Of a DNA stretch of 34,680 nucleotides, positions 1-34,680 are shown one piece after another. Below the pieces are notes generated by a model that was not told the origin of the DNA, did not search any database, and worked only from the letters and a program-made list of their open reading frames with translations. Position 1 is the first letter of the stretch, and every line of letters starts with the position of its first letter. The translations under genes were made by a program, and so were the position numbers. The stretch comes from a virus: positions 1-34,680 of the IMG/VR virus record IMGVR_UViG_3300042863_000146; one strand, 5' to 3'.

Positions 1-131
1 AAGTTATTAAGACTCGTGAAGATGGAACTCTAGCAGTTGACTATTCAAAAATGGTTCCTCTACTAATTGAAGCTATTAAAGAACTAACATCTAAAGTTGA
101 AGATCTTCAGAATCAATTAATGAATAAATAA
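1..131 (+). CDS. C-terminal end of a tail fibre protein (S74-type chaperone tail), partial
   Basis: The frame starting at base 3 is open from the window edge to the TAA at 129-131 and gives 42 residues. The piece LAVDYSKMVPLLIEAIKEL followed by a heptad-like SKVEDLQNQL matches the usual last segment of phage fibre proteins that end in an intramolecular chaperone (peptidase S74): a short strand, 'VDYS', then a coiled coil that helps the chaperone trimerise. The catalytic Ser and the DERLK motif would lie upstream of the window, so the assignment rests on the tail alone. It points to a further fibre gene to the left, in the same orientation. An AATAAATA late-promoter match overlaps the end of this gene. 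Confidence 0.72.
   Translation, partial: VIKTREDGTLAVDYSKMVPLLIEAIKELTSKVEDLQNQLMNK
123..130 (+). promoter_or_regulatory. Late promoter -10 element (AATAAATA)
   Basis: One mismatch from the T4 late consensus TATAAATA. It overlaps the stop of the upstream fibre gene and lies 17 bases before the ATG at 148. By T4 spacing, transcription would start near 136, inside the AGAGG that would serve as ribosome binding site for the next gene. Inferred from the motif and from its repeated placement in this window. Confidence 0.5.
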
Positions 132-147
132 GTAAGAGGTATTCAAA

Positions 148-489
148 ATGTCGCAAACCGCTTACTTAGATATTGACCAAGGATCTGACTTTACAGCCAT
201 ATTCGAATTGGAGAACGATGATAGTACTCCAATGAATCTATTTGGATTCACAGTGTATTCGCAATTCCGTAAGAGTTATAACTCACAAATTGGTTATAAC
301 TTTGTTGCAACTATCGTAGATATAAACACTGGAAAAATATCAATTTCGCTATCGGGTACTGCGTCTAGCGCTATTAAACCTGGAAGATATCTATATGATA
401 TCGAGATACGCGGCCCTGGAACTACTAAGACTCGAGTTGTTGAAGGCATCATTACTATCAACCCAGAAATTACTAAGACACCTGTATGA
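148..489 (+). CDS. Small putative virion protein, Ig-like beta-sandwich type
   Basis: 113 residues. I do not recognise a named family with certainty. The pattern (acidic N-terminus, 'DQGSDFTAIFELENDD', alternating beta strands, a 'KPGRYLYDIEI' strand-turn-strand and a final 'VVEGIITINPEITK') resembles the small beta-sandwich baseplate/fibre adaptor domains, such as the N-terminal domain of BppU-type proteins, that precede fibre genes in many phages. There is no signal peptide or membrane segment. An AGAGG sequence about 8 bases upstream supports the ATG at 148. It overlaps the next gene by ATGA, so the two are probably translationally coupled. A structural role next to the fibres is inferred from context and fold pattern, not proven. 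Confidence 0.6.
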   Translation: MSQTAYLDIDQGSDFTAIFELENDDSTPMNLFGFTVYSQFRKSYNSQIGYNFVATIVDINTGKISISLSGTASSAIKPGRYLYDIEIRGPGTTKTRVVEGIITINPEITKTPV

Positions 490-704
490 AAGTAAAAGTA
501 AACACCAATCCGCAAGCGAGTAATGTAGTTTCTGTAGGTATACAAGGTCCTTCTGGTAGTGCTAACTTTTACATCAGTCAGTCACAAGACGTAGACGTTT
601 CTAATTTACTAAATGGTTCTGTGTTAGTATACGCGACGCAGTCTAATAAATGGAAAGCTACAGTGTTGTTGGATACACAAAATATAGAGTGCGGACAATA
701 TTAA
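486..704 (+). CDS. Small fibre-associated structural protein (72 aa)
   Basis: The start codon overlaps the preceding stop (ATGA), indicating coupled translation. The body has the arrangement 'GIQGPSGSANFYI', then 'DVDVSNLLNGSVLVY', then 'KWKATVLLDTQNIECGQY'. This is a module I know from aquatic T4-like phage structural proteins, where it is often embedded inside a longer fibre (D-V/S-L-x-NGSVLVY...KW.AT..LD.Q..E.G.Y). Here it stands alone. The likely role is a connector or adaptor in the fibre or baseplate. The single Cys and the ending GQY are close to the usual form, so I see no sign of truncation. The next gene follows after 9 bases. Confidence 0.6.
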   Translation: MKVKVNTNPQASNVVSVGIQGPSGSANFYISQSQDVDVSNLLNGSVLVYATQSNKWKATVLLDTQNIECGQY

Positions 705-713
705 GGAACGTAA

Positions 714-3092
714 ATGTCATCAATAATTAGAATAAAAAGATCAGGAAGTTCTGGCGCACCTAGTCCAGGTTTAGCAGCAGGCGAATTAGCGTATTCGTTT
801 GCTCCTGGTAGTGTACAAGGTAATGATAGACTGTACATTGGTACAGGCACAGAAACTAACGGTATCGCAAGTGGCTTAGCAATTGTAGGCGGTAAGTACT
901 ATACCGATATGATGGGTCACGCGAAAGGTACGTTGACTGCGTCTTCTGCTCTTATTGCAGACTCAAACAAGAAATTAGATAATCTTAAAGTTGATAACTT
1001 AGACCTTAATGGAAATACTCTTATCTCCACAGATACGAATGGAGATATCAACATCACTCCTGATGGAACAGGTTCTACACGTATTAAGAACCTTGTTGCA
1101 TCTGCGCAGATCATTACGAATCTTACAGCAACTAGAGTTCCATATGTAGGTGTTAATAGCACTCTCACTGATAGTAACAATTTTACTTGGAATAATGGTC
1201 AGAATACATTAAACGTAACTGGTGTTGTTACAGTTGATAACTTACAGTTAGATGGCAATACACTTTCTGCTACTAATTTAAATGGTGATATTACGCTTAC
1301 TCCTGCTGGAGTAGGTTCGGTTATCGTTAGTACGACTAAAGCTCTTGTTATTCCAGTTGGTCAAAGCAGTGAGCGTCCAACGACTGGTAATAGTGGTCTT
1401 GTAGCAGGTGCTATTCGTTACAATACAACCATCACTCAGTTTGAAGGTTACTCTGGAACGAACTGGGCAAGTCTTGGTGGCGTAAAATCAGTTGATGGTT
1501 TAACGTACATCTCTGCCGAATTGACTCCTGCTGCATCTGATGATACACTAAGATTCTATTCTAATGATGTCTTACAGATGTCTTTGGATACAAACAGTCT
1601 AGACATTTCTAATACTGTTGGAACTACGAACTTTAATGCTAACACAACATCTACAACTACAGCAAGTGGTGCAGTAGTAATCGTAGGTGGTGTAGGTATT
1701 GGCGGCCAATTAAACGTTGGCGGATTAGTTAATAAATTCACAGGTACTACTGAATCTACATCCACTGACACCGGAACTGTTATAGTTACAGGTGGTGTAG
1801 GTATTGGTGGAAGATTAAACGTAGAAGGTAACACTTACGTTAAAGGTAGTTTCACCGTTGCTGCTGAAGGAGTACCTTCCGCTGTTAACATCGAAGCTTC
1901 TACTTTAAATCTGCAATCTACTCAAGATGCTACGATTGGTGTAAGCACTAATAGTTCTACATCATATACTCTTACTCTTGATGCTGTAAATTCTGGTTCA
2001 GGAAATGCACACTTAGACATCAACGTAGATAATACATTTACACTTGATGCTACAGCGATTAGTATTGATGCTACAGATGATAGCAACTTCACAGTAACTG
2101 CAAATAGTTCAAGCGATAAGACACTTGCAATTGATTCTATTAACACTGGAACAGGCGAAGCAAGAATCACAGTTGGTACTGTAAGCACTGATAAGTTATA
2201 TCTAAAGACTAATGCTACAACTGGTCTAATTGACGTTGCTGCAGCAACTGTTGCAAGTACTGCAGTCGATACGAATATCAATTCTGACAGTATTGATATC
2301 GTTACTACAGGTTCTTCCGATGTAACGAATCTAACAACTGCAGACTTTAATGTTAATGCAAATACAGTTGATATTATTGGCAAGAACGGTTCTGCTAATT
2401 CTACTGTTAACATCACTGGTCAATTAAACGTAGACAATTTACGTTTAGATGGAAATGTGATTTCGTCTGTTGATGGATCCAATACAATTACTATTGATCC
2501 AGCGCCAACTAATGATAATGGCGGATTGTTAATTATCAAAGGTAACTTACAAGTTGATGGTACTACAACTACTGTCAATTCAACTACAGTTACAATTGAT
2601 GATCCTATCTTTACACTTGGTGGAGATACTGCGCCAGAGGCTGATGATAATCTAGATCGTGGTATCCTTTATCGTTGGTACGATACTGGTGCTAAGATTG
2701 GTTTCTTTGGTCTTGATGATTCTGCACAGGAATTTGTATTCATTCCAAATGCAACCGATACAGGTTCAGTATTAACTGGAACTCTTGGTAATGTAGCATT
2801 TGGCAATCTACGTCTTGATGGCGCAACTGCTTCGACCGACACAACTTCAGGTACATTGAAAGTTGGTGGTGGTGTAGGTATCACCGGTCAATTAAATGTA
2901 GGTGGAACTGTTAACAAGTTCACTTCTGGTGAAGATACTTCAAGCGTTACAACTGGTGCACTTGTAATTTCAGGTGGTGTAGGTATCAATAAATCTCTAT
3001 ACATTGGAGATAATATCACAGGTTCTGGAGATTACTCACTTGGAACACTATCAATCATCAATAACTTTGAGATGGATGGCGGAACTTACTAA
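714..3092 (+). CDS. Tail fibre / virion structural protein (792 aa)
   Basis: Residues 1-45 (IIRIKRSGSSGAPSPGLAAGELAYSF) have the 'I.IKR...P.LAAGELAY' pattern of the N-terminal domain of phage tropism/fibre proteins. The rest is Thr/Ser/Asn/Gly-rich beta repeat. 'GGVGI.G.LNVGG.VNKFT' units occur in two pairs, encoded at about 1671-1845 and 2842-3010. Residues about 603-693 form a module (KGNLQVDGTTTTVNSTTVTI..., then 'LGGDTAPEADDN', 'RGILYRWYDT', 'GFFGLDD') that recurs in the 1522-aa fibre downstream. There is no S74 chaperone or collagen-like tract. The acidic Thr/Ser repeats throughout make a trimeric fibre shaft likely. A strong terminator follows. AAGGAACG upstream supports the ATG at 714. 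Confidence 0.75.
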   Translation: MSSIIRIKRSGSSGAPSPGLAAGELAYSFAPGSVQGNDRLYIGTGTETNGIASGLAIVGGKYYTDMMGHAKGTLTASSALIADSNKKLDNLKVDNLDLNGNTLISTDTNGDINITPDGTGSTRIKNLVASAQIITNLTATRVPYVGVNSTLTDSNNFTWNNGQNTLNVTGVVTVDNLQLDGNTLSATNLNGDITLTPAGVGSVIVSTTKALVIPVGQSSERPTTGNSGLVAGAIRYNTTITQFEGYSGTNWASLGGVKSVDGLTYISAELTPAASDDTLRFYSNDVLQMSLDTNSLDISNTVGTTNFNANTTSTTTASGAVVIVGGVGIGGQLNVGGLVNKFTGTTESTSTDTGTVIVTGGVGIGGRLNVEGNTYVKGSFTVAAEGVPSAVNIEASTLNLQSTQDATIGVSTNSSTSYTLTLDAVNSGSGNAHLDINVDNTFTLDATAISIDATDDSNFTVTANSSSDKTLAIDSINTGTGEARITVGTVSTDKLYLKTNATTGLIDVAAATVASTAVDTNINSDSIDIVTTGSSDVTNLTTADFNVNANTVDIIGKNGSANSTVNITGQLNVDNLRLDGNVISSVDGSNTITIDPAPTNDNGGLLIIKGNLQVDGTTTTVNSTTVTIDDPIFTLGGDTAPEADDNLDRGILYRWYDTGAKIGFFGLDDSAQEFVFIPNATDTGSVLTGTLGNVAFGNLRLDGATASTDTTSGTLKVGGGVGITGQLNVGGTVNKFTSGEDTSSVTTGALVISGGVGINKSLYIGDNITGSGDYSLGTLSIINNFEMDGGTY

Positions 3093-3103
3093 TTCAATTA
3101 GTA

Positions 3104-3111
3104 GATAAATA
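3104..3111 (+). promoter_or_regulatory. Late promoter -10 element (GATAAATA)
   Basis: One mismatch from TATAAATA, 12 bases after the stop at 3092. The start site expected by T4 spacing (about 3117) falls inside the terminator hairpin at 3114-3133, so promoter and terminator overlap. The downstream gene starts at 3161. Confidence 0.45.
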
Positions 3112-3113
3112 TA

Positions 3114-3139
3114 GGGAGACTTGTTAGTCTCCCTTTTTT
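3114..3139 (+). terminator. Intrinsic terminator
   Basis: A perfect 8-bp stem, GGGAGACT (3114-3121) with AGTCTCCC (3126-3133), a TGTT loop and a run of six T's at 3134-3139. This is a textbook rho-independent terminator and ends the transcript of the 792-aa fibre gene. Confidence 0.92.
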
Positions 3140-3160
3140 CTTTCCCTTATTAGGAATGTT

Positions 3161-5269
3161 ATGGCAAATAAGATCATACTTAAGAAGTCCTCTGTTGCAG
3201 GCAAAATCCCATTAATCACTGACTTAGCGTACGGTGAAGTAGCACTAAACTACACCGACGGTAAACTCTATTATAAGAACGCCGATAACACTGTTGGTCG
3301 TTTAGATTCTTTAGCGATTGCTGAAGTCACTGGTGAACCAATGGGTATCGAGAATAGAGCAGATTCTACTATCTCGTTTAATAACACCAACAGAACTTTC
3401 TCCATAACTCCTGTAAATAGTTCTTTCGTAGTATATGTAAAAGGTGAGAAATTTACTTTCACTACTGCGCAGACAGTACAAATTGGTACTAACTCTGGCA
3501 TATATTATATCTACTTTAATGCTGCTGGTCAATTATCGCAAAAGACTTCATATTTCGACTTTGAAAATGATGCAATGGTTTCATACGTGTATTGGAACGC
3601 CAATACTAGTATTGCAACATTTGTTGCTGATGAACGCCACGGTACTACATTAGATTGGCAAACGCACGAGTATTTGCATAGAACTCGTGGTGCAGCATTA
3701 GCTTCAGGATTTGTATCATCTAATTACATCGTTGGTGGTGATGGTTCTTTAGATACTCATGCACAATTTGATCTTGGTGGTGGTACTTTCTTTGATGAAG
3801 ACATTCAAGTAGACATCACTCATAGCAATACGCCAACTCCAAATACATGGGAGCAGGATCTTCAAGGCCCAGCACGGATTCCTATATTCCATTTGAATGG
3901 AACCGGTGCGTGGGTCATGGATGCACCTACAAACTTTCCATTAAAGCAGGGTACTAATCGCCCACAATATAATAATTTCACGGGTGGTGTTTGGACTACT
4001 GCTGATGTAGACAATAATAAGTTCACTGCTACGTGGATTCTTGCTACCAATAACATTAACTATCCCGTCATTGGTATTATTGGTCAACACGCAGCTGATA
4101 GTGAGAGTACAGTAGAAGCACTTACACTTGCAGATCTAAGTCTTCCTGGATTCCCAGTTGCAGAATACAGACCTCTGTATAAATTAATTTGGAAGTGCGT
4201 TACTGCGTACACAAACACTCCATCAGCACGACTAGAATCTATCTGGGATTTAAGAGCAGTATCAAGTATCTCGTCAGTTGCTGCAGTCAATGCAACTGAC
4301 CACGGAAACTTATCTGGTCTTAGTGATGATGATCACTTACAGTATGTGCACATGTCTAGTGCAAGAACTGTAACAGCTGATCATACATTCTCGGGTAATC
4401 TAACATTCAGCGGAACAGTAAACCTTCCAAACTCAGGTGTAACTGCTGCACAGTATGGTTCATCTACTGCAATTCCAGTTATCACTGTTAATGCTGACGG
4501 TTTAGTAACTGCATTAAGCACTGCATCAATCACTACAGCATTGACTATTGCAGGCGATAACGGTGGCACCGATTCAGTATCGCTTGCTTCTGATACTCTA
4601 ACTATTGCAGGTGGAACAGGTCTTACTACTACACGTGGTGATAACGTAATTACAGTTGACCTCGATAACACTGCAGTAACTGCAGGATCATATGGTTCTA
4701 CAAGCGCAGTTCCAGTTATCACAGTCGATGCTCAAGGTCGTATCACGTCAGCAAGTACTACTGCGGTCGCAGGTGTTTCGGGTCTTTCTTATAATGGATC
4801 TACAGGTGTACTTACAGTAAGCACATCTGCAGGAACAGACTTTACACAAGATCTTGGCGTAGGATCTGCTGATTCTCCTACATTTAGCGCACTCACTGTT
4901 ACGAATGGTGCTACACTTGGAAGTGCAACGATTGGCAATACAGTTATCACTTCAACATCAGTGACTACATCTTCTACGACAGCGAGTCAAGTGCTAGTAG
5001 AACTTTCAACTGGAACTTATCGTTCAGCAGAGTTTCTAATCTCAGCAATTGATGCAACGACATCACGCGCTCAAACTACAAAACTTATGGCAATTCACTT
5101 AGGTGGTGCAGTAGACTATACAGAATATGGTAATATATTCATGAACGGTTTACTTGGTTCATTTGCAGTTATACATGATACGCCAAATAATAGAATGACA
5201 CTAGTAGTAACTCCAACTCTTGCATCAAGCACTACATTCAGAGTTACTACTACGGCGACAAAAGTATAA
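3161..5269 (+). CDS. Tail fibre protein (702 aa)
   Basis: The N-terminus (IILKKSSVAGKIPLITDLAYGEVALNY, residues 4-30) repeats the 'I.LK.S...P....L.YGE.ALNY.DG.LY' pattern of fibre N-terminal attachment domains. A central globular region (about residues 155-375) carries 'TLDWQTHEYLHRTRG' and ends in 'SIWDLRAVSS'. It is followed by DHGNLSGLSDDDHLQY (encoded near 4297-4345), a His/Asp-rich motif common in phage fibres and probably metal-binding or trimer-forming. Two 'TA..YGS(S/T)(T/S)A.PVITV.A.G' repeats follow (encoded near 4436-4530 and 4672-4755). The C-terminal ~100 residues (YRSAEFLISAIDATTSRAQ..., then 'MNGLLGSFAVIHD') look like a distinct globular tip. AGGAATGTT before the ATG supports the start. 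Confidence 0.8.
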   Translation: MANKIILKKSSVAGKIPLITDLAYGEVALNYTDGKLYYKNADNTVGRLDSLAIAEVTGEPMGIENRADSTISFNNTNRTFSITPVNSSFVVYVKGEKFTFTTAQTVQIGTNSGIYYIYFNAAGQLSQKTSYFDFENDAMVSYVYWNANTSIATFVADERHGTTLDWQTHEYLHRTRGAALASGFVSSNYIVGGDGSLDTHAQFDLGGGTFFDEDIQVDITHSNTPTPNTWEQDLQGPARIPIFHLNGTGAWVMDAPTNFPLKQGTNRPQYNNFTGGVWTTADVDNNKFTATWILATNNINYPVIGIIGQHAADSESTVEALTLADLSLPGFPVAEYRPLYKLIWKCVTAYTNTPSARLESIWDLRAVSSISSVAAVNATDHGNLSGLSDDDHLQYVHMSSARTVTADHTFSGNLTFSGTVNLPNSGVTAAQYGSSTAIPVITVNADGLVTALSTASITTALTIAGDNGGTDSVSLASDTLTIAGGTGLTTTRGDNVITVDLDNTAVTAGSYGSTSAVPVITVDAQGRITSASTTAVAGVSGLSYNGSTGVLTVSTSAGTDFTQDLGVGSADSPTFSALTVTNGATLGSATIGNTVITSTSVTTSSTTASQVLVELSTGTYRSAEFLISAIDATTSRAQTTKLMAIHLGGAVDYTEYGNIFMNGLLGSFAVIHDTPNNRMTLVVTPTLASSTTFRVTTTATKV

Positions 5270-5272
5270 ATA
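5265..5272 (+). promoter_or_regulatory. Late promoter -10 element (TATAAATA)
   Basis: Exact T4 late consensus overlapping the TAA stop of the 702-aa fibre gene. The predicted start site is near 5278, giving a leader of about 25 bases before the ATG at 5303. That leader contains AGGGA and a small TTAGG/CCTAA inverted repeat. Confidence 0.65.
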
Positions 5273-5302
5273 TTAAAATAATTAGGGGATAGGGAACCTA
5301 AC

Positions 5303-8300
5303 ATGTCAAATAAGAAATTCAATGCGCGTCATGGCGTATCGGTTGGTACCACGCCAGTTGATGTCATTGACGATACAGGTGCAGTATTAACAAATGCAGC
5401 CACCGCCACAAAGTTACTAAACTCGCGTACTATCTCGATCTCGGGAGATGTAGTTGCCACAGGTTCATTTGATGGATCTGGCAACTTAGATCTCGCTGCG
5501 ACGATTCAGGCAAATTCAGTTGCGCTGGGAACAGATACGACTGGTAACTACATGGTTGACGTATCACCAGGAACTGGTGTTTCTGTTTCACATACTCAAG
5601 GTGAGGGTTCTACTGCAACTGTTTCCATTGGTCAAGCAGTTGCTACCACTGATAATGTAACATTTAATAACCTAACTCTTGCAGGTGAATTGCGTGGTCC
5701 TGCTACTTTTATTATCGATCCTGCAGCAGTAGGTGATAACACTGGTAAGGTTGTCATTAAAGGTGACTTACAGATTGATGGTACGACTACCACAATTAAT
5801 TCTACTACGCTTACAGTAGACGATTTAGTTCTTACTCTTGGTGGAGACACTGCTCCATCGTCAGACGATACGTTCGATAAAGGTATTGAATATAGATGGT
5901 TTGATACACAGGCACGAGTAGGCTTCTTTGGTTTTGATCGTAGCACTGGTAAGTTAACATTCATTCCTCAATCGTCTTTGAGTTCTGGAGTTTATTCTGG
6001 AACGACTGGCGAAATTGATGCCAAGCTTGATTGGTCTAATGTTTTAAACAAACCAACAATCGATAATACTACATATAATCAATTAGCAGTTACAACAACT
6101 GGTGGTGCTCTATTACGTTTAAATTCGTCTGGTGGCGCAAATGACGATGTCAAATTTGCATCAGGAACCAACGTAACAGTTGCATATACTAACGACGACA
6201 CTATCACAATTAGTTCTTCTTATATTGATACTAACACTACATATAGTGTAAAAGCATCGGCACAAACTAATGGTGCTGGAATTGACTTAGACGCGGGTGG
6301 CTCTGGATCAGGAACAGACACTGTAAAAATTCTAGGATCTGGTGGAACGACTGTAACACAAACAGATGCAGATACTATCACTCTTAGTTCTACAAGCGTA
6401 GGCGATGGCGCTTTAACAGTATCTAGTAGTGCTGGAGCTACTAATACTGGAGTAGCATTAGCATTGAGTGGATCGTATAGTGCTAATACATCAACTGCTA
6501 GAAGTCTTAACTTTGCAGTAGGCCCAGCTATTACTGCGCTTGGTACTTTCATGACAACCGCCACGGCCGGTTTCATTAGACGCACTGGCCAAGACACTTA
6601 TGGTATTGATACTAATACATATCTAACTTCTTATACTGAATCTGATACACTTGCAACTGTCACTGGTCGCGGCGCAAGTACATCTACTAATATTACATTA
6701 AGTGGAGGTACTACAAGTCTTGGTCATGCTACTCTCAACACGTTAACTGCTAGTACAGGTAGTCTTACGATTAAAACTGCCGATTCGACAACTGCTGATA
6801 GTAGAACAATGTTTATCTCTACAGGTAATACATCTGCTGCTGGTTTTGCTACTGGTAATTTGACTATTAGAACTGGAAGTTCAACTGGACTAAGTGGTGG
6901 TTACGCAGGCGATATTTTAATTTGGCCAGGAAATTCTGATAGTACGCCAGCACAGACTGCTATACGTGGCGGCGCATCTGTAAGTGGTAATACAACCTCT
7001 GGTCAACGTGGTGATGTTAACATTACTGGTGGCGATAACACTAGTAATGTGACTAGTGGAACTGTAGCTGCTGGATACGTTTATATTTTGGGTGGTACAG
7101 TTTCTAACACTAGTACTAACGTCACCAAATACACGGGCGGAATTTACATAAGCGGTGGTGGTTCTGGCGCTGGAGGTACGATTAGTTATGGTTCTGTTAA
7201 CATTGGTAGCCTAGGACAAGGCACTACTTATGGAACTAGTGAGATTAACATTGGTGTAAGTGGTATAGTCACTACAATTAATGGTACTGTAAAACTTCCA
7301 AACGTAGGAACTTCTGGTTTTGTTAAGCTTGGAGCTGGTGGTCAATTATCTGCTGACACTAATACGTACTTAACATCATACACTGAATCTGATACACTTG
7401 CAACTGTAACTGGTCGCGGAAATACTACAACTACAGCTGCAACATTTGGAGGCTTAGTGACTGCTGGTCAAGCAGGATTCTCTAGCGCTACATATGCATC
7501 TGGTCGTAATAGAATATGGAGTTTTGCAAACTCTGATGCGTATGGCATAAGTTACTTCCAAGGTGCTGGTGGATACGCAAGTAGTCTTGATATGTTTGGT
7601 CTCCACTTTGGAACTGCAACAGTTGCTGCTAGTCAATTCTCGTTTGTTTCAGATGGTAGACTTATAACGACTGGGAACATCGGCAGCACATCTACTACAG
7701 TTTTAAACCTTGCCACAGCTGGTAATACTGGAACATGGATTGGCGCTATACAAGATGGTACTACTGGATGGAGTTTAAGTGGTGCGTCAATAGGTTTAAA
7801 ATCAGATAACACTACATATGCTGCAATAGGGATTGGCGCTGGAAATGGTATTCTATACTTTGCAAGAACTACGGCTTCAGGTGTTGGCACAATGTCGTCG
7901 TGGCTTGAAGTTGATAGTGGCGGTGTTGCAAACTTTAAGAGAGCTCGTCCTCAACACAATGGATCTAACTTAGCGCTAGTTAGTGAAATCCCAACTGTAA
8001 GTTATCCAGTAACAAGCGTTTCTGGCACTGCTCCAATTACAGTATCCCCTACAACGGGCGCAGTTGTAGTATCACATGATGCATCTGGCGTTACTGCTGG
8101 AACATATAATAACGTTACAGTTAATGCTACTGGTCACGTAACTGGTGGGTCTAATACATCTTATTTAACTGCAGAAGCCGATACGCTATCAACTGTTGCT
8201 ACACGCGGTAACTCATATATTAATGCTTCGCTTGGTGGTATTTCTATAGGTGAAGCGTTTGCAAACTATGATGGTTGGAGTACACAATTAAATGTTCATG

Positions 8301-9871
8301 GAGTTGGTGGTCATTCTAGAGTTAACGTAAAAACTGATACTGTTCGGATGGGTGTATACGCGCATAACTCTTGGAATTCGGTGAGTGGAGTAGCACAAGG
8401 TGGATTTGTAGGTACATATAATAACTATCCGTTATCGTTTCTTGTTAATACAACACAAGTTGGTGTGTTTAATACTAGTGGAAACTTTGGACTTGGAATA
8501 ACCTCTCCAACAGCTAGAATACATGCAGTTGGTCCACTTTCTGGTTCTGGCGGATATGCTGGTATATTTGAAAATACAAGCAATGGTGTAAGTGGTGGTG
8601 GTTACTTGTTTCAAAATAATAATAGTAACCACTCATGGGGAGCAGTCGCTGAGTTCAGAACGATTACTGGTGTAGCTGGTGCGGATAGACCTTCAGTTAT
8701 ATTTTCATCAGATAAAGAAAATATGTCTTGGTCTGTTGGGTTTGTTAGTGGCACAGACAGTACTTTCCGAATTACTAAAAATCATGGGCACCGTGCGCAG
8801 GCGGGCAGTTGGGAAGATAACGCATCTGGTTGGGGTACTCCATATTTAACTATTACTACAGCGGGTGTTGTCAATGCTACGACTACATTGCAACAAGGTG
8901 GTAATCAAGTTCTTCACGCAGGTAACTACACTTCTTACGCAGCTACCTCTAACCATAATCACCAATACAATGTAAATAACGATTGGTTGCGCGATAATAA
9001 CGATGATGCTAACGTTAAGTTATATGGTAACACTCGTCAGATGGCATTCCGTACTGATGGCACTACTGAATATGCATCAGGTGTAGGCGGGTATCCATTT
9101 GCTTGGATGTATGGCGCAGATGCAGCAGCTAATAGATTAATGCTATTGAATACCACAGGTGATATGTGGACATCTACGAATGGATGGTTAAGTGCTGCGT
9201 TAGCGGCTAAACAAAATACTGGAAGTTATTTAACTGGTGAATCTGATACACTTGCAACTGTAACTGGTCGTGGCGCTACAGCTTCTGTTCCAATTAGTAT
9301 TGATGGCGGTGTGAATAATGCAACTAATGATGCTACACTATACGTTACTGCTACTAATAATAACGATTGGGGTTTAATCGTTAACAAATATAACAGTAGT
9401 GCTACTGAATATGGTGTAGACATAAGAGTAGGATCAGGTGCTGGTTATGCGCTAAGAGTTCAAGGTAATAATTCAGATGTATTTAGAGTAACAGGTGCTG
9501 GTAATGTTATTGCAACTGGTTCTCTTTCAGCTGCATCTAAATCATTCTTGATTCCTCACCCAACTAAAGAAGGTTGGAAGCTACGTTACGGTTCTCTTGA
9601 AGGTCCAGAGAATGGTGTATATATTAGAGGTAGGTTAAAAGGCAAGAACAAGATCGAGTTGCCAGAATACTGGACAAAACTAGTTGATCCAGATTCTATC
9701 ACAGTAACGTTGACACCTATTGGTAAGCATCAAAAACTTTATGTAGAAGACATTGCTGACAACGTAGTTACTGTTGCAAATGATGGTTTCTTCGCGGGTG
9801 AAATCAATTGCTTCTTTGTTGTATACGGTGAGCGTGTTGATATTGATAAATTAGTAGTGGAGTATGAATAA
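5303..9871 (+). CDS. Long tail fibre protein (1522 aa)
   Basis: The largest gene in the window. The N-terminus 'KKFNARHGVSVG...DVIDDTGAVL' is a fibre attachment pattern seen in aquatic T4-like phages. Residues about 148-237 repeat the KGDLQIDGTTTT.../LGGDTAPSSDD/YRWFDT module of the 792-aa fibre. 'LDWSNVLNKPTID' follows. Three near-identical 'ESDTLATVTGRG' units and one diverged unit (EADTLSTVATRG) punctuate the shaft. 'GVTAGTYNNVTVNATGHVTGG' resembles the repeat in the 702-aa fibre. The last ~110 residues (from about 1413) form a different tip domain with 'KSFLIPHPTKEGWKLRYGSLEGPENGVYIRG' read as KSF.I.HP then LEGPE..VY.RG, known from phage fibre C-termini. It has no DERLK/S74 cleavage motif. 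It is transcribed from the consensus late promoter overlapping the previous stop. Confidence 0.82.
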   Translation: MSNKKFNARHGVSVGTTPVDVIDDTGAVLTNAATATKLLNSRTISISGDVVATGSFDGSGNLDLAATIQANSVALGTDTTGNYMVDVSPGTGVSVSHTQGEGSTATVSIGQAVATTDNVTFNNLTLAGELRGPATFIIDPAAVGDNTGKVVIKGDLQIDGTTTTINSTTLTVDDLVLTLGGDTAPSSDDTFDKGIEYRWFDTQARVGFFGFDRSTGKLTFIPQSSLSSGVYSGTTGEIDAKLDWSNVLNKPTIDNTTYNQLAVTTTGGALLRLNSSGGANDDVKFASGTNVTVAYTNDDTITISSSYIDTNTTYSVKASAQTNGAGIDLDAGGSGSGTDTVKILGSGGTTVTQTDADTITLSSTSVGDGALTVSSSAGATNTGVALALSGSYSANTSTARSLNFAVGPAITALGTFMTTATAGFIRRTGQDTYGIDTNTYLTSYTESDTLATVTGRGASTSTNITLSGGTTSLGHATLNTLTASTGSLTIKTADSTTADSRTMFISTGNTSAAGFATGNLTIRTGSSTGLSGGYAGDILIWPGNSDSTPAQTAIRGGASVSGNTTSGQRGDVNITGGDNTSNVTSGTVAAGYVYILGGTVSNTSTNVTKYTGGIYISGGGSGAGGTISYGSVNIGSLGQGTTYGTSEINIGVSGIVTTINGTVKLPNVGTSGFVKLGAGGQLSADTNTYLTSYTESDTLATVTGRGNTTTTAATFGGLVTAGQAGFSSATYASGRNRIWSFANSDAYGISYFQGAGGYASSLDMFGLHFGTATVAASQFSFVSDGRLITTGNIGSTSTTVLNLATAGNTGTWIGAIQDGTTGWSLSGASIGLKSDNTTYAAIGIGAGNGILYFARTTASGVGTMSSWLEVDSGGVANFKRARPQHNGSNLALVSEIPTVSYPVTSVSGTAPITVSPTTGAVVVSHDASGVTAGTYNNVTVNATGHVTGGSNTSYLTAEADTLSTVATRGNSYINASLGGISIGEAFANYDGWSTQLNVHGVGGHSRVNVKTDTVRMGVYAHNSWNSVSGVAQGGFVGTYNNYPLSFLVNTTQVGVFNTSGNFGLGITSPTARIHAVGPLSGSGGYAGIFENTSNGVSGGGYLFQNNNSNHSWGAVAEFRTITGVAGADRPSVIFSSDKENMSWSVGFVSGTDSTFRITKNHGHRAQAGSWEDNASGWGTPYLTITTAGVVNATTTLQQGGNQVLHAGNYTSYAATSNHNHQYNVNNDWLRDNNDDANVKLYGNTRQMAFRTDGTTEYASGVGGYPFAWMYGADAAANRLMLLNTTGDMWTSTNGWLSAALAAKQNTGSYLTGESDTLATVTGRGATASVPISIDGGVNNATNDATLYVTATNNNDWGLIVNKYNSSATEYGVDIRVGSGAGYALRVQGNNSDVFRVTGAGNVIATGSLSAASKSFLIPHPTKEGWKLRYGSLEGPENGVYIRGRLKGKNKIELPEYWTKLVDPDSITVTLTPIGKHQKLYVEDIADNVVTVANDGFFAGEINCFFVVYGERVDIDKLVVEYE
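6638..6660 (+). repeat. Fibre repeat copy 1 (ESDTLATV)
   Basis: A 23-base word coding ESDTLATV, identical in sequence to the copies at 7385 and 9239. The match continues approximately into ACTGGTCGCGG (TGRG). It marks a modular boundary in the 1522-aa fibre and is a possible recombination point. Confidence 0.85.
7385..7407 (+). repeat. Fibre repeat copy 2 (ESDTLATV)
   Basis: Same 23-base word as at 6638. The preceding codons (TYLTSYT) and following codons (TGRG) are also shared with copy 1, so the conserved unit is about 50 bases. Confidence 0.85.
9239..9261 (+). repeat. Fibre repeat copy 3 (ESDTLATV)
   Basis: Third copy of the 23-base word, again followed by ACTGGTCG(T)GG. A fourth, diverged copy (EADTLSTVATRG) is encoded at about 8170-8210. 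Confidence 0.85.
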
Positions 9872-9898
9872 TGATTACCGAACTAAAGGATTTTTAAC

Positions 9899-10612
9899 AT
9901 GTCAGTTGTTTATGGAACTTCTGAATCTTGGAGAGATTTATCAAAAGCTAACGCGCGTAACGATCTTATTGGATCGCAGTTAACCTATGCTATAGATTTT
10001 AATAAAAAGTTATCGTATCCAGGATCTGGTTCTACTGTAAGTGATTTGCAGGGCACTATCTCTGGCACATTTACTAATGGTCCTATATTCAATAATAGTT
10101 ATGGCGTAAAATATTTAACATTTGATGGGTCAAATGATTATATCGCGATTAATGATTTTACACTTCCTACAGTGTGCAGTGTATACTTTTCAATACGCAC
10201 TACTTCTGCAGGACAAATAGGATTATTCTCACATTGGAGTGGCGGTCCAGTTAACGTAGGTTATGGATTGAGTGGTGGCAAATTACAATACATTCAATAC
10301 GATAGTCAATGGAATTATTATTCAAGCACTGGAGCATCAGTGAATACTGGTAAGTGGGTGCATCTTGCTTTTATTCGAACAAGTTCGACTAATATGCTTA
10401 TGTATGTGGATGGTGTACTCGATTATACATTGAATGTATCCTCACCTCGTTCATTAGGTGGAGGTAACATGGGTAGCATTGGAATGTATTGGGGTTGGGG
10501 AAATTTCAATGGAGATTTTGGTGCTATGCAAGTGTACGGCAATGCAGCGCATTCAGCTGCAGAAGTCTCTAGACAATATCAGATATCGCATAGTAAGAGG
10601 TACGGAACATGA
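9899..10612 (+). CDS. LamG/concanavalin-like lectin protein (237 aa), putative adhesin
   Basis: The protein reads as a single LamG-like jelly roll. 'LTYAIDFNKKLSY' is the first strand, 'KYLTFDGSNDYIAI' is the classic F-DG-SNDYI strand, 'FSIRTTSAGQIGLFSHW' is a core strand, 'GKWVHLAFIRTSSTNMLMYVDG' is read as W-H-L-A-F...MYVDG, and 'GDFGAMQVYGNAAHSAAEV' is the closing strand and helix. LamG-3 domains bind glycans or proteins and in phages usually sit at fibre tips or on the capsid surface. There is no signal peptide, as expected for a virion component. AAAGGA upstream supports the start. The stop overlaps the next gene by ATGA. The glycan target cannot be read from the sequence. Confidence 0.78.
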   Translation: MSVVYGTSESWRDLSKANARNDLIGSQLTYAIDFNKKLSYPGSGSTVSDLQGTISGTFTNGPIFNNSYGVKYLTFDGSNDYIAINDFTLPTVCSVYFSIRTTSAGQIGLFSHWSGGPVNVGYGLSGGKLQYIQYDSQWNYYSSTGASVNTGKWVHLAFIRTSSTNMLMYVDGVLDYTLNVSSPRSLGGGNMGSIGMYWGWGNFNGDFGAMQVYGNAAHSAAEVSRQYQISHSKRYGT

Positions 10613-10791
10613 GTTTAGAAGGATTAGATGATTTGACAACACCGCCAGAAGAAGTTACTATACGACTTTCTTTTTGTATGCCGTGTGAAAATAATGTGCT
10701 TGACGTTATTTCTAAATGTAAGCAATGCGATTGCCCGATATCAAGTCTTGCATCTATGTCGTTTAAGTCATGTCCTATAGGAAAATGGTAA
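10609..10791 (+). CDS. Cys-rich microprotein with CPxGKW ending (60 aa)
   Basis: Coupled by ATGA to the LamG gene upstream, and ends 2 bases before the next ATG. It contains CMPC, CKQCDCP and a terminal CPIGKW, seven cysteines in about 35 residues, arranged like a small zinc ribbon or knuckle. Short proteins with 'KC..C.CPI...........CP.GKW' recur between fibre genes of aquatic T4-like phages. I know of no assigned function. Its constant association with fibre genes suggests a fibre assembly factor or small structural part, but that is inference. The length looks complete. Confidence 0.65.
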   Translation: MSLEGLDDLTTPPEEVTIRLSFCMPCENNVLDVISKCKQCDCPISSLASMSFKSCPIGKW

Positions 10792-10792
10792 T

Positions 10793-12499
10793 ATGGCATT
10801 AACACATTCACCTAAAATTGTTACAGATGGATTAGTATTTTATTATGACATGATGAATACTAAAAAGTCTTGGAAAGGACCTCCAGTCACTAATCAGTTT
10901 ACACTACCAAGTGCTGCTGTTAATGGGTTTGGCGTTGAAAATGATATTTTTACGCGCATATATGCTGGAACATATGGCGACTATGATATACAACCATCAG
11001 ACTATGTGTGGAGATATAATGTTAATGGCAGCGCATGTCCTTATCATGGATGGGATATATCAACACCGGCCGGCACAGTTGTAACTTTCTCTTTTGATTA
11101 TTTCATAAGTCCCAACATTATTGGATATCCTTCAACGAATCATTTAGCAGCTTTTGAAAACTTGGGCAGTGGAGTGAGCGGCGCGTATGCAGATCCTACT
11201 CCAAGTATAATTGGAGTATGGAAAAGAGCGTATTTTAGTTCAACCGCGAGTGCGACCGGTAGTTCGCGCTGTTTGTTATATCCAGGTGCATGTGGTGGCC
11301 AAGTTGCTACTGGTACTGGATTTGTTTTATTTAAAAATCCACAAGTCGAATTTAATGCGCCTGGTGGAATTCCTACTCCATTCGCTGGTGTAAGTAGAAG
11401 TAACAGTGCATCAGTAATAGATCTCATTGGAGGAAATACGATTACAGTAAATTCTTTGACGTATAATAGTGACGGAACATTTCGGTTTAACAATAGTGAT
11501 AATAAAATGACGTTGAATACGAATTCACTAATAAGTGGCGCGTCTGATTATACGATTGATGCTATAATTAGACCCAATATTGCGAATAGCACTGACTACA
11601 TATTTGGCAACTATGGCTCTGCTAATAGTGGTGGTTTAGAATATTACGTTAATCAGAATAAAGTTAACAACTACATTCAGGGTAACGTACAATCTTCAAC
11701 TACATTAACACCTAACCAGTGGTATTCTGTCTGTGTTACTAGAAGTGGTAACACTATAACACATTATTTGAACGGTGTTGCAGATGGTTCTGGCACACTT
11801 AGTACTAGTATATCAACGAATAATCCTTTTACGATTGGCAACGGCCATGACTATACGAGCGAAGCATTTAGTGGAAATATTGCTGCAGTAAAGGTTTACA
11901 ATAAATCGCTGACTGCAACGGAAGTTAAGCAAAACTATAACGCAGTGAAAGAACGTTTCTTAGGTTATCAAGCTCTTACTTATGTAAATAGTAGTAATAT
12001 TACAGTGACTAATAATGGAACAGACGCAGTAACATTTACTAAAAACGCCGACAACAATAGTTGGAATGGACAAGCATATACTACTGAAGCATTCACTGCG
12101 CCATGTACAATTGAATTTAGTAAGTTAGCGGCTGATGGAGATAATGGCGCATCATATGCAATGATAGGTTGGAACGTTGATCCTACTACAGATTCTAGTT
12201 ATGGCTCTATAGATCATGCTTCATATCCATATACGAAAAACAATTATCACATCTATAATAATGGCGCTGGCCTTGGCACGGGATTGACGTGGGATTCATC
12301 TAAAAAATTCTATTTAGTGTATGATACTGATGGTTATATAAGACATTATAACGGAGATAAACTTCTTTATAGCGCAAACTATGGGACTGGAAATACGGTT
12401 TATGTTGATATGAGTTTATATAATACTGATACGACGTTTGGCAAGTTTAGCGATGTAAGAGTATGCAGAAGATCTTGGAATGGTTCGAGATACATATAA
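10793..12499 (+). CDS. LamG lectin-type adhesin with inserted carbohydrate-binding-like domain (568 aa)
   Basis: Residues 14-27 (LVFYYDMMNTKKSW) are the first LamG strand. About 175 residues of a second beta-sandwich follow (to ~204), with 'VWKRAYFSSTASATG' and 'FKNPQVEFN...PTPF', the pattern of CBM4/9-like modules found in aquatic phage adhesins. LamG then resumes: 'ASVIDLIGG', 'SDYTIDAIIRPN', 'NQWYSVCVTRSGNTITHYLNG' read as W-Y-S-V-C-V-T-R...YLNG, and 'FSGNIAAVKVYNKSLTATEV'. Residues ~395-568 form another lectin-like beta domain ('NSWNGQAYTTEAF', 'ASYAMIGWNVDP', 'KKFYLVYDTDG', 'FGKFSDVRV'). Probably a fibre-tip glycan-binding protein; the glycan specificity is unknown. Confidence 0.75.
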   Translation: MALTHSPKIVTDGLVFYYDMMNTKKSWKGPPVTNQFTLPSAAVNGFGVENDIFTRIYAGTYGDYDIQPSDYVWRYNVNGSACPYHGWDISTPAGTVVTFSFDYFISPNIIGYPSTNHLAAFENLGSGVSGAYADPTPSIIGVWKRAYFSSTASATGSSRCLLYPGACGGQVATGTGFVLFKNPQVEFNAPGGIPTPFAGVSRSNSASVIDLIGGNTITVNSLTYNSDGTFRFNNSDNKMTLNTNSLISGASDYTIDAIIRPNIANSTDYIFGNYGSANSGGLEYYVNQNKVNNYIQGNVQSSTTLTPNQWYSVCVTRSGNTITHYLNGVADGSGTLSTSISTNNPFTIGNGHDYTSEAFSGNIAAVKVYNKSLTATEVKQNYNAVKERFLGYQALTYVNSSNITVTNNGTDAVTFTKNADNNSWNGQAYTTEAFTAPCTIEFSKLAADGDNGASYAMIGWNVDPTTDSSYGSIDHASYPYTKNNYHIYNNGAGLGTGLTWDSSKKFYLVYDTDGYIRHYNGDKLLYSANYGTGNTVYVDMSLYNTDTTFGKFSDVRVCRRSWNGSRYI

Positions 12500-12508
12500 G
12501 AGGAAACG

Positions 12509-12880
12509 ATGTCACATTTTGCAAAAGTTGAAAACGGAATAGTCACGCAAGTTATTGTTGCAGAACAAGACTTCATTAATTCTGGTGCTGTAGGAGATCC
12601 TTCCACTTGGGTTCAGACATCTTATAATACTCAGAGTGGAGTTCATCTTGGTGGTGGCCAACCATTTAGAAAGAATTACGCTGGCATTGGATATTCATAC
12701 GATCCAGTTCGTGATGCATTCATTCCTCCAAAATTATTCAATAGTTGGATTCTTCAAGAAGATACTTGTATGTGGATGCCACCATTCCCAAGACCAGAAG
12801 ATGACAAGTACTATGTATGGGATGAAGAAACAGTATCATGGCTTGAAACCGTATCCATTCTTCCAGTAGGAGATATGTAA
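12509..12880 (+). CDS. Conserved phage protein of the MSHFAKVENGIVTQV family (123 aa)
   Basis: The opening 'MSHFAKVENGIVTQVIVAEQ' and the body ('GGGQPFRKNYAGIGYSYD', 'RDAFIPPKLFNSW', 'CMWMPPFPRPEDD', 'YVWDEETVSWLE') match a small family very common in aquatic T4-like phages and usually located among fibre genes. It is rich in Trp, Tyr and Pro, with no membrane segment. The function is unknown to me. A virion accessory or fibre-associated role is suggested only by location. AAGAGGAAACG before the ATG is a good ribosome binding site. The stop and the next start share one base (TAATG), so translation is probably coupled to the Gly-rich adhesin. Confidence 0.72.
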   Translation: MSHFAKVENGIVTQVIVAEQDFINSGAVGDPSTWVQTSYNTQSGVHLGGGQPFRKNYAGIGYSYDPVRDAFIPPKLFNSWILQEDTCMWMPPFPRPEDDKYYVWDEETVSWLETVSILPVGDM

Positions 12881-15318
12881 TGGGTGTATTTGCAGGTGCT
12901 AACACTGGTCTTAATAGCGACTATCATATCCACGTTTATACGTCATCAGGCACGTTTACACCTACGTTTACAGGAACTGTAGAAGTTCTTTCTGTAGGAG
13001 GTGGAGGTGGAGGCGGTATGGACATGGGTGGCGGAGGAGGAGGCGGAGGCGTAGTATCTCACACTTCGTACTCAGTAACTGCTGGTGTACCCATTACGGT
13101 AACAGTTGGTGCTGGTGGAGCAGGTGGACCATCAGGTATAGGATACTATAGTCTTAATAACGTCCAATTCCCTTGGCCATCTACTGGCGGTCAACCCGGA
13201 AGTCATCAATTTACAGTAGGTGCATCACCAGGATCTAACTCTTCACTAGGAGTAAACTTAATATCTGATGGAAATTTCAGAAGTGGAATTGCTGGATGGG
13301 GAGGATACAATTCAAGTATATCATACCATAATAGTAATAGCCTAAGATCAGTTTCTAGTTCAGGTAATCCTGCAGGTGTCATATATTATTTTAGTACAGT
13401 CGTAGGTCAAGTTTATTATTACAAAGCAACTGTTTCCCAATCTGGTGCTATAACTAATGATGCAAGAATTCAAATAAGCGGAATAGGATTAATAAATTCT
13501 ACAGGTCAATCTACTACTTCAGAAACTAAAACGATATATGATAGTTTCACTGCAACAAGTACTACACACATATTAGAAATATTGTTATACAATTCCCAGT
13601 CTGGCGCTATTCTAACTATAGATGATGTAGAAGTTTATCCAGTGTCGTCTAGTATAGTTTCATATGGAGGTGGTCTTGGTGGAAGTTCATATTTCGGTTA
13701 TACTCCAAACTACGGGTATGGTGGCATAGGAGGTTCTGGAGGAGGAGCGTCTGGCTATTCTGATGGTAATACTGGAAGAGGCGCTGCTGTAAGAACTAAT
13801 ATTACAGGTGGTGGAACTGGATATGGAAATGCTGGTGCTGGTAGCATAGGCCAATACTACGCCGGTGGCGGAGGAGGCGCGGGAGGTGCTGGTTCAGTTA
13901 ATCCTGGAAACGGTGGTCCCGGAATTTTAAATAGAATTCTTGGTCAAGATTATTACTGGGCTGGAGGTGGCGGTGGCGCTGGACATAGTGGTGCTGCAGG
14001 TACTGGTGGCATTGGTGGCGGTGGCGGTTCTGCTCCTTGGGGCGGTGGCGCAGGTTCAGGCGCTGCAGGTGGTGCTGGATATAAAGATGGTTATAGAGGC
14101 GCTGATGGTTACGCAAACTATCAAGGAGCTCCAGGCGGAGATGCTGGCGCAAATACTGGTGGAGGTGGCGGTGGCGGATCTCACTACAACTTAAATAATA
14201 AAGGTGGTAATGGTGGATCTGGCGTAGTCATTATAAGATATCCTAGATCATCTGGATCATACTCATCTACTAATCAAGGCACGTTCACAAATTCTTCAAT
14301 GATTCTTGGTCTTGACGCAGGAAATAGAAAATCATGGGGTGGTATTGGCGAAGAGCGTGCTCAAGGCATTCTTCCTACATTTGGAAACTGGAATGGTTTA
14401 ACTGGAACATCTGTGGCATATACTCCACAGACTGGTAGAAATGGTAAAGGTGTTTATTTAAACATCACTGCAGCAAACGGTGGTGGCGTCAACTGGTGGT
14501 ATAGTGCTCGTGGTCAAATGCCATGTTTATCAAGCACTCAGTATATTATTAGTGCTAAAATTAAGTATGTCAATACCCCATCAGTTAACTTGTTTTATGT
14601 TCGTCAACAAAACTCTGGCGGATCGCAAACTTCTGAAAGTGGAAAGTACACCTCTGGGCAACAGATTGACATAGGCAACGGATACTATTTAGCTTGGGCT
14701 ATATTTACTACTGACTCTACTGCTACATCATTCTATGTTCATGGATATGAATATCAGAATAATCAAATATGGTTAGAAGATCTTCAGGTGAAACAATATG
14801 GTATTGCAGACTTGAGTCCTATGGGTAACGACTATAATATTGTTGGAAGTCCAGCATTTACACCTGGCGCATTCACATTCAATGATTCAATTTCATTTAC
14901 GCGAAGTGGAAGACTTAAAGGTGCTAGTTCGAATTGTAGTATTGTAATGCTATATAAAACTACAGATACCCAAGAACTATGGGTGCAAGGGAATACCACT
15001 AGTTTTTATGTAAGTGCTTCTTCGTCTAATAACTATTATCATGGTGGCGCCGGATCACCTACTAACTTTGTAGACCTCGCTACAGTTGTAAGACCGGACA
15101 GTCCTGTCAATTACAAAAATGGTGCGTATCATATGTGGGAAGCTAAGAACGTAGACCTTGCAAATGGAAATTTCGATTCGACATCTTGGTTTGGATATCC
15201 TTCTGGTTGGCAATTAAGTAATGGCACTGTGGTTGCTATATATGTTTTCAATAAAACTCTTAGCGCTGCAGAGTCAGCACAACTCTTCTATTCGTTCCGT
15301 GGACGACTTGGAATCTAA
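12880..15318 (+). CDS. Glycine-rich tail fibre adhesin with nested lectin-like domains (812 aa)
   Basis: The N-terminus 'YTSSGTFTPTFTGTVEVLSVGGGG' opens a Gly-rich domain that ends in 'GGNGGSGVVIIRYPRSSG' (about residue 455). Its polyglycine runs resemble the polyglycine-II lattices of phage tip adhesins. It is interrupted at residues ~125-255 by a Gly-poor jelly-roll insert ('NLISDGNFRSGIAGWGG' to 'LTIDDVEVYPV'). After it, 'MILGLDAGNRKSW' (~474-487) starts a LamG fold. This is interrupted by a second carbohydrate-binding-like insert ('GNWNGLTGTSV' to 'IWLEDLQVKQYG'), resumes with 'ADLSPMGNDYNI' and ends with 'VVAIYVFNKTLSAAES'. It is likely the receptor-binding tip. It is translationally coupled to the 123-aa gene by TAATG. 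Confidence 0.78.
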   Translation: MGVFAGANTGLNSDYHIHVYTSSGTFTPTFTGTVEVLSVGGGGGGGMDMGGGGGGGGVVSHTSYSVTAGVPITVTVGAGGAGGPSGIGYYSLNNVQFPWPSTGGQPGSHQFTVGASPGSNSSLGVNLISDGNFRSGIAGWGGYNSSISYHNSNSLRSVSSSGNPAGVIYYFSTVVGQVYYYKATVSQSGAITNDARIQISGIGLINSTGQSTTSETKTIYDSFTATSTTHILEILLYNSQSGAILTIDDVEVYPVSSSIVSYGGGLGGSSYFGYTPNYGYGGIGGSGGGASGYSDGNTGRGAAVRTNITGGGTGYGNAGAGSIGQYYAGGGGGAGGAGSVNPGNGGPGILNRILGQDYYWAGGGGGAGHSGAAGTGGIGGGGGSAPWGGGAGSGAAGGAGYKDGYRGADGYANYQGAPGGDAGANTGGGGGGGSHYNLNNKGGNGGSGVVIIRYPRSSGSYSSTNQGTFTNSSMILGLDAGNRKSWGGIGEERAQGILPTFGNWNGLTGTSVAYTPQTGRNGKGVYLNITAANGGGVNWWYSARGQMPCLSSTQYIISAKIKYVNTPSVNLFYVRQQNSGGSQTSESGKYTSGQQIDIGNGYYLAWAIFTTDSTATSFYVHGYEYQNNQIWLEDLQVKQYGIADLSPMGNDYNIVGSPAFTPGAFTFNDSISFTRSGRLKGASSNCSIVMLYKTTDTQELWVQGNTTSFYVSASSSNNYYHGGAGSPTNFVDLATVVRPDSPVNYKNGAYHMWEAKNVDLANGNFDSTSWFGYPSGWQLSNGTVVAIYVFNKTLSAAESAQLFYSFRGRLGI

Positions 15319-15324
15319 TAAATA
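15317..15324 (+). promoter_or_regulatory. Late promoter -10 element (AATAAATA)
   Basis: One mismatch from TATAAATA, overlapping the stop codon of the Gly-rich adhesin gene. The predicted start is near 15330 and the leader contains AGGA before the ATG at 15349. Confidence 0.5.
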
Positions 15325-15348
15325 TAGAATAAAGTCATAGGACATTAA

Positions 15349-17364
15349 ATGGCACACTCAGATAAGAACATAGTAATTACGCCGAACATAGGTTCGACAA
15401 CAGCTGATCCGCGGATTATATTCTCGGGAGCTGACGCTTCGTCTGCAGCGCAAAACATTACTCTTCAGGCCTATCCTACTAACTCAGGTACGCTGAGTTT
15501 TGAAGGTTCTGCTGGACAGTTATTCAGTATTACCAACTCAATGTCAGGTACTATCTTTAGTGCTAACGACGTTTCGGGTATTCCTTCTATAGAAGTACTT
15601 GATACTGGTGTCGTAAAGCTTGCTCAGTATAATGGTTTAGTTGGTATTGGAACTGCAGACTTTGCTTATATTGCTAGTGACAATTCTCCACTAGTAGGCA
15701 GTATGACTAATAACAAGTTATACGTTAATGGATCTATTCAACTACTTGGAAACAACGATTCTATCAACTTTGGTCGTGGCACTGGCACGTTCTTAAAAGA
15801 CGAAGAAATTGGTTTTGGTTGGGGTTCTGGTTTACATATGATAGATGGCTCTTATCTTCGTATAAGAAATAATATTTCGCTATATAGTACTGGCGATATG
15901 CGTGCATCTATGTTTTATGATAGCAACGACAGCGGATATTATGTAAATCCAAATGGTGGTTCTTTCATAAGTTCTCTGCAAACGGCTGGTGATATTACAG
16001 TAGGTAATGGTTCGTCATCTAACATTTATATGACTGACACCGACAATACGACACGCCGTATTCACTGTAACAGCAATCAGATTGGTTTCTTAAATAGTAG
16101 CAATGGTTGGGGTGCGTATTGTGATAATTCCGGTAACTGGTATGCAAACAATATCTCTGGATCTACTAGTGGCACAAACACTGGTGATCAAACATCTGTT
16201 AGTGGTAATGCCGGCACTGTTGGTGGATTTACGCCATCTGCCTCATCTGGTACAGCAAACCGTGTTGTTGTAGCAGATGCAAATGGATACATATTCAATA
16301 GCTACTTCAACTCGACTGACGACACAACTACAGCAACATTGACCTATATTATGGGAAAGTTTGGAGATAATTATCTTCGTTCTGCTTCAGCCGCAAAGGT
16401 AGCAACTTTCATTTCTGGTCAGACGATGAGCATTGCAGGAGCATCAACATCTGTTGCAGGTCTTACACTCAACAAAGATTCAGTTCCTATTAATCCAAAT
16501 GACGTTACACAAAATCAAATTGGCTATAATACTTCTGTAAGTCTATTTGGTCAAACTGATGGCGGTTTATATTCATCAGCACATTCATCTAGTTGGATTC
16601 ATCAAATTTACGGTGATTTTAGAACAGGCCAAATTGCAATACGTGGTAAGAACAGTGGTACTTGGCAAGCATGGCGTCGGGTAGTAGACGAATCTAATTA
16701 TTCTTCAATAGTAACTACTGTTAGCGGTTCATCAGGATCTTGTTCTGGTAATGCTGCAACAGCTACTCGAGCTGCTGGTAACTTTTATATCGACACAGCA
16801 TGTGGTAGAGGTGTTGTAGGACTCTATGATTCATATCGCTATCAAGGTGTGTTTGCTATGGGTGATTCATACAAACTTGCTGATAATGGAACTACTACTG
16901 GTAATTTATATGGACTAGCATGGTCGCATCCTAACGCTGGTGGTGCTGCAGGTAACTTAACTGACCACGGACTTCTAGTTATCAATAATGGCGTATTTAA
17001 ATGCGCTATCTCAAACTCTATCGTAGCATCAGGTAATATCACTGCGTTCTCAGATGAACGCCTAAAGACTAACTGGCGCGATATGCCAGAAAATTTTGTT
17101 GCTCGCTTAGCTCAAGTTAAAGTTGGTATTTACGATCGTACTGATGAAGAAGACTCAACACAAGTCGGTGTCTCAGCGCAGTCGCTACAGAAACTATTAC
17201 CACACGCAATTATGACAGCTAAAGATGATATGCAGACATTGTCTGTTAATTATGGTGGAGCGTCTCTTGCATCTGCAGTAGAACTTGCAAAAGATAACGT
17301 AGAACTTCGTGCAAGAATTGAAAAGCTAGAAGCATTAGTGCAGTCACTATTGAGTAAGGAATAA
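15349..17364 (+). CDS. Tail fibre/spike with C-terminal S74 self-cleaving chaperone (671 aa)
   Basis: The shaft contains 'MFYDSNDSGYYVNPNGGSF', a motif of aquatic phage fibres, then 'SGTSGTNTGDQTSVSGNAGTV' (read as S-G-T-N-TGDQT) and a knob-like section 'HQIYGDFRTGQIAIRGKNSG', then 'GTWQAWRRVVDESNY'. The C-terminus is an intramolecular chaperone of peptidase family S74. 'FSDERLKTNWRD' contains the conserved cleavage serine (Ser568, codon 17050-17052), followed by 'VGVSAQSLQKLLPHAI', 'LSVNYGGASLASAVEL' and a leucine-zipper-like coil 'RARIEKLEALVQSLL'. By analogy with endosialidase and L-shaped fibre proteins, cleavage before Ser568 would release about 104 residues after trimerisation. A weak AGGA and an upstream late promoter serve this gene. 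Confidence 0.88.
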   Translation: MAHSDKNIVITPNIGSTTADPRIIFSGADASSAAQNITLQAYPTNSGTLSFEGSAGQLFSITNSMSGTIFSANDVSGIPSIEVLDTGVVKLAQYNGLVGIGTADFAYIASDNSPLVGSMTNNKLYVNGSIQLLGNNDSINFGRGTGTFLKDEEIGFGWGSGLHMIDGSYLRIRNNISLYSTGDMRASMFYDSNDSGYYVNPNGGSFISSLQTAGDITVGNGSSSNIYMTDTDNTTRRIHCNSNQIGFLNSSNGWGAYCDNSGNWYANNISGSTSGTNTGDQTSVSGNAGTVGGFTPSASSGTANRVVVADANGYIFNSYFNSTDDTTTATLTYIMGKFGDNYLRSASAAKVATFISGQTMSIAGASTSVAGLTLNKDSVPINPNDVTQNQIGYNTSVSLFGQTDGGLYSSAHSSSWIHQIYGDFRTGQIAIRGKNSGTWQAWRRVVDESNYSSIVTTVSGSSGSCSGNAATATRAAGNFYIDTACGRGVVGLYDSYRYQGVFAMGDSYKLADNGTTTGNLYGLAWSHPNAGGAAGNLTDHGLLVINNGVFKCAISNSIVASGNITAFSDERLKTNWRDMPENFVARLAQVKVGIYDRTDEEDSTQVGVSAQSLQKLLPHAIMTAKDDMQTLSVNYGGASLASAVELAKDNVELRARIEKLEALVQSLLSKE

Positions 17365-17365
17365 T

Positions 17366-17773
17366 ATGAGCAATTTTATTAATGATTTAGAACACGTTTG
17401 GAAAGTAACAGGAATGAAGTCATCTGAAATAGGTGACAAATCTGGAGTGATTGTTCAAACGTATTGGACAAAGACTAGTACTGATATCAATGGAAAGTCA
17501 GGCACGTTTAAAGGTGCTACGCCATTTACTCTTAAAGAAGATTCTGAATTTATTCCTCTTAGTCTATTAACAGAAGAGACTGTAGTGGAATGGATCAAAG
17601 CATCAATACCTACACATTTAGAACTGCACATGGCAGAAATTATTGCACGACAAATTGATGCACAATACGCTCCATCTGTCGTGGATATAGAGTTACCTTG
17701 GAATGCAGTAGAAGAAGTTGAACCAACCGAAGAACAGCACGTGGAACCCGTGTCAAATCCCGATAATAAATAA
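17366..17773 (+). CDS. Small phage structural/accessory protein, paralogue A (135 aa)
   Basis: The central pattern 'WKVTGMKSSEIGDKSGVIVQTYWTKTSTD', read as W-K-V-T...V-V-Q-T-Y-W-T-K-T, then 'GTFKGATPFTL', then 'EETVVEWIKASIP' and 'IIARQIDAQ...LPW', belongs to a small protein family frequent in aquatic phages (I believe a DUF7936-like family; name not verified). It ends in an acidic tail (VEEVEPTEEQHVEP). The gene at 19685-20086 has the same layout and is a diverged paralogue. No catalytic residues are evident. It starts 1 base after the S74 fibre gene stop and overlaps a late-promoter match at its end. The function is unknown; a fibre-associated role is inferred from location. Confidence 0.65.
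   Translation: MSNFINDLEHVWKVTGMKSSEIGDKSGVIVQTYWTKTSTDINGKSGTFKGATPFTLKEDSEFIPLSLLTEETVVEWIKASIPTHLELHMAEIIARQIDAQYAPSVVDIELPWNAVEEVEPTEEQHVEPVSNPDNK
17765..17772 (+). promoter_or_regulatory. Late promoter -10 element (AATAAATA)
   Basis: One mismatch from TATAAATA, overlapping the stop of the 135-aa gene (TAA at 17771-17773). The predicted start is near 17778, 18 bases before the ATG at 17796, and the leader contains AGGG. Confidence 0.5.
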
Positions 17774-17795
17774 TAGAATAACATAGGGTTCACAG

Positions 17796-19676
17796 ATGTC
17801 TTTCGAAATAGTCGGCAATTATCAGAAGCATGGATATTCGCTTCCATCACAGGTTGACAATGATAACGTTCCTGCTGTAAGCGGATACATCTATCGTTAT
17901 CCGCGTGACGTGGCATATGGCGGTGACAAGTGGAATAATAAAACATCACTTTTAACTATGTACGCGGGCCAATTTGATGATACGTATTCTACAACCCCAG
18001 TACCAATAGGATTTGATTGGGGTTGGAATGGTGCTACGTATAACCAATGGCATTTAAATACTAACGGAATGATGTTATTTACTGCGACTAACGCAAGTAC
18101 TATAGACGCTAATGCTCTTAACAATGGAATTGTTGCACATCACGGCGATCTTTGGTTTGAACCTGGAAAAGTTAATACAGCAAATGGATATTTCGAGACA
18201 TGGTATGGGCTGCCATCTTGGTATGCAGTAACTGGTGGTGCGGCTGGCAGTTATGTAGACTATTTTCCAGGTAATTTTAACTCAAATTCTATTGTATGCG
18301 AAAACTATAATGGCTTTGTAAGATTTAGATATACTGGTACTGCTGACTTTAATCCTACTATAGAAATACTTGGCTATATTGATACTAATAATGTGTATCA
18401 ACCTCAGAGTGCAGGCCCTGGACAAAGTGGTTACGACAATTATAAATACGTAGTTTCATCGCAGAGTGGTGATTATTCTGCATTTGGAAACTTATATAGT
18501 TTCCCATTGAAGGCGTACAATGACGGAATTGTCACAAACATTCCGTGGAGCAGTATGCAAAAAATACGCGTAAAATATATGGGAGGTTCTAGGCAAAATG
18601 CAAGCACGCATGCGCTTTGGGATTATAATAAAAGTTGGGTGGACAATGGCGTAACTCATTATTATTATAGTGTCGTAGTATATTGCAGTCATTATTCTAA
18701 CAAATTCGCTGATGCTAGTTATAGAATATCGTTATATAAAGCTGGAGCTTCTCAAAGATTTTCAATTTCTCTAGTTAATGATAGGACTATACGCAATAAT
18801 CGCTATGTATCGCAAGGTGCTAAATGCGGTCCATATCCTTGGATTGCGTCAGAGAGTATAACTTTAGGAGCTAAAGCTAACTGGTGTGAACAGAGTTGGT
18901 ACTCTGAAAACAATGGATTGACATGGTTTAAATATGCTCCAGGCGGAGCAACTGTGTTCTCAACTATGACACAAATGGGTCCTCCACAAACTGAATGGAG
19001 AACTAGTAACGCGACAATATCACACATAAACGCTAAACTTGATCCTGCTTCAAATTATACTTATTTTTATTATGGTAGTAACACAAATTTTCCTATTAAC
19101 TACTATGATTATTTCTTAACTCCTACTCCTAATGCTCAAGGGTATACATTAGGAATCGGAGTTATAACAGCAATGCAAAATATACTAAATAATCCTGGAC
19201 CAGTACCACAAACTGAAGCAAGAGTACAAGCACTTTTAAATCAGACTTACAGTACTGGTGGTAAATCTTCGCCAACGTTTTCTTTTAAAGACGTCAACGT
19301 CGATGGCGCTTTTGATCAAACAGATATTACTGAATTGCGTAGTTTCATCACCGGGCGGGCGCAAGTTAATGACACAGATACTACTCTTTCTTATCAAAGA
19401 ATACTTGTCTTATTAGTAGAAAATGCTAATACTGATGGTTCTATAGCATCATTTGTGTCAGGAAATTTTTTAATACCAAACAGAAGTAGATGGGGATATG
19501 CGTGGGATAATCAATGGGTATTACCTGGTGTTAAAGGAGTTCCTCCTATCAAAGCAAATTTATCTACGCAAATGTACGCTGGACTTGGATCAGTTGCTAA
19601 AAATACTATAGTGCCACTGAATGGAACGTATATTGCAAATCAAGTTGGCGCAACAAATAATAATGATTTTTATTAA
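17796..19676 (+). CDS. Unrecognised 626-aa virion-type protein with dockerin-like calcium loop
   Basis: I do not recognise this protein as a whole. Residues ~70-110 ('PIGFDWGWNGATYNQWHLNT' then NGMMLF) resemble the 'F.F.G..Y....V.SNG...F' strand pair of NIDO-like and related extracellular beta domains. The middle is rich in Tyr, Trp and Asn ('VRFRYTGTADFNPTIEILGY', 'WCEQSWYSENNGLTWF'). Residues 499-510 (D-V-N-V-D-G-A-F-D-Q-T-D), followed by 'ITELRSFITG', fit the dockerin type I loop-helix. They are preceded by a helix-rich linker with 'VPQTEARVQALLNQTY'. The last ~90 residues contain 'RSRWGYAWDNQWVLPGVKG'. Codon use (many ATA and AGA) differs from gp23. Between two paralogous small genes, it could be a receptor-binding or host-surface protein. 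Function is inferred only. Confidence 0.6.
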   Translation: MSFEIVGNYQKHGYSLPSQVDNDNVPAVSGYIYRYPRDVAYGGDKWNNKTSLLTMYAGQFDDTYSTTPVPIGFDWGWNGATYNQWHLNTNGMMLFTATNASTIDANALNNGIVAHHGDLWFEPGKVNTANGYFETWYGLPSWYAVTGGAAGSYVDYFPGNFNSNSIVCENYNGFVRFRYTGTADFNPTIEILGYIDTNNVYQPQSAGPGQSGYDNYKYVVSSQSGDYSAFGNLYSFPLKAYNDGIVTNIPWSSMQKIRVKYMGGSRQNASTHALWDYNKSWVDNGVTHYYYSVVVYCSHYSNKFADASYRISLYKAGASQRFSISLVNDRTIRNNRYVSQGAKCGPYPWIASESITLGAKANWCEQSWYSENNGLTWFKYAPGGATVFSTMTQMGPPQTEWRTSNATISHINAKLDPASNYTYFYYGSNTNFPINYYDYFLTPTPNAQGYTLGIGVITAMQNILNNPGPVPQTEARVQALLNQTYSTGGKSSPTFSFKDVNVDGAFDQTDITELRSFITGRAQVNDTDTTLSYQRILVLLVENANTDGSIASFVSGNFLIPNRSRWGYAWDNQWVLPGVKGVPPIKANLSTQMYAGLGSVAKNTIVPLNGTYIANQVGATNNNDFY

Positions 19677-19684
19677 GGAAACAT

Positions 19685-20086
19685 ATGGAAATAAAATATG
19701 AAATGCATCTTGGTAATTTGCATACACTAAGAAAAGTTAATGAAATGACCGACGTAGTAGTAGCTATAGAGTATACATATTCTGGATCTACAGTGATTGA
19801 TGGATTTGGATATGCGCATGGTATCACTCGTGCTGCTACAGTATTAAAGAACGTAGAAGATATTAATGGTGATAACATTATAGATTTTAATGACATTAGT
19901 CGTGATACTGCTTTAGAATGGGTGAATGCCACTTTATCAGAGTTTGATATACTATCAATGCAAAACACTATTAAATCTCATATAGAAAATCAATCCGTAT
20001 ACGCTGTAAAAACTGCACCATGGATTAGAATATATGTGCCTGATGCGCCACCTCAAGATACTCAACCACTTAACTACAAAGAGTAA
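19685..20086 (+). CDS. Small phage protein, paralogue B of the 17366 gene, with EF-hand-like loop (133 aa)
   Basis: It shares the layout of the 135-aa gene at 17366: an N-terminal 'H.WKVT/TLRKVNEMTD' strand, 'VVVAIEYTYSGS...VIDGFGYAHG', then 'TALEWVNATLSEFDILSMQN', then 'IKSHIENQ' and 'APW', against EWIKASIPTHLELHM, IARQIDAQ and LPW in paralogue A. Identity is low but the order and spacing agree. Residues 59-70 (D-I-N-G-D-N-I-I-D-F-N-D) satisfy the oxygen-ligand spacing of a dockerin/EF-hand loop, which paralogue A lacks at that point. AAGGAAACAT before the ATG supports the start. The function is unknown; gp13 follows after 3 bases. Confidence 0.6.
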   Translation: MEIKYEMHLGNLHTLRKVNEMTDVVVAIEYTYSGSTVIDGFGYAHGITRAATVLKNVEDINGDNIIDFNDISRDTALEWVNATLSEFDILSMQNTIKSHIENQSVYAVKTAPWIRIYVPDAPPQDTQPLNYKE

Positions 20087-20089
20087 AAC

Positions 20090-20830
20090 ATGGCTGTAAC
20101 AACACGAACAGGTCTTATTGAGTATTGCCTAAGAGAATTGGGCGAACCAGTAGTAGAAATCAACGTTGATGAGCAGCAGGTTGAAGATCGCGTTGAAGAA
20201 GCTATCGAGTTTTTCCGTCAATATCATTATGATGGCGTTGAAAAAGTTTATTTGAAACACTTAGTAACACAAGACGATGTTAATCAAAAATCAATTCCAA
20301 TAAGCGATTTGGTTTATGGTGTTACTAGAGTGTTTCCTATTGCTGCAGGAACTTCAACATCGAAATCTATTTTTGACTTGCAATATCAATTGCGTTTAAA
20401 CGATTTATATGATTTGACATCTACATCTGTAATCTATTATTCGATGGTGATGTCTCACTTAGCATTGTTAGACTTAACGCTGAATGGTCATCCTTTATAT
20501 CGTTTCAATCGTTTAACTAATAGACTTTACATTGATGAAAACTGGGTTGAGAATATTTCCACAGGAACATATGTTTTAGTAGAATGCTATCGCGCTTTGG
20601 ACCCAGCAACTGCACCAAGAATGTATAACGACACTTGGTTAAAACATTATACAACTGCACTTATCAAGAAGCAATGGGCGACTAACCTTAAGAAGTTTAG
20701 CGGAATGTCACTTCCAGGTGGAGTTACAATCGATGGCGATAAGTTATATCAAGAAGCCAAAGACGAAATCGAAAAGTTAGAACAAGACATGATTAGCAAA
20801 TCAGCTCCTTTAGAATTCATGATGGGATAA
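20090..20830 (+). CDS. gp13: Neck protein gp13-like (246 aa)
   Basis: T4 gp13-type neck/head-completion protein, which with gp14 forms the connector that joins the filled head to the tail. Recognised from the N-terminal helical region ('RTGLIEYCLRELGEPVVEIN', then 'QQVEDRVEEAIEFFRQYHYDG'), the middle 'FDLQYQLRLNDLYDL' and 'HPLYRFNRLTNRLYIDENW', and the C-terminal 'WATNLKKFSGMSLPGGVTID' with 'GDKLYQEAKDEIEKLE'. It is somewhat shorter than T4 gp13, in the range of the cyanophage forms. It is followed after 1 base by gp14, the same order as in T4. No late promoter lies immediately upstream, so it is probably read from the 17765 promoter. Confidence 0.9.
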   Translation: MAVTTRTGLIEYCLRELGEPVVEINVDEQQVEDRVEEAIEFFRQYHYDGVEKVYLKHLVTQDDVNQKSIPISDLVYGVTRVFPIAAGTSTSKSIFDLQYQLRLNDLYDLTSTSVIYYSMVMSHLALLDLTLNGHPLYRFNRLTNRLYIDENWVENISTGTYVLVECYRALDPATAPRMYNDTWLKHYTTALIKKQWATNLKKFSGMSLPGGVTIDGDKLYQEAKDEIEKLEQDMISKSAPLEFMMG

Positions 20831-20831
20831 G

Positions 20832-21554
20832 ATGCCAAACGTCTATTTCACACACGGAACTAAGAATGAACAGTATCTTCTCGAAGATCTGATCATCGAG
20901 TCCATATCGATCTGGGGTCAGGAATTTTATTATATTCCTAGAACTCTTGTAGCTAAAGACGATATCTTTGGTGAGGATAGACTTTCTCAATTCAAAAATG
21001 CTTATAACATCGACATGTATCTCGAGAACGTTGATGGATTTGAAGGTCAGGGTGCTTTCATTCAGAAGTTTGGATTGATGATGGAGCAGTCAGCAACTCT
21101 CACAGTTGCTCGTAGATCTTGGGAAAGATTAGTTGGTAAGAATGGCACTGCTGTTATTCCTAATCGTCCTGCTGAAGGTGACCTACTTTACTATCCTTTG
21201 ACAAAAGGCTTGTTTGAAATTAAGTTTGTTGAGCATCAAGATCCATTCTATCAATTAAAGAAACTATACGTATATCGTCTTCAAGTCGAATTGTTCCAGT
21301 ATAGTTCAGAAAAGATTGATACTGGCATCGAGGCAATCGATGTCTTTGAAACTCTTAAGACATTCGATGTTACACAGCAAACTGATATCGATGTACCAGA
21401 TTCGTATGGTAACAATAACGAATTTAAGAAACAGGCGATTGATGTGGTGTTCAATAACAATAACCCATTCGGAGATCTTGTTATCACTCAATTGACGGCT
21501 GATACAAGTATCATTCGTGCAGACTCAACAATTATTACGACGGATAGACAATAA
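20832..21554 (+). CDS. gp14: Neck protein gp14-like (240 aa)
   Basis: The opening 'NVYFTHGTKNEQYLLEDLI' and the conserved 'SIWGQEFYYIPRTLVAKDDI' with 'FGEDRLSQFKNAYNIDMYLE' identify a T4 gp14-type head-completion (neck) protein. A long beta-rich centre ends in 'LYVYRLQVELFQYSSEKID', and the Asp-rich C-terminus has 'QTDIDVPDSYGNNNEF'. It works with gp13 to close the head portal and accept the tail. The gene follows gp13 directly, and its TAA shares a base with the ATG of the next gene (TAATG at 21552-21556). Confidence 0.9.
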   Translation: MPNVYFTHGTKNEQYLLEDLIIESISIWGQEFYYIPRTLVAKDDIFGEDRLSQFKNAYNIDMYLENVDGFEGQGAFIQKFGLMMEQSATLTVARRSWERLVGKNGTAVIPNRPAEGDLLYYPLTKGLFEIKFVEHQDPFYQLKKLYVYRLQVELFQYSSEKIDTGIEAIDVFETLKTFDVTQQTDIDVPDSYGNNNEFKKQAIDVVFNNNNPFGDLVITQLTADTSIIRADSTIITTDRQ

Positions 21555-22357
21555 TGGCAAAACAAGTTATAGGAATTGGTACAAATCCTAACGATGGTAA
21601 TGGTGATCCATTACGTACCGCTTTCACAAAAGCTAATAGTAACTTCACTGAGTTATACAACATTGCAGCAAGTCCTTACGTATTGCCTACTGCAAGTGGT
21701 AACATTCTTGGTGGCGTTAAGATTGGTAATAACATTTCTATATTCAACGGTGTTATTTCTGTAGCTTCGCAAGTCCAACCAGATTGGAATGCTACTACAG
21801 GTCTTGGCGTTATTCTCAATAAACCTAATGACAACGAATTAAAGAGCGGTGCATTCACTGTTCTATTAGATAGTCAAGGCGTCTTAAATACTCCAAACAA
21901 CATTAGACTTACTGACCAACGACAAGTTGAATCACTTAATGCTAACGTAAATAATGGTGGCGGCGGAGTTGGACGAGTAGGTTGGTTCACACATCCAAAT
22001 CCAGCATTTAGCGATGGCGCTAATACTAGAGTTTGGGGTTTAGATACTCCAGGTAGTGTTGCAATTCGTGTTAACGATGGATCAAACCAAACGGGAAAGT
22101 ATTGGCTATTTGGTAAAGATGGAAATTTAATATTGCCAGCAGGTGGAACTATTCGTGACACTTCTGGAAATGATAGAGCAAGTTATACTGTAGTTCCTGT
22201 TCCAACAACTAGTAGAGGAGTTCCTGGAGATCGTCCTGGTATGTGGGCGTTTGATTTGACATATGCATATTATTGTGTTGCATATTATGATGAGTTGATT
22301 CCACTAGCACATATTTGGAAACGTATTGCTTGGTCTGCAGATACTTGGACAGCATAA
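21554..22357 (+). CDS. Virion structural protein with NPNDGNGDPLR N-terminus (267 aa)
   Basis: The N-terminal 'IGIGTNPNDGNGDPLRTAF' followed by 'TKANSNFTELY' is a hallmark of a family of aquatic T4-like phage structural proteins, often fibres or proteins of the neck region. 'DWNATTGLGVILNKPNDNE' carries the same D-W-x-x-x...NKP motif as the 1522-aa fibre. 'KYWLFGKDGNLILPAGGTIRD' is read as W-x-F-x-x-DG-x-L-x-LP-GGTI, a typical repeat. The C-terminal ~55 residues ('GDRPGMWAFDLTYAYYCVAY', 'HIWKRIAWSADTW') form a short terminal domain also known from such proteins. Its place between gp14 and gp15 suggests a neck or whisker-like component, a location-based inference. T4 has no gene here. Confidence 0.72.
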   Translation: MAKQVIGIGTNPNDGNGDPLRTAFTKANSNFTELYNIAASPYVLPTASGNILGGVKIGNNISIFNGVISVASQVQPDWNATTGLGVILNKPNDNELKSGAFTVLLDSQGVLNTPNNIRLTDQRQVESLNANVNNGGGGVGRVGWFTHPNPAFSDGANTRVWGLDTPGSVAIRVNDGSNQTGKYWLFGKDGNLILPAGGTIRDTSGNDRASYTVVPVPTTSRGVPGDRPGMWAFDLTYAYYCVAYYDELIPLAHIWKRIAWSADTWTA

Positions 22358-22360
22358 TAA

Positions 22361-23101
22361 ATGTTAAACAATAACGTATTCTATCACGCCATAACTCGAA
22401 AGATTATTGTCGGGTTTGGCACGCTGTTTTCTAATATTCGCATTGAACGTAAAGATGCTGGTAACTTGCAACAACAAGTTATTGCAGTGCCTATTGCGTA
22501 TGCTCCAAAAGAAAAATGGCTTGTTAGAATTGAACAAGACACTAGTCTTGAAAATCATACATATACTTCACTTCCTCGTCTATCTTTTGAGATCACGGGT
22601 ATGTCCTATGATCCAACACGTAAGACTAACCGTATGAACTATATTACATGTGGTGATGGTCTTACTAATAACTTAAAGCGAGTGTATGCTCCCGTTCCTT
22701 GGAATATTGATATATCACTCTATTGTTTAACAAAGACTCAAGAAGACGCGCTACAAATTGTAGAACAGATTCTTCCATACTTTTCTCCAGAATATACGCT
22801 TTCTATTAAAGCTGTTCCCGAGACAAACGTAATTGTTGACATTCCTATTATTCTTGAAAGTGTTTCTATTCAAGATGACTATGATGGTGATTTTACTCAA
22901 CGTAGATTTGTGACTTACACGATTAACTTCACGTTAAAGGCCAACTTCTATGGTCCTGTTGATGATGGTGGAATTATTAGTAAGACTTTCGTTGATGTAA
23001 ATAATACTACACCAACTCCGGAACCCGCAATGTCTTCATATGCTGCAACCGGTAACGTAACAACTGGCGATGTATCTAGCGAAAGTTGGACAAATTTTTA
23101 A
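22361..23101 (+). CDS. gp15: Tail sheath stabiliser/completion protein gp15-like (246 aa)
   Basis: In T4, gp15 caps the tail end facing the head and stabilises the contracted or extended sheath. The N-terminus 'NNVFYHAITRKIIVGFGTLF' followed by SNIRIERKD, then 'IAVPIAYAPKEKWLVRIEQD', 'LPRLSFEITGMSYDPTRKTN', 'YAPVPWNIDISLYCLTKTQE' and 'QILPYFSPEYTLSIKAVPE' follows the gp15 family from end to end ('LFSNI.I.R', 'VPI.YA.KE', 'LPR...', 'P...QILPYF.P'). It is slightly shorter than T4 gp15. It sits directly before the terminase, where T4 would have gene 16 in between. Confidence 0.9.
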   Translation: MLNNNVFYHAITRKIIVGFGTLFSNIRIERKDAGNLQQQVIAVPIAYAPKEKWLVRIEQDTSLENHTYTSLPRLSFEITGMSYDPTRKTNRMNYITCGDGLTNNLKRVYAPVPWNIDISLYCLTKTQEDALQIVEQILPYFSPEYTLSIKAVPETNVIVDIPIILESVSIQDDYDGDFTQRRFVTYTINFTLKANFYGPVDDGGIISKTFVDVNNTTPTPEPAMSSYAATGNVTTGDVSSESWTNF

Positions 23102-23104
23102 TAC

Positions 23105-24727
23105 ATGAATGATAACCTGAAATTTTATAATTCGAATTCTAACCTGAAGAGTGCCGGTCAAAAGATTGGATTCACGCAGGAACAACTTAACGAGTATCTG
23201 AAATGCGCTGAAGATCCAATCTATTTCATTAACAATTATTGTCATATTATTACGCTAGATCACGGTCTTCAGAAGTTTAAATTATTCCCATGTCAGGTTA
23301 ATAAGATTAACGTAATCCATCGTAACCGTATGGTTATATTGATGGAAGGACGTCAGCAAGGTAAGACCACTACTTCGGCTGCATATATTTTATGGTACAC
23401 TATTTTCCAAGATGCTAAGACTGTTGCTATCCTTGCTAACAAAGCTTCGGCAGCACGAGAAGTTCTTGATCGTTATCAAATCATGTACGAATCGCTTCCA
23501 AAGTGGATGCAACAGGGTGTTGTTACTTGGAACAAAGGTGACGTTGAGCTTGAAAATTTATCTAAAGTTTTTACAGCAGCTACTACTACTTCTGGTATTC
23601 GTGGTAAGACAGTTAACATGCTTTATATCGATGAAGCCGCTATTATACCTAATAACATTGCTGATCAGTTCTTTGCTTCTGTGTATCCTACGATTTCGTC
23701 TGGTTCTGATACGAAGATTCTTTTAAGTTCTACTCCACTTGGTTACAATCATTTTTGGAAATTCTGGAACGATGCCGATAAAGGCCGTAATGGATTCGTA
23801 AATCTATTCATTCCTTATTGGGAAATCCCTGGACGTGATAAAGCTTGGGCTGACAATCAGCATAGATTGCTAGGAGATTTGAAGTTTAACCAAGAGGTCT
23901 TATGTAAGTTCCTTGGTTCTAGTCTCACTTTGGTATCTGCAAACTCTATTGCTCAGATGTCAGCTGGCGACATCATCTATCAAAAAGATGGATTAGATAT
24001 ATACGAAAAGCCTATTCGCACAGATCCTATTGAAGGAACTATTGAACGAGCATATGCTCTGGTTGCTGATACCGCAAAAGGTGTTGGTGGAGACTATTCA
24101 GCTTTCGTAGTTATTGATATGACAGAACTGCCTTATCGCGTAGTTGCTAAATATAGAGACAATAAGATTAGTCCATTGCTATACCCATCAGTAATCTATA
24201 AGGTTGCTACCGAGTATAACAAGGCGTATGTATTGATTGAAATTAACTCATCAGAACAAGTTGCAGATATTCTCTACAATGAGTACGAGTATGATAATTT
24301 AATTATGGTAAATAGATCTGGAGATGGTCAAGTAATCTCGGGTGGATTTGGTGGTGGAAGAACTCAACTAGGCGTTGTCACAGATAAACGAGTGAAACGT
24401 ATTGGTTGTTCTAACTTCAAGACTTTGGTCGAAGAAAAGAGACTTCTTATTCCAGACGCCGATATTATTTCGGAAATTTCTACATTTATTCAAGTCAAGA
24501 ATTCATTTGAAGCCGATGAAGGCTATCACGATGACCTAGTAATGCCATTAGTTCTATTCTCTTGGGCTACGACTAACACGTATTTCAAAGAATTGAGTAA
24601 TATAAATATTAGACAAGTGATATATGAAAACCAAATGAAAATGATTGAACAGGAATTAACTCCTTTTGGTTTCTTTGACGATGGACAACAGCAAGAAGAT
24701 CTAGCAGGCCTGGAACTTCTAAAATAA
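23105..24727 (+). CDS. gp17: Large terminase subunit gp17-like (540 aa)
   Basis: The DNA-packaging motor ATPase and headful nuclease. The ATPase domain shows Walker A GRQQGKTT (residues 82-89, Lys87), Walker B NMLYIDE (171-177, Asp176/Glu177) and the coupling motif SSTP (208-211). The nuclease domain has the three acidic clusters of the RNase H-like fold: ADTAKGVGGDYS (Asp322), LIEI (Glu379) and YHDD (Asp476/477). These correspond to T4 gp17 Asp401, Glu458 and Asp542. At 540 residues it is shorter than T4 gp17, like other aquatic T4-like forms. It starts 4 bases after gp15. No candidate gp16 gene fits in the gap. A TATAAATA lies inside its 3' end (24601-24608) and AATAAATA overlaps its stop. 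Confidence 0.96.
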   Translation: MNDNLKFYNSNSNLKSAGQKIGFTQEQLNEYLKCAEDPIYFINNYCHIITLDHGLQKFKLFPCQVNKINVIHRNRMVILMEGRQQGKTTTSAAYILWYTIFQDAKTVAILANKASAAREVLDRYQIMYESLPKWMQQGVVTWNKGDVELENLSKVFTAATTTSGIRGKTVNMLYIDEAAIIPNNIADQFFASVYPTISSGSDTKILLSSTPLGYNHFWKFWNDADKGRNGFVNLFIPYWEIPGRDKAWADNQHRLLGDLKFNQEVLCKFLGSSLTLVSANSIAQMSAGDIIYQKDGLDIYEKPIRTDPIEGTIERAYALVADTAKGVGGDYSAFVVIDMTELPYRVVAKYRDNKISPLLYPSVIYKVATEYNKAYVLIEINSSEQVADILYNEYEYDNLIMVNRSGDGQVISGGFGGGRTQLGVVTDKRVKRIGCSNFKTLVEEKRLLIPDADIISEISTFIQVKNSFEADEGYHDDLVMPLVLFSWATTNTYFKELSNINIRQVIYENQMKMIEQELTPFGFFDDGQQQEDLAGLELLK

Positions 24728-24733
24728 TAAATA
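24726..24733 (+). promoter_or_regulatory. Late promoter -10 element (AATAAATA)
   Basis: One mismatch from TATAAATA, just after the terminase stop and 52 bases before the sheath ATG. The predicted start is near 24739, leaving a leader with a strong AAGGAG. An exact TATAAATA at 24601-24608, inside the terminase gene, could be a second promoter for the sheath. Confidence 0.5.
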
Positions 24734-24784
24734 TAATTAGACAATCTTGTTCTAACGATATAATAACTCTCAAGGAGAATCACA

Positions 24785-27067
24785 ATGCCTTTTGCACTAT
24801 CTCCAGGCGTAACAGTAATCGAGAAAGACTTCTCATCTATTATTCCTGCAGTCTCAACATCAGCTGGCGCATTTGCCGGTCGATTCCAATGGGGCCCAGT
24901 TGCACTGCCAACTACTGTAACATCTGAAGATGTTCTAGTACAAAACTTTGGTCAACCAACCGACTCTAATTATAAATCATTCTTCACAGCCGCTAACTTT
25001 TTAGCATATACTAATAACCTAATCGTTAACCGTATTGATAACTCCGGTTTGCGTAATGCTGTTTCTGCAGCTGCTGGTGAAATCGTAAGTGTTACATTTG
25101 CAACTGGTGGTTCTGGTTATAAAGTAGCTCATGATGCACAAGCAGTTATTTCTGCTCCTACGACACCAGGCGGTGTCACTGCTACTGCTCAAGTAATTCT
25201 AGCTGGTAGCGCTGTGTTGGAATTCAGTGTCACAGGTGGTTCTGGTTATAGCCAGAGCAGTCCTCCAGAAATTATCGTTTCTGCTCCAGAATTAGATGGC
25301 GGTCAACGTGCAGAAGCTGTTGCAACAGTTAGTGCACAAGGTGTTATCACTGCTGTTGCTCTTGTTTCTGGCAAAGCAGGTTCAGGTTATTTAACTGCTC
25401 CTACAGTTCAGATCGTTGGTACAAACCAAACTGCTACAGTAACTGCTGTTATCGCATCGTCTTTCAGTGTTGCTGCTGTTAAGATTACTAATGCTGGTTC
25501 AGGTTATGTTTCTGCACCATCAATCTCTATCACTGTAAGTAATGCAGGTCAATTGGGTAGTCCAGTTGCTCCAACATCTTTAGCTGCTAACGTTGCACCT
25601 TCTCTTGGCGTTAAAATCAAGAATGCAGAACAATACCTAGATCAATTCCGCGACTATCAGACTTCAGTTTATGGTATGTTTGCTGCTAAGTATCCAGGAA
25701 CTTTGGGTAATGGTATTCAAGTTATCTTAGTTGACAATGCAGTATTTACATGGGCAACAATCAATCAGTCTAGTAATGATACTGCTAAGTTGATTATCAA
25801 CTCATTCTCTTCAGCTCCTAGTTCATCTGGTCAAGCTGCTGCAAAGAATATTGTTAACGACGAAGTTCACGTATTAGTTTTAGATACTGTTCGTGGAACA
25901 TGGACGGGCGTTCCTTCACAAGTTCTAGAAAAATTCACATTCTTATCTAAGATTCGTGGTGTTACTCGTGGTGATGGTACTAACGTTTATTACCGTGATG
26001 CTATTAACTCTTCTTCTAAGTATATTTGGATTTTAAATACTCCATCTGCAAGTCAAGTTAACGACATTCAAAACATTGATTGGAATGAAAACATTGATTC
26101 TATCGCAGTCAATGCAAACTTGCGCGATCTAAAATCTATAGCACAGACAATTACTTTGTCTGGTGGCCAAGATTATAGCACTGTTACTGATGGTGATATC
26201 CTTAGTGCTTATACTCAATTCAATAACGCTGAATTATATGACATCTCTCTAGTTGCAACTGGCGATGCTAGTGCAGCTCTAGCAAGTAACATTATTAATG
26301 GTGTTGCTGAAGTACGTAAAGATTGTGTTGTATTCGTATCTCCACGTAATACGGATGGTTCACCTATCGTTGCAACTGGCGATGCTGGTGTTGCTGCAAT
26401 CAGATCATTCAAGGCTGCTGTAACTAATAGTACATATGCATTCATGGATTCTGGCGCTAAGTACCAATATGATCGTTACAATGACGTATATCGTTGGATC
26501 CCATTGAACGGTGACATGGCTGGTCTATGTGCTCGCACAGATTACACTTCAGATCCTTGGTTCTCTCCAGGTGGTTTCACACGCGGTCAAGTTAAGAGTG
26601 TTGTTAAACTTGGTTTCAATCCAGGTCAAACAGAACGTGATAACTTGTACAAAGAAGGTGTTAACCCAGTTGTTACATTCCCAGGACAAGGTACAATCCT
26701 ATTTGGTGATAAGACATTCACTTCTAAACCAAGTGCATTCGATCATATCAACGTACGTCGTCTATTCATTGTACTTGAAAAAGCTGTAGCAACTGCTGCT
26801 AAGTTCCAGTTGTTCGAATTCAACGATGACTTCACACGTGCTCAGTTCCGTAACTTGGTAGAACCATTCCTACGTAACGTTCAGGGACGTCGTGGTATTG
26901 TGGACTTCCGCGTTAAGTGCGATTCAACTAATAATACTGGTGAAGTTATTGACCGTAATGAGTTCGTAGCTAGCATCTTCATTAAGCCAAATCGCTCTAT
27001 TAACTTCATTACCTTGAATTTCGTTGCTGCACGTTCTAGTGTAAGCTTTGACGAAATTGGTGGTTAA
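24785..27067 (+). CDS. gp18: Tail sheath protein gp18-like with inserted GSGY domain (760 aa)
   Basis: The contractile sheath subunit. The N-terminus 'SPGVTVIEKDFSSIIPAVST' and 'GAFAGRFQWGPV' and the C-terminal region ('KFQLFEFNDDFTRAQFRNLV', 'GRRGIVDFRVKCDSTNNTGE', 'RNEFVASIFIKPNRSINFI') are typical of T4-like sheaths. 'YMWGARTDYTSDPWFSPGG'-like sequence (here 'AGLCARTDYTSDPWFSPGGF') is the conserved middle. It is about 100 residues longer than T4 gp18. Residues about 95-275 hold a non-sheath insert with four GSGY repeats, after which the sheath resumes at 'KIKNAEQYLDQFRDYQTSVY'. A strong AAGGAG lies 8 bases before the ATG. A GC-rich hairpin follows the stop. The insert probably lies on the outer surface (inference). 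Confidence 0.95.
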   Translation: MPFALSPGVTVIEKDFSSIIPAVSTSAGAFAGRFQWGPVALPTTVTSEDVLVQNFGQPTDSNYKSFFTAANFLAYTNNLIVNRIDNSGLRNAVSAAAGEIVSVTFATGGSGYKVAHDAQAVISAPTTPGGVTATAQVILAGSAVLEFSVTGGSGYSQSSPPEIIVSAPELDGGQRAEAVATVSAQGVITAVALVSGKAGSGYLTAPTVQIVGTNQTATVTAVIASSFSVAAVKITNAGSGYVSAPSISITVSNAGQLGSPVAPTSLAANVAPSLGVKIKNAEQYLDQFRDYQTSVYGMFAAKYPGTLGNGIQVILVDNAVFTWATINQSSNDTAKLIINSFSSAPSSSGQAAAKNIVNDEVHVLVLDTVRGTWTGVPSQVLEKFTFLSKIRGVTRGDGTNVYYRDAINSSSKYIWILNTPSASQVNDIQNIDWNENIDSIAVNANLRDLKSIAQTITLSGGQDYSTVTDGDILSAYTQFNNAELYDISLVATGDASAALASNIINGVAEVRKDCVVFVSPRNTDGSPIVATGDAGVAAIRSFKAAVTNSTYAFMDSGAKYQYDRYNDVYRWIPLNGDMAGLCARTDYTSDPWFSPGGFTRGQVKSVVKLGFNPGQTERDNLYKEGVNPVVTFPGQGTILFGDKTFTSKPSAFDHINVRRLFIVLEKAVATAAKFQLFEFNDDFTRAQFRNLVEPFLRNVQGRRGIVDFRVKCDSTNNTGEVIDRNEFVASIFIKPNRSINFITLNFVAARSSVSFDEIGG
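25084..25551 (+). repeat. Four GSGY repeats encoding an insert in the sheath protein
   Basis: The units are centred on GGSGY (residues 108-112), GGSGY (151-155), AGSGY (198-202) and AGSGY (237-241), about 40-47 residues apart. Each is followed by a Pro and a short strand such as PPEIIVSAP, APTVQIVG or APSISITVS. The same 'G-G-SGY...P.v.i' unit is common in beta-rich phage surface proteins. Confidence 0.8.
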
Positions 27068-27075
27068 TTCATAAG

Positions 27076-27095
27076 GGGAGAGGGTAACCTCTCCC
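27076..27095 (+). promoter_or_regulatory. Hairpin without U-tract after the sheath gene
   Basis: An 8-bp perfect stem, GGGAGAGG (27076-27083) with CCTCTCCC (27088-27095), and a GTAA loop, 9 bases after the sheath stop. The bases after it (AGTTGAATAAATA) contain no T run, so it is not a standard intrinsic terminator. It may stabilise the 3' end of sheath mRNA or reduce readthrough into the tube gene. Confidence 0.7.
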
Positions 27096-27100
27096 AGTTG

Positions 27101-27108
27101 AATAAATA
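27101..27108 (+). promoter_or_regulatory. Late promoter -10 element (AATAAATA)
   Basis: One mismatch from TATAAATA, directly after the hairpin and 22 bases before the tube ATG. The predicted start is near 27114 and the leader holds AAGGAG. It would uncouple tube expression from sheath. Confidence 0.5.
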
Positions 27109-27129
27109 AAAGAATAAAGGAGTCATTTA

Positions 27130-27723
27130 ATGGCAAACATTTCCGATTTTAAGGCCCAGCTTACTGGTGGTGGCGCACGTGCCAACCAGTTCAGAGTTGG
27201 ATTGTCTTTCCCATCTTTCGTTACGTTAGGTATTGTTGCAGGCGTTCAAGCACAGTTCTTGTGTAATGCCGCTCAATTGCCAGCTTCTACTATTGAACCT
27301 ATCAACGTTCTTTATAGAGGTCGTCCAGTTAATTTTGCTGGCGAACGTACATTCGCACCTTGGACTATCGCAATCTATAACGATACGAACTTCAACATTC
27401 GTAACGCTCTAGAACAATGGTCTAATGGTATTCAAAATAATGGTGCTACAACTGGTATCACTAACCCGTTGAACTATCAAGTTGATTTGTCTGTTGATCA
27501 GTTAGACCGTAATGGTGCTACTGTTAAAACATATAAATTCGTTGATGCTTTCCCAACAGAAGTTGGTGATATTCAATTAGGTTACGATCAAGGTAATGCT
27601 ATCGAGACATTCAACGTAACATTCTTATATAACTATTGGACATCCAATACTTCTACTAATGCTGGAAGTGGTTTCAGTTTGAATGGTACTATCAATACTC
27701 CGGTTGGTTCTTTCCCAATCTAA
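27130..27723 (+). CDS. gp19: Tail tube protein gp19-like (197 aa)
   Basis: Subunit of the rigid inner tube through which DNA passes. Recognised by 'NISDFKAQLTGGGARANQFR' and 'VGLSFPSFV', then 'FLCNAAQLPASTIEPINVLY' with 'RGRPVNFAGERTFAPWTIAI', then 'LEQWSNGIQNN', 'DLSVDQLDRNGATVKTYKF' and 'VDAFPTEVGDIQLGYDQGNA' with 'IETFNVTFLYNYWTS'. This is the conserved gp19 order. At 197 residues it is longer than T4 gp19, with an extension at the C-terminus ('TNAGSGFSLNGTINTPVGSF'). AAAGGAG lies before the start. It probably has its own late promoter at 27101 because the tube is needed in high amount. Confidence 0.95.
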   Translation: MANISDFKAQLTGGGARANQFRVGLSFPSFVTLGIVAGVQAQFLCNAAQLPASTIEPINVLYRGRPVNFAGERTFAPWTIAIYNDTNFNIRNALEQWSNGIQNNGATTGITNPLNYQVDLSVDQLDRNGATVKTYKFVDAFPTEVGDIQLGYDQGNAIETFNVTFLYNYWTSNTSTNAGSGFSLNGTINTPVGSFPI

Positions 27724-27739
27724 TTATAAGTAATACATA

Positions 27740-29278
27740 ATGCAAATATTTGGTTTTGAGTTTCAGCGTAAAAAGAAACCTCAACAAGCAACCGTAGTTC
27801 CGCCATCTGCGGATGATGGATCTACGCTTGTTTCTTCGAATTCTACTGGCTATTACGCTCAAGTGATGAGTTTAGAAACTACGATTAAGAATGAAAACGA
27901 TCTTATTCGTAGATATCGTGAGATAGCGCAGTACCCAGATACGGACAGCGCTATTGATGATATCACCAATGAAGCTATTGTAGCAGATTCAGATGAACCT
28001 TCAGTTAAGATTATTCTTGATGATCTTAAAGTTTCATCTGCTATCAAAACAAAAATTAGTAATGAGTTTACTAATATTATGAATATCTTGAAATTCGAAA
28101 CTAAAGGTCATGACATCTTTAGAAATTGGTATATTGACGGAAGAGCCTATTACCAAATTCTAGTAGATGAAAATAATCCTAAGACTGGGATTGTTGAATT
28201 GCGTGAAGTAGACCCACGTAAGATTCGTAAAATTAAGAACGTCAATAAAGAAAAGAATGCTAATGGCGTTGAGATCGTTAAGAGTATTGAAGAATATTAC
28301 TTGTATAACGATAAGGGAATCACAGAATCTGGTACTCAAGGTATTAGGCTTCCACTTGATTCTATCATTTATGTGCCATCAGGAGTTATGGATAAGAACT
28401 CCGGCATGATGTTAAGTCATCTTCACAAATCAATTAAGATTGTTAATCAGTTGAAGATGATGGAAGATGCGTTAGTCATCTATCGCATTTCTCGTGCACC
28501 AGAACGTAGAATTTTCTATGTTGATGTAGGTAACCTACCAAAATTAAAAGCGGAACAGTATGTCAATGACATCATGAATAAGTTCCGTAACAAGATTGTT
28601 TATGACGCGACTACTGGTGAAGTTCGCGATGATCGTAAACACATGTCTCTAATGGAAGACTTCTGGATGCCACGTCGTGAAGGCGGTAAAGGTACAGAGA
28701 TTACTACACTTCCAGGTGGACAAACTCTTGGACAGATTGAAGATATTGAATACTTCCAGAATAAGTTATATCAATCGTTGAATGTTCCTGCATCTCGTTT
28801 GCAGAAGACTGATGGATTTAACCTTGGTCGTTCATCTGAAATTACTCGTGATGAAATTAAGTTTACTAAATTTGTTGCTCGTATTCGTAAAAAGTTTACG
28901 GCACTATTCTTGGAATCACTTAAGACTCAGTTAGTACTAAAAGGTATTTGTACTATCGAAGACTGGGAAGAATTTGCGATAGGTATTAGATTTGACTTCT
29001 TAAGAGACAATCACTACAGTGAACTTAAAGACGCTGAATTAATGCAAGGTCGTTTAAACATTCTTACAATGATTGATCCATTCGTAGGTAAATACTATTC
29101 TCCATCTTATGTTAAGAGACATGTTCTTCGTCTTGACGATGACGAAATTCAATCGATGGAAGCCGAAAACGAAGAACATAATAACTCACAACTTGCAGAT
29201 GAGTTAATGAAACAACAAGCTCAAGGTGAAGTACAGAATCAAATCGCTGCTAGCGCTCCACAACCTAAAGGAAATTAA
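27740..29278 (+). CDS. gp20: Portal vertex protein gp20-like (512 aa)
   Basis: The dodecameric portal: initiator of head assembly and channel for packaged DNA. Recognised from 'IKNENDLIRRYREIAQYPDT' and 'DSAIDDITNEAIVADSDE', 'KFETKGHDIFRNWYIDGRAY', 'ELREVDPRKIRKIKNV', 'MMLSHLHKSIKIVNQLKMME' with 'DALVIYRISRAPERRIFYVD', 'FWMPRREGGKGTEITTLPGG' and 'LNVPASRLQ'. These are the regions used for T4-like phage phylogeny. The length is close to T4 gp20 (524 aa). The C-terminus is polar and Gln-rich ('MKQQAQGEVQNQIAASAPQ'). The ribosome binding site is weak (no AGGAG within the last 12 bases), suggesting modest translation, in keeping with 12 copies per virion. Confidence 0.96.
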   Translation: MQIFGFEFQRKKKPQQATVVPPSADDGSTLVSSNSTGYYAQVMSLETTIKNENDLIRRYREIAQYPDTDSAIDDITNEAIVADSDEPSVKIILDDLKVSSAIKTKISNEFTNIMNILKFETKGHDIFRNWYIDGRAYYQILVDENNPKTGIVELREVDPRKIRKIKNVNKEKNANGVEIVKSIEEYYLYNDKGITESGTQGIRLPLDSIIYVPSGVMDKNSGMMLSHLHKSIKIVNQLKMMEDALVIYRISRAPERRIFYVDVGNLPKLKAEQYVNDIMNKFRNKIVYDATTGEVRDDRKHMSLMEDFWMPRREGGKGTEITTLPGGQTLGQIEDIEYFQNKLYQSLNVPASRLQKTDGFNLGRSSEITRDEIKFTKFVARIRKKFTALFLESLKTQLVLKGICTIEDWEEFAIGIRFDFLRDNHYSELKDAELMQGRLNILTMIDPFVGKYYSPSYVKRHVLRLDDDEIQSMEAENEEHNNSQLADELMKQQAQGEVQNQIAASAPQPKGN

Positions 29279-29279
29279 A

Positions 29280-29465
29280 ATGAATACACGTGAATTAGTT
29301 GATGCGTTGATCGCCGGCGATTCTATTGCAATTGAAAATACATTCAACGGTGCGATGTCACAGAAAATTTCATCTGCACTAGATGATTATAGAATTGAAG
29401 TTGCTCAGAAAATGTTTAACGCTGAAACAGAAGAACCAACGGATGCTAACGCTACAGAAGCTTAA
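29280..29465 (+). CDS. gp67: Prohead core protein gp67-like (61 aa)
   Basis: I place the start at 29280, 1 base after the portal stop, because AAAGGA lies 8 bases upstream and the T4 homologue also begins with an 'LI.AI...D...AR..F..AM' helix. The protein reads 'TRELVDALIAGDSIAIENTF', 'NGAMSQKISSALDDYRIEVA', then 'QKMFNAETEEPTDANATEA'. This matches T4 gp67 in layout: one helix pair and an acidic tail, in the same place after gp20. T4 gp67 is a core component of the prohead and is cleaved by gp21. The acidic tail here is shorter than T4's. Its 3' end overlaps the next gene. Confidence 0.8.
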   Translation: MNTRELVDALIAGDSIAIENTFNGAMSQKISSALDDYRIEVAQKMFNAETEEPTDANATEA

Positions 29466-29982
29466 AGGCAATTTGCTTGAACGCACTGGTCTTCTCGATA
29501 GTTTTAGTTATCGAGAAGGTTCTGTAGCTATAGGTAAAGAATTTGAAATCTACGTTAATGGACAACCTCTTAATGTAGAAGTAAAGAGTTTAGAAGAAGC
29601 AAGAAGTTACGCCAAGACAGTAATCGATACTAGAATTATTTTACAAGACATTAATACATTAATACCTGAAGAAAAAGTCGCAAACATAGTAAGAAAATAT
29701 CACAATATAGACAAGATAACAGATACATTAGTTGAGTCATATTTAGAACTTGCTTCTTCTAACATATTTTCAGTAGATCCAGTAATCACCGAGATGAAAG
29801 AAAATTCATCTTACTTTGCTGGAAAATTAGAGTATAGATTAAATGATGGTAGTATAGTTGCTATCAGCGAAGACACTCAGCATCTTTTGAACGATCTACT
29901 AAGTGATAAATATCAAATAGTAGAATACATGCGTGAGTCTAAAAACAATTTCATGCACGTATTAAAAGAACTCGGGGAATAA
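29443..29982 (+). CDS. Probable prohead core protein at the gene 68 position (179 aa)
   Basis: The frame is open upstream to 29383, but no ribosome binding site fits there. The ATG at 29443 overlaps gp67 by 23 bases. A TTG at 29473 with AAAGG 5 bases upstream is another possible start. The protein is alpha-helical and charged: 'NLLERTGLLDSFSYREGSVA', 'LEEARSYAKTVIDTRIILQD', 'ITDTLVESYLELASSNIF' and C-terminal 'ISEDTQHLLNDLLSDKYQIV' with 'EYMRESKNNFMHVLKELGE'. I do not recognise it by sequence. Its position between gp67 and gp21 is that of T4 gene 68 (prohead core). It is longer than T4 gp68 (141 aa). A scaffold-core role is inferred from location. Confidence 0.65.
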   Translation: MLTLQKLKGNLLERTGLLDSFSYREGSVAIGKEFEIYVNGQPLNVEVKSLEEARSYAKTVIDTRIILQDINTLIPEEKVANIVRKYHNIDKITDTLVESYLELASSNIFSVDPVITEMKENSSYFAGKLEYRLNDGSIVAISEDTQHLLNDLLSDKYQIVEYMRESKNNFMHVLKELGE

Positions 29983-29983
29983 A

Positions 29984-30397
29984 ATGGCAAAGACAATTTT
30001 AAGAAAAACACCTCAAAAGGTTGCTGTAAAGATTCATGGAAGTGGTGTAACTGAAAACATTACATTAAATAGTGATCTATTGCACGATACTGAAACAGTT
30101 GTAGGAACACCAACAGTTAATATTGTTGGAATTCATTGGACAGGTGCAGCTGATGCAGTGGCAACTATTACTCGTAACAATGTACGCATTGCAACTTTAC
30201 TTGGTGCAACTGGCGGTGAATTACTATTTGCTGATGCGGAATTCGTTGATACAGTAGAAAACACTTCTAACATTGCGGTTGTTACAACTAATCAAATGGA
30301 AGTATGGTTGCTTCTAAGAAAGCAATCTGGTTATTCATCTAAGATAGAAACAGCACAGTTCAGCGTTTATGATAACACTGCTGTAGTAGGAAGTTAA
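29984..30397 (+). CDS. Conserved beta-rich phage protein between core and protease genes (137 aa)
   Basis: Starts 1 base after the previous stop and ends 2 bases before the gp21 ATG. The sequence is beta-rich: 'KTPQKVAVKIHGSGVTENIT', then 'VNIVGIHWTGAADAVATITR', 'NNVRIATLLGATGGELLFAD', 'EVWLLLRKQSGYSSKIETAQ'. The 'V.I..IHWTGA....TI.RN...I....A..G.L' pattern recurs in aquatic phage proteins that I know only as hypothetical structural proteins. T4 has no counterpart here. The location inside the head operon and the lack of any catalytic motif suggest a head component (decoration or core), but a virion role is not shown by sequence alone. Confidence 0.65.
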   Translation: MAKTILRKTPQKVAVKIHGSGVTENITLNSDLLHDTETVVGTPTVNIVGIHWTGAADAVATITRNNVRIATLLGATGGELLFADAEFVDTVENTSNIAVVTTNQMEVWLLLRKQSGYSSKIETAQFSVYDNTAVVGS

Positions 30398-30399
30398 TC

Positions 30400-31053
30400 A
30401 TGTTTTTAATTAAAGAAACAGTTGAACAAACTAAATTCATTGTCGAGAATAAACTCGGCAAAGGTAAAGACTACTTCATTGAAGGTATCTTCCTTCAATC
30501 AGAATTGCAAAATCGTAATGGCCGCATGTATCCAGAGAAAGTTATGGATAAAGAAGTAGGTCGTTATATGGAATCTTTGGTTAAGCAGAATCGTGCATAC
30601 GGTGAACTTGGCCATCCAGATACTCCATCCATTAACTTGGATCGCGTATCTCACCTAATCGTAGACCTTCGTAAAGAAGGTACTAACTACATTGGTAAAG
30701 CAAAGATCTTGGAAACTCCAATGGGAAATATTGCACGCGGTCTTCTAGACGGCGGCGCTAATCTTGGTGTTTCTAGTAGAGCGCTTGGCTCCCTTCAAAT
30801 GAATAAGGAAGGTATACAAGTTGTTCAAGACGATTTCATGTTGTCTACTGCAGCAGACATCGTCGCCGACCCTTCAGCACCAGATGCATTCGTAAGAGGC
30901 ATTATGGAATCTGTAGAATGGGTTTTTATTGATGGAAAATTTGAACAAAGACAGATAGAGGAGACTAAGAAGATGATTCAACGTACTCCATCTAAGAAAT
31001 TAAATGAAGCCTCTATCGCGGCTTTTCAGAATTTTCTAAAGAATCTGAAATAA
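30400..31053 (+). CDS. gp21: Prohead core protease gp21-like (217 aa)
   Basis: A serine protease of the herpesvirus-assemblin/T4 gp21 fold. It matures the prohead by cutting scaffold, core proteins and the major capsid protein. 'DYFIEGIFLQSELQNRNGRM', then 'AYGELGHPDTP' with the catalytic His72, 'NIARGLLDGGANLGVSSRAL' with the catalytic serine at Ser125 or Ser126, and 'FMLSTAADIVADPSAPDAFV' are the conserved blocks. The size matches T4 gp21. The C-terminal 'RTPSKKLNEASIAAFQNFLK' includes 'LNE', the same L-x-E sequence as the proposed capsid cleavage site, so self-cleavage there is possible. Confidence 0.94.
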   Translation: MFLIKETVEQTKFIVENKLGKGKDYFIEGIFLQSELQNRNGRMYPEKVMDKEVGRYMESLVKQNRAYGELGHPDTPSINLDRVSHLIVDLRKEGTNYIGKAKILETPMGNIARGLLDGGANLGVSSRALGSLQMNKEGIQVVQDDFMLSTAADIVADPSAPDAFVRGIMESVEWVFIDGKFEQRQIEETKKMIQRTPSKKLNEASIAAFQNFLKNLK

Positions 31054-31060
31054 AAATTCG

Positions 31061-31068
31061 TATAAATA
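31061..31068 (+). promoter_or_regulatory. Late promoter -10 element (TATAAATA)
   Basis: Exact T4 late consensus, 8 bases after the gp21 stop. The predicted start is near 31074, giving a ~28-base leader with AGGAGA before the scaffold ATG at 31102. It would give scaffold and capsid extra transcription over portal and protease. Confidence 0.68.
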
Positions 31069-31101
31069 ATTACAGAACTCATCCAGTTATAGGAGAACAC
31101 G

Positions 31102-32013
31102 ATGTCTATCGAACAAAAGATTGCTAGCCTTCTTGAAGAATCAAAGAAGTTGCAAGCAGAAGAACAAGAAATTGAAGGTTTAACTGAAGAAGAATTTAAA
31201 GCTCTTTCAGAAGAAGAACAAGCACAGTATGAATTAGATGAAGCATCTTCTTGCTACAAAAAGAAGATGGCAGAAGAAGTTCAGCCAGAAGAATTAACAG
31301 TAGACGTTTCTGAAGACGTCGCTGCTCTTATCAATGGTGAAGAGCTAACAGAAGAATTTAAAACTAAGGCAGCTACAATTTTTGAAGCAGCAGTAGTTAC
31401 TCGTATCAAAGCAGAAATTGCTAAGATCGAAGAAGAGTTTGATACACAACTTGCTGAGCAAGTCGAGTCAATCAAAGAGGGTCTCGTTGAAAAAGTTGAT
31501 GGATATCTCAACTACGTAGTTGAGCAGTGGATGACAGATAATGAACTTGCCCTTGAAAATGGTATGAAGACTGAAATCATGGAAAGCTTTGTTGCTGGCA
31601 TGAAGGGTCTATTTGAGCAACATTACATCGATGTTCCTGCAGAAAAATTAGATGTTCTTGGCGATTTGCAAGAAGAAGCAGAGTCTACAAAGACTAAGCT
31701 TGACGAGCAATTAGCTGCTAACGTTCAATTGACTAAGCAGATTAATGAGATGAAACGTGTTGCGGAAATCGCCCAGTTCTCTGGCGATATGGCTGACACA
31801 GATGCAGAAAAGTTCCAAGGCCTAGCTGAAGAACTTGCATTCGAAGATGCAGAGTCTTTCAAGACAAAACTTCAAACCATCAAAGAAAATTATTTTGGTA
31901 AGAAGGTTTCAACAACTGTTGAGTCAGTTGTAACCGATGAGCCAGTGCTTCTTGATGAAGAAAAGAAAATCGACCCAGTAATGGCAGGTTATCTTAAAGC
32001 ACTTGCAAAATAA
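31102..32013 (+). CDS. gp22: Prohead scaffold protein gp22-like (303 aa)
   Basis: An acidic, Glu/Lys/Gln-rich, almost entirely helical protein: 'IASLLEESKKLQAEEQEIEG', 'EFKTKAATIFEAAVVTRIKA' (the 'FK.K...IFE.AV..R' block typical of gp22), 'LNYVVEQWMTDNELALENGM' with 'KTEIMESFVAGMKGLF', and a coiled coil 'LDEQLAANVQLTKQINEMKR'. The length is close to T4 gp22 (269 aa). It forms the internal core around which gp23 assembles, and gp21 then degrades it. Multiple 'L.EE' and 'L.E' sites are present for this. A strong AGGAGA precedes the ATG. It is followed closely by gp23. Confidence 0.93.
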   Translation: MSIEQKIASLLEESKKLQAEEQEIEGLTEEEFKALSEEEQAQYELDEASSCYKKKMAEEVQPEELTVDVSEDVAALINGEELTEEFKTKAATIFEAAVVTRIKAEIAKIEEEFDTQLAEQVESIKEGLVEKVDGYLNYVVEQWMTDNELALENGMKTEIMESFVAGMKGLFEQHYIDVPAEKLDVLGDLQEEAESTKTKLDEQLAANVQLTKQINEMKRVAEIAQFSGDMADTDAEKFQGLAEELAFEDAESFKTKLQTIKENYFGKKVSTTVESVVTDEPVLLDEEKKIDPVMAGYLKALAK

Positions 32014-32036
32014 ACAAATCCACAAAGGAAATTAAA

Positions 32037-33329
32037 ATGACTACACGTCCAGAGTTAGTAAAAAAGTGGGGCCCAATTCTTGAGTCCACTTCCGCTCCAG
32101 CATTTAAAGATGACTATCGTCGTCAAGTAACTGCTCAACTTCTTGAGAACCAAGAAAACGCTATGCGTCAATCCGCACAAGCTCTAAACGAAATCACTAA
32201 CGATGGTGGTTCCGGTATTGCTCTAGGTGGCGCTGGTACAAACGCAAACATGGCAGGTTACGATCCAGTTCTAATCGCTATGGTACGTCGTGCAGCACCA
32301 CAGATGATCGCTTATGACATCGCTGGTGTTCAGCCAATGACACAACCAACTGGCTTGATCTTCGCAATGAAGTCACGTTATACTGCTCAAAACCAAGGTG
32401 AAGCATTGTTCAACGAAGCAGACACCGGTTTCTCTAACAGTTCTGCTGATTCATCCGGTGCAGGTACACATGATGGTTCTAACCCAGTTTCTGGTTCTTA
32501 TACAACTGGTTCTGCAATGTCTACAGCTAAGGCTGAAGACCTAGGCACTGGTACTGACTTCGGTCAAATGGCATTCAGCATCGAGAAGACTACAGTTACT
32601 GCTGGTACTCGTGCTCTACGTGCTGAGTACACAGTTGAATTGGCACAAGACTTGAAAGCAGTTCATGGTCTTGATGCTGAAGGTGAACTAAGCAACATTC
32701 TTTCCAGCGAAATCTTGAACGAAATCAACCGTGAAGTTGTTCGTAAAGTTTACACTGCTGCTAAAGTTGGTGCACAAGCTGGTACAGCAACTGCTGGTAC
32801 TTTCGACTTGGACGTTGACTCTAACGGTCGTTGGTCTGTTGAAAAATTCAAAGGCCTAATGTTCCAAATCGAACGTGAAGCTAATGCTATTGCTCAGACA
32901 ACACGTCGTGGCCGTGGTAACTTCATCATCTGTTCTTCCGATGTAGCTTCTGCATTGGCTATGGCAGGTGTTCTTGACTATGCTCCAGCATTGTCCACAG
33001 GTCTAAACGTTGACGAATCTAGCACAACTTTTGCTGGTGTTCTAAACGGTAAGTACAAAGTGTATGTTGATCCATACAGTGCTAACGCTAACGCTTCTAA
33101 CGCAACACAATTCTTCGTTGTTGGTTACAAGGGTACTTCCGCTTATGATGCTGGTCTATTCTATTGCCCATACGTTCCACTAGAGAAAGTACGTGCTATT
33201 GACCCAGCAACATTCCAACCAAAGATTGGTTTCAAGACTCGTTACGGTATGGTTGCAAACCCATTCACTAGCTTGTCTTCTGGCACAAACATCTACTATC
33301 GCAAGGTAGCAGTTACAAACTTGATGTAA
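32037..33329 (+). CDS. gp23: Major capsid protein gp23-like (430 aa)
   Basis: The HK97-fold capsid subunit of T4-like phages. The N-terminal propeptide ('RPELVKKWGPILESTSAPAF', 'NQENAMRQSAQALNE') probably ends at Glu52, because LNE|ITNDGG fits the gp21 rule of L/I-x-E. The mature part shows 'AGYDPVLIAMVRRAAPQMIA' with 'YDIAGVQPMTQPTGLIFAMK', 'FGQMAFSIEKTTVTAGTRAL' with 'RAEYTVELAQDLKAVHGLDA', 'LSSEILNEINREVVRKVY' and 'YKGTSAYDAGLFYCPYVPLE'. It is shorter than T4 gp23 (521 aa) and typical for aquatic relatives, lacking the T4 insertion-domain length. Arg is almost always CGT and no ATA Ile codons are seen, in line with high expression. AAAGGA precedes the start. Confidence 0.97.
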   Translation: MTTRPELVKKWGPILESTSAPAFKDDYRRQVTAQLLENQENAMRQSAQALNEITNDGGSGIALGGAGTNANMAGYDPVLIAMVRRAAPQMIAYDIAGVQPMTQPTGLIFAMKSRYTAQNQGEALFNEADTGFSNSSADSSGAGTHDGSNPVSGSYTTGSAMSTAKAEDLGTGTDFGQMAFSIEKTTVTAGTRALRAEYTVELAQDLKAVHGLDAEGELSNILSSEILNEINREVVRKVYTAAKVGAQAGTATAGTFDLDVDSNGRWSVEKFKGLMFQIEREANAIAQTTRRGRGNFIICSSDVASALAMAGVLDYAPALSTGLNVDESSTTFAGVLNGKYKVYVDPYSANANASNATQFFVVGYKGTSAYDAGLFYCPYVPLEKVRAIDPATFQPKIGFKTRYGMVANPFTSLSSGTNIYYRKVAVTNLM

Positions 33330-33364
33330 TCAAGAAAAAGCCTACGTAAGATAGGTATTTTAAA

Positions 33365-33388
33365 GGGAGTCTTCGGGCTCCCTTTTTT
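33365..33388 (+). terminator. Intrinsic terminator after the capsid gene
   Basis: Stem GGGAGTC (33365-33371) with GGCTCCC (33376-33382), one G-T pair, a stable TTCG tetraloop and six T's at 33383-33388. It ends the head operon 36 bases after the gp23 stop. Confidence 0.93.
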
Positions 33389-33392
33389 GTTT

Positions 33393-33400
33393 TATAAATA
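33393..33400 (+). promoter_or_regulatory. Late promoter -10 element (TATAAATA)
   Basis: Exact consensus, 5 bases after the terminator T-run and only 5 bases before the ATG at 33406. T4 spacing would put the transcription start at or within one base of that ATG, giving a leaderless message. Confidence 0.65.
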
Positions 33401-33405
33401 ACTAT

Positions 33406-33942
33406 ATGACTAATAGAACTCTTTCCTGTCCAATACCGAATAACTTAAATCCATTATCTCCTAATGGATACTTGTTTTCGCTTCAGCGTTTAAGCAGTTT
33501 AAGTTACTTCTGCCAAGAGGTATCACTACCCGCTATTACGTTGCCTGAAGCTACTCAGTTATCTCCATTGTCTAAGATTCCACTTGCTGGTGATCAGATA
33601 GAATTTGATACACTACGTGTGCAATTTCTTATTGACGAAAAGCTAGAGAACTATAAAGCAATTCACAATTGGATTATAGGTCTTGGATTCCCTGAAGACT
33701 ATGGGCAATACACTGGTGTAATTTCTGCAGCATCTATTCCAGGAATGTCTGAGGTTGCTAACTCATCTTCAGATGCTACATTAGTTATTCTTGGCAATAA
33801 CAACCAACCTATTCAAACAATTCAGTTCGCAGATTGCGTTCCCGAATCACTTGAATCGATTACATTCACCTCAACAAACCAAGACGTCCAATACCTTATT
33901 GGATCCGCATCATTTAGATACTCTTATTATAAATTTGTTTAA
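33406..33942 (+). CDS. Small tail structural protein of the gp3/gp19-like type (178 aa)
   Basis: Key blocks are 'NPLSPNGYLFSLQRLSSLSY' with 'FCQEVSLPAITLPE', then 'PLAGDQIEFDTLRVQFLIDE' with 'KLENYKAIHNWIIGLGFPED', then 'PIQTIQFADCVPESLESITF' with 'TSTNQDVQYLIGSASFRYSY'. This protein is common in aquatic T4-like phages just after gp23. I recall it annotated as gp3 (tail completion) in cyanophages, while the 'FCQEVSLPAIT...F.V..FLID..L.NY..I..W' layout also resembles tail-tube-fold proteins. I cannot separate these by eye. It has no visible ribosome binding site, and no other in-frame ATG, GTG or TTG lies between the upstream stop at 33361 and the conserved NPLSPNG, so 33406 must be the start. 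Confidence 0.72.
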   Translation: MTNRTLSCPIPNNLNPLSPNGYLFSLQRLSSLSYFCQEVSLPAITLPEATQLSPLSKIPLAGDQIEFDTLRVQFLIDEKLENYKAIHNWIIGLGFPEDYGQYTGVISAASIPGMSEVANSSSDATLVILGNNNQPIQTIQFADCVPESLESITFTSTNQDVQYLIGSASFRYSYYKFV

Positions 33943-33964
33943 GTTCAACTGAACGGAATATATT

Positions 33965-34402
33965 ATGACACTTGACGAGTTACATGATTTGTGGGACGAA
34001 GACTGTAAGATAAACGAAGATCACCTAGATCGCGAATCAGTCCGTACACCAAACCTTCACGCAAAATACCTACGATTTCTCATCCAGCATAAGATGAAGA
34101 TCGCTGCGTTACACGCAGAATATAACACACTTCGCCAAAAGAAGTTTCGCTTCTATAGAGGTGAAATGGGACAAACAGAATTGACTGAGCTTAAGTGGAG
34201 TCAATGGCAAGGCACTAAACCATTAAAGAACGAAATGGATGAGTTCCTTCAAGGAGATCCAGACTTAAACAAGATCAATATTAAGTGTGAATATATAAAA
34301 GGTATGATTGAGGCTTTGGAAGCAATCCTTGGTCAGATCAAGTCAAGAGATTGGCAAATTCGTAATGCTATACAATGGAAGCAATTTGTTGCTGGTGGTT
34401 AA
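33965..34402 (+). CDS. uvsY: UvsY-like recombination mediator (145 aa)
   Basis: UvsY loads the UvsX recombinase on single-stranded DNA coated by gp32. Recognised by its size (T4: 137 aa), the order next to uvsW, and sequence: 'LDELHDLWDEDCKINEDHLD' with 'RESVRTPNLHAKYLRFLIQH', 'LRQKKFRFYRGEMGQTEL', 'WSQWQGTKPLKNEMDEFLQG' and 'EYIKGMIEALEAILGQIKSR' with 'DWQIRNAIQWKQFVAGG'. The pattern 'P.LH.KYL......L....Y..L...K..YY.G' is conserved in the family. The protein is mostly helical and charged. Its stop shares a base with the uvsW ATG (TAATG), so the two are translated together. Confidence 0.93.
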   Translation: MTLDELHDLWDEDCKINEDHLDRESVRTPNLHAKYLRFLIQHKMKIAALHAEYNTLRQKKFRFYRGEMGQTELTELKWSQWQGTKPLKNEMDEFLQGDPDLNKINIKCEYIKGMIEALEAILGQIKSRDWQIRNAIQWKQFVAGG

Positions 34403-34680
34403 TGATTAAAGTTGAAAAAGTCAATAATGTTCACATAAGGGTTTTCACAGACCCGTCTATCGCTCAGGAAATTTCAGAGTTCTTTACTTTCGAAATGCCA
34501 GGAGCAAAATTCACACCGCAATACCGAGCACGAATCTGGGATGGTAAAATTCGCATGTTCGACTTGCATCGTAAAACATTATATGTAGGTCTACTCAAAT
34601 ATCTACAATCTTTTGCTGAACGTAACGAGTATGAAATTGAATACTTAAACGAAGTAGAAGATAAGAACGATATAAGTGTA
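34402..34680 (+). CDS. uvsW: UvsW-like helicase, N-terminal part (partial)
   Basis: The ATG at 34402-34404 overlaps the uvsY stop and the frame is open to the window edge (93 codons). The reading is 'MIKVEKVNNVHIRVFTDPSI', 'AQEISEFFTFEMPGAKFTPQ', then 'YRARIWDGKIRMFDLHRKTL' and 'YVGLLKYLQSFAERNEYEIE'. This is the N-terminal DNA-recognition domain of T4 UvsW ('FFSFE..G..F.P.FR...WDG.IRL.D......GL'). The SF2 helicase motifs lie beyond the window. UvsW is an RNA/DNA and branched-DNA helicase that ends origin-dependent replication and promotes recombination-dependent replication. Confidence 0.92.
   Translation, partial: MIKVEKVNNVHIRVFTDPSIAQEISEFFTFEMPGAKFTPQYRARIWDGKIRMFDLHRKTLYVGLLKYLQSFAERNEYEIEYLNEVEDKNDISV

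Follow-up and report, generated by a model that had tools for sequence, protein, structure and literature searches.

Two consecutive cassettes of a large, putative tail gene and a DUF7936 gene precede gp13 in a T4-like viral contig

The Peptidase_S74 domain (PF13884) is a self-cleaving intramolecular chaperone domain of the fibre itself, and the gp38 adhesins of T2 and S16 are encoded behind the fibre gene. Among the fibre chaperones that act as separate proteins, gp25 of Pam3 holds the fibre with its N-terminal β-sandwich and trimerises through its C-terminal helices (PMC9608196). For V22 gp27, a DUF4376 protein without an assigned function until then, reasoning from gene order led to the demonstration that it is a fibre chaperone (PMC7289586), and a homologous pair of this kind is common to distant Alteromonas phages (PMC10579305). 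Pam3 gp25, Mu Tfa, T4 gp38 and V22 gp27 are all encoded by small genes right behind a fibre gene, and in this they resemble the members of the DUF7936 family described below.

The DNA analysed here (the window) is a viral contig of 34.7 kb (34,680 nt, IMG/VR record IMGVR_UViG_3300042863_000146), in which profile searches revealed a T4-like late region with the gene order tail genes, gp13, gp14, gp15, terminase, sheath, tube, portal, protease, scaffold, major capsid and uvsY. A second contig, IMGVR_UViG_3300042898_000282, matches it with 100% identity across the 13.9 kb compared. The three ORFs singled out in the initial annotation lie where it had placed them, all on the + strand: copy A (17366–17773, 135 aa), the gene of a 626-aa protein (17796–19676) and copy B (19685–20086, 133 aa). 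The gene preceding them, at 15349–17364 (+ strand), fell outside the coordinates considered at that time; it encodes a 671-aa tail-fibre protein with a Peptidase_S74 domain at aa 568–620 (E = 4.2e-9), and its PHROG match is tail fiber/long tail fiber distal subunit. Downstream, the slot has a fixed border in the neck protein gene gp13 (20090–20830, + strand; phrog_211, head–tail adaptor, E = 9.6e-42), and the order is the same in relatives. The genes form one tight run, in which copy A begins 1 base behind the fibre stop, 22 bases separate copy A from the 626-aa gene, 8 bases separate the latter from copy B, and 3 bases remain before gp13. The T4-type late promoter motif TATAAATA was uninformative, with 5 matches against 4.0 expected.

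Domain matches were also noted in other genes of the window. The adjoining genes at 9899–10612 and 10793–12499 carry Laminin_G_3 (concanavalin-like lectin) domains (E = 2.5e-14 and 2.5e-21, respectively), which makes their products candidates for further surface-binding proteins. Between gp14 and gp15 lies a gene of 267 aa (21554–22357), whose product begins with 40 residues resembling the N-terminus of T4 gp9/gp10, a fibre-connector piece; some of the related contigs have relatives of this gene and others lack them. Far upstream in the tail region, a 113-aa protein (148–489) has an LtfC-like β-sandwich domain (PF23926, E = 1e-6).

Copies A and B both belong to the Pfam family DUF7936 (PF25590, also phrog_7802), with E-values of 1.9e-11 and 3.2e-9 and scores of 45 and 37.9 bits against a curated cut-off of 27 bits, and they were the only two matches when their own genome was searched for this family. 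The two proteins share 26% identity in a global alignment and gave no match to each other by BLASTP, but the comparison of their subfamily profiles with hhalign resulted in a probability of 95.7 and an E-value of 9.6e-9. The earlier proposal that they are diverged homologues was thus borne out, and the motifs on which it was based proved to be the DUF7936 consensus: EWIKASI/EWVNATL and IARQIDAQ/IKSHIENQ are present in both, while the PW pair, which had been described as final, lies near the C-terminus in each protein. The most constant columns in an alignment of 24 members were G34, L71, V76, W79, I80, P112 and W113 (copy B numbering). The statement that T4 has nothing like this holds for the small genes, because no DUF7936 match was found in the T4 genome.

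DUF7936 is an already known, uncharacterised family. No paper naming it was found in the literature searched, and the main texts of the papers searched contained no virion proteomics that named a DUF7936 protein. The predicted model of copy B, which was built on the family alignment (pLDDT 83.4), consists of three long strands followed by helices. In the viral structure library BFVD its significant matches were DUF7936 models or unnamed entries (best E = 8e-7), so for copy B the predicted fold agrees with that of other DUF7936 proteins. In the PDB no match was obtained at E ≤ 0.001, and Pam3 gp25 and Mu Tfa were not among the best 50 listed; hence the search brought up no experimentally solved structure with this fold. 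Copies A and B also gave no sequence match to the described fibre-chaperone families (Tfa, gp38, DUF4376), only to DUF7936/phrog_7802. A dockerin-like stretch of copy B, DINGDNIIDFND (aa 59–70), was considered as an EF-hand and rejected: relatives carry INKDTFIPFENLT or INRDTFIAFENLT in this position, and similar stretches of the form D-x-F-x-P occur elsewhere in the family, so we read the likeness as a coincidence. Two DUF7936 proteins, encoded at 2654–2962 of L169 (phage S-EIVl) and at 4998–5414 of L170 (Flavobacterium phage immuto), are labelled as lysozyme in GenBank; no acidic residue is invariant in the broad alignment, which does not support such an activity, and the labels are probably misannotations.

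The 626-aa protein is an orphan, for whose family four members were found, the others being encoded in the contigs L021, L023 and L024. It matched no Pfam, PHROG or NCBIfam family at E ≤ 0.001 and no protein in phage GenBank records, and no bacterial relatives were confirmed. The homologues have a C-terminal stretch of about 130 aa that is missing from the window protein, and the predicted model of the latter, made from five sequences, reached a pLDDT of only 34.8. The initial annotation had pointed to a dockerin-like loop. The sequence DVNVDGAFDQTD is indeed found at aa 499–510 (19290–19325, + strand), and one loop and helix resemble dockerin type I (PF00404); however, the Dockerin_1 profile scored 12.4 bits, under the cut-off of 22.9 bits, and the loop is not kept in all homologues. 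The L023 protein reaches the Pfam cut-off with 24.4 bits when the pieces are summed. L021 has lost the calcium residues, in L024 they are degenerate, and the window protein has one loop only. Since the calcium residues are not conserved, the loop is not duplicated and the profile score stays below the cut-off, the assignment as dockerin type I was rejected. A NIDO-like N-terminus was not supported either, as neither the window nor the homologue contigs gave a Pfam NIDO match at E ≤ 10. Judging from its position and its rate of change, the 626-aa protein is probably a virion surface protein and may have a surface-binding role. The host-range or surface-interaction module envisaged earlier fits the tail-fibre, host-interaction setting of the locus.

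In aquatic phages, both freshwater and marine, DUF7936 genes generally lie behind tail-fibre genes. What lies upstream could be assessed for 65 distinct DUF7936 genes, stepping over tandem copies; a gene of at least 500 aa preceded 44 of them, compared with 34 of 216 same-sized control genes from the same contigs (Fisher p = 5e-15, which serves as a guide only, because the rows are distinct proteins and not independent lineages). Most of these upstream genes match tail-fibre PHROGs, and the Peptidase_S74 (endosialidase chaperone) domain was detected in 32 of the 42 upstream C-termini tested. The position typical of a chaperone gene was thus found both in the window, where copy A follows the S74 fibre, and as a general enrichment. 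Among cultured phages, DUF7936 stands right behind an S74 gene in S-RIP1, S-B28, WH11-B, S-EIVl and S-CRES1, and in S-H1 the next gene upstream is an annotated tail fiber gene. There are two exceptions: in P-SSM2 the DUF7936 gene is away from any fibre gene, and in S-TIM5 the adjoining fibre gene lies on the other strand. In contigs selected for gp14, DUF7936 stood just before gp13 in 12 of 55 distinct loci, and the gene after an S74 fibre (n = 20) was DUF7936 in 8 cases, gp13 in 9 and another gene in 3. As nearly half of these fibres run straight into gp13, DUF7936 is not a general requirement of S74 fibres and is therefore an optional companion. The longest tandem observed consists of three DUF7936 genes in a row, between the S74 fibre and gp13 of L019 (4324–5433).

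Against this background, the locus is composed of two consecutive cassettes of a large tail gene and a DUF7936 gene in the slot before gp13: the S74 tail fibre with copy A, and the 626-aa protein with copy B. The initial annotation had read it differently, supposing that the large gene had entered between, or co-evolved with, the copies of a locally duplicated small gene. The homology of A and B and their position on both sides of the 626-aa gene would agree with that history, but the genes with which they are paired and related do not, and we regard it as very improbable. In all four members of the 626-aa family a DUF7936 gene follows next downstream (at −17, 11 and 10 bases in L021, L024 and L023, with gp13 after it); this constant pairing counts as a single evolutionary origin, with one change on the tree. 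Copy B and the followers in L021, L023 and L024 form one clade with a support of 100/93, or 100/100 after pruning of the long branches, and copy A falls outside it, in another lineage; copy B accordingly belongs to a diverged lineage of DUF7936 tied to the 626-aa family. Trees in which A and B were forced to be sisters were 24–26 log-likelihood units worse. Their rejection is moderate, because p-AU was 0.124 with all rows and 0.0215 with the longest rows removed. The branches leading to copies A and B are both long. The distribution of the genes, by which the initial annotation had proposed to refute its own reading, points in the same direction: the pair of 626-aa gene and copy B is kept throughout, while copy A occurs independently of it, L021 having the pair without copy A, and L015 and L045 having a copy-A-type gene without the 626-aa gene. 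Between L021 and L024, gp13–gp15 are 91–92% identical, but the 626-aa protein only 41% and copy B 46%, so the two members of the pair diverge fast and together. In L024 two members of the 626-aa family stand in tandem (3–629, partial, and 660–2543) with a single DUF7936 gene behind them, a departure from one-to-one pairing.

From the family membership, the gene pairings and the association with fibre genes, we infer that each cassette may combine a large tail or surface-binding protein with a DUF7936 protein acting in trans as its intermolecular assembly companion, a reading that we prefer while giving it somewhat less than an even chance. DUF7936 could instead be a small structural subunit of the virion located on the fibre, either a tip adhesin of the type of T2/S16 gp38 or a linker at the fibre base. 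It shares the gene position of the gp38 adhesins and, like the 626-aa protein, it changes much faster than gp13–gp15, but it lacks glycine-rich adhesin repeats and does not follow the fibre tip. The similarity of DUF7936 proteins showed a rank correlation of about 0 with that of the fibre ends in 39 pairs; in the 13 pairs where DUF7936 was more than 90% similar the fibre ends were unrelated, the stretch before S74 having a median similarity of 0.09, which equals the background. The link to the fibre N-terminus was weak (correlation 0.2). Co-variation with the S74 domain, the tip or the N-terminus was therefore none or weak, and a virion subunit appears rather unlikely. The missing co-variation with the tip favours a generic companion of fibre assembly over a tip adhesin. 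An exchange of tips is clearly seen in L094, L096 and L104, where the fibre N-termini are 97–100% similar and the companions 97–99%, and the pre-S74 stretch of L104 is unrelated to that of the other two. The missing co-variation counts against an assembly role too, since a cognate chaperone might show some, and so do the P-SSM2 gene, the frequent S74 fibres without DUF7936 and the lack of a match to any known fibre chaperone in sequence or fold. The optional presence in 12 of 55 loci, the P-SSM2 gene and the missing co-variation would also agree with a variable slot for small cargo between fibre and gp13, in which case DUF7936 would be unrelated to fibres and might act, for example, on the host. 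We consider this rather unlikely as well: the link to fibres recurs in T4-like, T7-like and other phages with quite different surroundings, more than a variable slot confined to one phage group would account for, and the 626-aa protein and copy B have stayed together though both changed by more than half. The assembly companion is preferred over an explanation by position only, because the association spans phage types and the layout of β-strands followed by helices parallels that of Pam3 gp25. A precedent is V22 gp27, whose chaperone role was proven after an argument of the same kind from gene order.

As an assembly companion, the DUF7936 protein would be made right after the large protein and act on it in trans. 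Its better conserved helical C-terminal half, with the EW, IxxxI and PW motifs, may act as a common platform for oligomerisation, with the less conserved β half keeping hold of the fibre during its growth until it is trimerised, as has been proposed for Pam3 gp25 and Mu Tfa. The N-terminal β and C-terminal helical parts of the copy B model parallel those of Pam3 gp25; in contrast to the known intermolecular fibre chaperones, DUF7936 is shorter, matches none of them in sequence or fold and gives no indication of being specific for a tip. Since the fibre tip varies independently of it, DUF7936 would be suited to a class of fibres and not to a single tip. Its tie to Peptidase_S74 is through the partner, as this domain lies C-terminally in the fibre encoded before copy A and in most other partners of DUF7936; unlike S74, DUF7936 is a separate protein, and the 626-aa partner of copy B has no S74 domain. 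The same virion would then carry the 626-aa protein as a second surface protein, one that changes fast.

A broader possibility, which we put forward more tentatively, is that DUF7936 represents a new structural class of trans-acting fibre assembly factor, providing together with the self-cleaving S74 fibres a two-chaperone route that would be common in several aquatic phage types, with one lineage specialised for the orphan 626-aa surface protein. If DUF7936 is a fibre-assembly factor, laboratory-made fibres of phages that carry it may be inactive without it, and a gap in the annotation of many genomes of aquatic phages would close. With four cases in which a fast-changing orphan protein keeps the same partner, the locus makes the assembly idea directly testable by co-expression.
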